A DNA stretch of 54,026 nucleotides from Bifidobacteriaceae bacterium (GCA_031278655.1 JAITJZ010000088.1:1-54026), one strand, 5' to 3'. Positions 1 through 54,026 are shown, counted from the first letter of the stretch. Notes: a model not told the origin generated them from the letters alone. Program-made: numbers and translations.

Positions 1-73
1 AGGCGGCGCATAAGCCCTGGTCGCGCGCGGGGGGCCGACACGGGCGCGGCGCCGGCGGCCTGCGCCAGGGCAT

Positions 74-118
74 GTAAGTCCGGTCAAGTTGCGCGGCGGC
101 GAAAGTGACCGGGGTTAG
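74..118. repeat. Diverged copy of the CCGGTCAAGTT hairpin element
   Basis: Contains CCGGTCAAGTT and, about 13 nt later, a decayed right arm ending GTGACCGGGGTTA. It matches the outline of the two better-preserved elements at 25256-25303 and 25423-25471. The right arm has lost perfect complementarity. No coding function is evident. Confidence 0.55.
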
Positions 119-342
119 CCACAGGGCCGGGGCGCGCCGCGCCCGCCGCAGCCTCCATTGCCCAGGTGCCGAGCGCCTTGCCCGACTCGTCCGCTTCGAG
201 CCCGGGCGGCCGTCCGGGGTCAACTCCGCGGCGCGGGCCGCCGGCCCGTCAGGGGCCGCCAGAAATGATCGGCCTGTGGATGACGCCCCGGCATGTCGGC
301 CCACCCGGTGCCAGGCCGGCCGCCGCCGGGCGCCGCGTGCGG

Positions 343-348
343 TAGACT
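343..348 (+). promoter_or_regulatory. Probable -10 box (TAGACT) for rpsB
   Basis: TAGACT is preceded by GCGTGCGG. The same context (GCGTGCGA-TAGACT) is found ahead of the LacI gene at 14250-14255. No clear -35 box is seen. Initiation here would give rpsB a leader of about 170 nt, long enough for S2 autoregulation, though no specific structure was resolved. Confidence 0.45.
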
Positions 349-523
349 GCCATCCGGCTGTCCAAAAGGGCGGCCAAATTCGCGTGCTCCCAAGCCTGGC
401 CCTGGCGCCAGGTGTGGGCGGACTCGGTCCGGGCACCCGCCCGGCTTCCTTCCCGCGGCAGCACCAGGCGCTTGACCAGCCAACACGGGCTGCGAAGGCG
501 AATAACCGAGAGGACAACCAGAC

Positions 524-1687
524 ATGGCCATTGTCACCATGCGCCAGCTGCTCGACAGCGGCGTGCATTTTGGGCACCAGACCCGGCGCTGGAACCCCAA
601 GATGAAGCGTTTCATCCTGACCGAGCGCAACGGCATCTACATCATCGATTTGGGCCAGACGCTGGCGCACATCGACAACGCCTACCAGTTCATCAAGCAG
701 ACCGTGGCCCGGGGCGGGTCGCTGCTGTTCATCGGCACCAAGAAGCAGGCCCAGGAAGCGGTCCAGGAGCAGGCCACGCGTGTCGGCATGCCCTATGTCA
801 ACGAGCGCTGGCTGGGCGGCATGCTGACCAACTTCCAGACCATCTCCAAGCGCCTGTCGCGTCTGAAGGAACTCGAGGACATGAACCTCGAGGACTCGGC
901 CGGCAGCGCTTACACCAAGAAGGAGCGGCTGATGATGAGCCGCGAGCGGGACAAGCTCGCGCGCACGCTCGGCGGCATCCGCACCATGCACAAGCTGCCC
1001 TCCGCGGTCTGGGTGGTGGACACCAAGAAGGAGCACCTGGCGATCGACGAGGCCCGCAAACTCGGCCTGCCGATCGTGGCTGTCCTCGACACCAACGCCG
1101 ACCCGGATGAGGTCGACTACGCCATCCCCGGCAACGATGACGCCATCCGGGCTGTTGGGTTGCTCACCCGTGTGATGGCGGACGCAGTGGCCGAAGGCCT
1201 GGTCGAGCGGCATGCCGCCAAGGAGAAGGCGGGCGAGGACTCGCAGCCGCCGGCCGAGCCGCTGGCCGAATGGGAGCAGGAGTTGTTGAACGCGCCGTCG
1301 TTCGACGCCACGGCGCCGCTGAGCGAGGAGGCGGCGGCGGTGGTGGCCGCCGCGCGCCCGGAGACCAGCGCCGTCGCCAAGGCTGAGGCGACCATCGACG
1401 GCCGCGAGGCGCCGCCGGTCAAGGAGGTCGACGCCCCCGCCAAGCCGGCCCCGGCGACTGACGGCACGCCCGCCGATGTCGTCGCCGCCGCCGAGGGCCA
1501 AGTGCCCGGCGCCGAGGTCACCGACGAGGCCGCCGAGGAGCCGTTGGCGCAGCCGGTGTCCGATGCCGTGGCGCAGGCCAACGCCGATGAGGCCGACCCA
1601 GCGCCGCCGGTGACGGCCAGCACCATCGAAGCTGAGATCACTGACACGGCAACCGCCGAAGCAGTCCCAACCGAAGCGAGGAAGTAG
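524..1687 (+). CDS. rpsB: 30S ribosomal protein S2, with long acidic C-terminal tail
   Basis: S2 binds the head/body hinge of the 30S subunit and recruits S1-like factors. The N-terminus ([22 protein letters not shown]) and the block '[14 protein letters not shown]...[10 protein letters not shown]' are unmistakable S2. The globular S2 domain ends around residue 235. The remaining ~150 residues are an Ala/Glu/Pro/Val-rich tail without recognisable domains, making the protein (387 aa) clearly longer than the usual 230-330 aa. The ATG at 524 follows GAGAGGA with normal spacing. It is the first gene of the rpsB-tsf pair, with tsf starting 8 nt after the TAG stop. The start and identity are secure; the role of the tail is unknown. 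Confidence 0.97.
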
Positions 1688-1695
1688 CAAAACCG

Positions 1696-2541
1696 ATGGC
1701 AAACTACACCACTGCCGACATCAAGGCGCTCAGGGAGAAGACCGGCGCGGGCATGCTCGACGTCAAGAAGGCGCTGGACGAGGCTGACGGCGACCAAGCC
1801 AAAGCCTTGGAGATCATCCGGGTCAAGGGACTCAAGGGCTTGGCCAAACGCGAGGGCCGGTCGACATCGGACGGCTTGGTCGCGGCGGAGGTCGTCAAGA
1901 CCGAAGACGGCCAGACCGGCGTGTTGATCGAACTCAACTCGGAGACGGACTTCGTCGCCAAGTCGGAGCCGTTCATCGAGCTGGCGAATCAGGTTCTGGG
2001 CGCCGCCGCCGCGCTGGCCAGCGAGGACACCGCCTTGGTGCTGGGTTCGCCGTTGACCTCGGCCAAGGGCACTGTCCAGGACCAGATCGACCAGGTGTCG
2101 GCGGCGCTGGGCGAGCGCATCCAGCTGCGCCGCGTCGGCGTGGTCAGCGGCGAGCATGTCGAGGTCTACCTGCACCGGACCAACAAGGATCTGCCGCCGC
2201 AGGTCGGCGTGCTGGTCGCGACCGACGCCAAGGGCGCCAAGGTGGCCCACGACATCGCCATGCACATCGCCGCCTATTCGCCGACTTATTTGAACCGCGA
2301 GGCGGTGCCGCCTGAGACGGTCGCGGCCGAACGGCGCATCGCCGAGGAGACGGCTGTGGCCGAGGGTAAGAATGAGAAGGCCATCCCGAAGATCGTCGAG
2401 GGCCGCCTGAATGGGTTCTTCAAGGAGAATGTGCTGCTGGACCAGGCTTTCGCCAAGGACCCGAAGACCACGGTCGGCAAGGTGGCGGCCGAGGCGGGGG
2501 GCGTGGTCGACGGTTTTGTCCGCTTCCGGGTCGGGGCCTGA
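1696..2541 (+). CDS. tsf: Elongation factor Ts
   Basis: Nucleotide-exchange factor that recycles EF-Tu-GDP. The sequence shows the N-terminal UBA-like module and the EF-Ts signatures '[16 protein letters not shown]' (about residues 11-26) and '[11 protein letters not shown]' (about residues 81-91), followed by the core dimerisation region with 'VALKKRIQL'-type helices (here ERIQLRRV). At 281 aa it is a normal actinobacterial length. It lies 8 nt downstream of rpsB and is almost certainly co-transcribed with it; GAGGAAG at the end of rpsB serves as the ribosome binding site. Nothing unusual was noted. Confidence 0.97.
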
Positions 2542-2567
2542 CGAGCCGGGCCGGCGAGGGAGCCGAC

Positions 2568-3302
2568 ATGGGAGCCGCCGATTTGCGCCGACCCGAGGGG
2601 CGCCGGGTGATGTTGAAACTGTCTGGCGAGGCCTTCGGCGGCGGCGCGCTCGGGGTCGACCCGGACGTGGTGACCTCGATCGCCCGGCAGATCGCCAAGG
2701 CCGTGGGGAACGGCATCCAAGTCGCCATAGTGGTGGGTGGTGGTAATTTCTTCCGCGGCGCGGAGCTGGCCGAACGCGGCATGGACCGGGCGCGGGCGGA
2801 TTACATGGGCATGCTTGGGACGGTCATGAACTGCCTGGCGCTGCAGGATTTCTGCGAGCAGGCGGGCGTGCCGACGCGGGTCCAGACCGCCATCTCGATG
2901 GGTCAGGTGGCGGAGAGCTACATCCCGTTGCGGGCCGTCCGCCACCTTGAGAAGGGCCGGGTGGTGATCTTCGGCGCGGGGGCGGGCCTGCCTTACTTCT
3001 CGACCGACACGGTCGCCGCCCAACGGGCGCTGGAGACCCGTTGCCAGGTCTTGTTGATGGCCAAGAACGGGGTCGACGGTGTTTACACGGCCGATCCCAA
3101 CCAGGACCCGTCCGCCACCAAGTTGAGCCGCATCACCTATGAGGACGCCTTGGCCATGAACTTGAAGGTGGTCGACGCGGCGGCTTTCTCGTTGTGCATG
3201 GAGAACCGCCTGCCGATGGTCGTGTTCCGTCTGGACGGACCGGATCAGGTGGCGCGCGCGCTTGAGGGCGAACGGCTCGGTACCCTGGTAACGGCCGCGT
3301 AA
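2568..3302 (+). CDS. pyrH: UMP kinase
   Basis: Phosphorylates UMP to UDP in pyrimidine nucleotide synthesis; hexameric enzyme of the amino-acid-kinase fold. Visible motifs are '[12 protein letters not shown]' near the N-terminus, the glycine-rich '[10 protein letters not shown]' (around residue 58), '[11 protein letters not shown]' for nucleotide binding and '[12 protein letters not shown]' near residue 165. The length of 244 aa is typical. The ATG at 2568 follows a GAGGGAG ribosome binding site, 26 nt after tsf. It sits between tsf and frr as in most actinobacteria and probably belongs to the same transcription unit. Confidence 0.96.
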
Positions 3303-3354
3303 GAAGGGTTCGCGGCGCGCCGTCGCGCCGCCGAGGACGTAAGGGAGCAAGTAC

Positions 3355-3912
3355 ATGATCGCTGATGTGTTGAAGGACGCCGGGCGTCGGATGGATCGGT
3401 CGGTTGAGAACGCCGCCGGTGAGTTCCAGGCGATTCGCACCGGCCGCGCCAACAAGGCGCTGTTCGACCGGATCGAAGTCGACTATTACGGGACGCCCAC
3501 GCCGCTGCAATCGCTGGCTTCGATCGCGGTGCGCGAGGCCCGCACGGTCGCCATCACGCCCTACGACCGCACCGCCATGGCCACCATCGAGAAGGCCATC
3601 CGCAACTCTGATCTGGGCGTCAACCCATCGGATGACGGCGATGTGATCATGATCAACCTGCCGGAGCTGACCGCTGAGCGGCGCAAGGAGTACGTCAAGC
3701 TGGCGCGCACACGCGCTGAGGAGGGCCGCGTCAGCGTCCGCCAGGCGCGCCACAAGGCCAAAGAGGCGTTGGCGCGGATCCTCAAGGACGGCGAGGCCGG
3801 CGAGGACGATGTCCGCCACGCCGAGAAGGAACTCGACACCTTGACCAAGTCTCACATCGCCAAGGTCGACGCCTTGTTGTCGCACAAGGAAGCCGAACTG
3901 CTTGAGGTCTGA
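3355..3912 (+). CDS. frr: Ribosome recycling factor
   Basis: Splits post-termination ribosomes together with EF-G. The 185-aa length is standard and the sequence shows 'GEFQAIRTGRAN', 'YYGTPTPLQSLASI' and the C-terminal helix 'RRKEYVKLARTRAEEGRVSVRQARHKAK', all diagnostic of RRF. The ATG at 3355 is preceded by AAGGGAG. The stop codon overlaps the start of cdsA by one base (TGATG), so translation of the two is probably coupled. Confidence 0.97.
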   Translation: MIADVLKDAGRRMDRSVENAAGEFQAIRTGRANKALFDRIEVDYYGTPTPLQSLASIAVREARTVAITPYDRTAMATIEKAIRNSDLGVNPSDDGDVIMINLPELTAERRKEYVKLARTRAEEGRVSVRQARHKAKEALARILKDGEAGEDDVRHAEKELDTLTKSHIAKVDALLSHKEAELLEV

Positions 3913-4814
3913 TGGCGGCGCTCACACCTGAGTCTCCGGCGCCGCCCGCCAAGGCGCCTGGCAGCGGCCGCGATTTGGCGGTGGCGGTGCCGACCGCGCT
4001 CGGTTTGATCGTCTTGCTCCTGGCCAGCGTCATTTTTGGGCCGTGGCCGCTGGTCGGCTTGGTGGTGGTGGCCTTGGCTTTGGCTCTGCGCGAGTTGACT
4101 CAGGCGCTGGCCCGCGTCGGCCTGCGCGTGCCCTATCTGCCGCTGGTGGTGGGCGCCGTGTTCACGCAGTTGGCGGCCGCGTGGTCGGGTCCGCCAGGCG
4201 TGGTGGTGGGGATTTTCTTGACGCTGGCGGCGGGTTTGGCTTGGCGAGTTTTGGAGGGCGAAAGCCGCCCCGCGCCCGATGCCGCCGGCCCGGTTAGCGC
4301 TAACACGGGGGGTTTGGTGCAGGACCTCTACGCCACCGCCTTCACCACCGTTTATCTGCCGACCTTGGCGGCGCTGGTGGTTCTGCTCGGCTTCCTGCCG
4401 GACGGGCGGTGGCTGGTGCTGCTGTTGGTGGCGGTGCCGGTGGCCTCTGACACCGGCGGCTACTTCGCCGGCTCCGCCTTCGGCAAACACAAACTGGCCC
4501 CCAGGATCAGCCCCAAGAAGACCTGGGAGGGACTGGCCGGGTCGGTCCTGCTGGCGCTGGTGGCCGGGGTTGGCGGCATGGCGCTGATGGGCCGGCCGTA
4601 GTACTTCGGCGCCGCCCTGGCGGTCTTGGGCGCGCTCGCGGCGACCCTCGGCGACCTGGCGGAGTCATTGCTCAAACGGGCCATCGGCATCAAGGACATG
4701 GGCAATCTGCTGCCGGGCCACGGCGGTGTGCTCGACCGCGTGGACTCGATCCTGATGACGGCCCCGTTCTTCTACGCGGTCATAACGCTGTTCGGGAACG
4801 AGGTCTTCGGATGA
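3912..4814 (+). CDS. cdsA: Phosphatidate cytidylyltransferase (CDP-DAG synthase), interrupted by an in-frame TAG
   Basis: CdsA makes CDP-diacylglycerol from phosphatidate and CTP at the membrane, the entry to phospholipid synthesis. The frame opening at 3912 encodes several hydrophobic membrane segments and '[16 protein letters not shown]', then meets TAG at 4599-4601 (codon 230). Without any frameshift the same frame continues with '[19 protein letters not shown]' and the family signature '[20 protein letters not shown]...DRVD', ending at TGA 4812-4814 (300 codons in total). A protein stopping at 4601 would lack the signature and presumably activity. Trp or Gln is a plausible ancestral residue, since TGG or CAG differs from TAG by one base. 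Alternatives are a sequencing or assembly error, stop-codon readthrough, or true inactivation. rlmN overlaps the end by ATGA, so the downstream half keeps normal operon spacing. Confidence 0.85.
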
Positions 4815-5935
4815 CGCCCGCCGCTCCCGCGGAGGCGACCGCGCGGCATCGGGCAACCAAACCGCCCCGGCACCTGGCCGACCTGACGCCGGACGAGCGC
4901 GACGCCTGGGCCGGCGAGCTGGGGCTGGCGCGAATGCGTGTCCGCCAGGTGGCGCGGCACTACTTCGCGCGGCTGGAGCGGCGGGCGGAGGCGATGACCG
5001 ACCTGCCCAAGGGCGGGCGCGGCGAGTTGGTGGCCGGGCTGCTGCCCGAACTGCTGACGAGGGCCGGGCGGCGGACGGCTGACGGGGGCGCCACGGTCAA
5101 GACCGTCTACCGCTTGTTCGACGGCGCGCCGGTCGAAACTGTGCTCATGGGTTATCCGGGGCGGGCCACTGTCTGTGTTTCCAGCCAGGCCGGCTGCGGC
5201 ATGGCTTGCCCGTTCTGCGCCACCGGCAAACTCGGGCTGCGGCGGAATCTGTCGGCCGGGGAGATCGCCGAGCAGGTCCGCCTGGCGGCGGCGGAGGTGG
5301 CGGCCGGAAGCCTGGGGCCTGGCTCGGCGCGGCGGCTCAGCAACGTTGTCTTCATGGGCATGGGCGAGCCGCTGGCCAATTACCGGGCCGTGGTGACGGC
5401 GGTCCGCGCCATCGTCGCCGCCCCGCCGGCCGGTTTCGGCATTTCGGCGCGCGGCCTGACGATCTCCACCTGCGGGCTGATTCCGGGCATGGAACGCCTC
5501 GCGGGCGAGGGCCTGCCCCTGCGCCTGGCCGTCTCCCTGCACGCCCCGGACGACGAAGCCCGCGACCGGCTGGTCCCGATCAACCGGCGTTACGGCGTCG
5601 AGCCCACCGTGGCGGCCGCTCATCGCTATTTCCAGGCCACCGGACGGCGAGTCTCGATCGAATACGCGCTCATCCGCGATATTAATGACCAAGGGTGGCG
5701 GGCGTCCGCCCTCGCGCGGCTGCTTGGGCGCCACGGGACCGGTTGGGCGCATGTCAACCCGATCCCGTTGAATCCGGTGGCCGGCTCGATCTGGACGGCC
5801 AGCCGCCCGGCGGCGCAGGCTGAGTTTGTGCGCCGGCTCGAGGATGCGGGATTGACGGTGACTTTGCGAGACACTAGAGGGCAGGACATCGAGGGCGCCT
5901 GCGGACAGTTGGCGGCCAAGGAGGTTATGAACTGA
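4811..5935 (+). CDS. rlmN: Dual-specificity rRNA/tRNA (adenine-C2) methyltransferase RlmN
   Basis: Radical-SAM enzyme that methylates A2503 of 23S rRNA and A37 of some tRNAs. The CxxxCxxC cluster motif is present as CGMACPFC (Cys129, Cys133, Cys136), followed by '[11 protein letters not shown]', the SAM-binding GEP motif of this family, and 'CGLIPGM' and '[11 protein letters not shown]' blocks. The C-terminal '[19 protein letters not shown]' contains the second conserved Cys needed for the methyl-transfer intermediate. The length of 374 aa is typical. The start ATG overlaps the cdsA stop as ATGA, indicating translational coupling. Confidence 0.95.
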
Positions 5936-6483
5936 TGGCAGACCTATTTCGCCGGGCCAAGAGCGGGCGGGGCTACGACACCCATGAGGTCGACGACTTC
6001 TTCGCCCGCGCCCAAGCCGTCTACGAGGGCCGTTCGGCCGAGCGGATGGGGCCGGAGACGGTCCGCACCGCGGCTTTCAGCCAGGTCAGAGGCGGTTATG
6101 ACGAGCCGCAGGTGGACGGCGCGCTGGACCGCCTGGACAACGCCTTCACCCGCAAACAGCGGGCGGAGTTCATCGCCGAACACGGCCAGCAAGCCTGGTT
6201 GGACAAGATCATCGAGCGCGCCACGACCCTCTATGACCGCCTTGGGCGCCCGGACGGCCAGAAGTTCGCCCCGGCCGAACGCGGCCAACCGGGCTACGAC
6301 CGCGCCCAGGTGGACGCTCTCCTGCGCCGGCTGGCGGATTATTTCAACAGCGGCGCGCCCTTGGCCTCGGCCGATGTGCGCCACGCCGTTTTCACCCCGG
6401 TCAGGGGCAAGCGCGGCTACGCCATGGGCCCGGTCGACGCCTTCCTGGACCGCGCCCTGGAAGTGATCCTGGCCGCCGAATAG
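5935..6483 (+). CDS. DivIVA-motif repeat protein
   Basis: A 182-aa soluble protein, in the position where actinobacteria often carry a small DivIVA-domain gene after rlmN. Four copies of the DivIVA N-terminal motif G-Y-(D)-x-x-x-V-D-x-F/L-L can be aligned: residues 13-26 (GYDTHEVDDFFARA), 54-67 (GYDEPQVDGALDRL), 120-133 (GYDRAQVDALLRRL) and 161-174 (GYAMGPVDAFLDRA), mostly preceded by an 'F..VRG'-type stretch. The long coiled coil of true DivIVA/Wag31 is missing. It starts within the rlmN stop (TGATG) with AAGGAGG upstream. A role at the pole or septum is inference from the motif only. Confidence 0.8.
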   Translation: MADLFRRAKSGRGYDTHEVDDFFARAQAVYEGRSAERMGPETVRTAAFSQVRGGYDEPQVDGALDRLDNAFTRKQRAEFIAEHGQQAWLDKIIERATTLYDRLGRPDGQKFAPAERGQPGYDRAQVDALLRRLADYFNSGAPLASADVRHAVFTPVRGKRGYAMGPVDAFLDRALEVILAAE

Positions 6484-6525
6484 CGCCCGGCGCCGGACCT
6501 GCCAGCCCGCCAGCCCGGCGGCTTC

Positions 6526-6553
6526 GGCCAACGGTCCCTGGTCTGGCCTTTTT
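6526..6553 (+). terminator. Candidate terminator after the rpsB-DivIVA block
   Basis: GGCCA and TGGCC are separated by 13 nt and followed directly by TTTTTCGTTT, one of the few T-runs in the window. The stem is short (5 bp), so this is a weak intrinsic-terminator call, but the position 43 nt after a gene end fits. Confidence 0.4.
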
Positions 6554-6560
6554 CGTTTCG

Positions 6561-6612
6561 TACACTGCCTAAGGCTGCCCATGGCCGCCTGAGGCCGCCT
6601 CAGGCTGCCTCA
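6561..6612. repeat. Ten-bp-period tandem repeat (GGCYGCCTNA-like)
   Basis: About five successive decamers (CACTGCCTAA, GGCTGCCCAT, GGCCGCCTGA, GGCCGCCTCA, GGCTGCCTCA) lie in the leader of the DASS transporter gene. The period is close to one helical turn. Neighbouring units are partly self-complementary (CTGAGGC/GCCTCAG), so RNA hairpins are also possible. Confidence 0.5.
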
Positions 6613-6672
6613 GCGCTCGCAGCCGTGCTAGCGAAACACCACAGCAGCGTTCCAGAGTTGGAGGAGCCCCGA

Positions 6673-8205
6673 ATGGCATCAGGTTCGCCGGTCCGCGATT
6701 CTCATCGTCTTCATCTTCTGCCTGAGGCCCGGTCGCGGGTTTTCACCCGGCGGCGCATCGGCTTGGTGCTTGGCCCGGCTTTGTTCTTGGTCTGTTGTTT
6801 CGCCATGCCCGCTGTCGAGCCGGAAGGGACCGTGGGCTTGGCGGGCAACCGCTCGGCCGGGGTTGTCGCCGGGGTGCTCTGCCTGATGGCGGTCTGGTGG
6901 ATGACCGAGGTCCTGCCGTTGTACGTGACGGCGTTCGTGCCGCTGGTGGCCTTCCCGCTTCTGCAAGTCACCACCATCGACCTGGCGGCGGCGCCGTACG
7001 CCAACAAGACGATCTTTCTTTTCCTGGGCGGATTCGTGCTGGCCATGGCGATGGAGCGGTGGAACCTGCACCGCCGGGTGGCGATCTGGGTGATCCTGGC
7101 GGTGGGATCGAAGCCCCGGGCCGTCCTGTTCGGCTTCATGCTGGCGACATCGTTCCTGTCGTTGTGGGTCTCCAACACCGCCACGGCGGTGATGATGCTG
7201 CCCATCGCCACATCGGTGCTGAAACTGGTCGAATCCGTGACCAAGCGGCAGGACAAGGGCTTCCGGATCGCCATGGTGCTGTCGATCGCCTACGGCGCCT
7301 CGATCGGCTCTTTCGGCACCCCGATCGCCTCGCCGCCCAACGCCATCGCCATCGGCTACCTGGCGGAGCAGGGCATCAACATCACCTTCTTCGACTGGAT
7401 GAAGGTCGGCATGCCGCTGTGGGCGGTCTTCCTGATCATCGGCTGGTTCCTGCTGACCTTTGTGACCAGCCCGCCGGCCGCCAAGGGCGCCATCCCCGGC
7501 CACAAGGAGATCATGCGGGCCGAGTTGGCCAAATTGGGCCAGTTCCACGGGCCTGAGCGCCGCGTCGGCGTCATCTTCCTGCTCTGCGCCTTGACCTGGA
7601 TCACGCACGGCTGGATCGAAGATCTGCTCAAGATTGAGAACTCGGGTCTGACCGACGAGTTGATCGCCGTGGCCGTGATCTTCGTGCTGTTCTTCACGCC
7701 GGTGTCCTTCCGGCGTCCCGGCCGCGCCCTGATGAACTGGGGCGACCTCAAGAACCTGCCCTGGGGCATCCTCTATCTGTTCGGCGGCGGCCTGTCGGTG
7801 GCGGCGCAGGTCGGCACCTCCGGGCTGGCTGTCTGGATCGGGGAGCGGGCCTCCAGCCTGGGCGGGTTGCCGCTGTTCTGGCTGCTGGTCGCCTGCTGCG
7901 CCCTGACCTGGATCATCACCGAGTTCATGTCAAACACGGCGGCGGCGGCCACCCTCATCCCGATCTTCGGCGCCGTGGCCATGGCCCTGGGGTTCTCGCC
8001 CGAGATGCTGGCGATACCGGTCGCCATGGCCGCCTCCTGCGCCTTCATGATGCCCGCCGGCACCCCGCCCAACGCCGTCGCCTACTCGTCCGGGATGATC
8101 CGCATCGGCGACATGAACCGCGCGGGCGCGCTCATCGCCATCGCCGGTGTCGTCATGGTCAGCGTCAACATGTTCATCTGGGGCCGGGTCGCCCTGGGCC
8201 TGTAG
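6673..8205 (+). CDS. SLC13/DASS family anion transporter
   Basis: Predicted sodium-coupled carboxylate (or sulfate-type) symporter of the inner membrane. The 510-aa product has many hydrophobic segments and the two family hallmarks: an SNT motif in each half (SNTATAVMMLPIA near residues 175-190; SNTAAAATLIPIF near residues 417-430) and the 'GTPIASPPNAIAIGY' / 'GTPPNAVAYSSGMI' helix-loop signatures. The track opens the ORF at 6625, but the ATG at 6673 has GGAGGAG six bases upstream and gives a typical N-terminus, so I use it. It stands alone between the translation block and the sugar operon. The substrate cannot be fixed from sequence; C4-dicarboxylates, citrate or sulfate are all possible for this family. 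Confidence 0.88.
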   Translation: MASGSPVRDSHRLHLLPEARSRVFTRRRIGLVLGPALFLVCCFAMPAVEPEGTVGLAGNRSAGVVAGVLCLMAVWWMTEVLPLYVTAFVPLVAFPLLQVTTIDLAAAPYANKTIFLFLGGFVLAMAMERWNLHRRVAIWVILAVGSKPRAVLFGFMLATSFLSLWVSNTATAVMMLPIATSVLKLVESVTKRQDKGFRIAMVLSIAYGASIGSFGTPIASPPNAIAIGYLAEQGINITFFDWMKVGMPLWAVFLIIGWFLLTFVTSPPAAKGAIPGHKEIMRAELAKLGQFHGPERRVGVIFLLCALTWITHGWIEDLLKIENSGLTDELIAVAVIFVLFFTPVSFRRPGRALMNWGDLKNLPWGILYLFGGGLSVAAQVGTSGLAVWIGERASSLGGLPLFWLLVACCALTWIITEFMSNTAAAATLIPIFGAVAMALGFSPEMLAIPVAMAASCAFMMPAGTPPNAVAYSSGMIRIGDMNRAGALIAIAGVVMVSVNMFIWGRVALGL

Positions 8206-8667
8206 CCCCCGGCCTCGTGGGCTGGGACGGCCCCGCGGAAGCGCGGACTCAGGCGGATGGGGCCCAGGGGCTGTCAGCGTTGGCCGGTGACCGGCGGTCC
8301 CTTGGAGTTCTTCGAGCCCGGGTTGGGCTATTGGAACGAGGAAAGGGAGCGCCGCCGCCATGAGACCCACCAGTGCCATGTGGACGCGCCGCCCTGCGTG
8401 GCATAGAATAACAATCCAGTCACGAAACTGTTTAGTGCGGCGCTCTTAGCCGCCTTCATCCGCTCTGACCTGCTAGTTTGTAACGAGGCAGCGCGCTGCC
8501 CGGGCCAAGGGCCGCAGAAAGAAGTTTCGCAAGGACAAAGGTCATGGTTGATTATTTTCGCCCGAGTAGACTCAACAAATCGAAGTCTTAAGCTAAATGC
8601 CTTTCGCGTGAGGCTTCACCAGTTGGCGTCGAGGATGACGTCCCAGAACCTAGAAAGGAAAGCAAAG
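8206..8667. other. Intergenic region ahead of the sugar ABC operon
   Basis: 462 bases with no convincing gene. The 3' half (8400-8667) is more AT-rich than its surroundings, as expected of a promoter and leader. It holds the perfect 14-bp palindrome GGCAGCGCGCTGCC at 8487-8500 and a GTGAGGCTTCAC palindrome near 8606. I could not place a confident -35/-10 pair. Confidence 0.5.
8487..8500. promoter_or_regulatory. Perfect palindrome, possible LacI-family operator
   Basis: GGCAGCGCGCTGCC equals its own reverse complement and lies about 170 nt before the binding-protein gene of an operon that ends in a LacI regulator gene. Its centre is GC rather than the CG usual in LacI-family operators, which weakens the call. 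Confidence 0.3.
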
Positions 8668-9987
8668 ATGCTGACTAAAAAGCGCGCGGTGCTGACCTTC
8701 ACCGCAGTCGCGGCGATGACACTCTCAATGGCGGCGTGCGGGACCGGCGGCACAGGCGGTGATGGAGGCGGCTCGAATGACAGCGCTTCCGTCTGGTATG
8801 TCTCCGGCGCCCCGAAGGAGACCCTGTGGAAGGACCAGTTCGCCGCCTGGAACCAAGCCAATCCGGACCAGCAGATCAAGGCTGAGGTGTACGCCAACGA
8901 CGCCTACAAGGAGAAGATCCGCACGGCCATCGGCGCTGGCAACGCCCCCACTCTTGTTTTTAGCTGGGGCGCCTACGGCCCCGTGGCCGAATACGTTTCC
9001 GCCAACCAGATCATCTCCCTCGAGGGCAAGGTTGACGAGGCCCTCAGCCGCACTCTTGACTCGGTCGATGCCGCCGGCGTGCTGGATGGCGTGCAGTACG
9101 CGGTGCCGAACGGCGACACCCAGCCTGTGATGCTGTTCTACAACAAGGACCTATTCGACCAAGCCGGCGTGGTCGCCCCCATCACCACCTGGGAAGACCT
9201 GCTCGCCTCCATACCGAAGTTCAAGGCGATCGGCGTGGCGCCCTTCGCGCTGGCCGGCCAGTCCAAGTGGCCGGATTTGATGTGGCTGGAGTACCTGGCT
9301 GACCGGGTGGGCGGGCCTCAGACGTTCAACGATGTCGTGGCGGGCAAGGAAGGCGCTTGGTCCTCGCCAGAGATGATCCAGGCCCTGACCTATATCCAAG
9401 ACCTCGTGAAGGCTGACGGCTTCCAAGAGTCGTTCGGTTCGACCACGGCTGACTCCAACGCCGATGTCGCGTTGGTCCACACCGGCAAGGCCGCCATGAT
9501 CCTGCAGGGCTCGTGGGCTTACGGCTCCTTCAAGAATGACGCGCCGGAGTTCGTGTCGGCCGGCAAGCTGGGCTCCTTCCCGTTCCCCTCGGTGCCCGGC
9601 GGCAAGGGTGACCAGGCGGACATCGCCGGCAATCCGTCGAACTATTGGTCGATCTCGTCCACGGCCAGCGCCGCGGCCCAGGAGATCGCCCTGAAGTGGC
9701 TGAACGAAGAAAACTTGGACGCCGAATACGTTGACGGCCTGATCGCCGGCGGCGCCATTCCGCCGGTCGAAGGCATCCGCGACAAGCTGGCCGCCTCAGA
9801 TGACGGCGAGTTCCTGACCGCCGCCTACGACTTGGTGCTCAACGCTCCGAACTTCCAAAGCTCCTGGGACCAGGTGCTCAGTTCTGTGGCCGCTCAAGAG
9901 ATGCTGACCAACCTGGACAAGATCTTCAACGGTCAGATCACGCCACAAGAGTTCGCCGCGAACATGGACAAGACGATCAACCAGTAG
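8668..9987 (+). CDS. Carbohydrate ABC transporter substrate-binding lipoprotein
   Basis: Extracellular sugar-binding protein of the CUT1 class, anchored by lipid. The ATG at 8668 has AAAGGAA upstream and gives 'MLTKKRAVLTFTAVAAMTLSMAAC', a clear lipoprotein signal with the acylated Cys in MAAC; the upstream extension in the ORF track (8548) does not look like a signal peptide. The mature 439-aa precursor shows the family pattern (VWYVSGAPKETLWKDQFAAWNQ; WEDLLASIPKFK; AAMILQGSWAYGSF). It heads an operon with two permeases, a GH3 enzyme and a LacI regulator. The likely ligand is an oligosaccharide processed by the GH3 enzyme (gluco- or xylo-oligosaccharide), which is inference from context. Confidence 0.9.
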   Translation: MLTKKRAVLTFTAVAAMTLSMAACGTGGTGGDGGGSNDSASVWYVSGAPKETLWKDQFAAWNQANPDQQIKAEVYANDAYKEKIRTAIGAGNAPTLVFSWGAYGPVAEYVSANQIISLEGKVDEALSRTLDSVDAAGVLDGVQYAVPNGDTQPVMLFYNKDLFDQAGVVAPITTWEDLLASIPKFKAIGVAPFALAGQSKWPDLMWLEYLADRVGGPQTFNDVVAGKEGAWSSPEMIQALTYIQDLVKADGFQESFGSTTADSNADVALVHTGKAAMILQGSWAYGSFKNDAPEFVSAGKLGSFPFPSVPGGKGDQADIAGNPSNYWSISSTASAAAQEIALKWLNEENLDAEYVDGLIAGGAIPPVEGIRDKLAASDDGEFLTAAYDLVLNAPNFQSSWDQVLSSVAAQEMLTNLDKIFNGQITPQEFAANMDKTINQ

Positions 9988-10899
9988 ATGCCTGACAAAG
10001 CGCACGCGCCCGGGGCGGCCACCAGCCGCGGCCGCTCCGGGCCGAGCCCCTGGTTGGCGGCTCCGGCCATGGCCTTCTTCGGGATCTTCGCGGTCATCCC
10101 GCTGTTGGGCGTGGTCTATTTCAGCTTCATGCGTTGGGACGGCATGAGTGACATGACCTTCGCGGGTTTGGACAACTGGAAGGCTGTGTTCACGGACTCG
10201 ACCTCGCTGAACGCCATGAAACTGTCCCTGGTGGTGATGATCATCAGCTGGGCCACCCAGACGCCGGTCTCGCTGTTGCTGGGTGTTTTCATGGCTGGCA
10301 AACAGAAGTACCGCGCCGTCCTGTCGGTGTTGTACTTCCTGCCGCTGCTGTTCAGCTCGGCGGCCATCGGGATTGGCTTCAAGGCGATGGTGGACCCGGC
10401 CTTCGGCTTGGCCTCGCAACTGCGCCTGGGCTTCCTGCAACGTGACTGGTTGGGCAACCCGTCCCTGGCCATTGGCACGGTGCTGTTTGTGATTGGTTGG
10501 GCATTCGTGCCCTTCCACTCGCTGCTCTACCAAGCGGGTGTGCGCCAGATCCCCGCCTCGATGTACGAGGCGGCCATGATCGACGGCGCCGGGGCTTGGA
10601 AACAGTTCTGGTCCATCACGTTGCCGCAGCTCAAATACACAATTGCGACCAGCTCGACCTTGATGGTTGTGGGCGCCTTGACCTACTTCGACCTGTTCTA
10701 CGTGATGACGCAGGGCGGCCCCGGCGACGCGACGCGGATCCTGCCGCTGGACATGTACCTGACCGGGTTCAGATCCTTCCAGATGGGCAAGGCGTCCACC
10801 ATCGCTGTGATTCTGGTGGTGGTTGGCCTGTCCCTGTCGCTGGGTCTGAACCGGCTGTCCGGGTCGAGCCGCATGGAGTCGCAGATGGAGGGTCTGTGA
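9988..10899 (+). CDS. Sugar ABC transporter permease, MalF/UgpA type
   Basis: Membrane subunit of a CUT1 importer. The 303-aa product starts directly after the TAG of the binding protein, with no spacer. Six hydrophobic segments are visible and the cytoplasmic EAA loop appears as 'SMYEAAMIDGAGAWKQFWSITLPQLK', which docks the ATPase. The C-terminal region 'VMTQGGPGDATRILPLDMYLTGF' is characteristic of MalF-type permeases. Its stop overlaps the next permease by one base (TGATG). No ATPase gene is present in the operon, so a shared MsiK/UgpC-type ATPase elsewhere in the genome probably energises it. Confidence 0.92.
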   Translation: MPDKAHAPGAATSRGRSGPSPWLAAPAMAFFGIFAVIPLLGVVYFSFMRWDGMSDMTFAGLDNWKAVFTDSTSLNAMKLSLVVMIISWATQTPVSLLLGVFMAGKQKYRAVLSVLYFLPLLFSSAAIGIGFKAMVDPAFGLASQLRLGFLQRDWLGNPSLAIGTVLFVIGWAFVPFHSLLYQAGVRQIPASMYEAAMIDGAGAWKQFWSITLPQLKYTIATSSTLMVVGALTYFDLFYVMTQGGPGDATRILPLDMYLTGFRSFQMGKASTIAVILVVVGLSLSLGLNRLSGSSRMESQMEGL

Positions 10900-11735
10900 T
10901 GGCCAAGATCCTGGGCGGCCGGCGCCGCCCTAACATCATCGGCGGTTTGTTCGGCTGGATCTGGCTGGTGATCATCCTGACGCCCATCTATTACATGGTG
11001 CTGGCTTCGCTCAGGACCCAGGGCGATTACTACAAGGACAATCCCCTGGTCCCGCCGCTCAAACCATCCATGCGCGCCTACCGGCTGGTCTTCGAGAACG
11101 ACTTTGGCCGCTATCTGCTGAATAGCGCCATCGTCACCTTGGGAGCGGTCGCCATCTTGTTGATCGTGACCCTCATGGCCAGCTATGTGATTGTGCGCAA
11201 CCGGGGCCAGGTGGCGCAGCGCTTGTTCAGGGTCTTCCTGCTGGGCCTGGCCATTCCCGCCCAGGCGACGATCGTGCCGCTGTATTACATGATCACCAAG
11301 ATGGGCTTGTATGACACCTTGATCGCCCTGGTGTTGCCGTCGGTCGGGTTCGGCATTCCAATCACCGTTCTGATCCTGGTGAACTTCGTCAGGGACATCC
11401 CGGGCGAGCTGTTCGAGTCCATGACCATCGACGGCGCCGGCAACTGGCGCACCTTGTGGAACTTGGTGCTGCCGCTGTCCAAACCAGCCGTGGTCACTGT
11501 TGGCATCTACGACGCGCTTCAGGTTTGGAACGGCTTCCTGTTCCCATTGGTGTTGACCGGCAAGCCTGAGGTTCGCGTGCTGCCTTACTCGTTGTTCACT
11601 TACCAAGGCGAGCATGGCGCTGACACCCCGGCCATCCTGGCGGCCGTTGTGCTTTCCGCCCTGCCCATCCTGGCCGCCTACATCATTGGGCGTCGCCAAC
11701 TCGTCGCCGGCCTGACGGCCGGTTTCGGCAAGTAG
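10899..11735 (+). CDS. Sugar ABC transporter permease, MalG/UgpE type
   Basis: Second CUT1 permease, 278 aa. The track's 10497 start runs through the previous gene in another frame; the ATG at 10899 overlaps the upstream TGA and gives the expected short cytoplasmic N-terminus followed by 'WIWLVIILTPIYYMVLASLRTQGDYY'. The EAA loop reads 'ELFESMTIDGAGNWRTLWNLVLPLSKPAV', and the C-terminus 'RRQLVAGLTAGFGK' matches the family ending (VAGLTAGAVKG). It acts as a heterodimer with the preceding permease. Confidence 0.92.
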   Translation: MAKILGGRRRPNIIGGLFGWIWLVIILTPIYYMVLASLRTQGDYYKDNPLVPPLKPSMRAYRLVFENDFGRYLLNSAIVTLGAVAILLIVTLMASYVIVRNRGQVAQRLFRVFLLGLAIPAQATIVPLYYMITKMGLYDTLIALVLPSVGFGIPITVLILVNFVRDIPGELFESMTIDGAGNWRTLWNLVLPLSKPAVVTVGIYDALQVWNGFLFPLVLTGKPEVRVLPYSLFTYQGEHGADTPAILAAVVLSALPILAAYIIGRRQLVAGLTAGFGK

Positions 11736-11802
11736 CCCGGTGACCCCAAGCCGACCCCCGCAGGGCCTGACGGCCCGCACCTGTCGAAGGAGATAGCAGT
11801 CC

Positions 11803-14160
11803 ATGGTTGACAACACCCGGATGCCGTTGCCCGACTCGCAAGCGCCTTGGCGCGATGCCGCCAAGCCGATCAGCGAGCGGGTGGAACTGCTACTGGCGGC
11901 CATGACCTTGGCTGAGAAGCTGGCCCAACTTGGCAGCTACTGGCCGCGCTCGCCCGATGACGTGGAGGGCGAGGTGGCGCCGATGGAAGACGCCATGTCC
12001 GCCGCGCCAAGCACCTTCGAGGCCGCCGCCGAGTTCGGCTTGGGCCATCTGACCAGGGTGTTTGGCGCGTCACCGGTCAGCCCGGCCGAGGGCGTGGCCA
12101 AACACCGGGCTTTCCAGGCGTTCCTGACCAGCAAGACGCGACTGGGAATCGGCGCCATAGCCCACGAGGAATGCCTGACCGGCGTGACCACGCTGGGCGC
12201 GACCGTTTACCCCGCGTCGATCGCTTGGGGGGCGACGTTCGACCCGGCGCTGATCGAGCAGATGGCCGCCGCGATCGGCGCGGACATGTCCAAGATGGGC
12301 GTCCACCAGGGGCTCTCGCCGCTGTTGGACGTGGTCCGGGACTATCGTTGGGGCCGGGTCGAGGAAACCGCCGGCGAGGACCCCTACCTGGTGGGCTGCG
12401 TCGGCGCGGCTTACGTGCGCGGCCTGCAGTCCCAGGGCGTCCTGGCCACGGTCAAACACTTCGCCGGGTATTCGGCATCGCGGGCTGGGCGCAACCACGC
12501 GCCCGTCTCCATGGGGCCGCGCGAATTCGCGGACGTCATCCTGCCGCCGTTCGAGATGGCGGTGCGGGAGGGCCAAGCCCGTTCCGTGATGAACTCCTAT
12601 TCCGATGTCGACGGCCAGCCCGCCGCCACGAATCACTGGCTGCTGACCGAGGTCCTGCGCGAAAACTGGGGCTTCACCGGCACGGTTGTGTCCGACTACT
12701 GGTCCGTGCCGTTTGTCCAGACCATGCACCGCACCGCGGCGGACCTGGCCCAAGCGGGCGCCCAGGCGCTAGCCGCCGGCCTGGACATCGAACTGCCGGA
12801 GACGGCCGCCTATGGTCGGCTGGCCGAACTGGTCGCCTCAGGCGAACTGCCCATGGATGTGATCGACACAGCCGCGCGCCGCGTGCTGACCCAAAAAGCC
12901 CAGTTGGGCCTGCTCGATGCCGGGTGGGAACCAACCGGCGCCGAACCTGACTCGATCGACCTTGATTCTCCCGCCAACCGGGCGTTGGCCGCCCAGGTCG
13001 CCGAGGCGTCGATCATCTTGCTGGCCAATGGCGCCGGCCTGCTGCCACTGGCGCCGACCCCCGGCAAGGTGGCCGTGATTGGACCGGTCGCGGCCGAGCC
13101 GCGCTCAATGTTTGGCTGCTATTCCTATCCCAACCACGTCATGTCGCGTTATGGCGACGGTTCCATGGGCATCACCGCGCCGTCCCTGCTAGAGGCGTTG
13201 ACCAGTCAATACGGTCAGGACGCAGTGGTTTACCGGCAGGGTTGCCCAATCTTGGACGAGGACCGCGGCGGCATCGCGACGGCGGTCGATGCCGCGCGCG
13301 CGGCGGACGTTGTGGTGCTGGCGGTCGGGGACCTGGCCGGGTTGTTCGGCCGAGGCACGTCCGGCGAAGGCTGTGACGCCGAAACCTTGGCGCTGCCGGG
13401 CGTCCAGGCCGAGTTGGTCAGCGCCGTGATGGCCGCCGGGACGCCGGTGGTGTTGGTGGCCATCACCGGCCGCCCGTACTGCCTGGGTGACGGTGTCCGG
13501 GCGGACGCGATAATCCAAGCTTTCATGCCCGGCGCGGAGGGCGCTGGCGCCATCGCGCGCGTGCTGGCGGGCCAGGTCAATCCCTCTGGCAAGCTGCCCG
13601 TGGGCATTCCGGCCGGGCTGGGCGGCCAGCCGTCCACCTATCTCGCCCCCCCGCTGGGCCTGGCCTCTGAGGGGATCTCGAACCTGGACCCGACCCCGGC
13701 CTATCCGTTTGGCCACGGGCTCAGCTACACCGAGTTCGCGCTGAGCGACCTGGAACTGGACGCGGCCGTGATCCCGCCGGACGGCATGGTGACGGTCAGG
13801 GTGACTGTGCGCAACACCGGGACCAGGGCCGGCGCCGAGGTGGTGCAACTCTACCTCGGCGACCCGGTGGCCCAGGTGACCCGGCCGACCAAGCAGTTGG
13901 TTGGCTTCGCCAAAGTGGCGCTCGAAGTCGGCGCAAGCGTTCGGCTCGCATTCCAGTTGCACGCCGACAGGACGGCCTTCACGGGGCTGGACCCCGGCCG
14001 GCGGATCATCGAGCCGGGCGAGTTCCGCCTGTGGGTGGGCGCCTCAAGCGCCGACCTGCCGCTGGAGGCCAGGTTCGCCATTGGCGGCGATGTGCGGGAC
14101 GTCAGCCGGGGCCGGGTGCTGACGACTCCCTGGCAGGTGGAGGCGGTGGGTTCGTCATGA
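11803..14160 (+). CDS. Glycoside hydrolase family 3 (beta-glucosidase/beta-xylosidase type)
   Basis: Retaining exo-glycosidase of 785 aa. An N-terminal TIM barrel carries 'GVHQGLSPLLDVVRDYRWGRVEETAGEDPYL' and 'VATVKHFAGYSAS'-like blocks. The catalytic nucleophile is Asp298 in 'GTVVSDYWSVPF'. A second alpha/beta domain begins around residue 390 ('ASIILLANGAGLLPL') and the C-terminus is a fibronectin-III-like domain ('VTVRNTGTRAGAEVVQLYLGD'). No signal peptide is seen, so it should act on imported oligosaccharides in the cytoplasm. The start has AAGGAGATAG upstream, 67 nt after the permease. Substrate choice between gluco- and xylo-linkages cannot be decided here. Confidence 0.92.
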   Translation: MVDNTRMPLPDSQAPWRDAAKPISERVELLLAAMTLAEKLAQLGSYWPRSPDDVEGEVAPMEDAMSAAPSTFEAAAEFGLGHLTRVFGASPVSPAEGVAKHRAFQAFLTSKTRLGIGAIAHEECLTGVTTLGATVYPASIAWGATFDPALIEQMAAAIGADMSKMGVHQGLSPLLDVVRDYRWGRVEETAGEDPYLVGCVGAAYVRGLQSQGVLATVKHFAGYSASRAGRNHAPVSMGPREFADVILPPFEMAVREGQARSVMNSYSDVDGQPAATNHWLLTEVLRENWGFTGTVVSDYWSVPFVQTMHRTAADLAQAGAQALAAGLDIELPETAAYGRLAELVASGELPMDVIDTAARRVLTQKAQLGLLDAGWEPTGAEPDSIDLDSPANRALAAQVAEASIILLANGAGLLPLAPTPGKVAVIGPVAAEPRSMFGCYSYPNHVMSRYGDGSMGITAPSLLEALTSQYGQDAVVYRQGCPILDEDRGGIATAVDAARAADVVVLAVGDLAGLFGRGTSGEGCDAETLALPGVQAELVSAVMAAGTPVVLVAITGRPYCLGDGVRADAIIQAFMPGAEGAGAIARVLAGQVNPSGKLPVGIPAGLGGQPSTYLAPPLGLASEGISNLDPTPAYPFGHGLSYTEFALSDLELDAAVIPPDGMVTVRVTVRNTGTRAGAEVVQLYLGDPVAQVTRPTKQLVGFAKVALEVGASVRLAFQLHADRTAFTGLDPGRRIIEPGEFRLWVGASSADLPLEARFAIGGDVRDVSRGRVLTTPWQVEAVGSS

Positions 14161-14163
14161 GGC

Positions 14164-14183
14164 GGCCAGACGGCATCGGATTG
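14164..14183 (+). repeat. Partial copy of the GGCATCGGGC dispersed motif
   Basis: Reads GGCCAGACGGCATCGGATTG directly after the GH3 stop. The first 16 bases are identical to the intergenic copies at 15862-15879 and 33650-33667, after which it diverges. Confidence 0.45.
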
Positions 14184-14249
14184 ATAGTTTTCGTGTGTGA
14201 TCTGCCCGCCGGACTGGCCTTTTGCCGAGTGCTTGAACGGCGCGTGCGA

Positions 14250-14255
14250 TAGACT
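14250..14255 (+). promoter_or_regulatory. Probable -10 box (TAGACT) for the LacI gene
   Basis: GCGTGCGATAGACT resembles the proposed rpsB -10 context (GCGTGCGGTAGACT). It would let the regulator be expressed independently of the sugar operon, with a leader of about 25 nt. A -35 box at proper spacing is not evident. Confidence 0.4.
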
Positions 14256-14285
14256 TTCGTCGGCGATTTTAAGAGATGAGGCATC

Positions 14286-15329
14286 GTGCCGAGACCGGGA
14301 ACCAAGGCAACGCTGGTCACTGTGGCGCGGCAGGCGAATGTTTCGGTCGCCACCGCGTCCAAGGTGCTGAACGGGCGCAGCGGCGTTGGCCCGGCCACAC
14401 GTGACCGTGTTCAACAGGTGATGACGGACCTGGGCTACCGGCCGACCACGGCCCGCGTCACCTTGCCGGGCCTCCAAACCAAACGCATCGCCGTGGCCTT
14501 CTCCGGGTTTGACCAAGCGATGTATTCCGGTCAGATGCTTCACTCGATCTTGGCGAACGCCCGGGACGACCAACTTCAGATCATGGTCTCGATGGAGGAT
14601 CCGTCCGAACCCTTGCCGGACAACCGCGCGAACGCTTGGGCCCGGGCACTCCTGGGCGGCGGCTGCCAGGGCGCCGTGTTCATCACCTGCGAACTCACCC
14701 GGGCGCAACTCGACGCCATCAACCGGATCGACTTGCCGGTGGTGGCGGTTGACTCGTATTCGCTGTTGACCGTCGGCACGGTGACGGTGGGCGCCGCCAA
14801 CTTCACCGGCGGCATGGCCGTGGCTCAGCATCTGATTGAGCTGGGGCACACGCGCATCGGTGTCATCTCCGGCGAAATGAGGTCCACCTTTGCGGCCGAA
14901 CGCGCCCACGGATCGTTGGCCGCCATGCTTGACGCCGCCCTGCCCAACCCCCAGGAATTGATGCGCGAGGGCCACTTCAGCTACGAATCGGGGCTTGACC
15001 TTGGCGGCGAACTGCTGGACCTGCCCCAACCGCCAACCGCGATCATCGCCAACTGCGATGTGTGCGCCTGGGGCGTGATGCAGGCGGCCCGCCGTCGCGG
15101 CCTGAGGGTGCCTGAGGACCTGTCCGTGACCGGCTTCGACGGCACGCGCCTGGCGGGCTGGTCGACCCCGCCTCTGACCACGGTGGTCCAGCCGCTGCCG
15201 GAGATCGCGCGCATGGCCCTGCGCGTCATCACCAACATGATTGACGGCCACCCGCCGGATTCGCCCCGGATCCAACTGGCCACCCGCCTAGTGGTGGGCG
15301 GCACAACGGCGCCGCCCGCGAAGCGCTAG
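14286..15329 (+). CDS. LacI-family transcriptional regulator of the sugar/GH3 operon
   Basis: 347-aa sugar-responsive regulator. The N-terminal HTH reads 'VTVARQANVSVATASKVLNGRSGVGPATRDRV' (about residues 11-42), followed by the hinge 'DLGYRPTTARVTLPG' and a periplasmic-binding-like effector domain ending 'DLSVTGFDGTRLAGWSTPPLTTVVQP'. It uses a GTG start at 14286 with GATGAGG upstream. Lying just after the GH3 gene, it most likely controls the ABC importer and GH3 enzyme by ligand-released repression, possibly through the palindrome at 8487-8500. That target assignment is inference. Confidence 0.9.
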   Translation: MPRPGTKATLVTVARQANVSVATASKVLNGRSGVGPATRDRVQQVMTDLGYRPTTARVTLPGLQTKRIAVAFSGFDQAMYSGQMLHSILANARDDQLQIMVSMEDPSEPLPDNRANAWARALLGGGCQGAVFITCELTRAQLDAINRIDLPVVAVDSYSLLTVGTVTVGAANFTGGMAVAQHLIELGHTRIGVISGEMRSTFAAERAHGSLAAMLDAALPNPQELMREGHFSYESGLDLGGELLDLPQPPTAIIANCDVCAWGVMQAARRRGLRVPEDLSVTGFDGTRLAGWSTPPLTTVVQPLPEIARMALRVITNMIDGHPPDSPRIQLATRLVVGGTTAPPAKR

Positions 15330-15468
15330 CCTCGCGCACGGTTCGGGCGGGGGTGGTTGATGCGCTAAGGTGGGGAGTTGCCGTGTGACGGCCGCGGTTC
15401 CGAGTGCCCGGGTGGATCGGCCCCGGTGCTCCGCGCAACGACCAACAACTAAGGAGTGAACTAGAGCC

Positions 15469-15738
15469 ATGCCGCTCGACTCTGCCACCAAGGCAAAGAT
15501 CATCGCCGAGTACGGCGCCCGTGAGGGCGACACCGGCTCGCCGGAAGTCCAGATCGCGCTGCTGACGCAACGCATCAAAGACTTGACCGAGCATTTCAAG
15601 GTCCACGCGCACGATCACCACTCGCGCCGGGGGCTGCTGTTGTTGGTGGGCCAACGCCGCCGCCTGCTGGGCTACCTGGAGTCGATCGACGTGGAGCGCT
15701 ACCGCTCCGTCGTCAAGCGGCTCGGTTTGCGCCGCTAG
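15469..15738 (+). CDS. rpsO: 30S ribosomal protein S15
   Basis: 89-aa primary 16S rRNA-binding protein of the platform. Family blocks '[23 protein letters not shown]' and '[23 protein letters not shown]' are intact. AAGGAG lies upstream of the ATG at a slightly long spacing of 12 nt. It is followed 241 nt later by pnp, the classic rpsO-pnp arrangement. Confidence 0.97.
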
Positions 15739-15780
15739 CGGACACAACTGAAGACAGACAACTGAAAAGTGACACCAGCC

Positions 15781-15810
15781 AGGACTGATTCCCGCATGAA
15801 TCGCGGTCCT
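15781..15810 (+). ncRNA. Hairpin in the rpsO-pnp intergenic leader
   Basis: AGGAC-T-GATTC and GAATC-GCG-GTCCT pair across a six-base loop (10 bp with a small internal loop). A second stem, TAAACG/CGTTTA, lies at 15881-15907. No T-run follows either. They may be the RNase III-type processing structure known upstream of pnp in other bacteria or a leaky rpsO terminator. Confidence 0.45.
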
Positions 15811-15861
15811 CGGTAGTGGCTTCCGTAAGCGCGGCGCGAGGCGCCCTGTTCTGGCCGACCG

Positions 15862-15879
15862 GGCCAGACGGCATCGGGC
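15862..15879 (+). repeat. Copy of the dispersed GGCCAGACGGCATCGGGC motif
   Basis: GGCCAGACGGCATCGGGC in the rpsO-pnp spacer is identical over 18 bases to the intergenic copy at 33650-33667, 18 kb away. The ten-base core GGCATCGGGC is at 15870-15879. Confidence 0.6.
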
Positions 15880-15979
15880 ATAAACGGCCCCGGCGACCCG
15901 GCGTTTACGTGAGCCTCGATCGAAGACCGCCCGGGAACGCCTGGCTCTGACGAACACAGAGCGATAAAGGAGGGCACCC

Positions 15980-18292
15980 ATGGAGGGTCCTGAAATCACA
16001 TACTCCGAGGCCACCATCGACAACGGGCCGTTCGGCCGTCGGCTGGTCAGATTCGAGACCGGGCGGTTGGCCCGGCAGGCGGGCGGGGCGGTCGCCGCCT
16101 ACCTAGACGGCGAAACAATGGTCCTGTCGACCACGACGGCGGGCAAACACCCCCGCGAAGGCTTCGACTTCTTCCCGCTGACCGTAGACGTGGAAGAACG
16201 CATGTACGCTGCCGGGCGCATCCCCGGCAGCTTCTTCAGGCGCGAGGGGCGGCCAACAACTGACGCCATCCTGGCCTGCCGCCTGATCGACCGGCCGCTG
16301 CGGCCCCTGTTTGTCAAGGGCCTGCGCAACGAGGTCCAGGTGGTCGAGACCATCCTGGCGATCAACCCCGAGGACTCCTACGACGTGCTGGCGATCAACG
16401 CCGCGTCGCTGTCCACGCAAATCGCGGGACTGCCGTTCTCGGGACCGGTCGCAGGCACCCGCCTGGCGCTGGTCGACGGCCGCTGGGTGGCCTTCCCGCG
16501 CTGGTCGGAACGCGAACGGGCGGCCTTCGAGATGGTCGTGGCCGGGCGGATCGTCGGCGATGACGTGGCCATCGCCATGATCGAGGCTGAGGCCGGCGAA
16601 CGCGCCTGGGACCTCATCAAGCACCAGGGCGTCGCCGCGCCGACCGAAGACGTGGTGGCCCAGGGCCTTGAGGCCGCCAAGCCGTTCCTGCGCGAACTCT
16701 GCCTCGCCCAGCAGCGCCTGGCCGACCAGGTCTCGAAGCCGACCCGCGAGTTCCCGCTGTTCCCGGATTACCAGGAGGACGCCTACCAGGCGACCGCGCA
16801 ACTGGTAACCGACAAACTCAGCCAGGCCATCCAGATCGCGGACAAGCAAGCCCGCGAGACCAGGCTGGATGAGATCAAGAACGAGGCGCTGGGCGCGTTG
16901 GAGGCCAATTTCCCGGAGCGCGACAAGGAAATCGCGGCGGCCGTGCGGGCCATCACCAAGCGACTGGTCCGCGAGCGCGTCCTCAAAGACGGCCTCCGGA
17001 TCGACGGGCGGACGCTGCGCGACATCCGCACCCTCTCGGCTGAGGTCGAGGTCCTGCCGAGGGTCCACGGCTCGGCCCTGTTCGAGCGCGGCGAGACGCA
17101 GATCCTGGGCGTCACCACCCTCAACATGCTGCGCATGGAGCAGCAGATCGATTCGCTCAGCCCGGTCACGCACAAGCGTTACATGCACAACTACAACTTC
17201 CCGCCCTATTCGACCGGCGAGACCGGCCGGGTCGGCAGCCCCAAGCGGCGCGAGATCGGGCACGGGGCGCTGGCGGAACGAGCCCTGATCCCGGTGCTGC
17301 CCAGCCGCGAGGAGTTCCCCTACGCCATCCGCCAGGTCTCAGAGGCGCTCGGCTCGAACGGCTCGACCTCGATGGGCTCGGTCTGCGCCTCGACGTTGTC
17401 GCTGCTGAACGCCGGCGTGCCGCTGAAGGCGCCGGTCGCGGGCATCGCCATGGGCCTGATGAGCGACACCGTTGACGGCGAGGTCCGCTACGCCGCCCTG
17501 ACCGACATCCTGGGCGCCGAAGACGCCTTCGGCGACATGGACTTCAAGGTCGCGGGCACTTCTGAGTTCGTCACCGCCATCCAGTTGGACACCAAATTGG
17601 ACGGGATTCCGGCCTCGGTGCTGGCGGCGGCGCTGACCCAGGCCCGCGAGGCCCGGTTGCACATCCTGTCGGTCATGAACCAGGCGATCGACGGCCCGGA
17701 CGAGCTGAACCCGCTGGCCCCGCGCGTCATCACCGTCAAGGTGCCGGTGGACAAGATCGGCGAGGTGATCGGGCCGAAGGGCAAGATGATCAACCAGATT
17801 CAGGACGAGACCGGCGCCGACATCTCGATCGAGGACGACGGCACCGTCTACATCGGCGCGACCGACGGCCCCTCGGCCGAGGCGGCGCGGGCGCAGATCA
17901 ACGCCATCGCCAACCCGCAAATGCCGCAGATCGGCGAGCGGTTCGTCGGGACCGTCGTCAAGACCACCACTTTTGGCGCCTTCGTCTCGCTGACGCCGGG
18001 CAAAGATGGGCTCTTGCACATCTCGCAGATCAGGCGCCTGGTTGGCGGCCGCCGGGTCGAGAACGTCGAAGACGTCCTGCAGGTGGGCCAGAAGGTCCAG
18101 GTTGAGATCGCGGAGATCGACCCGCGCGACAAGTTGTCGCTGCACGCAGTGGTGGACGATGCCGTCGAGGCGGCGGCCGCTGGCGGCGGCGCTGGCGCTG
18201 AGGGCGGGTCGGGCGACGAGCGCCGGGAGCGCTCGCGGCGCCGGCGCGAGCGCCACACCCACATCCACAGCGAGGACCGGGACGAGAGTTGA
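15980..18292 (+). CDS. pnp: Polyribonucleotide nucleotidyltransferase (PNPase)
   Basis: Phosphorolytic 3'-5' exoribonuclease of the RNA degradosome and, in actinobacteria, a source of (p)ppGpp-linked RNA metabolism. The 770-aa product has two RNase PH-like domains (the second with '[31 protein letters not shown]' and '[14 protein letters not shown]'), a KH domain ('[22 protein letters not shown]', about residues 590-612) and an S1 domain ('[20 protein letters not shown]', about residues 651-670). An Ala/Gly then Arg/Glu/His-rich tail follows. The ATG at 15980 has AAAGGAGG seven bases upstream. Confidence 0.97.
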
Positions 18293-18302
18293 CGCTGGGC
18301 CG

Positions 18303-19619
18303 GTGGCGGGTCTGCCAGGGGGCTTGGCGGCGCCGGCCGAGTTGACGGCGCTGCCAAGCGGGGCGCGCGTGCTGACCGAGCGCGTGCCCGCCGCCCGTTC
18401 CTTCACGGTCGGGTTCTGGATGCAGGTCGGCTCGCGGGATGAGGCGTCCGGCCAGTACGGCTCGACGCATTTCCTGGAGCACCTGCTGTTCAAGGGCACC
18501 CGCAAGCGCGGCGCCCAGGACATAGCGACGGCTTTCGACGCTGTCGGCGGCGAGTTCAACGCCGCCACCGCCAAGGAGTCGACCTGCTATTACGCCCGCG
18601 TGCTGGGGAAGGACGCCGCCTTGGCGGTCAAGGTCCTGGCCGACATGCTGACATCTTCGGTGCTGGACCGCCTCGATTTTGAGAACGAGCGCGGCGTCAT
18701 CTTGGAAGAACTGGCCATGAACCAGGACGACCCGGCCGATGTCGCCCATGAGGCTTTCGCCGCCGCCGTCTATGGCGATCACCCGCTGGCGCGCCCGATC
18801 GGCGGGCGCCCCAGCGACATCCAGGCTGTTGGCCGCGATTCGGTCTGGGACCACTATCAGCGTCATTACCGCCCCTGGAACTTGGTGGTGACCGCCTCCG
18901 GCGACCTCGCCCACGCGGAGGTCGTGGCCCTGGTCGAAGCCGGGCTGGAGCTTGGCGGTTGGGGGGCGCCGGCCCTGGGCGCCCACGCGCCGAGGCCGCT
19001 GCGGCCGACAGGCCCGGCGACGGCGTTGCCGGTCAAAGGACAGGTGGTGGGATTGGCGCGGCCCACGGAACAGGTTCAGGCGCTGATCGGATGCGAGGGT
19101 CTGACCGCCACCGACGAGCGCCGTCACGCGCTGGCCGTGCTCAGCGCAGCACTGGGCGGCGGCATGTCCTCGCGCCTGTTCCAAGAGATCCGGGAGAAGC
19201 GCGGCCTGGCCTATTCGACCTATTGCTTCAGCGCCTCGCATTCTGACGCCGGCTCGTTCGGCGTTTACGCCGGTTGCACCCCTGGCGCCGTCGGCGAGGT
19301 GACGGCGCTGATGGAGGCGCAGTGGGAGCGCCTGGGGCGCGAAGGTCTGGCTGACGGCGAGTTGGAGCGGGTCAAGGGCCAGCTGACCGGCGGCACATTG
19401 TTGGCCTTGGACGAGCCCTACGCCCTGATGAACCGCCTCGGCCGGGCGGCCACCCTGACCGGCGAACTGCCGCCGGTCGAAGAACTCATCGCCAGGGTCA
19501 ACGCCGTCACGGCCGATCAGGTTTCCGACTTGGCGGCGGACCTGGCCGCCCGCCCCCGTTCCCGCGTCATCGTCGGCCCGTCGAAGGACCCTCAGACGCA
19601 GTCGCAATACTCGACGTAG
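18303..19619 (+). CDS. M16 family zinc peptidase (pitrilysin/processing-peptidase type)
   Basis: 438-aa metallopeptidase. The inverted zinc motif HxxEH is present as 'STHFLEHLLFKGT' (His56, Glu59, His60), with the downstream conserved 'FDAVGGEFNAATAKESTCYYARVL' and 'GGGMSSRLFQEIREKRGLAYS'. The ORF track begins at 18006 inside pnp; no ATG lies near the junction, and the GTG at 18303, 10 nt after the pnp stop, gives the usual short N-terminus, so it is my choice although the ribosome binding site is weak. Following pnp directly is the standard actinobacterial order. Its 3' end overlaps the convergent gene below by 28 bp. Confidence 0.9.
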   Translation: MAGLPGGLAAPAELTALPSGARVLTERVPAARSFTVGFWMQVGSRDEASGQYGSTHFLEHLLFKGTRKRGAQDIATAFDAVGGEFNAATAKESTCYYARVLGKDAALAVKVLADMLTSSVLDRLDFENERGVILEELAMNQDDPADVAHEAFAAAVYGDHPLARPIGGRPSDIQAVGRDSVWDHYQRHYRPWNLVVTASGDLAHAEVVALVEAGLELGGWGAPALGAHAPRPLRPTGPATALPVKGQVVGLARPTEQVQALIGCEGLTATDERRHALAVLSAALGGGMSSRLFQEIREKRGLAYSTYCFSASHSDAGSFGVYAGCTPGAVGEVTALMEAQWERLGREGLADGELERVKGQLTGGTLLALDEPYALMNRLGRAATLTGELPPVEELIARVNAVTADQVSDLAADLAARPRSRVIVGPSKDPQTQSQYST

Positions 19620-21409
19620 CCCCAGGCGCAAGAGGCGCCGGCTTTCACCAGTTCGGCCGAGGAGAGCGGTTCGTCGAACGGGCAGGTGCGCGTGACGGTG
19701 GCAGATGTCGGCGAGGGAGTGGGTGTGGGCGTCTGGATGACCGTGTTGGCGCCGCTGCCTTGCCCCGTGGCCAAGGCGTCGAAGGCCGCCCCAGCGGATT
19801 CCAGGTCGGTCAGCCTCGGGGTGGCCTTGACCGAGCACAGTTCCAGATCGTAAAGGGCCCCGGCCACGGCGTTGGCGCGGTCCTCGAACCACGGCCGGAG
19901 CTGACTGCCGCCCTTGACGTATTGGCTGTACTTGATGCCGGCCTCGTCCCAGACCAGCCCGAAGCGAAGCATCAACACGTAGGCGTAGTAGAAGGCGTTG
20001 AGCGTTTCTTGGTTGTGCAGATTCTCCTCGACCAGTCGCTCGCCGAGCCCGCTCCAGACTTCCCAGGCTTGGTTGTAATAGACATTGGCCAGGATGGCCA
20101 TCCGGCTGGCCTCGGACTTGGGGATCTCGGCGAAAGGAGTGTACTTGCCGACCGGCGAGATGGCCACGAGGTTGGCGATGACCCCGCCCAGTTCGTAGGC
20201 GATCAAACCGGAACCGCCGGCCAGTTTCGCAATGACGGCCTCGGCGGCTTTGTCGGAGAAGAAGGCGGCGGACTTGTCCGCGGCCGTCATGACGTAGGTG
20301 TTGCCTGGCGCCGCCAAGGTGTTGGCGACTTGGCGGAGGTCGCTCAAGGCTGTTTGGTCCAGGAACGGGCGGCCCGCCCGGGACAGGGTCTTGTCGGAGA
20401 ACACGTTTTGCGCCGCTTTGACGGCTGTGGTGTCGGCGTTGAGTCGCTCGTAAATCGTGTTCGCGATGTCCCACATCAGCAACCCGGCGTCAACCGCCGT
20501 CCCGGCTTTCTGGGCCGCCTCAGCCAGCTTCGCGCGGAACGGCTCGTTGTCGAAGAAACTGATGTAGCTAGCCATCCGGTCGAGCGGGTCGTCCATCCAG
20601 GCGATCGCGAGCAGGCGGTCGTCCTGGAGGAGGTTCGCGATCTCGAGTCCCGCCCCGGCGGCATCTTTGGTGGTCTTGATCGTCTCGACGACCTCGTTGA
20701 TCGATTCGGTCCTGGCGGCGGCCTTGGTCTTGACCGCGTTGTATGTCATGGTGTTGGCGTCCATGGCGGCGTAGATCGCGTCCTTCCGCCACCCGCCGGA
20801 GATCAAGTCATAGATGCTCTTGCCGCCGGGGTTGATGAAATCGACCAGGTTGTCGAAGAACAGTCTGACTCCGGATTCGGCGATCGCCTGGGGCGCGAGC
20901 TTCTGGTCAAAGACGAAGGCGAAGGCTTCCCAGAAGGTCACTTCGGGCATGTCCACCCAGACCGTCTGCGTCGGGATGTCGAAGGTGACAGTGGCGCCCA
21001 GATAGGTGAACGCCAGGTAGACCGGCGCCAACAGCTTCCCACCTTGTTCGATCAGGCGGATTGGATAGGTTTCGCTGGTGTCGCCGTTGTCGACCGACTC
21101 GCTGAGCGTTTGGGCGTCGGGGTCCAGGGTGACAACCCTGAGGCGGCCCGCGTGCCGCAGGACCCGCTGCCCGTCTTCGCTGGATGATGAGAAACGGGTG
21201 ATGCCTGCGATCCAGCCGATGTCGGCGAACAACTGGCCGTCGCTCAGCCAGAAGACTCTGTCCTGGCTGGGGCCGCCGTTGAGGCTGACAGACAGGTGGT
21301 GTTCGACGGCCTCTCCGGCCGCGCGCGACGGCGCCGGGCCGAGGGCCGCGATCCCGGCCAGCGCGAGCGTCGCGGCCAGGGCCAACCGCAAGGGCCTATG
21401 GGTTCGCAT
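19592..21409 (-). CDS. Secreted protein of unknown function with a copper-amine-oxidase-N-like segment
   Basis: I do not recognise the family. From the ATG at 21409 the product is 605 aa with a Sec signal ('MRTHRPLRLALAATLALAGIAALGPAPSRAAG'). Residues ~45-145 ('VFWLSDGQLFADIGWIAGI', 'LLAPVYLAFTYLGATVTFD...TVWV') look like the small copper-amine-oxidase N-terminal module found in cell-surface proteins. The middle is a long helical region with moderately hydrophobic stretches ('GLIAYELGGVIANLVAI'), and the C-terminus has a Thr/Pro linker ('TPTPTPSPTS') then a Cys-rich end (CAWGYVEYCDCV). Its start overlaps the preceding minus-strand gene by 14 bp, so the pair is one operon. The ORF-track start at 21544 lies inside that neighbour and was rejected. 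Confidence 0.75.
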   Translation of the reverse strand: MRTHRPLRLALAATLALAGIAALGPAPSRAAGEAVEHHLSVSLNGGPSQDRVFWLSDGQLFADIGWIAGITRFSSSSEDGQRVLRHAGRLRVVTLDPDAQTLSESVDNGDTSETYPIRLIEQGGKLLAPVYLAFTYLGATVTFDIPTQTVWVDMPEVTFWEAFAFVFDQKLAPQAIAESGVRLFFDNLVDFINPGGKSIYDLISGGWRKDAIYAAMDANTMTYNAVKTKAAARTESINEVVETIKTTKDAAGAGLEIANLLQDDRLLAIAWMDDPLDRMASYISFFDNEPFRAKLAEAAQKAGTAVDAGLLMWDIANTIYERLNADTTAVKAAQNVFSDKTLSRAGRPFLDQTALSDLRQVANTLAAPGNTYVMTAADKSAAFFSDKAAEAVIAKLAGGSGLIAYELGGVIANLVAISPVGKYTPFAEIPKSEASRMAILANVYYNQAWEVWSGLGERLVEENLHNQETLNAFYYAYVLMLRFGLVWDEAGIKYSQYVKGGSQLRPWFEDRANAVAGALYDLELCSVKATPRLTDLESAGAAFDALATGQGSGANTVIQTPTPTPSPTSATVTRTCPFDEPLSSAELVKAGASCAWGYVEYCDCV

Positions 21410-22061
21410 CGACGTAGTCCTCCACAAACTGCTCGTAATACTCGACATAAAGGCCGGCCAGGTCGCAAGTGACGGCTTTGTCGTAATCGTCGTTGGGGAT
21501 GATCTTGGTTTTTCCGGCGTCTTCGGCGGTCTGGACGGGAACACGGGAGGTCACGGTCTCAGGGTGGTCCGCGAGCGCCTTGATGAATTCCGATTGGAAC
21601 TTCTGGGCGTAATCGTCCGGCTCGAGGTCGAGATCGGCGTCCATGGCCGCGTGGACGTCAGCCAACACCACTCGCAGATCGGGCGTCGTGACCACGGCGA
21701 CGGCCTCCGCCGTGGAGCCGGCTTCTTGAGGGACTTCGAGTTCGACGAACACTCTGTCGTAATAGGCGCGCTCGAAGTCGCGCATGGCGACGTCTCCGAC
21801 GCCGTAAACCAGGTCTTCGTAGGATTCGGACAAGGGGGCGCTTGGTGTGTCCGCCTGGGGCGGCTGGGCCTGGGAGCGGCTTCGCCAGGTCAAGAACGCC
21901 AGGGTGGCACCGCCAGCGACCGCCAGGACAACCAAACCAGCGACGATGGCGATAAGCCAGCGTCGTTTCCGCTTCGGCTTGCCGCCGCGCGGCGGGGATT
22001 CCGGCGCTTTGCGAGGTGGGGCTGCGATGGCCGGAAGCCTAGCACAGCGCCAGAGCAGCAT
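21396..22061 (-). CDS. Membrane-anchored protein of unknown function
   Basis: Unrecognised 221-aa protein. From the ATG at 22061 it has a short Lys/Arg/Pro-rich cytoplasmic segment ('GGKPKRKRRW'), one transmembrane helix ('LIAIVAGLVVLAVAGGATLAFL') and an extracellular domain of about 150 residues that is acidic and rich in Asp/Tyr ('DYDKAVTCDLAGLYVEYYEQFVEDYVDANP'). The ORF track extends to 22295, but that extension is a translation of the palindromic repeats (SGQFDHS/SGQIDHS), so I reject it. It is translationally coupled to the secreted protein downstream; the two probably function together at the cell surface. Four long palindromes lie 50-270 bp upstream. Confidence 0.65.
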   Translation of the reverse strand: MLLWRCARLPAIAAPPRKAPESPPRGGKPKRKRRWLIAIVAGLVVLAVAGGATLAFLTWRSRSQAQPPQADTPSAPLSESYEDLVYGVGDVAMRDFERAYYDRVFVELEVPQEAGSTAEAVAVVTTPDLRVVLADVHAAMDADLDLEPDDYAQKFQSEFIKALADHPETVTSRVPVQTAEDAGKTKIIPNDDYDKAVTCDLAGLYVEYYEQFVEDYVDANP

Positions 22062-22112
22062 GGCCGCCGCCGGGCAGCCCGCCGCCGGTCGGCGGCGGGC
22101 GAGGCCGGTTCC

Positions 22113-22174
22113 GGAGTGGTCAAATTGACCACTCAACGCGGTTTTGGCCCTCGAGTGGTCAATTTGACCACTCG
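22113..22174. repeat. 62-bp unit with two 21-bp palindromes, copy 1
   Basis: Palindromes at 22114-22134 and 22153-22173 have identical ten-base arms (GAGTGGTCAA / TTGACCACTC) around a single central base, A in the first and T in the second. A 17-base spacer beginning AACGCGGTTTTGG joins them. An identical unit lies at 22272-22333. Palindrome centres are 39 bp apart within the unit. Confidence 0.85.
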
Positions 22175-22248
22175 CCCCAGGGCCGCCCCGGACGGCCCGA
22201 AACCCAGCCACTTGTCTGACCTGCGGAAACGCTGAGGCCTGGCCGGGC

Positions 22249-22258
22249 GGCATCGGGC
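22249..22258 (+). repeat. Dispersed GGCATCGGGC motif between the palindrome units
   Basis: CCGGGCGGCATCGGGCAA lies between the two 62-bp units; the core is 22249-22258. Confidence 0.5.
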
Positions 22259-22271
22259 AATGGCTGGCTGG

Positions 22272-22333
22272 GGAGTGGTCAAATTGACCACTCAACGCGG
22301 TTTTGGCCCTCGAGTGGTCAATTTGACCACTCG
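22272..22333. repeat. 62-bp unit with two 21-bp palindromes, copy 2
   Basis: Exact repeat of 22113-22174, 159 bp downstream, with palindromes at 22273-22293 and 22312-22332. The four sites lie in the divergent region between dapB (+) and the secreted/membrane pair (-). They may be operators for a GntR/FadR-like or other dimeric regulator (TGGTCA...TGACCA core), or a mobile palindromic repeat. Confidence 0.85.
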
Positions 22334-22448
22334 CGCCGGGGGCGCGCCTGGTCCCCCGCGAGGGCGAGGACCGAGTTCTGGTTTGGCGGCGGATCGGGCG
22401 GCGCCGGATTCACAAGCCGCCGTGATGATCGGCCAGTATTGGGGCCGG

Positions 22449-22454
22449 TAGGGT
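22449..22454 (+). promoter_or_regulatory. Probable -10 box (TAGGGT) of a leaderless dapB transcript
   Basis: TAGGGT ends 7 nt before the GTG at 22462, the geometry of a leaderless actinobacterial promoter. No purine-rich ribosome binding site precedes this start. Confidence 0.45.
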
Positions 22455-22461
22455 GGTGGCC

Positions 22462-23223
22462 GTGACTGAGGCTATGGGCGTGGCTGTGATCGGCGCCAAG
22501 GGGCGGATGGGTTCGACGGTCGCCGAGGCGGTCACGGCCGCCCCTGACTTGCGGCTGGCGGCCGCCCTGGACCTGGGCGACTCGTTGACTGCGCTCAGGA
22601 CCAGCGCCGTCAGGGTGGCGGTCGACTTCACCGTGCCGGCGGCCACAGAAAGCAATGTCCACGAGTTGATCGACCTGGGCGTCAACGCCGTTGTCGGAAC
22701 GACCGGCTGGGACGCGGCGGCGCTGGAACGGGTGCGGGAGCATTTGGGGAGCGCCAGCGGCGTCGGCGTGGTGGTGGCGGCGAACTTCGCCCTCGGGGCG
22801 GTGCTGGCGATGCGCTTCGCGGCGCTGGCGGCGCCGTTCTTCGAATCGGCCGAGATCGTGGAGCTGCATCACCCGGACAAAGTCGACGCGCCCTCGGGAA
22901 CCGCCCGGCACACCGCTGAGGCGATCGCGGCGGCGCGGGCGCAGGCCGCCCTCGGGGCGGCCCCGGACGCGACCGAGCCGGGGCGCTCATTGGCGGGGGC
23001 GCGCGGCGCGGCGGTCGCGGGCGTGCCGGTCCACTCGGTGCGCCTGCGCGGGCTGGTGGCTCACGAAGAAATCCTGTTCGGCAACGCCGGGGAGTACTTG
23101 ACCATCCGCCACGACTCGCTCGATCGGGTCAGCTTCATGCCGGGCGTGCTGCTGGCCGTGCGCCAGGTGGTCAACCGCCCGGGCTTGACGGTTGGCTTGG
23201 AGCCGCTGCTCGGCCTGGGCTGA
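22462..23223 (+). CDS. dapB: 4-hydroxy-tetrahydrodipicolinate reductase
   Basis: Reduces HTPA to tetrahydrodipicolinate with NAD(P)H in the lysine/diaminopimelate pathway. The dinucleotide fold 'VAVIGAKGRMGSTVAEAV' is at the N-terminus and the catalytic/substrate motif 'ELHHPDKVDAPSGTA' is intact (around residue 140), followed by the C-terminal dimerisation part. The frame is open from 22453; GTG at 22453, 22456 and 22462 and ATG at 22474 are all possible. I favour 22462 because a TAGGGT box lies 7 nt upstream. The product of about 253 aa is typical. It follows pnp and the M16 peptidase in most actinobacteria; here two minus-strand genes are interposed. Confidence 0.93.
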   Translation: MTEAMGVAVIGAKGRMGSTVAEAVTAAPDLRLAAALDLGDSLTALRTSAVRVAVDFTVPAATESNVHELIDLGVNAVVGTTGWDAAALERVREHLGSASGVGVVVAANFALGAVLAMRFAALAAPFFESAEIVELHHPDKVDAPSGTARHTAEAIAAARAQAALGAAPDATEPGRSLAGARGAAVAGVPVHSVRLRGLVAHEEILFGNAGEYLTIRHDSLDRVSFMPGVLLAVRQVVNRPGLTVGLEPLLGLG

Positions 23224-23226
23224 ATC

Positions 23227-25209
23227 ATGAAGCAGCCGCCCGACGTCGCCAAACTGCTGGCGACGGCGGTCGAAAAACTGGGCGGACGGCATCGGGCAGG
23301 CCAAACCGAAATGGCCGAGGCGGTCTGGTCGGCTTGCGAGCGCGGCCGTCACCTGCTGGTGCAGGCGGGCACCGGCACCGGCAAATCGCTGGCCTACCTG
23401 GTCCCGGCCCTGGCCTACGCGGCCCAAGCCGGGCAGCCGGTGGTGGTGGCGACGGCGACGCTGGCGTTGCAGCGTCAGATCGTGGATCACGACCTGCCGC
23501 TGGCGCGGGCGGCCGTCGAGCCCGCCGCGGGCCGCGAACTGGCCGGGGCGGTGGCCAAGGGGCGCCACAACTATGTCTGCCGGCACAAACTGGCGGGCGG
23601 CTACGGCGACGAGGACAGCGACCTGTTCGACCTGGTGGATGGCGCGGGCGCGGCGGCGGCCTGGCCGGCGGCGGTCAGCCTGACGGGCTCGCCGCTGGCC
23701 GAGGAGGTCGGGCGCCTCAACCGCTGGGCGCGCCGAACCGCCACCGGCGACCGCGACGACTTCCCCGGGGGCGTCTCAGCGGCGGCCTGGCGGCAGGTGT
23801 CGGTGCGCTCGGCCCAGTGCCTCGGCGGCAAATGCCCCCTGGTGGGGGACTGCTTCGCGGAGGCGGCGCGGGCGGCGGCAGGCCGGGCGGACCTGGTGGT
23901 CACCAACCACGCCATGCTGGCGATCGACGCCGCCGGGCGGTCGGTGCTGCCGGAATGGGGCGCACTGGTCATCGACGAGGCGCACAACCTGGTCCAATCC
24001 CTGACCTCGACGCTGACCGCGAGCCTCGGCGCCGAACAGGTGGCGGCGGCGGCCGCGCGCGCGGGGCGGGTCGGCTGCGAGGCCGCGGACCTGGTGGCGG
24101 CCGGGTCGGCGCTTGAGTCGGCGCTGGCCGGGGCCCCGGTGGGACGCCAGGCCCCCGGCATGGGCGAGGCCCTGACGGCGGCGGTCGGCCAGGTCAGGGC
24201 GGCGGCGCGGGCCGCGCTCAGCCAGGTGATGACGGCCGGGGCGGAAGGCGGCGAGCAGTTGGGCGGCGCCGACGCGGCGGCCAGGCAGCTGGCCTCGGCG
24301 GCGCTGGAGGAGGTGGCCGAGACGGCTCGGCGGCTGGAGGATGAGGCGGGCGGCGACGTCCGCTGGATCGGCCCCTCGGCCTTGGGCCCGGTCAGCCTCC
24401 AGGCGGCCCCGCTGGACGTGGCCGAGCGCCTGCGCGCCACCGTCTTGGAGCCGGCCCCGGCGGTGATGACCAGCGCCACCTTGGCTTTGGGGGGCAGCCT
24501 GGAGCGGGCGGCCCGGAGCTTCGGGTTGTCCGATGACGAGTGGGACGGCATCGACGTCGGCTCGCCTTTCGATTACGGCCGCCAGGCGATCTTGTACCTG
24601 CCCCGGGACTTGCCGGCCCCGGGCCAGGGCGACGCCCATTGGGCGGCTCAGCACGCCCGCCTGCGGGAACTGATCGAGGCGTCGCGGGGAGGGGCCTTGG
24701 GGTTGTTCACCTCGCGCCGGGCGGCCGAGGCCGCCGCCGAGGCGCTGCGCCCCGAACTCGACTTCGCCATCGGCGTGCAGGGCGAGAAGTCCCTGCCGGC
24801 GCTGATCGAAGACTTCACCGCCGAGCCGGAGGCGTGCCTGTTCGGGACCATCTCCCTGTGGCAGGGGGTCGACGCCCCCGGCGTCACCTGCCGCCTGGTG
24901 ACGATCGACCGGCTGGCCTTCCCGCGCCCGGACGATCCGGTCATGTCGGCTCGCGCCGAAGCCGCCGACAAGGCCGGCGACAGCGGCTTCATGGCGGTCT
25001 CGGCCGCGCACGCGGCCTTGATGTTGGCCCAGGGGGCCGGCCGGCTGATCCGCTCCGCGGAGGACCGCGGCGTGGTGGCGATCCTCGACCCGCGCATCGC
25101 CACCCGGCGCTACGGCGAGTTCCTGGCGCGCTCGCTGCCGCCGATGTGGCGCACCAGCGACCTGGCCGTGGTCCTTGGCGCGCTCGCGCGCCTGGCCGCC
25201 CAAGCCTGA
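23227..25209 (+). CDS. dinG: DinG-type iron-sulfur ATP-dependent DNA helicase
   Basis: Superfamily 2 (XPD/Rad3-like) 5'-3' helicase of 660 aa. Motif I 'QAGTGTGKSLAYLVPAL' is near residue 47; the iron-sulfur cysteines are visible in 'YVCRHK' and in 'CLGGKCPLVGDC'; motif II is 'VIDEAHN'. The C-terminal motifs 'GLFTSRRAAEA', 'SLWQGVDAPG' and 'QGAGRLIRS' are intact. It begins 3 nt after dapB, so they are probably co-transcribed. The GGCATCGGGC motif occurs inside it (23288-23297), encoding 'GRHRAG'. The likely role is in resolving replication or repair intermediates; the exact substrate is unknown. Confidence 0.92.
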   Translation: MKQPPDVAKLLATAVEKLGGRHRAGQTEMAEAVWSACERGRHLLVQAGTGTGKSLAYLVPALAYAAQAGQPVVVATATLALQRQIVDHDLPLARAAVEPAAGRELAGAVAKGRHNYVCRHKLAGGYGDEDSDLFDLVDGAGAAAAWPAAVSLTGSPLAEEVGRLNRWARRTATGDRDDFPGGVSAAAWRQVSVRSAQCLGGKCPLVGDCFAEAARAAAGRADLVVTNHAMLAIDAAGRSVLPEWGALVIDEAHNLVQSLTSTLTASLGAEQVAAAAARAGRVGCEAADLVAAGSALESALAGAPVGRQAPGMGEALTAAVGQVRAAARAALSQVMTAGAEGGEQLGGADAAARQLASAALEEVAETARRLEDEAGGDVRWIGPSALGPVSLQAAPLDVAERLRATVLEPAPAVMTSATLALGGSLERAARSFGLSDDEWDGIDVGSPFDYGRQAILYLPRDLPAPGQGDAHWAAQHARLRELIEASRGGALGLFTSRRAAEAAAEALRPELDFAIGVQGEKSLPALIEDFTAEPEACLFGTISLWQGVDAPGVTCRLVTIDRLAFPRPDDPVMSARAEAADKAGDSGFMAVSAAHAALMLAQGAGRLIRSAEDRGVVAILDPRIATRRYGEFLARSLPPMWRTSDLAVVLGALARLAAQA

Positions 25210-25255
25210 CGCCCCCCGTCGCTCCGGGCCGCGTTCTGGAACCGAACCGCGCACG

Positions 25256-25303
25256 CAAGCCCGGTCAAGTTCGCCTCGGGGCAACTTGACCGGGGTTGAC
25301 TGC
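25256..25303. repeat. CCGGTCAAGTT hairpin element, copy A
   Basis: AAGCCCGGTCAAGTT pairs with AACTTGACCGGGGTT across a ten-base loop. Arms are 12 bp perfect (CCCGGTCAAGTT/AACTTGACCGGG). No T-run follows. It lies just past dinG in the convergent spacer. Confidence 0.75.
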
Positions 25304-25422
25304 CTGGCGTGGGCCGGTAACCGCTCGCCGCGCCTTGAACGGCCCCGGCCGCGGGGCTCTGACCAGCGCGAACGCCGTTGGCTTCGCCCCTGTGGAGCGG
25401 CGCGGCCCCCGGGGGCGCGCAC

Positions 25423-25471
25423 ATAAGCCCGGTCAAGTTTGCCTGGCCGCGACTTGACCGGGGTTAACTGC
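25423..25471. repeat. CCGGTCAAGTT hairpin element, copy B
   Basis: TAAGCCCGGTCAAGTT and ACTTGACCGGGGTTAACTG repeat the pattern of copy A 167 bp away, with a different loop. The conserved flanks outside the stem (TAAGCC / GGTTRACTGC) suggest a defined element rather than a chance hairpin. It could act as a bidirectional terminator between dinG and the minus-strand lipoprotein gene. Confidence 0.75.
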
Positions 25472-25481
25472 GGGGGTCGGT

Positions 25482-26441
25482 TCAGCCGAGGCCGCCTTGG
25501 GACTGCCAGAAGGCGCGATTGGCCGCGGTGATCTCGTCCCAGAGGGCGGCCAGCTGGGCGGTCCATTCTGGCGAGCCTGGCTCGGGGATCACGCCGTCGC
25601 GCCAGCCGGGGGCGTCGACGTAGATTTCCGGATCGACCACCGCCTGAGACGGGTCGTGGTCCTCCTGGCGTTGGGCGGCGGCATCGGCGGTGTGCGCTTC
25701 GGTGTCGAAGTTGGGGCACACAGCCAGGGTCGCGCGCAACTCCGCCGCCGATGCCGCCGGGTCGATCAGGGCCGCCGGTCGCGTTTGCCAGGAGTCGGCC
25801 ACCGGCGGTTCGGGGTCTCGCACGCTCAGGCCCTGCTCGCGGGCGCAGCGCGTCCATGTCAGCGTGGCTTCGACGATGGCCTCCTTCTGCCTGAGTTCCT
25901 CGTCGCGTTCAAACAGCCAGACGGGCGGGCGGTAGCCGGTCTCAGCGGCGCAGGCGGCGAAGGCCTCGGAGTGATCGACGCCGCCAACGACCAGCCAATC
26001 GCCGCTCTCCTTGCCGGCCGGGGGGTTGGGCAGACCGGCGCTCTTGGTGTCCTCGCTGACGCTGGCGAGGCAGGCGCCGCCGTCCGCGAAGCAACCGACG
26101 TAGGACTCGTCGGTGTCCATGCGGACCTCGAGTTGGCCGTCCTCGCGCGTCACCGCGACGGCGGGCGCGCCGCCCTCGCTGAGGCAGGCGGCCATCGCCT
26201 CAGCGGGTTGGATTTCGGTTGGCGCGGGCTCGGCCGGCGGCGCGCTGGCGCCGGCCCCAGGCGGGCTCGGGCTTGGCAGCGACGCCACGTCCTCGCCATC
26301 CGACTGGTCGCAGCCCGCCAGCCCGGCCAGCGCCATCGCCGCCGCGCCAGCGGCGATCGAGCGCCAAACCCTTCGCACCGCCAGCCGACTCGCTTCCAAC
26401 GACCGGCCCGCGCCGACCGGCCCAGTCCGCTCACCCGCCAT
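25482..26441 (-). CDS. Lipoprotein of unknown function
   Basis: Not recognised. From the ATG at 26441 the 319-aa precursor has a lipoprotein signal ('AAGAAAMALAGLAGC'), a Pro/Ala-rich linker ('PSPSPPGAGASAPPAEPAPT') and an extracellular domain with paired cysteines ('AMAACLSEGG', 'SYVGCFADGGACLA', 'AFAACAAETGY', 'TRCAREQGL', 'LAVCPNFD'), suggesting several disulfides and a repeated 'AxxxC' pattern. The ORF track starts at 26633, but the extended -10 box TGATATAAT sits exactly 7 nt before the ATG at 26441, so that region cannot be translated from this promoter and the mRNA is probably leaderless. Confidence 0.75.
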   Translation of the reverse strand: MAGERTGPVGAGRSLEASRLAVRRVWRSIAAGAAAMALAGLAGCDQSDGEDVASLPSPSPPGAGASAPPAEPAPTEIQPAEAMAACLSEGGAPAVAVTREDGQLEVRMDTDESYVGCFADGGACLASVSEDTKSAGLPNPPAGKESGDWLVVGGVDHSEAFAACAAETGYRPPVWLFERDEELRQKEAIVEATLTWTRCAREQGLSVRDPEPPVADSWQTRPAALIDPAASAAELRATLAVCPNFDTEAHTADAAAQRQEDHDPSQAVVDPEIYVDAPGWRDGVIPEPGSPEWTAQLAALWDEITAANRAFWQSQGGLG

Positions 26442-26448
26442 CTGACGC

Positions 26449-26457
26449 ATTATATCA
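26449..26457 (-). promoter_or_regulatory. Extended -10 box (TGATATAAT) of a leaderless promoter
   Basis: On the minus strand TGATATAAT is a consensus extended -10 (TGn-TATAAT). Its last base is 7 nt from the ATG of the lipoprotein gene, so transcription should start at or beside the A of the start codon. Confidence 0.7.
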
Positions 26458-26537
26458 GGCGGAATCGTCGAAGTTGGGCCCCCGGCTTCGCCGCCGCGGG
26501 GGCGGTGATCGGGGTCTTGGTCGAACGTCACCGCGGG

Positions 26538-26552
26538 TAGACGGCATCGGGC
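26538..26552 (+). repeat. Dispersed AGACGGCATCGGGC motif
   Basis: TAGACGGCATCGGGC lies in the divergent spacer between the lipoprotein gene and the EF-G-like gene; the core is 26543-26552. Confidence 0.5.
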
Positions 26553-26597
26553 GCGGGGAAAGGCCAAAGCGGCCAGGCGGGAGGCAGCCCAAGGTGA

Positions 26598-26603
26598 TAT
26601 GTT
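26598..26603 (+). promoter_or_regulatory. Possible extended -10 (TGATATGTT) for the EF-G-like gene
   Basis: TGA-TATGTT lies about 50 nt before the start codon. A -35 box is not obvious. Confidence 0.35.
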
Positions 26604-26651
26604 GCCAAGCGGACAAGCAAAGCCGCTACCCACCAGAAAGGGCTACATCAC

Positions 26652-28823
26652 ATGGCCGTAGACAACTCAACCTCCGCCCAGTCCAAATCAGCCACGCCGG
26701 TGGGAGATCCGGGCAAGATCCGCAACGTGGTCTTCGTCGGCTCCAGCGGCACGGGCAAGACCACCGTGGTCGAGGGCCTGCTGGCCGCCACCGGTGAGAT
26801 CGGCCGGGCTGGCTCTGTGGCGGAGGGAACAACAGTCACCGACTACGAGGACATCGAACACAAGACCAACCGCTCGGTCGGCTTGGCGCTGGCGCCGCTG
26901 AGCTTCGGCGGGGTCAAGATCAACGTCATCGACGCCCCCGGCTACGCGGACTACCTCGGCGACCTGCGGGCGGCCATCCGGGGCGCGGACGCGGCCGTCT
27001 TCGTCATCAGCGCGGTGGACGGCATCTCCGGGGCCACCAGGCTGCTGTGGGACGAACTGGCCCGCGAACGGATGCCGCGCGCCATCCTGATCACCAAACT
27101 CGACAACCCCCGGGCAGACTACGACGAGGTGGTCGAAGCCTGCCGCCAGTCATTCGGGGAGTCCGTCCTGCCGATGATGGTCCCGATCTACAAATCAGAG
27201 GCCGAGGTCGGCAAACTGCTCGACATCCTGACCGGCAAGGTGGTCGATTTCACCACCGGCCAGCGCCAAGTCCGGGCCGCGGAGGGCGACGAGGTCGGCA
27301 AGATGGAGCGCAACCGCGAAGCCTTCATCGAGGCGCTGATCACCGAATCCGGTGACGAAGACCTCATGGAAGCCTATTTGGAAGGCGATGAGCTGGACGG
27401 CGAGGCCCTCAAGGCGGATCTGCAGAAGGCGATGGCGGCGGCCTCCTTCTTCCCCATCATGCCGATGGCCGCGGCCGGCGGGATCGGCACCGACGAACTG
27501 CTCTACCTCATCCGCGACGGCTTCCCCAGCCCGGTGGTGGCCGAACTGCCGGAGGTCCTTGACCCGGCCGGCAAAGAGGTCGCGGTCAGCTGCGACCCCA
27601 AGGGACCGCTGGTGGCGGAGGTCATCAAGACCACCCAAGACCCCTATGTGGGTCGGATTTCGATTGTGCGCGTCTTCTCCGGGACGCTGCGGGCCGAGTC
27701 GACGGTGCATGTCGAAGGCCACGGCTCGAGCGCGGACGCCGCCGTCGGCCTGGGCGGGCACGCCGGCAATGAGCGGGTCGGCACCTTGACCTCGCCCCTG
27801 GGCGCCAAGCAACGCCCGGTGCCTTACGCCGTGGCCGGCGACCTGGCCGCTGTCGCGCGCCTGACCTCGGCCGAGACCGGCGACACGGTCTCCGACCCGA
27901 ACAAGCCGCTGGTGGCCCAACCGTGGATGTCGCCGGAGGCGATGCTGCCGGTGGCCATCAAGGCCGCCAATTCCTCCGACGAGGACAAACTCGGCACCGG
28001 CCTGAACCGCCTGGTCAGCGAGGACCCGACGCTGCGCGTCGAGCACAACCCGGAAACCGGCCAGACGGTCCTGTGGACCATGGGCGACGCCCATGTCGAC
28101 GTCACCTTTCAGCGCCTGGCGGACAAGTTCGGCGTCAAAGTGGAACGCATCCCTTACCGGGTGGCGCTGCGCGAGACCTTCAACCAGAAGCTGACGGCCG
28201 AAGGCCGCCACGTCAAGCAGTCCGGCGGCCACGGCCAGTACGCCAAGTGCCAGGTCGAGGTCGAGCCGCTGGCGCCGGGCGCCGGCTTCGAGTTCGTGGA
28301 CAAGGTTGTGGGCGGCGCGGTCCCGCGCCAGTTCATCCCCTCGGTCGAGAAGGGCGTCAAGGCCCAGATGGCGAAGGGTGTGCTGGCGGGGTATCCGGTG
28401 GTCGACATTCGGGTGACATTGTTCGACGGCAAGGCCCACTCGGTCGACTCGTCTGACGCCGCCTTCCAGATGGCCGGCGCCGTCGCCTTGCGCGAGGCGG
28501 CCAAGAAGGCCGGGGTCATCAACTTGCTGGAGCCGGTGGTCACCATGTCGATCTTGGTCGATGACGAGCATGTCGGCGCCATCATGTCTGACTTGTCCTC
28601 GCGGCGCGGCCGGTTGACGGGCACCGAGTCGGTGGCCGGCGGGCGCACCATGGTCAAGGCCGAGGTGCCGCAGTTCGAGGTCACCAATTACGCCACCGAC
28701 CTGCGCTCGATGTCGCGCGGCACGGGCTCGTTCACCAGCGACTATTTGGGCCATGAGCCGATGCCGCCGCACCGAGTCGAGGCCGTCATCGCCGAGGCCG
28801 CCAAGGCCAAAGCCGGAAGCTGA
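26652..28823 (+). CDS. Elongation factor G-like protein (EF-G2 type)
   Basis: A 723-aa translational GTPase paralogue with all EF-G domains, resembling the actinobacterial EF-G2 group. The G motifs differ from canonical EF-G: the P-loop is 'GSSGTGKTT' instead of GHxDAGKTT, the G3 motif is 'DAPGYADYLGD', so the catalytic His of DTPGHxDF is Tyr, and G4 is 'TKLD'. Domain IV and V blocks are present ('QSGGHGQYAKCQVEVEPL', 'DVRVTLFDGKAHSVDSSDAAF'-like, 'SDLSSRRGRLTGTE'). A ribosome binding site AGAAAGGG precedes the ATG. Whether it hydrolyses GTP on ribosomes is doubtful given the missing His. It stands alone, far from rpsL/rpsG/tuf. Confidence 0.9.
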   Translation: MAVDNSTSAQSKSATPVGDPGKIRNVVFVGSSGTGKTTVVEGLLAATGEIGRAGSVAEGTTVTDYEDIEHKTNRSVGLALAPLSFGGVKINVIDAPGYADYLGDLRAAIRGADAAVFVISAVDGISGATRLLWDELARERMPRAILITKLDNPRADYDEVVEACRQSFGESVLPMMVPIYKSEAEVGKLLDILTGKVVDFTTGQRQVRAAEGDEVGKMERNREAFIEALITESGDEDLMEAYLEGDELDGEALKADLQKAMAAASFFPIMPMAAAGGIGTDELLYLIRDGFPSPVVAELPEVLDPAGKEVAVSCDPKGPLVAEVIKTTQDPYVGRISIVRVFSGTLRAESTVHVEGHGSSADAAVGLGGHAGNERVGTLTSPLGAKQRPVPYAVAGDLAAVARLTSAETGDTVSDPNKPLVAQPWMSPEAMLPVAIKAANSSDEDKLGTGLNRLVSEDPTLRVEHNPETGQTVLWTMGDAHVDVTFQRLADKFGVKVERIPYRVALRETFNQKLTAEGRHVKQSGGHGQYAKCQVEVEPLAPGAGFEFVDKVVGGAVPRQFIPSVEKGVKAQMAKGVLAGYPVVDIRVTLFDGKAHSVDSSDAAFQMAGAVALREAAKKAGVINLLEPVVTMSILVDDEHVGAIMSDLSSRRGRLTGTESVAGGRTMVKAEVPQFEVTNYATDLRSMSRGTGSFTSDYLGHEPMPPHRVEAVIAEAAKAKAGS

Positions 28824-28870
28824 CGCCAGCGCCGGGCGGCGGCATTTGGGCTTGGCTCGGCGCCGCCGCC

Positions 28871-28975
28871 ATGGCGGTGGAGTTGGACGATGCCGCCGCC
28901 TTCCGCCACCCGGATTGGTCCCGTTTCGGTTTCGCCGTCGATCCGGCCGGCGGCTCACCAGTAAGGCTGGCCTAA
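28871..28975 (+). CDS. Possible 34-aa small ORF or gene remnant
   Basis: ATG-to-TAA frame encoding 'MAVELDDAAAFRHPDW...VRLA'. The composition (Asp, Phe, Trp, His) is more protein-like than the surrounding frames, and the frame stays open upstream towards the end of the EF-G-like gene. No ribosome binding site is visible, and it may be the tail of a decayed gene. No homology is recognised. Confidence 0.2.
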   Translation: MAVELDDAAAFRHPDWSRFGFAVDPAGGSPVRLA

Positions 28976-28997
28976 TCCCGGGGGGCTGAACCTTGGG

Positions 28998-29003
28998 TAG
29001 GCT
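28998..29003 (+). promoter_or_regulatory. Probable -10 box (TAGGCT) of a leaderless cydDC transcript
   Basis: TAGGCT ends 7 nt before the GTG at 29011. This argues for 29011 rather than the TTG at 28993 as the cydD start, because the TTG overlaps the promoter. Confidence 0.45.
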
Positions 29004-29010
29004 TACGGCC

Positions 29011-30645
29011 GTGGGAACACGGTTGGCGGTGATCGGGCTCGGGTGGGTTCAGGGTTTGGCCCTGGCCGGGCTGTACATCGCCGTGGGGCGGGCGGTCGAC
29101 GCCGCCCTCGGCCGCGCCGGCGCCGCCTTGGCCCCCATCTTCGCCTTGTTGATCGTGTTGGCGCTGGTGGCGGCCTTGGCCGCGGGGCTGGCGCCCTATT
29201 TGGCGGCCCGCGACCAAGCCGCCGACGAAGCGCGTGAGCGCCTCCGGGTGGTTGCCCACGTCTTCGAGTTGGGGGCGGCCCAGCGTTCGCGCGCCCGGGC
29301 GGGGGCGATCGTCTCGACAGCGACCGATGGCGTCGAACGGGCGGCGGCCTACAGGGGCGCCTTCCTCGGCCCGATGATCGCCTCCATGACCGCCCCGGCG
29401 TTGGTCCTGATCATGATGGGCGCGCTGGTCGATTGGCCGGTGGCGGGCATCACCGCGATCGCCCTGCCGGTCATCCCGCTGGCGATGGGGGGATTCCAGG
29501 CCGCCTTCGCGGGCGTCTCGCGGCGCTACCGCGAGAACGGGCGCGTCTTCGCCGCCAAGTTCCTCGACGCCATCCAGGGCTTGCCGACCCTGCGCCTGAT
29601 GAACGCCGACCGCGCCCACGGCCGCGCCCTCGCGGCCGCCGCCGAGGAATTGCGCCGCCACGTCATGCGCCTGCTGGCAGGCAACCAGTTGATGCTGTTC
29701 GTGGTCGACTCGCTGTTCTCGCTGGCGTTCATCGCCGGCCTGGCGGCGCTGGCGCTGTGGCGCCTCGGCCAGGGCGCGATCAGCCCCGGCGGCGCGCTGG
29801 CGCTGGTGCTCTGCGGCACCTTGCTGCTTGACCCGCTGGACCGGATCGGCCAGTTCTTCTACGTCGGCATGGGCGGGATCGCCTCGGCCAAGGAGATCAA
29901 GGCTTTCCTGGCCGAGGCGCCGGCGGTGCCGGATCCCGCCACCACGTCAGACGGCCAGTCGTCCGATGCCGCGCGCCCGGCCCCCAGCCCCGGCTCGCCC
30001 CCCAGCCCGGCGGTCGAGTTGGCGGCGGTCGACTTCGCCTACCCGGACGCCCCGCCCGTCCTGACCGGCTTCCAACTGAGCGTCCAAACCGGCGAACACG
30101 TCGCCATCGTCGGCCCGTCGGGTGTCGGCAAAACCACCATCGCCGAATTGATCCAAGGCAATCTCCGCCCCCAAGGCGGCCAAGTCCGGCTCTTCGGCGC
30201 CGATGCCGCGCGGGCGCCCCTGGCCTGGCAGCGCGCCCAAATGGCGGTTGTGGCCCAACACACCTACCTGTTCACGGGCAGTTTGCGGGACAACCTGCGG
30301 GTGGCGGACGCCGGCGCCTCGGACGAGCGGCTGATGGAGGCGTTGGCCCAGGCCGGCCTGGCCGAGTTCGCCGCCGACCTGCCTGAGGGCTTGGACAGCG
30401 CCGTCGGCGAGCGCGGCCTGGCGTTGTCCGGCGGGCAGGTCCAGCGCCTCGGCATCGCCCGCGCGTTCCTCAAGGACGCGCCGATCCTGCTTCTGGACGA
30501 GCCGACCGCGCACGTCGACCTGGGCGCCGAGCGGGCCATCCTGGCCGCCCTCGAACGCCTCGGGCGCGACAAGACGGTCATCGCCATCTCGCACCGGCGG
30601 GCGACCATCGGCCACGCCGACCGGGTCGTGGAGGTGGGTCGATGA
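29011..30645 (+). CDS. cydD: Thiol-reductant ABC exporter subunit CydD
   Basis: Half of the heterodimeric ABC exporter that moves glutathione/cysteine-type thiols (or haem-related ligands) and is needed for assembly of cytochrome bd. N-terminal transmembrane region to about residue 290, with the CydD-like block 'FLDAIQGLPTLRLMNADRAHGRAL'. The C-terminal ATPase has Walker A 'VGPSGVGKTT', signature 'LSGGQVQRLGIARAF' and Walker B 'ILLLDEPTAHVD'. I use the GTG at 29011 (544 aa), 7 nt after a TAGGCT box; the track used the TTG at 28993. The stop overlaps cydC as ATGA. No cydAB is in the window. Confidence 0.87.
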   Translation: MGTRLAVIGLGWVQGLALAGLYIAVGRAVDAALGRAGAALAPIFALLIVLALVAALAAGLAPYLAARDQAADEARERLRVVAHVFELGAAQRSRARAGAIVSTATDGVERAAAYRGAFLGPMIASMTAPALVLIMMGALVDWPVAGITAIALPVIPLAMGGFQAAFAGVSRRYRENGRVFAAKFLDAIQGLPTLRLMNADRAHGRALAAAAEELRRHVMRLLAGNQLMLFVVDSLFSLAFIAGLAALALWRLGQGAISPGGALALVLCGTLLLDPLDRIGQFFYVGMGGIASAKEIKAFLAEAPAVPDPATTSDGQSSDAARPAPSPGSPPSPAVELAAVDFAYPDAPPVLTGFQLSVQTGEHVAIVGPSGVGKTTIAELIQGNLRPQGGQVRLFGADAARAPLAWQRAQMAVVAQHTYLFTGSLRDNLRVADAGASDERLMEALAQAGLAEFAADLPEGLDSAVGERGLALSGGQVQRLGIARAFLKDAPILLLDEPTAHVDLGAERAILAALERLGRDKTVIAISHRRATIGHADRVVEVGR

Positions 30646-32435
30646 GCGCCGCCGAGGAGCTGACGCCCCGCCAATTGCGCCGCCGGCTGCTGGCGCTGGC
30701 CCGCCCCATCATGGCGCCGCTGGGGATGTCGATCCTGTTCCGCACGGCGGCGCTGAGCGCTGGCATCGCGTTGGTGGCGTTGGCCGGCTGGGCGGTGCTC
30801 GCCGCCCGCGCGGATGCCGGCGCCGGCGAGTTGGCCGCCCGCCCGGTGATCCTCACACTGGTGGCGTTGGCGCTGGTCAAAGGCCTGGCGCGGTATCTGG
30901 AACAGTACTGCGGGCACTATGTGGCCTTCCGCGTGCTGGCCCGCCTGCGCCTCTACTTCTATGACCGGCTGGCGCCGCAAGCCCCGGCCGGGGTCGAGGG
31001 CTGCGACACCGGCGACCTGCTCGCCCGCGTCACCAAGGATGTCGACCGGGTGGAGGTGTTCTTCGCGCACACCATCGCCCCGGCCGTGACAGCGGTGATT
31101 GTGCCGCTGGCGAGCGTCGGCTTCGCCGCCGCCGCGCTCGGCCCCGGCCCGGCCGCGCCCCTGGCGGTGGGACTGGCGCTGGTCGGCTTGGCCACGCCCG
31201 CCCTCGGCCGGCGCGGCGCCGCCTTGGGCGCGGCCCAGGTCCGCGCCGCCCGCGGGCAGTTGGCCGGTCACGTCCGCGACTCCGTTCAGGGCGTGCGCGA
31301 GGTCCTGGCCTTCGCCTACCAGGACCGCCGTCTGGCCGAGCTGTCCTCGCCGGAGCGGACCCTGGCCGCCGGCCTGGCGGCCACCGGCCGCGCCAACGCC
31401 GAGCGCCGGGGCGCCAACGCCGCCATCATCGCCCTGACCGCCGTGGCCGAGTTGGCCGTCGGCCTGGCGGCGGGGCTGAGCCCGGCTGACCTCGGATTGG
31501 CCCTCGGCCTGGCGGCGGGCGCCTTCGCCCCGGTCCTCGGGGTCGAGGATTTCGCCGCCGGCCTGCAACAGGCCTACGCCTCGGCCCGCCGCGTCTTCGC
31601 CGTGACCGATGCCGCGCCCCTGGTTCAAGACCTGGTTCAGGACCGGGTCGAGGACCGGGTCCAGGACCCGGCGCCGGCCGCGCCCGTCCCGCTCGCCCGT
31701 CCCCCTGAACTGCGCTTCGAGTCCGTCACCTTCGCCTATCCGGGCGCCGGGCGCGACGCGCCGGCCGTGGTCGAGGTCTCGCTGACGGCCGCCGCCGGCC
31801 GGGTGACAGCCATTGTCGGGGCCTCCGGGTCCGGCAAGTCGACGCTGGCGGCGCTGGCGACACGTTCTTGGGACCCGGACGCCGGCGCCGTCCTCCTGGA
31901 CGGGCGCCCGCTGGCGGACTACCCGTTGGACCAATTGCGGGACGAGATCGCGGTCGCGGCCCAACGGCCGCACCTGTTCAACATGTCGATCGAGGACAAC
32001 CTGCGGTTGGCGCGGCCGGGCGCGACGGCGGGCGAACTGGACCGGGCGGCATCGGCGGCCCAACTGAGCGCCGTGGTGGACGAGCGCGAGGACGGCTGGC
32101 GGGCGCCGGTCGGGGAGCTGGGCGAATTGCTGTCCGGCGGCCAGCGTCAACGCCTGGCCCTGGCGCGGGCGCTGCTGCGCGAGCCGTCGCTGCTGATCCT
32201 GGACGAGGCCACGTCGCAACTCGACGCCGGCGTCGAGGCCCAGGTGCTGCGCGGCCTGGAGCGGGCCTGGCGCGGCAAGACGGTGATCGTCATCGCGCAC
32301 CGGCTGGCCAGCGTCAAGAACGCCGATGTCATCTACGTCATGGACGCCGGCCGGGTGGTCCAGCGCGGCGGCTACGCCGAACTGGCGTCCCGGCCGGGAC
32401 CTTTCGCTGACTTGCTGGCGCGGGAGGACCAATAG
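30642..32435 (+). CDS. cydC: Thiol-reductant ABC exporter subunit CydC
   Basis: Partner subunit of CydD, 597 aa. Membrane domain first, then an ATPase with Walker A 'VGASGSGKSTLAAL', signature 'LLSGGQRQRLALARAL' and Walker B 'LLILDEATSQLD'. Between the two halves (about residues 327-346) lies a low-complexity linker 'LVQDLVQDRVEDRVQDPAP' encoded by an imperfect 12-bp tandem repeat (31624-31671). The start overlaps the cydD stop as ATGA, so the two are coupled. Confidence 0.88.
   Translation: MSAAEELTPRQLRRRLLALARPIMAPLGMSILFRTAALSAGIALVALAGWAVLAARADAGAGELAARPVILTLVALALVKGLARYLEQYCGHYVAFRVLARLRLYFYDRLAPQAPAGVEGCDTGDLLARVTKDVDRVEVFFAHTIAPAVTAVIVPLASVGFAAAALGPGPAAPLAVGLALVGLATPALGRRGAALGAAQVRAARGQLAGHVRDSVQGVREVLAFAYQDRRLAELSSPERTLAAGLAATGRANAERRGANAAIIALTAVAELAVGLAAGLSPADLGLALGLAAGAFAPVLGVEDFAAGLQQAYASARRVFAVTDAAPLVQDLVQDRVEDRVQDPAPAAPVPLARPPELRFESVTFAYPGAGRDAPAVVEVSLTAAAGRVTAIVGASGSGKSTLAALATRSWDPDAGAVLLDGRPLADYPLDQLRDEIAVAAQRPHLFNMSIEDNLRLARPGATAGELDRAASAAQLSAVVDEREDGWRAPVGELGELLSGGQRQRLALARALLREPSLLILDEATSQLDAGVEAQVLRGLERAWRGKTVIVIAHRLASVKNADVIYVMDAGRVVQRGGYAELASRPGPFADLLAREDQ
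31624..31671 (+). repeat. 12-bp tandem repeat encoding a VQD/RVED linker in CydC
   Basis: Successive units GACCTGGTTCAG, GACCGGGTCGAG and GACCGGGTCCAG, with a diverged first unit. It is in frame, so length changes would only lengthen or shorten the interdomain linker. Confidence 0.6.
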
Positions 32436-32466
32436 CGGCGGACGGCCTGGCAACATTGATGGGACC

Positions 32467-33627
32467 ATGAGCCAAACCAGCGCCGTCTCCCCGGCCACGC
32501 GCCCCGCCCCGCGCGCCATGGCGCCGACCGTGGCCGGGCTGCTGGTCGGCGTTCAGGCGGCGTTGCTCAGTTGGATCGTGGTGGTGGCGCCGGTGGTGGC
32601 CGCCTTCACAGCGACCTCCGGGCAGGCCTTCAACGCTGGCGTGTCCTGGGCGGACGCCGCCCGCTTCGGCGCCGACCTGTGGGTGTTGGGGCATTTCGGC
32701 TGGACCGCGATTGGCCAGGACGCCCTCAGGGCGGTGGTGACGCTCAGCCCGCTGGGGTTGCCGCTGGTGTCGGTGCTCGCCTGCGTGGCGTTGACGCATG
32801 TGACCTCGGCCCGCGGTTGGCCGTTGATCGGCGGGGGAGCGGTTGGTTTCGTGGCGGTGGCCGCTTTTGTCGGCTATGTTGTGGCCGATGACGCCCGGCC
32901 GTCCGCCTGGGTGGCGCTGATCGGCGGCGGCGCGGCGGCGGTGGTGGGTTTGAGCTGGGGGGGCGGGCCTGCGCCGATGCCGTCGTCCTGGGTTTTGCCG
33001 GAGGCGGTGACGGCTGGGGCCAAGGCGGCCGCCGTCGCTGCCGGTTTGGTCTTGGCGGGGGCGTTGGCGCTGGTGGCGCCGTTGGCCGTGGGCGGTTGGG
33101 GACGCTTGCGGGAACTGTTCGGGTCGCTGGCGCCGGGCGTGGTTGGCGGGATCGCCTTGAGCGCGCTGTGCCTGGCCCTGGCCCCGAATCTGGTGGCTTG
33201 GCTGGTGGCGTATGTGGCGGGGCCGGGTTTCGCCTTCGGCGCCGGGACGGAGTTCTCGCCCTTCGCCACGGTGGGCGGGGTCGAGCCGGCTTTGCCGTTG
33301 CTGGCGTTGCTGCCGACCACCGACCCTCCGGCCGCCGCCCCGGCGGTGCTGGCCCTGCCGGTGGCGGCCGGGCTGGTGGCGGGTTGGCGGTTTCAGCGCC
33401 GGATCGGCGCCGCCTGGTGGCGCGGGCTGATCGGCGCCCAGTTGATCGGGCTGGTGGCGGCGGCGGGCCTGGCCGGGTTGGTGGCCTTGGCCGGGGGCGC
33501 GGCCGGGCCGGGCAGGCTGTCGCAGACCGGCGCCGGGTTCTGGCCGCTGATGGGCTGGCTTTGGCTGGAGCTGGCTGTTGGCGCCAGTATTGGCGCTTGT
33601 GTTCTACCCCGGCCGTGGCGGCGCTAA
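32467..33627 (+). CDS. DUF6350 family membrane protein (PerM-like)
   Basis: 386-aa polytopic membrane protein. The diagnostic block of this actinobacterial family is near residues 255-285 ('AGPGFAFGAGTEFSPFATVGG' followed by 'EPALPLLALLPTTDPP'). About nine to ten hydrophobic segments are visible. The ATG at 32467 was chosen over the track's 32326, which overlaps cydC in another frame. Members normally sit just upstream of purN-purH; here hemH and a Pro-rich membrane protein gene separate it from purN. A related mycobacterial protein is linked to cell division under stress, but a function here is inference. Confidence 0.8.
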   Translation: MSQTSAVSPATRPAPRAMAPTVAGLLVGVQAALLSWIVVVAPVVAAFTATSGQAFNAGVSWADAARFGADLWVLGHFGWTAIGQDALRAVVTLSPLGLPLVSVLACVALTHVTSARGWPLIGGGAVGFVAVAAFVGYVVADDARPSAWVALIGGGAAAVVGLSWGGGPAPMPSSWVLPEAVTAGAKAAAVAAGLVLAGALALVAPLAVGGWGRLRELFGSLAPGVVGGIALSALCLALAPNLVAWLVAYVAGPGFAFGAGTEFSPFATVGGVEPALPLLALLPTTDPPAAAPAVLALPVAAGLVAGWRFQRRIGAAWWRGLIGAQLIGLVAAAGLAGLVALAGGAAGPGRLSQTGAGFWPLMGWLWLELAVGASIGACVLPRPWRR

Positions 33628-33649
33628 GGTGAACCTAAGCGCTGGTGGC

Positions 33650-33668
33650 GGCCAGACGGCATCGGGCG
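33650..33668 (+). repeat. Dispersed GGCCAGACGGCATCGGGC motif
   Basis: 18 bases identical to the copy at 15862-15879, in the spacer ahead of hemH. Confidence 0.6.
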
Positions 33669-33701
33669 CGGGCCGGCGGCTGGCTTGCTGGCGGGCACAC
33701 T

Positions 33702-33734
33702 GGGAACTAACCGGGAACTAACCGGGAACTAGAC
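33702..33734 (+). repeat. Triple 11-bp repeat GGGAACTAACC ahead of hemH
   Basis: Three head-to-tail units, the third ending TAGAC, lie 16 nt before the hemH start. GGGAAC also resembles the -35 element of some ECF sigma factors, but no partner -10 is seen. It may be a regulator binding array or a slippage-prone leader. Confidence 0.6.
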
Positions 33735-33749
33735 GGTGAGGGAGGGCGG

Positions 33750-34751
33750 ATGATTCTGCCGGGCGCGAAGACGGCGGTGCTGCTGGTCAACTTGGGCACC
33801 CCGGACACGCCGAGCCCCCGCGACGTGCGGCGTTACCTGCGGCAATTCCTGTCCGACAAGCGCGTGGTCAATCTCCACGCCTTTGTCTGGCGGGGCATTC
33901 TGGAGGGTTTCGTGCTGCCGTTCAGGGCGAGGCGGTCGGCGGAGAAATACCGTTCGATCTGGTTGGAGGAGGGCTCGCCGCTGGCCGTGTACACGGCCGC
34001 GCAAGCCGAGGGGGTGGGGCGGCGGTTGGCGGAGCGCCTGGATGAGCCGGTCCGGGTCGAGGCGGCCATGCGTTACGGCTCGCCGGGCGTGCGCACCAAA
34101 CTCGAGGCCTTGCGCGCGGGCGGGGTTGGGCGCGTGCTGGTGGTGCCGCTGTACCCGCAGTATTCGGTGCCGACGGTGGCCTCGATCATCGATGAGGTCG
34201 CGCGCTACGCGCTGCGGTCGATTCACCAACTCGAATACTCATTGGTGCATTCTTATCCCACGCTGCCTGGTTATATCGAGGCTTTGGCGCTGCGCGCCGA
34301 GGAGGCGTGGGAACGCCACGGCCGACCGGACTTCGCCGGCGGCGACAAGATGCTGCTGTCTTTCCACGGCATCCCGGTCTCGCTCGACCGCGCCGGCGAT
34401 CCCTATCGCGGCCAATGCCAGGAAACGGCCGTCGCGCTGCGCCGACGCCTGGCTTTGAGCGAGGAGGATTGCCTGGTCACCTTCCAGTCGAAGTTCGGCC
34501 CGATGCCGTGGCTCACCCCGGCCACGATTGACACGGTCGCGCGGTTGGGCTCGCAGGGCGTCAAGCGGATCGATGTGGCCTGCCCCGGCTTCGCCGCCGA
34601 TTGCCTGGAGACGCTCGAGGAGATCGACCTGCTGAACAAGGGCACCTACTTGGCCGCGCAGCCCGATGGCACGTTTGTGCGCCACCGCTGCCTGAACGAC
34701 CATCCGGCCTGGCTGGACGCCCTGGCCGACCTGGTCGAATCGCGTCTGTGA
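33750..34751 (+). CDS. hemH: Ferrochelatase, proteobacterial (HemH) sequence type
   Basis: Inserts iron into a porphyrin in haem synthesis. The 333-aa protein carries 'VLLVNLGTPDTPSPRDVRRYLRQFLSDKRVV', the active-site His in 'LLSFHGIPVSL', 'DPYRGQCQETA', 'VTFQSKFGPMPWL' and 'CPGFAADCLETLEEI'. These match the Gram-negative, protoporphyrin-using class; typical actinobacterial coproporphyrin ferrochelatases instead open with a 'LLSFGGP' motif. GAGGGAGGG precedes the ATG. It and the next gene split the usual DUF6350-purN neighbourhood, consistent with acquisition. The call as ferrochelatase is firm; the porphyrin substrate and foreign origin are inference. Confidence 0.9.
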   Translation: MILPGAKTAVLLVNLGTPDTPSPRDVRRYLRQFLSDKRVVNLHAFVWRGILEGFVLPFRARRSAEKYRSIWLEEGSPLAVYTAAQAEGVGRRLAERLDEPVRVEAAMRYGSPGVRTKLEALRAGGVGRVLVVPLYPQYSVPTVASIIDEVARYALRSIHQLEYSLVHSYPTLPGYIEALALRAEEAWERHGRPDFAGGDKMLLSFHGIPVSLDRAGDPYRGQCQETAVALRRRLALSEEDCLVTFQSKFGPMPWLTPATIDTVARLGSQGVKRIDVACPGFAADCLETLEEIDLLNKGTYLAAQPDGTFVRHRCLNDHPAWLDALADLVESRL

Positions 34752-34752
34752 G

Positions 34753-34773
34753 GGCTGGGCGGCCGCCTCAGCC
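34753..34773. terminator. Near-palindromic hairpin between convergent genes
   Basis: GGCTGGGCGG pairs with CCGCCTCAGCC with one bulge, immediately after the hemH stop and overlapping the stop of the minus-strand gene. No T-run. Possible bidirectional terminator. Confidence 0.4.
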
Positions 34774-35472
34774 GCGCAGTTGGCGCAGAATCCTGGCCCA
34801 GTCCGATTTGGTGGCCTGCTCGAGCTGCGCCAGGCAGTCGTCCTGCCCCTCGATGGTCAGGGTCTGGCTCATGCATTGCTGGTACTCCCACTGATCGCCC
34901 CAGGTGACGAGCAGCGGGATGGAGTAAACGGCGAACATTCCGAGCAGTCCCAGGCCCATGGCCAGGTAGACCAGCACGCCTTTGGCCAGCGGCGTCCGCC
35001 GCGCCAGCGCGATCCCCCGGATGGCCACGACCAATGAGACGACCATGGCCGCCAGGCCCAGCGCGGGCCAGGGCAGCGGCAGCGTCAGCCCGATCATTGT
35101 CACCAGCGCGCCTCCGCCGAAGCCGATGACGTAGCGATTGACCCGGGTCAGTTGCTTCTTCTGCTCCGGGGTGAGGGCTTGGAGTTCGCGCTGGATGCGG
35201 GCGCGGCGGGCGGCGCGGTCGCTCTCGGGGCGGCCGGCGGGACCTGGATCGGCCCCGGGCGCGGATCGGGCGGGATGGCGGGGAAGCGGCGGCTGGGCCG
35301 GCGATGCCGTCGGGTCGGTTGGCGGCTGGGTTGGCGGCTGGGTTGGCGGCTGGGCCGGCGATGCCGTCGGTTCGGTTGGCGGGTCGGTCAGCGACGCCGC
35401 CGGGTTGGTTGGCGGCTGGGCTGGCGGTTCGACTGGCGGCGCTGGGTCGGAAGGTGTTTTGGCGCTGGGCAC
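34768..35472 (-). CDS. Proline-rich membrane protein of unknown function
   Basis: 234 aa from the GTG at 35472. The N-terminal ~80 residues are a Pro/Thr/Ala tract ('PPTQPPTQPPTDPTASPAQPP') encoded by 12-bp DNA repeats, followed by a charged 'RRARIQRELQALTPEQKKQL' segment, three hydrophobic helices and a short acidic C-terminus with two cysteines ('CMSQTLTIEGQDDC'). No family recognised. I prefer 35472 to the track's ATG at 35508 because a GACAAT box lies 6 nt upstream on this strand; this is uncertain. It is divergent from purN and convergent with hemH. Confidence 0.65.
   Translation of the reverse strand: MPSAKTPSDPAPPVEPPAQPPTNPAASLTDPPTEPTASPAQPPTQPPTQPPTDPTASPAQPPLPRHPARSAPGADPGPAGRPESDRAARRARIQRELQALTPEQKKQLTRVNRYVIGFGGGALVTMIGLTLPLPWPALGLAAMVVSLVVAIRGIALARRTPLAKGVLVYLAMGLGLLGMFAVYSIPLLVTWGDQWEYQQCMSQTLTIEGQDDCLAQLEQATKSDWARILRQLRG
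35290..35420. repeat. Tandem GGTTGGCGGCTG repeats in the Pro-rich coding region
   Basis: Three adjacent GGTTGGCGGCTG units are flanked by a duplicated GCCGGCGATGCCGTCGG block. Translated on the minus strand they give QPPTQPPT repeats, so unit-number variation would alter the Pro-rich tract length without a frameshift. Confidence 0.65.
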
Positions 35473-35525
35473 CCGGCCATTGTCTCGCGCCAACCGCGTC
35501 CGAGCCAACTGCGCCGCGCGCCCGG

Positions 35526-35531
35526 TATGGT
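35526..35531 (+). promoter_or_regulatory. Probable -10 box (TATGGT) of leaderless purN
   Basis: TATGGT lies 6 nt before the GTG at 35538 and no ribosome binding site is present. Confidence 0.5.
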
Positions 35532-35537
35532 GACGGG

Positions 35538-36125
35538 GTGGGTTTTCGAGTGGTCGTCCTCGCCTCCGGGGTCGGCAGCCTGGCCGAGGCCCTGATCCGG
35601 GCCGCTGGCGAGCCCGATTACCCGGCCAGGGTGGCGGCTGTGGGCGCCGACCGCCCGGCGCCCGCCTTGGCGATGGCCCGTTCGCACGGCCTGGCGGTTT
35701 TCAGGGTCTTCCCCGGCGACTTCGGCACGCGCGCCGAATGGGACCGGGCTTTGGCCGTGGCGGTCGCGGCCTTCCGGCCCGAACTGGTGGTCTCGGCCGG
35801 TTTCATGCGCGTCTTGGGGCCAGATTTCCTGGCCCGCTTCGGCGACCGCACCATCAACACCCATCCGGCCTTGCTGCCAGCCTTCGCCGGGGCGCACGCC
35901 GTGCGGGACGCCCTGGCCGCCGGGGCGGGGTTCACCGGGTGCACCATTCACCAAGTCGACGCCGGGGTCGACACCGGCCCGGTCTTGGCGCAGCGCCGGG
36001 TCCCCATCATGCCGGGTGACACCGAGGCGGTCTTGCACGCGCGCGTCAAGGTCCAAGAGCGCGAGCTGCTGGTCGAAGTCGTGGCGGCGCTGGCGCGCGG
36101 CGCCATCAAGCTCGCCCGTCCCTGA
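35538..36125 (+). CDS. purN: Phosphoribosylglycinamide formyltransferase
   Basis: Formylates GAR with 10-formyl-THF in purine synthesis. 195 aa from the GTG at 35538, which gives the expected 'FRVVVLASGVGSLAEALI' N-terminus; the track's 35304 start runs through the divergent gene. The catalytic blocks 'GFMRVLGPDFLARFGDRTINTHPALLPAF.G' and 'GCTIHQVDAGVDTGPVLAQ' are intact. It is normally followed by purH, which is absent here; aztD lies downstream instead. Confidence 0.92.
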   Translation: MGFRVVVLASGVGSLAEALIRAAGEPDYPARVAAVGADRPAPALAMARSHGLAVFRVFPGDFGTRAEWDRALAVAVAAFRPELVVSAGFMRVLGPDFLARFGDRTINTHPALLPAFAGAHAVRDALAAGAGFTGCTIHQVDAGVDTGPVLAQRRVPIMPGDTEAVLHARVKVQERELLVEVVAALARGAIKLARP

Positions 36126-36310
36126 CCCCGCCCGGCCCGTCCCTGATCCCGCCCGGCCGTGCCTCCGCCCGGCCGTGCCTCCGCCCGGCCGTGCCTCCGC
36201 CCGGCCCGGACCCGCCCGGCCCGGACCCGCCCGGCCCCGCTTCGCCCTGACCCCGCCCGTCCCTGACCCCGCCCGACCCGGCCCCTGCCCGGCCCCCACG
36301 GCGCCGCGCC
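36126..36310. repeat. C-rich low-complexity tract with 16- and 13-bp tandem repeats
   Basis: Begins at the purN stop. CCGTGCCTCCGCCCGG occurs three times head to tail (about 36157-36205), then GGCCCGGACCCGCCC twice, then related degenerate units. The minus strand is very G-rich. No gene is credible here; every frame reads as Pro/Arg/Ala low complexity. Confidence 0.7.
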
Positions 36311-36325
36311 ACACTCCCCGCAAAA

Positions 36326-36340
36326 TGAAAACGGTTATCA
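36326..36340. promoter_or_regulatory. Zur-like box ahead of aztD
   Basis: TGAAAACGGTTATCA is a 15-bp near-perfect inverted repeat (TGAAAAC/GTTATCA) and fits the actinobacterial Zur pattern TGAWAAC-n-GTTWTCA. It ends 10 bp before a TATGCT -10 candidate at 36351-36356, so it would occlude the promoter when zinc-loaded Zur binds. It is one of the few AT-rich islands in the region. Confidence 0.65.
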
Positions 36341-36433
36341 CTTGGCATGTTATGCTGGGCGCCCAGGCATAACGACAAGCCGTTCAAACCCAAACTCGAA
36401 AGGAGACGCGAGCCAGCGCTCGCGCAACAGACC

Positions 36434-37786
36434 ATGCATCTTTTAGAGCCCCTTTCAGCCTCCACGCCCGAGCGGCCCCGCCGCCGCGGGACCGCCGCCA
36501 CAGCGGCGCTGGCCGCGCTCGCCGCCGCCGCCCTGTCGCTGAGCGCCTGCGGCCAGGACGCCGACAGCGCCCAGAAATCGCCGTCCTCCACGCCACCGGC
36601 CAGCCCCGAAGAACAGGTCGAATCGGACGCCGGCGAAGTCGCCGCCCCGGCGCCGCGCCTGGCGCTGACCTACGACGGCGGCATCCAAGTGCTCGACGCC
36701 CTGACCCTGGAATTGGTGGCCGACCTGCCCCTCGACGGCTTCAACCGGCTCAACCCGGCGGGCGACCAGCGCCATGTCTTCGTGTCCACGGCCGGCGGCT
36801 TCAAACTCCTGGACACAGGCGTCTACGCCGTCGCCCACGGCGACCACGCGCACTACTACGCCGCCGCCCCGGTCCTGGAAGACGGCATCGTCGTGGCGGC
36901 CGAAACTCCCGGCCATGTGGTCGCCCACGACGACCTGACCAGCCTGTTCGATGACGCCACCGGGCACGTCACCATCCTCGAGGCGGACGACCTGGACGTG
37001 GTGACGCGCGAATACGACTCCCCGGCCGCGCATCACGGCGTGGCCGTGGCCCTGCCTGACGGCCAGCTCGTCGTCACCCAGGGGACCTCCGAGGAGCGGA
37101 CCGGGATCGTGGTGCTGGACGCCTCCGGCGCCCAAGTCGCGGAATCGGCCGACTGCCCCAATGTCCATGGCGAAGCCGTCGCGGCCGAAGAGGCCGTCGC
37201 CTTCGGCTGCCAGGGCGGCGCCCTGATCTACGCCGAAGGCGCCGTCGCCTTCGCGTCGGCCCCGGCGCCGGAGGGCCGCATCAGCACCATCGCGGCCAAC
37301 GAATCGAGCCCGGTGGCGCTCGCCAACTACTCGCTGACCGGCTCGGAGGCGCCCGCGACCAGCGTGGCCTTGATCGACACCGCCGCCAAGGCCGTGCGCA
37401 CCCTCGACCTCGGCACGCCCTATACCAACTTCACCGTCACCGACGAGGGCGTCGGCTTGGTCCTTGGCGCCGATGGCAAGCTCCATGTGATCGACTTGGC
37501 GGCGGCGGCGGAGACGGCGTCGTACCAGGTCATCGACCCGTTCGAGGTCCCGGCCGAGTGGCAGCAGCCGCGCCCGCGCGTCCTCATGGTGGCCGGCATG
37601 GCCTACGTCACCGACACCGCCGGGCAGGCGATCCACATCGTCGACCCGGCCACCGGCGAGATCTGGAAGTCCGGCGCCGTCTCGGTGGTGCCGAACGAGG
37701 TCGTCGGCGTCAGCGGCGAGGGGGCCGGCGAGCATGACCACGCCGAGGGCGAAGACCACGAGGACGAAGACCACGAGGACGAATAG
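36434..37786 (+). CDS. aztD: Zinc metallochaperone AztD-like lipoprotein
   Basis: AztD proteins are beta-propeller-like extracytoplasmic chaperones that hand zinc to the binding protein AztC of the AztABC importer. The 450-aa product has a lipoprotein signal ('AALAAAALSLSAC'), strongly family-like blocks ('RLALTYDGGIQVLDALTLELV', 'RHVFVSTAGGFKLLDTGVYAVAHGDHAHYY', 'AHHGVAVALPDGQLVVT', 'NVHGEAVAAEEAVAFGC') and a His/Asp/Glu C-terminus ('EHDHAEGEDHEDEDHEDE') able to bind metal. The ATG at 36434 is the first plausible start; the GGAGA upstream is distant (about 27 nt). A Zur-like box precedes it. No aztABC genes are in the window. Confidence 0.87.
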   Translation: MHLLEPLSASTPERPRRRGTAATAALAALAAAALSLSACGQDADSAQKSPSSTPPASPEEQVESDAGEVAAPAPRLALTYDGGIQVLDALTLELVADLPLDGFNRLNPAGDQRHVFVSTAGGFKLLDTGVYAVAHGDHAHYYAAAPVLEDGIVVAAETPGHVVAHDDLTSLFDDATGHVTILEADDLDVVTREYDSPAAHHGVAVALPDGQLVVTQGTSEERTGIVVLDASGAQVAESADCPNVHGEAVAAEEAVAFGCQGGALIYAEGAVAFASAPAPEGRISTIAANESSPVALANYSLTGSEAPATSVALIDTAAKAVRTLDLGTPYTNFTVTDEGVGLVLGADGKLHVIDLAAAAETASYQVIDPFEVPAEWQQPRPRVLMVAGMAYVTDTAGQAIHIVDPATGEIWKSGAVSVVPNEVVGVSGEGAGEHDHAEGEDHEDEDHEDE

Positions 37787-37795
37787 GCCTCCGGC

Positions 37796-37805
37796 GCCCG
37801 ATGCC
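37796..37805 (-). repeat. Dispersed GGCATCGGGC motif (minus orientation)
   Basis: GCGCCCGATGCCG in the short convergent spacer between aztD and the RND gene. Confidence 0.5.
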
Positions 37806-37815
37806 GCTCGGCCGG

Positions 37816-40800
37816 TCAGGCGCTGAGGGCGGCTTCCAGCTCGGCTCGGCGGGCGGCCATCCGCGCCGCGCGCTTGGCCTCGCGGCGGTCGTGGGCGCGG
37901 GCCTCGGCGCGGTAGAGGACCGGGACCACGATCAAGGTCAGGACGGTCGATGAGACCAGTCCACCGATCACCACCAGGGCCAGCGGCTTGGACAAGAACC
38001 CGCCCTGTCCGGTGATCCCGAGCGCCATCGGGGTCAGGGCGCAGACCGTGGCCAGCGCGGTCATGACGATGGGCCGCAGGCGCTTGCGGGCGCCCTCGAC
38101 GATTGCCTCGTCGAGGGCGCGCCCACGCCGGCGGTACTGGTTGATGAGGTCGATCAAAACGATCGCGTTCGAGACCACGATCCCGACCAGCATCAACAGG
38201 CCGATCAGCGAGGCCACGCCCAGGGGCGTGCCGCTGATGAGCAGGGCGGCGAGCGCGCCGGTGGCGGCGAACGGGATCGAGATCAGCAGGATGAACGGCT
38301 GCAGCAAGGACCCGAAGGTCGCCACCATGACGATGAAGACGATGGCGATGGCCAGGACCAGGGCCAAGCCGAGGTCGGCGAAGGCTTGGCTCTGCTGGGC
38401 GGCGACGCCGCCAACTGCGACGCTCACCCCCGGCGGCAGGTCCAGCTCCTCGACCGCCTCGGTCAGGCGCCCGGAGAGGCCGCCTAGGTCCTGACTCTCC
38501 GGCGTCACCGAGACGGTGGCGCTGCGCCGGCCATCGACCCTGGTCAGCGCGGCCGGGACGGAGACTTCTTCGACCTTGGCGATCTGCTCCAGCGTCAGCA
38601 CGCCGGTGGGGCTCGCCCCCAGGGGCAGGGCCCTCAACTCGGCCACCGAGGTCGCGCCCGGCCCCAGCGACAGTTTGACCTGGACCTCGGCGGCGTCGAT
38701 CTCGAGGCTGCCAATGGTGCTGGGAGTCATCAGCCCGGCGACCATGCCTTCGACCGCCGTCTCGGTCATGCCCAGGGCGGCGGCCGCGTCGCGGTCGACG
38801 GCGATCTCGATGGCGGGGCTGGCCTCTGTCAGGGTGTTGGTGACCTCGATGGCGCCGGGCACTTCGCGCACGCGCGCGTCGACCAGGCGCGTGGCCGAGT
38901 CGATCGCGTCCGCGTCGGTGCCCTGGACAATCAGGTCGACGGTGGTCGAACCCATCATCGCCTCGGCGCCGCCAACGGAGATGCCGGTGGACGCCTCGCC
39001 GCCCAGGTCGGCAACGGTGGCGCGGACCGCCGCCTCGGCGGCGGCCGAATCGGCCCCGTCCGCCAGCGTGACGGCGAAGGTCGCCTGCGGCGAACTGGAG
39101 ACCATGCCCATCATCGAGCCGCCGCCGACTGTGGTCTGGACCCCGGCCACGTCTGTTAGCGCTAACAGGGCGTCTTCGATGCGGCGGGCGTCGGCGTCTT
39201 GGACGTCGAGGGCGGTGGCCGCCTCGAAGGTCTCGGTCACGGTCAGCGTGTCCCGGCCCATGTCGCCAAGGAAGTTGGTCTCCAGCCTGAGGGCCAGCGC
39301 CGAGGTCCCGCCCAGCAGCGCCACCGCCGCCACCAGCGTAATGACTGGGTGGGCCAGGGCGCCCCGGAGGGTCGGCAGGTAGGCGCGCTGCCACAGGCCG
39401 CGGCGCTCCTTGGCCTCGGCCCGGGCGCGCACCTCCTCGCGGAAGTCCTCGCCCACGGCCACCGGCGTCTTGACGAACCAGTAAGCCAGCACGGGCACGA
39501 TTGTTAGCGCTACCAGGAGCGAGGCCATCAGGGAGATGGTGATGGTCAGGGCGAACGGACGGAACAATTCGCCGACCATCCCGCCGACGAACGCCATCGG
39601 CAAGAAGACCGCCACCGTGCAGACGGTCGAGGAGGCGATGGCGCCCGCCACCTCGCGGACAGCCCCGATGATCGCCGGAGCCTTGGCCTCGCCATAGGTC
39701 AGGTGCCGCTTGATGTTTTCGATGACGACGATCGAGTCGTCCACCACCCGGCCGATCGAGATGGTCAGAGCCCCCAGGGTGAGCATGTTCAGGGTCTCGC
39801 CGGTGGCGCGCATGGTGATGAAGGCGACCAGCAGGGACAGCGGGATGGAGACGGCGCTGACCAGGGTCGAGCGCACCGACACCAGGAAGACCAGGATCAC
39901 CACCACGGCGAAGGCCAGCCCCAACAGCCCTTCCTCGGCCAGGCTGTTGACCGATTCCTCGATGAACGGCGCCTGGTCGAAGGACACCGCCACGCTCAGC
40001 CCGGCCGCCTCCAGGGCCTCGCCCAAGGCCTCGACCTCGTCGGTGACCGCGTGCGAGATTTCAACCGTGTTGGCGTCGGGGGTTTTGGTGACGGCGATGG
40101 ACACAGCGTCGCGGCCGTCCATCCGCGCGTACGATGACGCCGCCGCCGGCCCCAGCGTCAACGTCGCCACATCGCCCAACCGGACGGGCGCTGGGACGGG
40201 CGCGACGGCATCGGCGGCGCCGGTGGGGGCCCGGTCGGTGGGGGCCCGGTCGGTGGCGGCCTGACCGGCGCCCGCTTGGGCGGTGGCTGACGCGCCCGCG
40301 GCGGCCTGACCGGCGCCCGCCTGGCTGGGTGAGGCGGTGACGAGCGGCAGCCCGGCCAGTTCCTCGACGGAGGTCAAGCGCGAGCCGATTTGGGCCGTCA
40401 GGGTGCGTCCCGACTCGGTGATGGTGCCGGCCGGGAAAGCCAGACCGTTGTTCGTCAGGACCGCGGACACGGTCTGGGCGGTGACCCCGGCGGCGGCCAT
40501 GGCCGGCGTGTCGAGGGCGATCTCGATGACATCGGGCTCGTAGCCGGAGACGTCGACGGAGCGGACGCCCTGGAGTTGCGAGATTTTGGGGACCAGCGCC
40601 TGATCGACGGCGGCGGCCAGTTCGGACGAGTCGGCCGGGCCGCTGCCGCTGCCTGACACGGCCAGTTGGATGACCGGGAAATCGTCTAACGAACCGGTGA
40701 TGACCTGGGTTTCGACATCTTCTGGGAGACTCGGCGCCAGCCGCGTGACGGCGGTCGAGAGTTTCTGGCTGGACACGTCCATGTCGGTGCCGTAGCGGAA

Positions 40801-41085
40801 GGAGACCAACGTGAAGGTGACCGAGTTCATGGAGGTCGTCTCGATCTCATCGACGCCGGCGACCGACCGGATGGCGGCCTCGACCTGGGTCGCCACCTGG
40901 TCCTCGAGGATGACGGCGCTCGCCCCCGGGTAGGTGGCGACAACGGCGGCCATCGGGATCTCGAGCGACGGGATCAGCTCCTGCTTGAGCGACCCGAGGC
41001 TGAAGATCCCGCCGATGGTGATGGCGATCGTGGCCAGCGCCACCACGGCGCGATTGCGCAAGGACAGGCGGGCGAGTCGAAACAC
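37816..41085 (-). CDS. RND-family efflux pump (AcrB/HAE1-like)
   Basis: Proton-driven multidrug-type exporter of about 1089 aa. The repeated half structure is visible: TM1 'RNRAVVALATIAITIGGIFSLGSLKQELIPSLEIP', TM4-region 'GRVVDDSIVVIENIKRH' and the second half 'LIGLLMLVGIVVSNAIVLIDLINQYRRRG'. The track begins at ATG 41100, but GGGAGG right after that ATG is a ribosome binding site for the GTG at 41085, giving 'MFRLARLSLRNRAV'. The first periplasmic domain contains a low-complexity insert ('QAGAGQAAAGASATAQAGAG'). No membrane-fusion or outer-membrane partner gene is adjacent, as usual for monoderms. It is divergent from a MarR regulator. A perfect 16-bp palindrome CTGTTAGCGCTAACAG lies inside it. 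Confidence 0.9.
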   Translation of the reverse strand: MFRLARLSLRNRAVVALATIAITIGGIFSLGSLKQELIPSLEIPMAAVVATYPGASAVILEDQVATQVEAAIRSVAGVDEIETTSMNSVTFTLVSFRYGTDMDVSSQKLSTAVTRLAPSLPEDVETQVITGSLDDFPVIQLAVSGSGSGPADSSELAAAVDQALVPKISQLQGVRSVDVSGYEPDVIEIALDTPAMAAAGVTAQTVSAVLTNNGLAFPAGTITESGRTLTAQIGSRLTSVEELAGLPLVTASPSQAGAGQAAAGASATAQAGAGQAATDRAPTDRAPTGAADAVAPVPAPVRLGDVATLTLGPAAASSYARMDGRDAVSIAVTKTPDANTVEISHAVTDEVEALGEALEAAGLSVAVSFDQAPFIEESVNSLAEEGLLGLAFAVVVILVFLVSVRSTLVSAVSIPLSLLVAFITMRATGETLNMLTLGALTISIGRVVDDSIVVIENIKRHLTYGEAKAPAIIGAVREVAGAIASSTVCTVAVFLPMAFVGGMVGELFRPFALTITISLMASLLVALTIVPVLAYWFVKTPVAVGEDFREEVRARAEAKERRGLWQRAYLPTLRGALAHPVITLVAAVALLGGTSALALRLETNFLGDMGRDTLTVTETFEAATALDVQDADARRIEDALLALTDVAGVQTTVGGGSMMGMVSSSPQATFAVTLADGADSAAAEAAVRATVADLGGEASTGISVGGAEAMMGSTTVDLIVQGTDADAIDSATRLVDARVREVPGAIEVTNTLTEASPAIEIAVDRDAAAALGMTETAVEGMVAGLMTPSTIGSLEIDAAEVQVKLSLGPGATSVAELRALPLGASPTGVLTLEQIAKVEEVSVPAALTRVDGRRSATVSVTPESQDLGGLSGRLTEAVEELDLPPGVSVAVGGVAAQQSQAFADLGLALVLAIAIVFIVMVATFGSLLQPFILLISIPFAATGALAALLISGTPLGVASLIGLLMLVGIVVSNAIVLIDLINQYRRRGRALDEAIVEGARKRLRPIVMTALATVCALTPMALGITGQGGFLSKPLALVVIGGLVSSTVLTLIVVPVLYRAEARAHDRREAKRAARMAARRAELEAALSA
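39153..39168. promoter_or_regulatory. Intragenic perfect LacI-type palindrome in the RND gene
   Basis: CTGTTAGCGCTAACAG is perfectly self-complementary over 16 bp and contains the araB/araD operator core TTAGCGCTAA. It uses rare TTA and CTA Leu codons (LLALT on the minus strand). A near match, TTGTTAGCGCTACC, is at 39501-39514. Confidence 0.45.
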
Positions 41086-41138
41086 GGGGGAACCTCCCAT
41101 AGGATAAGAGCCATCGCCAAGTGGTTAGTCAGCACCAA

Positions 41139-41144
41139 ATCATA
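41139..41144 (-). promoter_or_regulatory. Possible -10 box (TATGAT) for the RND gene
   Basis: TATGAT on the minus strand, about 55 nt before the GTG start. The palindrome at 41148-41164 falls in its spacer region. Confidence 0.4.
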
Positions 41145-41147
41145 TCG

Positions 41148-41164
41148 GTTCGCATGAGGCGAAC
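41148..41164. promoter_or_regulatory. Candidate MarR operator between RND and marR genes
   Basis: GTTCGC-ATGAG-GCGAAC, a 17-bp inverted repeat in the divergent spacer, placed where a dimeric repressor would block the RND promoter. Confidence 0.5.
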
Positions 41165-41209
41165 TAATTGCGCGTGTGCGGGAACGGTGATGATTCAGGG
41201 GAGGTGTTC

Positions 41210-41680
41210 GTGAGCGAGGAAGCCCGGCGGGCGGAACTCCTGCGTGAACTCGAGTCGGTCTACGACAGCTTGCGCGGCGCCGAGCTGCGATCGCAACTCG
41301 CCGCCAGGGCGGATTCGATCTTGACCCCGCAACAAATCAGGGTGGTCGGATTGTTAGCGCTAAACGGCCCAATGCGTTCGAGCCAGGTCGCCGCCGCCCT
41401 CGGCGTCAGCCGCTCGACCATGACCGGGCTGCTGGACCGCCTGGAAAACGGCGGCCTGGTTGTGCGCGCGGTTGATCCCGCGGACGCTCGCGGCCGCACG
41501 GCCGAGGCCACCGAGCGTGGGCGCCAGGCCTTGAGCGAGCTGCTCCGCACCAAGATGGTGGCCCCGGACCGGGTGGTCCGGCGTTTGAACGTGGAGGAGT
41601 TGGAGGGCCTGCTGACCGGTTTTCGGGCGGTCTTGCGCGAGGTGCGGGCGCTGGCCGAGTCAGGCGCCGACGCCGTCTGA
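41210..41680 (+). CDS. MarR-family transcriptional regulator
   Basis: 156-aa winged-helix regulator. The HTH is 'MRSSQVAAALGVSRSTMTGLLDRLENGGLVVRAVDPADARGRTAEAT', with the typical MarR wing D-x-R. The GTG at 41210 has GGGGAGG five bases upstream and replaces the track start at 41168. Divergent from the RND pump, it probably represses it via the palindrome at 41148-41164. The coding sequence contains TTAGCGCTAA at 41354-41363, using two rare Leu codons. Confidence 0.88.
   Translation: MSEEARRAELLRELESVYDSLRGAELRSQLAARADSILTPQQIRVVGLLALNGPMRSSQVAAALGVSRSTMTGLLDRLENGGLVVRAVDPADARGRTAEATERGRQALSELLRTKMVAPDRVVRRLNVEELEGLLTGFRAVLREVRALAESGADAV
41354..41363. promoter_or_regulatory. Intragenic TTAGCGCTAA palindrome in marR
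   Basis: Exact ten-base core of the araB/araD operator, inside the codons for LLALN. Function unknown. Confidence 0.4.
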
Positions 41681-41698
41681 GCGGAGGGCTCGCGCGAG

Positions 41699-41729
41699 GT
41701 GCAGTTTTGCACAATGTGCAGTATTGCAC
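41699..41729. promoter_or_regulatory. Tandem TetR operators overlapping a promoter
   Basis: GTGCAGTTTTGCAC (41699-41712) and GTGCAGTATTGCAC (41716-41729) are near-identical 14-mers, each with GTGCA/TGCAC arms, centres 17 bp apart. TTGCAC at 41707-41712 can serve as -35 with TAGTGT (41731-41736) as -10 at 18 bp spacing, so bound repressor would cover the promoter. Confidence 0.65.
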
Positions 41730-41730
41730 T

Positions 41731-41736
41731 TAGTGT
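41731..41736 (+). promoter_or_regulatory. Probable -10 box (TAGTGT) of leaderless tetR-mmpL transcript
   Basis: TAGTGT is 6 nt before the ATG at 41743. No ribosome binding site precedes that ATG. Confidence 0.5.
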
Positions 41737-41742
41737 AAGCGC

Positions 41743-42615
41743 ATGCGTATTGAGCCGGAGGCCGGCGGCGGGCGCGAGGCCGCCGCCAAAGAACGGCGCC
41801 GGGCGCGGATCGTCCAAGTGGCGACAGAATTGCTGGACGAGCGCGGCGGGTCCGGTTTCACCGTCGATGAGGTGGCGGCGCGAGCCGAGGTCTCGCGCCG
41901 GACAGTCTTCAACTACTTCGCCTCCGTCGATGACCTGTCCGTGGCGGCCGCGGCTGAGATGCTCGGCGGATTGATCGACAGCCTGCGGCTGCCGGGAGCG
42001 GCGGCGGGAGACTCGGACGCGGCCAGCCAGGCGTCATCGGCGGACGGCGAGGGCGGCGACCCGGGACTGCTGGCGGCGCGGGCGGCCTTCTCCGACCTCA
42101 CCCAAGTGCTTCGGACGGTCGACCTTGTTGGCCCAATGATCCGCCTGACCAGGGCTTTCAGCCCAGTGGGCCCCGAGGACCCGCGCGTGGCCACAGCCGT
42201 GCAGGAGGCCCTGTTCCTCATCACCGGCCAACTGTCGCGCGAGCTGAGAGCCCGTCACCCCGGCGCTGACCCGCTGGCGGTCGACCTGCTGGTGTCGATG
42301 TTCATCGGCGGAGTGGTGGTGCTCTACGACTATTGGGCCGAACGTTCGGGCATGGTCGAATCCGAGGCCTCGCGCCTGATCTGGCGAGACCTGATTGACC
42401 GCCTGGTCGACCGGATCGGGACCGGTTACCTGGCGACCGAGGCCGTCAAGGAGACCCCGGCCTCGCGGGCGCCGCGCTCGCGGGCGGGCAAGGTGGCGAT
42501 CACGGCGCTGGCTGGCCGGTCCGGCCGGAGCGCCCCGACCGCCGGCGCGCCGAGTGCCCGCGCCCCAATTGCCGGCGCCCCGACCGCCGCCGCCCCGACC
42601 GCCGCCAACCCCTGA
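41743..42615 (+). CDS. TetR-family transcriptional regulator
   Basis: 290 aa. The N-terminal HTH is typical ('RIVQVATELLDERGGSGFTVDEVAARAEVSRRTVFNYFASVDDL', about residues 25-68). The ligand domain follows, and the last ~40 residues are an Ala/Pro-rich low-complexity tail ('SARAPIAGAPTAAAPTAANP'), unusual for the family. It begins 6 nt after a -10 box flanked by two matching palindromes, suggesting tight autoregulation. The MmpL gene begins 49 nt downstream and is presumably its target by co-transcription. Confidence 0.88.
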   Translation: MRIEPEAGGGREAAAKERRRARIVQVATELLDERGGSGFTVDEVAARAEVSRRTVFNYFASVDDLSVAAAAEMLGGLIDSLRLPGAAAGDSDAASQASSADGEGGDPGLLAARAAFSDLTQVLRTVDLVGPMIRLTRAFSPVGPEDPRVATAVQEALFLITGQLSRELRARHPGADPLAVDLLVSMFIGGVVVLYDYWAERSGMVESEASRLIWRDLIDRLVDRIGTGYLATEAVKETPASRAPRSRAGKVAITALAGRSGRSAPTAGAPSARAPIAGAPTAAAPTAANP

Positions 42616-42664
42616 GCCCCTGTCCAAACCACCCCTGACCGGCCGAGCGAAAGAAGACCCCATC

Positions 42665-45352
42665 ATGGCGCAAGCCCTCTATAGGATTGGGCGCTTCAGC
42701 GCCCGCCGTCGGCTGACGGTGATCGCGTTCTGGCTGGTGGCCCTGGCCGCCGCCGTTTTGGCGCTGGCGCTCGGCGGCGGGACGCTGGCCTCGACCTTCA
42801 CCATCCCCGGCACGGTCACTGCCGAAGTCAGCGCCGAACTGTCGCGCCAGGCGCCCGAGTTGGCGGGCATGACCGGGACCGTCGTCTTCAGCGACGAGGA
42901 CGGCGAGGCCTTCACGGCCGAGCAGCGCGAACAGATCAGCGCCGCCCTCGCGGACGTCGCCGATGTCACCAAGGTCCGCGCCGTGGTGGACCCCTTCGCG
43001 GCCGAGGCCGAGCGCCAGGCCACCGAACTCGAACTCGACCAGGGCCAACAACTGTTGGATCAGGCCCGCGTCCAGTTGGACCAGGGCCGCGCCCAGTTGG
43101 AGGCCGGCGTCAGCCAGTGGCAGGCGGCCTTCGACGCGGCCACAGCGGCGGGCGGCGCGGGCGCGGGCGCGGGCGCGGCGGGCGGCGCGGGCGGCGCTGA
43201 CGGCGGGGCGGGCGCGGGTGGCGGGGACGGCGCCCAGGCGCCGACCGCCGAACAGGCGGCTCAGATTCTGGCCCAATTGGAGGCGCAGAAGGCCGAACTC
43301 GACGCCCAGACCAAGGCCCTGGACGAGGCCGAGGCCGAACTGGACGCGCAGGACGCCAACTTGGCGCTGGGGCGCCAACTGCTCGACTTCGCCAAGGAGG
43401 TCCGCACGGTCTCAACCGACGGCGGCTGCGCCGTGGCGGCGATCATGTACGAGGACGACCAATTCGCCCTCCCGCAGGAGTCGAAGACCGAGGTCATGGA
43501 GCTGTTGGAGGCGGCCCCGCTGGATGGCGTCGAGGTCGACTTCTCGGCCGAGATCGCTCAGACCACCGAAGGACTGCTCGGCCTGGGAGAGGTCATAGGC
43601 CTGGGCGTGGCCGCGATTGTGCTGCTGGTGGCGTTGCGGGTGGCGTTCGCCGCCGCCCTGCCGGTGGTCACATCGCTGATCGGCGCCGGGACTGGCGTGG
43701 CCGGCACGCTGGCGCTGTCCGGGGTGGTCGACATGTCATCGATCACGCCGGTGCTCGGGATCATGCTGGGGCTGGCGGTCGGGATCGACTACGCCCTTTT
43801 CATCATGCTGCGCCACCGCCGCGAACTGCGCTCCGGCCGGGCGCTGGCCGACTCGATCGCGCTGGCCACCGGCACGGCTGGCAACGCCGTCGTCTTCGCC
43901 GGCGCCACCGTTGTGATCGCGCTGGCGGCGCTGAACGTTTGCGGCATCCCTTTCCTGGGCGTCATGGGTTGGGTCGGCGCGGCCAGCGTGGCGCTGGCCG
44001 TGCTCGTCGCCATCACCCTGGTGCCCGCGCTGTTGTCGCTGTTGGGACGCCGTTTGCTGCCAAAGGCTGAACGCACGCCCGCGCCCGATGCCGTGGTCCC
44101 CGACTCGGGCCCGGGGGTCCGCTCGGCCGCCGGGACAGCCGGAGGGGTGGGCGATGGCACGGTTGACGGGACCGCCGCGGCCACGGCCGCTGAGACAACC
44201 GGCGGGGCCGTTTCGGAACTTCGCCCGATGTCGACTGGCCGGGCCGCGCTCAGCGTCGTCCTCGCCATCGGCGGCCTTTTGGCGGTCGCCATACCGGTCG
44301 GGTCGATGCGTCTGGGCCTGCCGGACGGGTCGGCCGAGCCGACCGACTCGACCTCCTACCGCGCCTTCATGGCTGTGGCCAGCGAGTTCGGGCCGGGGAT
44401 GAATGGGCCGCTGGTGGTGGCGGCCCGGCTGCCCGCCCCGCTGGCGGACGAAGCCCAGTTGGAGACACAGGTGGCCGTCGCGACCGAGCTGATGGGTCAG
44501 GCGGACGTGGTGGCGGTGGTGCCGGCGGCCGTCGGCCCCGCCGGTGACTTCTTGGCTTTCCAGGTGATTCCGTCCCAGGGCCCCGCCTCCGAGTCGACAG
44601 AGGACCTGGTGCGCCGGTTGCGCGCGCTGACGCCTTTGGAGGGCGGGATCGAGCTTGGTGTGGCCGGGCAGGCCAGCGGGAACATCGACATCTCGGAGAT
44701 TCTGGAGGACGCGCTGGCGCCCTATTTGGCTGTGGTGGTGGGGTTGTCCCTGCTGATCATGATGACGGTTTTCCGCTCGGTGCTGGTCCCGGTCATCGCC
44801 ATGGCTGGGTTTGTGCTCTCGTTCTTGGCGGCGCTGGGCGCGGTCGTGGCCGTCTACCAATGGGGTTGGTTGGACTTCATGTTCGACGTGCACGATCCAG
44901 GTCCGGTCTTGAACTTCGTTCCCCTGCTGCTGGTGGGGGTGATCTTCGGCTTGGCGATGGACTACCAGCTGTTCATCGGCTCCGGCATGCGCGAGGCCTT
45001 CGCGCACGGCGAGCCGGCGCGGATTGCCGTCATCCATGGGCTGCGTGGCGGCCGGGCGGCGGTCAGCGCGGCGGCCCTGATCATGATGGCCGTCTTCGGC
45101 GGGTTCATCTTCTCGGACCTGGCGATGGTCCGGCCGCTTGGGTTCGGGTTGGCGGCGGGCGTCATGTTCGACGCCTTCGTGGTCCGCCTGGTGCTGGTCC
45201 CGGCGCTGACGCATCTGGCCGGTCCGGCGGCGTGGTGGTTGCCGCGCTGGCTCGACCGCGTCCTGCCCCGGGTCGACCTTGAGGGCGCAGCCCTCGAACG
45301 CGGCCCCTTCAACCCGGCCCGGGCCGCCGACGGCCCTGTGACGGTCCAGTGA
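42665..45352 (+). CDS. MMPL/RND-superfamily transporter
   Basis: 895-aa exporter of the MmpL type, often for lipids, siderophores or drugs. TM1 is 'LTVIAFWLVALAAAVLALALG'; the first extracytoplasmic domain (about residues 45-310) contains a heptad-like coiled coil ('LDQGQQLLDQARVQLDQGRAQL') and an Ala/Gly tract ('GGAGAGAGAAGGAGGADGG'). The second set of helices has 'LVGVIFGLAMDYQLFIGSGMREA', with the conserved Asp-Tyr pair of proton relay, and the first set has 'GLAVGIDYALFIMLRHRREL'. The ATG at 42665 replaces the track start at 42395, which lies in tetR. Co-transcribed with tetR. Confidence 0.88.
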   Translation: MAQALYRIGRFSARRRLTVIAFWLVALAAAVLALALGGGTLASTFTIPGTVTAEVSAELSRQAPELAGMTGTVVFSDEDGEAFTAEQREQISAALADVADVTKVRAVVDPFAAEAERQATELELDQGQQLLDQARVQLDQGRAQLEAGVSQWQAAFDAATAAGGAGAGAGAAGGAGGADGGAGAGGGDGAQAPTAEQAAQILAQLEAQKAELDAQTKALDEAEAELDAQDANLALGRQLLDFAKEVRTVSTDGGCAVAAIMYEDDQFALPQESKTEVMELLEAAPLDGVEVDFSAEIAQTTEGLLGLGEVIGLGVAAIVLLVALRVAFAAALPVVTSLIGAGTGVAGTLALSGVVDMSSITPVLGIMLGLAVGIDYALFIMLRHRRELRSGRALADSIALATGTAGNAVVFAGATVVIALAALNVCGIPFLGVMGWVGAASVALAVLVAITLVPALLSLLGRRLLPKAERTPAPDAVVPDSGPGVRSAAGTAGGVGDGTVDGTAAATAAETTGGAVSELRPMSTGRAALSVVLAIGGLLAVAIPVGSMRLGLPDGSAEPTDSTSYRAFMAVASEFGPGMNGPLVVAARLPAPLADEAQLETQVAVATELMGQADVVAVVPAAVGPAGDFLAFQVIPSQGPASESTEDLVRRLRALTPLEGGIELGVAGQASGNIDISEILEDALAPYLAVVVGLSLLIMMTVFRSVLVPVIAMAGFVLSFLAALGAVVAVYQWGWLDFMFDVHDPGPVLNFVPLLLVGVIFGLAMDYQLFIGSGMREAFAHGEPARIAVIHGLRGGRAAVSAAALIMMAVFGGFIFSDLAMVRPLGFGLAAGVMFDAFVVRLVLVPALTHLAGPAAWWLPRWLDRVLPRVDLEGAALERGPFNPARAADGPVTVQ

Positions 45353-45407
45353 CGGGCGGCCGCTGTTGGGCGGCCGCCGGGCGGCCGCTGTTGGCGGCCT
45401 TGAGAAA

Positions 45408-45442
45408 CGGCGCTGGCCAGCCCCCGACTCTGGCCAGCGCCG
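45408..45442 (+). terminator. Strong hairpin after the mmpL gene
   Basis: CGGCGCTGGCCAG and CTGGCCAGCGCCG form a perfect 13-bp stem with a nine-base loop, 56 nt past the stop codon. No T-run follows, as is common in high-GC genomes. Confidence 0.6.
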
Positions 45443-45609
45443 GGTGGTGTCCCGGGCCTGCGGCCGGGACGAGCGGCGGCGCCAGACGCCGGGCCTGCCC
45501 CCGGCGCCGGCGTTCTGGCTAGTCACGCGACATCGCCTCGGTTGAGTGAGGGTTCTGCCGTCTCCCACCACAGTACCTCGCGGTTGGGACCAAAGCCCCC
45601 TCCGCGGCC

Positions 45610-45625
45610 CGTGACGTTGGTCACA
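45610..45625. promoter_or_regulatory. CRP/GlxR-like site
   Basis: CGTGACGTTGGTCACA matches TGTGA-N6-TCACA at nine of ten arm positions. It lies about 190 bp before the arabinose regulator gene. A cAMP-receptor-type input to the arabinose genes is plausible but the distance is long. Confidence 0.45.
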
Positions 45626-45638
45626 TTTCGCCTGCGGC

Positions 45639-45773
45639 GCCAGCGCCCGGACTGCCGCCCCGAGCCCGGCGCCAGCGCTCGGCCAGCGCCCGGACTGCCG
45701 CGCCCGAGCCCGGCGCCAGCGCCCGGACTGCCGCGCCCGAGCCGGGCGCAGCGCCCGGCCAGCGCCCGGACTG
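45639..45773. repeat. Four spaced copies of GCCAGCGCCCGGACTG
   Basis: Copies start at 45639, 45682, 45715 and 45758 with GC-rich spacers that are themselves partly repeated (CCGCGCCCGAGCCCGG). No coding frame is credible. Confidence 0.65.
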
Positions 45774-45790
45774 CGCCGGAGGCGCCTCAG

Positions 45791-45805
45791 TGTTAGCCCT
45801 AAACT
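45791..45805 (+). promoter_or_regulatory. -10 box overlapping a degenerate LacI-type operator, arabinose regulator
   Basis: TGTTAGCCCTAAAC (45791-45804) is a degenerate version of TGTTAGCGCTAACA. TAAACT (45800-45805) inside it is a good -10 box 6 nt before the GTG at 45812, suggesting a leaderless, weakly self-repressed gene. Confidence 0.5.
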
Positions 45806-45811
45806 AGGGGT

Positions 45812-46855
45812 GTGACCAGTCAAGACGCTCCGGCCCGGCGGCCGTCAATGTTCGATGTCGCCAAGCTCGCCGGTGTTTCACATCAGACCGTCTCACGGGT
45901 GCTCAATCAGAGCCCGGCCGTGGCTGAGCCCACCCGCCGCCGGGTCCTGGACGCGATCGCCGCCAGCGGCTACCGCCGCAACCAAGCGGCCCGCCAACTG
46001 GCGACCGCCCGCAGCGCGGTGATCGGCGTCATCACCCCCAGGACTGAGCTTTACGGGCCGTCGCGTTCCGTCCTAGCCATCGAGGCGGCCGCGCGCGAGC
46101 GCGGCTACTGGGTCTCATTGGCGTCGTTGCCGCAGGTCACGGCCGAAGCCATGACCGCGGCGCTGGATCATTTCATGGACCAGTCGGTCGCCGCCGTGGC
46201 CGTGGTGGCGCCCAACCCGCAAGCCTTGCGGGCGCTCGAAGAAGCCACCGACCTGCCCCCGGCCGTCGCCGTCACCAGCGGCCCGGCCGCGCCCGGCCTG
46301 GCGGTGGCGGATGTGGACCAGTTGGCCGGATCGGAGTTGGCCACCGAATACCTGATCGGACTGGGACGCAAGCGGATCGCGCACATCGCCGGCCCGGCCG
46401 ACTTCTACCATTCGCGCCTGCGGGCGCAAGTCTGGGCTGAGACCCTGCGCCGCCACGGGCTCGAAGCCGATCTGACCGTCAGCGGCGACTGGTCCGGCCC
46501 CTCCGGCGTGGTCGCCGCCACCCGTCTGCTGGCGGCCGGGCCGCCGGACGCCATCTTCGCCGGGAACGATCTGATGGCGATGGGCGCCATGGTGGCGCTG
46601 CGGCGGGCCGGTTTGAGCGTTCCCGGGGACGTCGCCATCGTCGGCTTTGACAACGTGCCCGGCAGCGACGTGACCGAGCCGTCCCTGACGACCATCGACC
46701 AAGACCATGAGGCGCTTGGCCGCGCCGTCGTCGATCTGCTCCACGCGCGCCTGAGCCGCCCCGCGCGGGCCGCCGCCCCCGAGCCCCAACCGGACGCGGT
46801 CCAGCAACCAACCGTGCTGGTGGCGCCGCGCCTGGTGGTCCGGGAATCGGCCTGA
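45812..46855 (+). CDS. LacI-family regulator of arabinose genes (AraR-like)
   Basis: 347 aa. The HTH is 'MFDVAKLAGVSHQTVSRVLNQSPAVAEPTRRRVLDAIAASGYRRN' at residues ~12-55, with the hinge 'AARQLATARS' and a sugar-binding domain ending 'GDVAIVGFDNVPGSDVTEPSLTTIDQD'. GTG start at 45812. It is convergent with araA. A perfect TTAGCGCTAAC operator lies between araD and araB, and a degenerate one overlaps its own -10 box. The most economical model is repression of araDA and araB, relieved by an arabinose-pathway sugar. Confidence 0.88.
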   Translation: MTSQDAPARRPSMFDVAKLAGVSHQTVSRVLNQSPAVAEPTRRRVLDAIAASGYRRNQAARQLATARSAVIGVITPRTELYGPSRSVLAIEAAARERGYWVSLASLPQVTAEAMTAALDHFMDQSVAAVAVVAPNPQALRALEEATDLPPAVAVTSGPAAPGLAVADVDQLAGSELATEYLIGLGRKRIAHIAGPADFYHSRLRAQVWAETLRRHGLEADLTVSGDWSGPSGVVAATRLLAAGPPDAIFAGNDLMAMGAMVALRRAGLSVPGDVAIVGFDNVPGSDVTEPSLTTIDQDHEALGRAVVDLLHARLSRPARAAAPEPQPDAVQQPTVLVAPRLVVRESA

Positions 46856-46868
46856 CCGCCGCCAGCCC

Positions 46869-48350
46869 TCAAAGACCGCGTGCCAGCCGGTAATAGGCCT
46901 GGTTCCAACGCAACCGGTCCCGGAAGGCCGGGTAGGTGGTGGCGGAGTCGATCAGCGCCAACTCCGTCCCCGCCATCTCCGCGAACTCGCCCCATTCGGC
47001 CGCGCCGATCGCGGTCGAGATGGCTGTGTGGTGCGGGCCGCCGGCTGTGATCCAGCATTCGGCGCTGGTCGCCAGGTCGGGTTGCGGCGCCCAGACCGCG
47101 CGCGCCACCGGCAGGCGCGGCATCGGCGGATGCGTCGCCACCACCTCGGCGCTGTTCCCGACCAGGCGGAAACGGTCGCGCATGTCCGCCAACCCCACCA
47201 GAATGGCTGGCCCTGGGTCGGTGTCGAACACCAGCCGAACCGGGTCGGAGCGCCCGCCGATGCCGAGTGGGTGGATTTCGAGGCGCGGCCGGCTGGTCGT
47301 CAGCGACGGGCAGACCTCGAGCATGTGCGCGCCGAGGATGCACTCGGCGCCCGGCACCAGGTTGTAGGTGTAGTCCTCCATCAGGCTGGCGCCGCCCGGC
47401 AGGCCGGCGCCCATCACCTTGGCGGCTCGCACCAGCAGCGCGGTCTTCCAGTCGCCCTCGGCGCCGAACCCGTAGCCGGCCGCCATCAGCCGCTGCACCG
47501 CCAGGCCCGGCAGTTGCCGGAGCCCGCCCAGGTCCTCGAAATTGGTGGTGAAGGCGGTCGCGCCGGCGGCCTCCAGCAGCGTCTTCAGGGCCGCCTCCTG
47601 GCGGGCGGCGTCGCGCAGCGACTCGTGGCGTTCCCCGCCCGGCAGCAGTTCCGGCGCCGCGTCGTAGAGGTCCAGGCACTCTTGGACAATGCTCTCGGTT
47701 TGGCTTTCCGGCGCCGCCGCCACCGCCGCCACCAGGTCGTTGACCGCGGTTGTGTTCACATCTGAGCCGAACACCAGCTCGGCTTCAACCTTGTCGCCCT
47801 CGGTCACGGCCACGTTTCTCATGTTGTCCCCGAAGCGCATGACCGACCCGGCGCGGGTGGCCTGCCAGCCGCAGGCGGCCCGCGCCCAGGCCACGAGGCG
47901 CGCCAGCACCTTCGGGTTGTCGACGTGCCCGGCGATGACGCTGCGCCGCACCCCCAGCCGGGCGGTGGCGTAGCCGAACTCGCGGTCGCCGTGGGCGGCC
48001 TGGTGGAGGTTCATGAAGTCCATGTCGATGGTTTCCCAGGGCAACTGCGCCTCGGCCTGGGTGTGCAGGTGGGCGAGCGGCTTGGTCAGGGCGTCCAGGC
48101 CCGTGAGCCACATCTTTGCCGGGCTGAAGGTGTGCATCCAGGCGATCACGCCCACGCAATCAGCTTCGACATTGGCCTGGGCGAGCTGCCGGGCGATGGC
48201 GGACTTGCTGGTCAGCACGGGTTTCCAGGTGACTGTCAGGGGCAGGTCGCGGTCCAGCGCGGCGGCGATCCGCCGCGAGTTCGCCTCCACCTGCGCCAGC
48301 GTCTCCGGCCCGTAGAGGCCCTGCGAGCCGGTCACGAACCAAACCTCCAT
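46869..48350 (-). CDS. araA: L-arabinose isomerase
   Basis: Converts L-arabinose to L-ribulose using Mn2+. 493 aa, the usual length, with '[23 protein letters not shown]' at the N-terminus, '[16 protein letters not shown]' and the metal-ligand regions '[10 protein letters not shown]' and '[13 protein letters not shown]'. AAAGGAAAG precedes the ATG. It lies 31 nt downstream of araD on the same strand and is the second gene of an araDA operon. Confidence 0.96.
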
Positions 48351-48381
48351 TGGTCTTTCCTTTCTGTTCAGGGGCCGGCCG

Positions 48382-49059
48382 TCACTGGCCGTAAATGTTC
48401 TGGTAGCGCTCGTAGAGCTGGTCGATCTCGGCTTGGGTCAGGGGGGCCAGCGCCCCCGCCTGGCGGGCGATGTGAACGGTGCGCGCGACTTCCTCTGCCA
48501 TGACGGCGGCTTTGACGGCCGCCTTGGCGTCTTTGCCGATGGTGAAGACGCCGTGGTTGGCCATCAGCACGGCCGGCGAGCGTGAGCCAGCCAGGGTCTC
48601 GACAATGCCTCGGCCGATCGAGTCGTCGCCGATCATCGCCAGCGGTCCCACCGGTATTGGGCCGCCGAACTCGTCCGCCATCATGGTCAGCACGCAGGGT
48701 ATTGGTTCGCGCCGGGCCGCCCAGGCGGTCGCGTAGGTGGAATGGGTGTGGACCACGCCGCCGACGTGCGCCAGGCGCCGGTAGACGTAGGCGTGGGAGG
48801 CGGTGTCCGATGACGCCTTGGCCGTTCCCGCCACCACCTCGCCTTGGAGGTCGGTCACCACCATGGCCTGTGGGGTCAGTTCCTCATAGGTGACGCCGGA
48901 GGGTTTGATGACCATCAGGTCCTCGCCCGGGACGCGGGCGGAGACGTTCCCGGCCGTCCAGGCCACCAGCCCCCAGCGTGGCAGTTCGGCGTGCAGGCGC
49001 GCCACTTCGGCGCGCAACTCCTCGACGCGGGCGCGAGCTGAGCTGGGGATGGTGTTCAC
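48382..49059 (-). CDS. araD: L-ribulose-5-phosphate 4-epimerase
   Basis: Class II aldolase-like zinc enzyme that makes D-xylulose 5-phosphate. 225 aa from the GTG at 49059, which has GAAAGGGG seven bases upstream; the track's ATG at 49146 would pass through the operator region and is rejected. Zinc-binding His residues lie in '[13 protein letters not shown]', with the family blocks '[31 protein letters not shown]' and '[22 protein letters not shown]'. It leads the araDA operon and is divergent from araB. Confidence 0.95.
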
Positions 49060-49116
49060 TGTTGGACCCCTTTCAGCGGTCTGTTCCCGGCAGCGCCTTT
49101 GACCTGCCGCCTCATC

Positions 49117-49131
49117 GATGTTAGCGCTAAC
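49117..49131. promoter_or_regulatory. Perfect LacI-type operator between araD and araB
   Basis: GTTAGCGCTAAC (49120-49131) is a perfect 12-bp palindrome with central CG. It overlaps the -35 region of the araB promoter (-10 TATAAT at 49151-49156). On the minus strand it also overlaps a TAACAT that could be the araD -10. One bound repressor could therefore block both directions. Confidence 0.75.
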
Positions 49132-49150
49132 GCGGGCAGACCTCAAGCCG

Positions 49151-49156
49151 TATAAT
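49151..49156 (+). promoter_or_regulatory. araB -10 box (TATAAT)
   Basis: Consensus TATAAT, 41 nt before the araB start, giving a leader of about 35 nt that contains AAGGAGG. Confidence 0.7.
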
Positions 49157-49197
49157 CAGCTATGCGCCCGGACGCCACCCGTCAAGGAGGATTGGAA

Positions 49198-50874
49198 ATG
49201 GCCACATCCCAGCACGCCGCCCCCGGATCGAACAACGCTGGCAGCCCAAGCCGACCGGACGCCCCGGTGGGCGAGCGGATCGCGGCTGGCGAGGGCTGTC
49301 TCGGCGTTGAACTGGGCTCGACACGGATCAAGGCCTGCCTGATCGGCCCCGGCGGCGAGGTCTGGGCGACCGGCTCGCACGAATGGGAGAACCACTATCG
49401 CGGCGGGCTGTGGACCTACGGGCTGGACGAGGTCTGGGACGGGCTGGCCGCCAGCCACGAGGCTCTGGTCGCGGACGCGCGCCGGCGCCACGGCGTTGAG
49501 ATCCGGTCCTACCGGGCGATCGGCGTCAGCGCCATGATGCACGGCTACCTGGCGTTCGACCGCGCTGGCGAATTGCTGACTCCGTTCCGGACTTGGCGCA
49601 ACACCAACACCGGCCCGGCGGCGGCGGCGCTGAGCGAATTGTTAGCGTTCAACATCCCGCTGCGCTGGTCGGCGGCGCACCTTTATCAAGCCGTCCTGGA
49701 CGGCGAGCCGCATGTGGGCGAGGTCGATTTCATCACCACCCTCGCGGGCTACGTCCACTGGCAGTTGACCGGCCGCAAGGTGCTGGGAGTCGGCGACGCC
49801 TCCGGCATGTTCCCCATCGACTCGGCGGCGGGCGACTGGGACGCGCCCATGCTGGCCGCCTTCGACGCGCTGATCGCCGAGGGCGGGCGGACCGCGCCCC
49901 GAGGGTCGCTGCGCGACCTCCTGCCCCAGGTCAAACTGGCTGGTCAGGAAGCCGGGCGGTTGACCGAGGCGGGCGCCGCGCGACTCGACCGCTCGGGCCG
50001 GTTGGCGGCGGGCATCCCCCTCTGCCCGCCCGAAGGCGACGCCGGCACCGGCATGGTCGCCACCAATGCCGTCGCCCCCGGGACCGGCAACGTCTCGGTC
50101 GGCACGTCGATTTTCGCCATGGTGGTGCTGGACGGGCCGCTGGCGCGGCCGCACCCGGAGCTGGACCTGGTCACCACCCCTTCAGGCGACCCGGTCGCCA
50201 TGGTCCACTGCAACAACGGGGCCAGCGAACTGGGCGCTTGGGCGGGCGTCTTCGGCGAGTTCGCCTCGGCGCTGGGCGCCGGTCCGGCCGGGGCCGGCCT
50301 GATCGACCCGGACCGCGTCTTCGAAGTCCTGTTCCGGGCGGCCTTGGAGGGCGAGCCTGACGGCGGCGGCCTGCTGGCGTACAACCTGCTCTCCGGCGAG
50401 CCGGTTGTCGGCCTGACCGAGGGGCGGCCGCTGATCCTGCGCACCCCGGACAGCCGCCTGACCCTGGCGAACCTCATGCGCGCCCAGTTGTACGCCGCCT
50501 TCGCCGCGCTGGCGCTCGGCATGAGGGTGCTGGCCAGCGAGGACGTGCGCATCGACGCCATCTACGGCCATGGCGGCATCTTCAAGACCGAGGCCGTGGC
50601 GGCGCGTCTGCTGGCGGCGGCCATCGGTGCCCCGGTCGGCGTGGCGGCATCGGCCGGCGAGGGCGGGGCCTGGGGGATCGCGCTGCTGGCGCGTTACTTG
50701 GAGGCCGCCCAGGCCGGGCTGTCCTTGGCGGACTTCCTCACCCAAAACGTCTTTTCCGATGCCGCCGCCCAGGTCACAGCCCCGCAACCGGAAGACGTGG
50801 CCGGCTTTGCGGCCTTCCTGAAGCGTTACGAGGCCGGGTTGGCGATCGAGCGCGCCGCCGTCGAAGCGACCTGA
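49198..50874 (+). CDS. araB: Ribulokinase (FGGY-family, AraB)
   Basis: Phosphorylates L-ribulose. 558 aa from the ATG at 49198, seven bases after AAGGAGG; the track start at 49162 lies 5 nt after the -10 box, too early for the leadered transcript. The N-terminal sugar-kinase fold shows 'CLGVELGSTRIKACLIGPGGEVWATGSHEW' and 'AIGVSAMMHGYLAFD', and the ATP-binding C-terminal half has 'DAIYGHGGIFKTEAVAARLLAAAIGAPVGVAASAGEGGAWG'. The sequence is of the type found with araDA in actinobacteria. Position opposite araDA and the shared operator support the substrate. GTTAGCGTTCAA at 49641-49652 is a half-degenerate operator core inside the gene. Confidence 0.93.
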   Translation: MATSQHAAPGSNNAGSPSRPDAPVGERIAAGEGCLGVELGSTRIKACLIGPGGEVWATGSHEWENHYRGGLWTYGLDEVWDGLAASHEALVADARRRHGVEIRSYRAIGVSAMMHGYLAFDRAGELLTPFRTWRNTNTGPAAAALSELLAFNIPLRWSAAHLYQAVLDGEPHVGEVDFITTLAGYVHWQLTGRKVLGVGDASGMFPIDSAAGDWDAPMLAAFDALIAEGGRTAPRGSLRDLLPQVKLAGQEAGRLTEAGAARLDRSGRLAAGIPLCPPEGDAGTGMVATNAVAPGTGNVSVGTSIFAMVVLDGPLARPHPELDLVTTPSGDPVAMVHCNNGASELGAWAGVFGEFASALGAGPAGAGLIDPDRVFEVLFRAALEGEPDGGGLLAYNLLSGEPVVGLTEGRPLILRTPDSRLTLANLMRAQLYAAFAALALGMRVLASEDVRIDAIYGHGGIFKTEAVAARLLAAAIGAPVGVAASAGEGGAWGIALLARYLEAAQAGLSLADFLTQNVFSDAAAQVTAPQPEDVAGFAAFLKRYEAGLAIERAAVEAT

Positions 50875-50899
50875 CCCGGGCGCGCGGGCCGCGCCCGGG
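50875..50899. terminator. Bidirectional hairpin between araB and the zinc-ribbon gene
   Basis: CCCGGGCGCG and CGCGCCCGGG form a perfect 10-bp stem with a five-base loop directly after the araB stop and 6 nt before the convergent stop. Confidence 0.6.
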
Positions 50900-50904
50900 G
50901 GCTG

Positions 50905-52098
50905 TCAGGTTTCCTGGGTGGGCGGGTCGGGAATCGGGCCCGTCTGGTCCGGCTGGGCGAGCCAGTCGGCGGCCGCGCCCGAGGCGGGCTGGTCCGGCTG
51001 GGCGGTCAGGCCCAAGTCTGGCGCTGGTTGGGCCGGCGCCTGCTGGGCTGAGTCCGGCGCGGCCGCCTGCGGCGGATAGCTCGGCGCGGGCACGGCGGCT
51101 GGCGGGTAGGCGCCGCCCCCGGGCGGCGCCCCGGGCGGCGGGGAGTCTCCGAGTCCAACCCAGGCCTGCAGGCTGCGCTCCCCGGGCGGCGCCCCGGGCG
51201 GCGGCCCCATCGGTCGGCCCGGCTCGGGCCGGTTGCGCAAGCTCTTGATGCTGGCAGCCGCGGCCACCATGGCCGCCGTCTCGCAGACCAGGCCCAGCAG
51301 GTCGACCAGACTTACGAGGTTGCCGTACCGAACTGTCTGCCAGATGGTCATCAGGATGGACAGCCCGCCGATGATGGCGGCGATGGCCAGCGCCGGGGCC
51401 GCGCCCTTGCTGGCCCTTCTGGCGCCCAGGCACCACAGAATAATGAGCAACGCCCACAGCAGGGGATAGACGAACAGTAGGAGCACGACCTGGACGCGGC
51501 TGAACAGCGGCCAATCCGCGAAGTACTCGAGGTTCGCGTTCAGGGACGCCAAGTACCATCCCGTGATGATCCAGTGGGACAGCGCCACGAAGCCGATGGG
51601 CAGCGCCAGCAGCGCTGCCGCCTGCCGGTTGGACGTGGCGAAAGCCAGGATGGCGAACAGCACCATGCCGAGCACGGCCACCAGCTCGGACAGCATGAAC
51701 GGCCAGTTTTCCGCGAAGCTCCAGAGTCCGCTGAGCCCGTACCAGTAGCCCCCGATGGCGTTGTCGATGATTGATATCAGCACGGCCACCGCCATGATGC
51801 TCCCGGCGGCGATCATGCCGCCGCGGCCGCCGCCGCCCGCCGGTGGTGGGACAGGCGCCCGCCGCGCCGGCGGATAACCAGGCGGCGGGTAACCGGGCGG
51901 CGGGTAACCAGGCGGTGGATAGCCGGGAGGGGCGCCGTATTGGGGCCGGGGCGGCGCGTAGACCGGGCGCGAATAGGGGGCGGGCGGCGCTGGTGCGGGC
52001 GGCGCCGGGGCGGGCGGCGCGGGCGCCAGGTCCGCGCCGCAGTTGGCGCAGAAGCGCGCGCCTTGGCGCACAGCGGCTCCACATCGTTGACAGAACAT
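50905..52098 (-). CDS. Zinc-ribbon, proline-rich membrane protein
   Basis: 397 aa. An N-terminal zinc ribbon 'MFCQRCGAAVRQGARFCANCG' (CxxC...CxxC) is followed by a Pro/Tyr/Gly repeat ('PPGYPPPGYPPPGYPPPGY'), about five transmembrane helices and a second Pro/Ala/Gln-rich cytoplasmic tail. This architecture is common in actinobacteria without an assigned function. AGGAGG sits upstream of the ATG. The Pro tracts are encoded by repeated DNA blocks (CCGGGCGGCGCC near 51116-51200, GGCGGGTAACC near 51893-51915). Confidence 0.8.
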   Translation of the reverse strand: MFCQRCGAAVRQGARFCANCGADLAPAPPAPAPPAPAPPAPYSRPVYAPPRPQYGAPPGYPPPGYPPPGYPPPGYPPARRAPVPPPAGGGGRGGMIAAGSIMAVAVLISIIDNAIGGYWYGLSGLWSFAENWPFMLSELVAVLGMVLFAILAFATSNRQAAALLALPIGFVALSHWIITGWYLASLNANLEYFADWPLFSRVQVVLLLFVYPLLWALLIILWCLGARRASKGAAPALAIAAIIGGLSILMTIWQTVRYGNLVSLVDLLGLVCETAAMVAAAASIKSLRNRPEPGRPMGPPPGAPPGERSLQAWVGLGDSPPPGAPPGGGAYPPAAVPAPSYPPQAAAPDSAQQAPAQPAPDLGLTAQPDQPASGAAADWLAQPDQTGPIPDPPTQET

Positions 52099-52850
52099 GG
52101 CTGACCTCCTATTGGATGCGGCCCGGTCGAGTTGGTGCGCCGCTGCCGCGTCTGAACCTACCGAACACCCCAGCGCTGGTCAATGGGCGCCAGCAGAGAC
52201 GTCGGGACGCGGGCGCCTGGCCCCTGTTGCGCTGGGACGGGGAAGCGCGCCGCTCCGAATCGAAATGTCAAGTAAAAAAATGTTTCACGGGCCGCTCGGC
52301 CTGCGCGCACTGGGGTAGCGCCACGTCGGCCGCGCGTCCAGGGACCAATGGACGGGCGGGCCCGCCCCCGCCGCCGGACGGCGAATCCAGACGGGCGCGG
52401 TCAGCGCCGACGGACCGTCCGGCCCATGGTAGAAGGGGAAAGATTGGGGCAGTTGGCGCCGCCCGGCGGCGTTCTGGCGCTGGCGCAAAGGGCGGGCGCC
52501 AGCCGGAGGCGGCCAGGAGGCGCCGGACCCGAAGGGCGGGCGCGGGCGGAACTCGCCAAGCGCGGGCCGGGCGGCCGTTAGGCCCTGGGCAGGGCCCAAT
52601 CAGATGCCTAAAGGGCGCCTGAGCGGCACCCCGGCGGCGCCTGCTGCCGCCGGGGATTCAAGGGTCCTCTGGCGCCGTTCGGCGCCGGGCGAGCGCGATC
52701 AGAGTCAGAGCTGAGTAGTTCCACTGACATGACTTGGACAGATCCTTCCTGGCCCGCAGGCGTGTCGGCAGAGTAAAAAGCCGTTGGCCACTCGCCCCTT
52801 TGACCGGGCGGTCGGGCCCTCTCCGGAGGAGTCAAGCGAAGGAGCTGCTC
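52099..52850. other. Long spacer before the ThiF-like gene
   Basis: 752 bases with no gene I can support; frames here are Arg/Pro/Gly low complexity. An AT-rich island (AAGTAAAAAAATG, around 52268) stands out and could hold a promoter. Two stable hairpins lie at 52629-52655 (CCCCGGCGGC/GCCGCCGGGG) and 52672-52687 (GGCGCC-GTTC-GGCGCC). Confidence 0.5.
52629..52655 (+). terminator. Strong GC hairpin
   Basis: CCCCGGCGGC and GCCGCCGGGG form a perfect 10-bp stem around a seven-base loop. No obvious gene ends here on the plus strand, so attenuator, small-RNA terminator or chance are all open. Confidence 0.4.
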
Positions 52851-53933
52851 ATGAAATTGAAGAACGGATTGCGGGTGCTGTGGCGCAACCAGCATGAAAT
52901 CCAAATCGGCTCAGATCCAAGACTCGCCCGAACCTTCTGGATCGAACACCCACGCGAGTTCGATGTCATCCAGTTGCTCGAGACCGACCGCACGGCCGCG
53001 CAACTCCGTCGCCAATTGGCCGCCGCCGGCGGCCGCAGGGAGCGGATCGACCAGCTCCTGCGCGAAATCCGCGACGCCGGGCTGATGAACACCACCAATC
53101 ACGTCACCACCGCTGAGATGCAGGTGCCACCGACCCGCCGCGACCTGCTCGCGGCCGAGGCCGAGACCCGCTCCCTGATCGAGGACGACGGCTGGCAGAC
53201 CCTGGCTCAGAGGGTCAACCAGCGCGTCAGCATCTACGGCTTGGGGCGCACCGGCGCCCACACCGCCGTCGCGCTGGCCACATCCGGCGTCGGCCTGCTC
53301 CAACTGATCGACTCGCGCCCGGTGCGCCAGCGCGACCGGGGCCCAATCTACAGCCGCGAGAGCATCGGCCAGCCGCGGGCCGAGGCGCTGGCCGAGTTCA
53401 TCCAACGTCAGGACTTGGACTGCGAGACTCGCACGCATGGCCGTTTGTCCAGGCCAGACGTGGCTGTGATGGTCGGGGAGGAAGTCGCCGACCCGGCCCG
53501 GGCGGCATTCTTGTCCTCGCACTCGATCAAGCATTTGTCGGTGGTCACGGCCGAGTTGTCGATCACTTGCGGGCCGTGGGTGCCGGAGAGGTCCGGGCCC
53601 TGCCTGAGATGCCAACGCCTCTGGGCGGTTGAGAATGACCCCTGTTGGCCCGGCCTCGCCACCCAACGTTTCACCAGGTCAGCGGTGGCCGCCCGGGGCG
53701 AGGACCCGAATCTGGCGGCGATGGCCGGCCACTTGGCCGCCACCCAGGTGTTGGAGGGGCTGGCGGGGCGCCGCCCGCCCACGCTGGCGCACACCGTCAC
53801 CGTCTCCCTGCCCGCCTACGAGCTGGAATGGGAGGAGATCGCCACCCACCCGAAATGCAAGTCGCACGATCCGCGCCCGTCGCGCACTGTCTGCTGGAAG
53901 CCGCCGCCGAATCTCCCCCTGCCGCCGACCTGA
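52851..53933 (+). CDS. ThiF/E1-like (TOMM cyclodehydratase-type) protein
   Basis: 360 aa. The first ~115 residues resemble the small leader-peptide/PqqD-like winged domain seen in such proteins ('IEHPREFDVIQLLETDRTAAQLRRQLAAAGG'), followed by a Rossmann adenylating domain starting 'VSIYGLGRTGAHTAVALATSGVGLLQLIDSRPV'. Cysteines 'CGPWVPERSGPCLRCQRLW' and 'HPKCKSH' may bind zinc. The ATG at 52851 with AAGGAG six bases upstream was chosen over the track start. Actinobacteria often carry such a lone gene annotated as a TOMM leader-binding protein, without precursor or YcaO genes; none is visible here either. The function is unknown. Confidence 0.75.
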   Translation: MKLKNGLRVLWRNQHEIQIGSDPRLARTFWIEHPREFDVIQLLETDRTAAQLRRQLAAAGGRRERIDQLLREIRDAGLMNTTNHVTTAEMQVPPTRRDLLAAEAETRSLIEDDGWQTLAQRVNQRVSIYGLGRTGAHTAVALATSGVGLLQLIDSRPVRQRDRGPIYSRESIGQPRAEALAEFIQRQDLDCETRTHGRLSRPDVAVMVGEEVADPARAAFLSSHSIKHLSVVTAELSITCGPWVPERSGPCLRCQRLWAVENDPCWPGLATQRFTRSAVAARGEDPNLAAMAGHLAATQVLEGLAGRRPPTLAHTVTVSLPAYELEWEEIATHPKCKSHDPRPSRTVCWKPPPNLPLPPT

Positions 53934-53973
53934 AAGCCAGCCGCGGTGGGGCAAACTGGGTCTATCCGTACCA

Positions 53974-54026
53974 GTGACCGATGCCGTCGCCCCGGAGGCG
54001 AGGGCTTGGGAGGTCAAGCAGGCGGG
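53974..54026 (+). CDS. Start of a further gene, truncated by the window
   Basis: A GTG at 53974 opens a frame 'MTDAVAPEARAWEVKQA' that runs off the window end 40 nt after the ThiF-like stop. Too short to identify. In relatives a small M48-type metallopeptidase gene is sometimes next, which is compatible but not shown. Confidence 0.35.
   Translation, partial: MTDAVAPEARAWEVKQA

What the first reader, a model, noticed from the sequence alone, without database searches (positions are those of the whole stretch)
19592..22061. Uncharacterised two-gene cell-surface module inserted between the M16 peptidase gene and dapB
A single-pass membrane protein with an acidic, Tyr-rich ectodomain and a 605-aa secreted protein with a copper-amine-oxidase-N-like segment overlap by 14 bp and are headed by the four-palindrome array. 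Neither product belongs to a family I recognise. They interrupt the common pnp-protease-dapB order on the opposite strand, suggesting acquisition. The secreted protein has a Cys-rich C-terminus that could be cross-linked or metal-binding. This is my best candidate for an undescribed system in the window.
Basis: partly seen in the sequence, partly recalled or inferred. Interest (0 to 1): 0.55.

Follow-up and report, generated by a model that had tools for sequence, protein, structure and literature searches.

The report
Genus-restricted two-gene surface-binding cassette
Two overlapping genes encode a membrane-anchored protein and a secreted surface protein with swappable tips; the pair sits at a different place in each of three related gut bacteria and is probably used to stick to something, but no function has been tested.

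Summary
The two genes are real and form a unit. A (21396-22061, minus strand) is a single-pass membrane protein with an acidic ectodomain. B (19592-21409, minus strand) is a 605-aa secreted protein. Both match no Pfam or NCBIfam family above cut-off. The overlapping A-B pair occurs in exactly 3 of 99 relatives, all in one genus; two are MAGs named 'Bifidobacteriaceae bacterium', apparently from termite guts. Outside that genus, samples of 396 genomes of the order and 397 of the phylum gave no hit for B. The three loci differ, and two are reciprocally empty: M16-dapB is 16 bp apart in G002, and murA-plsC is about 60 bp apart in the window's genome. So insertion is supported. B has a constant core (a copper-amine-oxidase-N-type 'stalk' plus a large helical region) and a variable C-terminus: a C-type lectin domain in G002, a domain shared with a streptococcal G5-domain protein in G001, and only a Cys-rich tail in the window. 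The 'four-palindrome array' is not part of the module: it is a species-specific dispersed repeat, present at about 10 loci here and absent from the other two genomes. Most likely role: a mobile, translationally coupled surface-recognition cassette. Adhesion is inferred, not shown.

The parts
21396..22061 (-). Gene A: 221-aa single-pass membrane protein. Basic N-terminus, TM about residues 36-54, acidic ectodomain about 80-221 with an alpha/beta (NTF2-like?) model.
   Evidence: Homologues in G001/G002 are 52-55% identical. Model mean pLDDT 65, about 75-92 over residues 121-200. Foldseek top hit 4R4G (B. subtilis YcdA), prob 1.00 but E 1.8e-3 and TM 0.31; weaker NTF2-like, VirB8-like and PBP2a hits. 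The start codon is uncertain (no clear Shine-Dalgarno).
19592..21409 (-). Gene B: 605-aa secreted protein. Signal peptide about 1-30; amine-oxidase-N-type stalk about 34-155; helical region about 160-547; Thr/Pro/Ser linker; Cys-rich tail 574-605.
   Evidence: Homologues 43-47% identical; no Pfam/NCBIfam/PHROG/PADLOC/PDB sequence match for the window protein.
21396..21409 (-). 14-bp overlap of A's end and B's start. A GGAGGA Shine-Dalgarno 8 nt before B's ATG lies inside A's last codons, suggesting translational coupling.
   Evidence: Overlaps also in G001 (26 bp) and G002 (20 bp).
19592..19687 (-). Codons for the Cys-rich C-terminal tail of B (CPFDEPLSSAELVKAGASCAWGYVEYCDCV)
   Evidence: 84% identical in G002; no other occurrence in the own genome or in the other relatives searched.
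19585..19619 (+). Insertion edge: M16 peptidase C-terminus extended by about 12 codons antisense to B's 3' end
   Evidence: M16 orthologues in G002, G004, G005 and G009 end within 0-3 residues after the ...RPRSR-x-x-x-GP/AP motif; the window reads on as ...GPSKDPQTQSQYST.
22114..22332 (.). NOT part of the module: two 60-bp inverted pairs of the palindrome GAGTGGTCAAWTTGACCACTC (18-bp spacer AACGCGGTTTTGGCCCTC), 159 bp apart; species-specific dispersed repeat in the A-dapB gap

Best explanation
A-B is a compact two-gene surface-recognition cassette restricted to one actinomycete genus. Shown: the genes overlap and travel together; the pair occupies different, reciprocally empty intergenic sites; B has a constant core and exchangeable C-terminal domains, one of them a C-type lectin. 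Inferred: A is held in the membrane by one helix and displays a small NTF2-like domain. B is made by translational coupling, exported by Sec, and held near the envelope through its stalk/helical core, probably via A. B presents a replaceable tip that binds a ligand, such as a glycan on wood particles, gut flagellates or neighbouring bacteria. In the window genome the tip is reduced to a Cys-rich tail, which may dimerise or cross-link B or may leave a non-lectin version.
For: Exactly the same 3 of 99 relatives carry A and B, always adjacent and overlapping. Different sites with empty counterparts. The core is conserved at 43-47% while the C-termini are unrelated. G002 tip: Lectin_C E 3.5e-17, and 131 PDB sequences, those shown nearly all C-type lectin-type proteins, matched at E <= 1e-5; it reads EPN and WND, the motifs of Ca-dependent mannose-type lectins (sequence plus established knowledge). 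G001 tip: 42% identical over 128 aa to a Streptococcus equinus hypothetical protein that carries a G5 domain. Stalk fold match to amine oxidase. TM and signal segments. Module G+C 0.635-0.646 against 0.68-0.76 for neighbours; lower than surroundings in all three genomes.
Against: No binding, localisation or A-B interaction data. The window's own B has no recognised tip domain. B's helical core model is poor (mean pLDDT 46.9), so its role is unknown. B has no evident cell-wall anchor, so it might simply be secreted. Only three examples exist.
Confidence: 0.5

Rival explanations
1. A lectin-aimed, membrane-acting secreted effector: the helical core of B inserts into a target membrane and the tip chooses the target, with A as a protective or export partner.
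For: Large helical core with a conserved hydrophobic segment (window residues 402-420; hydropathy 1.2-1.65 in all three); constant core with variable C-terminal tip.
Against: No sequence or fold match to any pore-forming family. The hydrophobicity is modest for a membrane segment. A lies upstream rather than in the usual immunity position. The model of the core is poor.
Confidence: 0.1
2. Envelope maintenance or sensing pair: A's NTF2-like domain binds peptidoglycan or a ligand, and B is its secreted partner in cell-wall shaping or stress sensing; lectin tips bind the cell's own wall.
For: A's fold-search hits include a lipoprotein, VirB8-like and PBP2a NTF2-like domains. NTF2 domains can bind peptidoglycan (Pgp2, abstract of PMC8038945).
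Against: Patchy presence (3 of 10 genus members searched), different locations and low conservation do not fit a housekeeping envelope role. A's fold match is weak (E 1.8e-3, TM 0.31).
Confidence: 0.2
3. Ancestral genus gene pair lost in most members and relocated by genome rearrangement, rather than acquired horizontally. (This concerns origin and is compatible with the binding role.)
For: No donor found outside the genus. Third-position G+C is partly matched to each host (window 0.77-0.86, G001 0.75-0.82, G002 0.66-0.68).
Against: Two different insertion sites, each cleanly empty in the other genome, and lower G+C than the neighbours in all three.
Confidence: 0.3
4. Spurious long ORFs of a G+C-rich genome.
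For: The region carries a 475-aa open frame on the other strand, so long ORFs occur by chance here.
Against: Conserved homologues of both genes, in order and overlapping, with third-position-weighted changes; internal Shine-Dalgarno before B.
Confidence: 0.01

Closest known systems
Copper amine oxidase N-terminal / 'stalk' domain proteins (PF07833, Cu_amine_oxidN1)
   Same: N-terminal beta-rich stretch (34-155) matches the E. coli amine oxidase N-terminal fold; the segment around 128-158 resembles PF07833 in the G001 homologue.
   Different: Below the Pfam cut-off; none detected in the window protein; coupled to an unassigned helical core and variable tips.
Multi-domain bacterial surface proteins with C-type lectin domains (PF00059)
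   Same: The G002 homologue carries a clear Lectin_C domain with EPN and WND motifs.
   Different: The window protein lacks the domain; the scaffold matches no known family by sequence. I did not look for a diversity-generating retroelement.
NTF2-like membrane or lipoprotein ectodomains (e.g. B. subtilis YcdA 4R4G, VirB8-like, PBP2a N-terminal domain)
   Same: Single-pass anchor followed by an alpha/beta domain of similar predicted topology.
   Different: No sequence match; Foldseek E 1.8e-3 and TM 0.31, so membership is not established.
REP/REPIN-type palindromic repeats (for the neighbouring array)
   Same: Short palindromes in inverted pairs, dispersed at about 10 loci; one Y1_Tnp gene in the genome.
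   Different: That transposase gene's contig has no copy among the listed hits; arrays repeat with a fixed 158-159 bp period. Not tested as REPINs.

Membership tests
PF07833 Cu_amine_oxidN1 (gene B) | Pfam score above the gathering cut-off (24.2 bits) | tested here: not met
   No hit in P0001, own genome 0 matches; 14.4 bits in the G001 homologue.
PF07833 Cu_amine_oxidN1 (gene B) | Amine-oxidase N-terminal domain fold | tested here: met
   Model versus 1SPU/6EZZ/1QAK: prob 0.96-0.98, 74 columns, 2.2-2.4 A; Foldseek E about 1, probably because the domain is a small part of a long, poor model.
C-type lectin protein (gene B family) | Lectin_C domain with Ca-site motifs | tested here: not met
   Absent from the window protein and G001; present only in G002.
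Sortase-anchored adhesin (gene B) | C-terminal sorting motif, hydrophobic segment and basic tail | tested here: not met
   No hydrophobic C-terminal segment in any of the three B proteins; no LPXTG-like end by inspection.
NTF2-like superfamily (gene A) | Cone-shaped alpha+beta fold | tested here: inconclusive
   Ectodomain blocks mostly pLDDT 67-92; top hit E 1.8e-3, TM 0.31; several weak NTF2-like hits.
CwsA / Rv0361-type membrane proteins (gene A) | Score above the curated cut-off | tested here: not met
   CwsA 19.3 against 26.7 bits; Rv0361_Cterm 15 against 37; the matches cover only the N-terminal and TM part.
Known anti-phage defence systems | Match to PADLOC-DB models | tested here: not met
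   0 families for A and B.

The most novel reading that the evidence does not exclude
A mobile two-gene surface-recognition system: a constant, previously unknown helical scaffold that pairs with a dedicated NTF2-like membrane partner and accepts interchangeable tips (lectin, G5-associated domain, Cys tail). Related gut symbionts would use it to switch what they adhere to, for example gut flagellates or plant particles.
Probability: 0.25. Interest if true: 0.55.

Novelty: new variant of a known kind. Interest (0 to 1): 0.35.

Why it matters
It is an undescribed gene pair in a little-studied lineage apparently associated with termite guts. The constant-core, swappable-tip anatomy and the reciprocal empty sites make it a tractable candidate for how such bacteria change surface specificity.

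Tried and rejected
Pfam, NCBIfam, PHROGs, PADLOC and PDB sequence searches of A and B: no assignment. Plasmid, phage and viral-contig searches for B, and viral contigs for A: no homologue. The Cys tail as a reusable sorting tag: rejected, it occurs only on B in the own genome and in the relatives searched. The palindrome array as module regulator: rejected as a defining feature. RNA families: none. Sigma-70 promoter or terminator in the A-dapB gap: none. Weak A-profile hits in G008, G015, G017 and G061 (E about 5e-4 to 9e-4) cover only model positions 5-66, the basic and TM part, and were discounted.

Full report
Observation. Gene B (19592-21409, minus strand, 605 aa) and gene A (21396-22061, minus strand, 221 aa) are present as described and overlap by 14 bp. 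A has one transmembrane segment and an acidic, Tyr-containing ectodomain. B has a signal-peptide-like start, no C-terminal membrane segment and a Cys-rich tail. B's ATG is preceded by GGAGGA at 8 nt, inside A's last codons. B's 3' end overlaps the convergent M16 gene by 28 bp.

Are they genes? Yes. In 99 relatives, B is found in three genomes (own, G001, G002) and A in the same three, apart from weak hits to its TM part; all three belong to one genus. In each, A and B overlap in the same order: 14, 26 and 20 bp. Protein identity to the window is 43-47% for B and 52-55% for A, and differences are most frequent at third codon positions. A genome-contig scan, which may leave out the window's own genome, returned only the same two: 'Bifidobacteriaceae bacterium' MAGs Gsp477_bin37 (JAIRYJ010000005.1, G002) and Cd354_bin95 (JAIROU010000488.1, G001). 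The prefix Gsp477 is used for a Glyptotermes termite sample in PMC11707648, so a termite-gut source is likely (inference). Samples of 397 genomes of the phylum and 396 of the order gave no B outside the genus.

Insertion. In G002, G009 and G004, M16 and dapB are separated by 16, about 50 and about 200 bp with no module; in G005 the gap holds an aminotransferase-like gene instead. G002 carries its own A-B pair between murA and plsC, next to a separate PIN-type ORF. In the window's genome, murA is followed by plsC-gpsA after about 60 bp, and the genes are also close in G004 and G001. In G001 the pair lies in a third context, convergent with an ABC-transporter ATPase gene. The pair is therefore the unit and the neighbours are not. 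M16 in the window ends with about 12 extra residues read antisense to B's 3' end, which marks the insertion edge. Module G+C is below its surroundings in all three genomes. Acquisition or movement is well supported; the donor is unknown.

Anatomy of B. The three B proteins share about 550 residues and then diverge. G002 carries a C-type lectin domain (PF00059, E 3.5e-17; closest solved relatives are C-type lectin proteins) followed by the same Cys tail as the window. G001 carries another domain, 42% identical to part of a Streptococcus equinus hypothetical protein that has a G5 domain, and no Cys tail. The lectin reads EPN and WND, the calcium/mannose-type motifs (sequence plus established knowledge of C-type lectins). 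The N-terminal beta-rich part aligns with the N-terminal domain of E. coli copper amine oxidase, in line with the weak PF07833 match. The helical core (about 160-547) could not be modelled well from three sequences and stays unassigned.

Anatomy of A. The ectodomain model is moderate. The best solved match is the B. subtilis lipoprotein YcdA (prob 1.00, E 1.8e-3, TM 0.31), with weaker NTF2-like, VirB8-like and PBP2a hits. An NTF2-like fold is the best guess and is not established. No profile match covers the ectodomain above cut-off.

The palindromes. GAGTGGTCAAWTTGACCACTC occurs at 41 sites (core pattern, up to 2 mismatches) in this genome, nearly all of them in about 10 loci, as 39-bp-spaced inverted pairs that repeat every 158-159 bp. 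It is absent from the other 58 genomes of that search, including G001 and G002. It is a species-specific dispersed repeat that here lies between A and dapB; it does not define the module. A local effect on A's expression is not excluded.

Mechanism. Shown: paired overlapping genes, mobility, constant core with exchangeable tips, export and membrane signals. Inferred: A anchors or assists B at the envelope, and B presents a binding tip. Rivals are a membrane-acting effector with a lectin aim, an envelope-sensing pair, and (for origin) ancestral loss instead of gain.

Novelty. The parts belong to known superfamilies (amine-oxidase-N stalk, C-type lectin, possibly NTF2-like), but the pair and the helical core are undescribed in the libraries searched. 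I file it as a new variant of a known kind (modular surface-binding proteins), with modest interest because function is untested and only three examples are known.

Noticed in passing
window 22114-22332; also G000 contigs C22, C34, C35, C50, C62, C100 (two places), C122, C125: Species-specific palindromic repeat: inverted pairs of GAGTGGTCAAWTTGACCACTC with a conserved 18-bp spacer, in tandem units of 158-159 bp with partly conserved, fixed-length inter-unit DNA; several contigs end close to it.
   Followed up: partly
window 25248-25303 and 25416-25471: A second repeat type downstream of the dinG-like gene: two 56-nt copies 168 bp apart, each with an imperfect palindrome (CCCGGTCAAGTT...AACTTGACCGGG).
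   Followed up: no
G000:C135:35196-35519 (L064): Single Y1_Tnp (PF01797) transposase gene in the genome, a candidate RAYT/IS200-type enzyme; no copy of the palindrome was listed on its contig.
   Followed up: partly
window 19585-19619: The M16 peptidase gene ends with about 12 codons not found in its orthologues, read from DNA antisense to gene B's 3' end.
   Followed up: yes
L059 2690-4145 (G005): In G005 the M16-dapB gap holds an aminotransferase-like gene instead, so this junction takes different insertions.
   Followed up: partly
L022 27-115 (G001): A short tandem array (23-bp period, GGCTCAATTACGTGTCC) lies upstream of the G001 pair; unrelated to the window's palindromes.
   Followed up: no
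L063 5001-5393 (Streptococcus equinus plasmid CP020439.2): A domain shared by the G001 B protein and a 1488-aa streptococcal G5-domain protein; no Pfam model matches it.
   Followed up: partly
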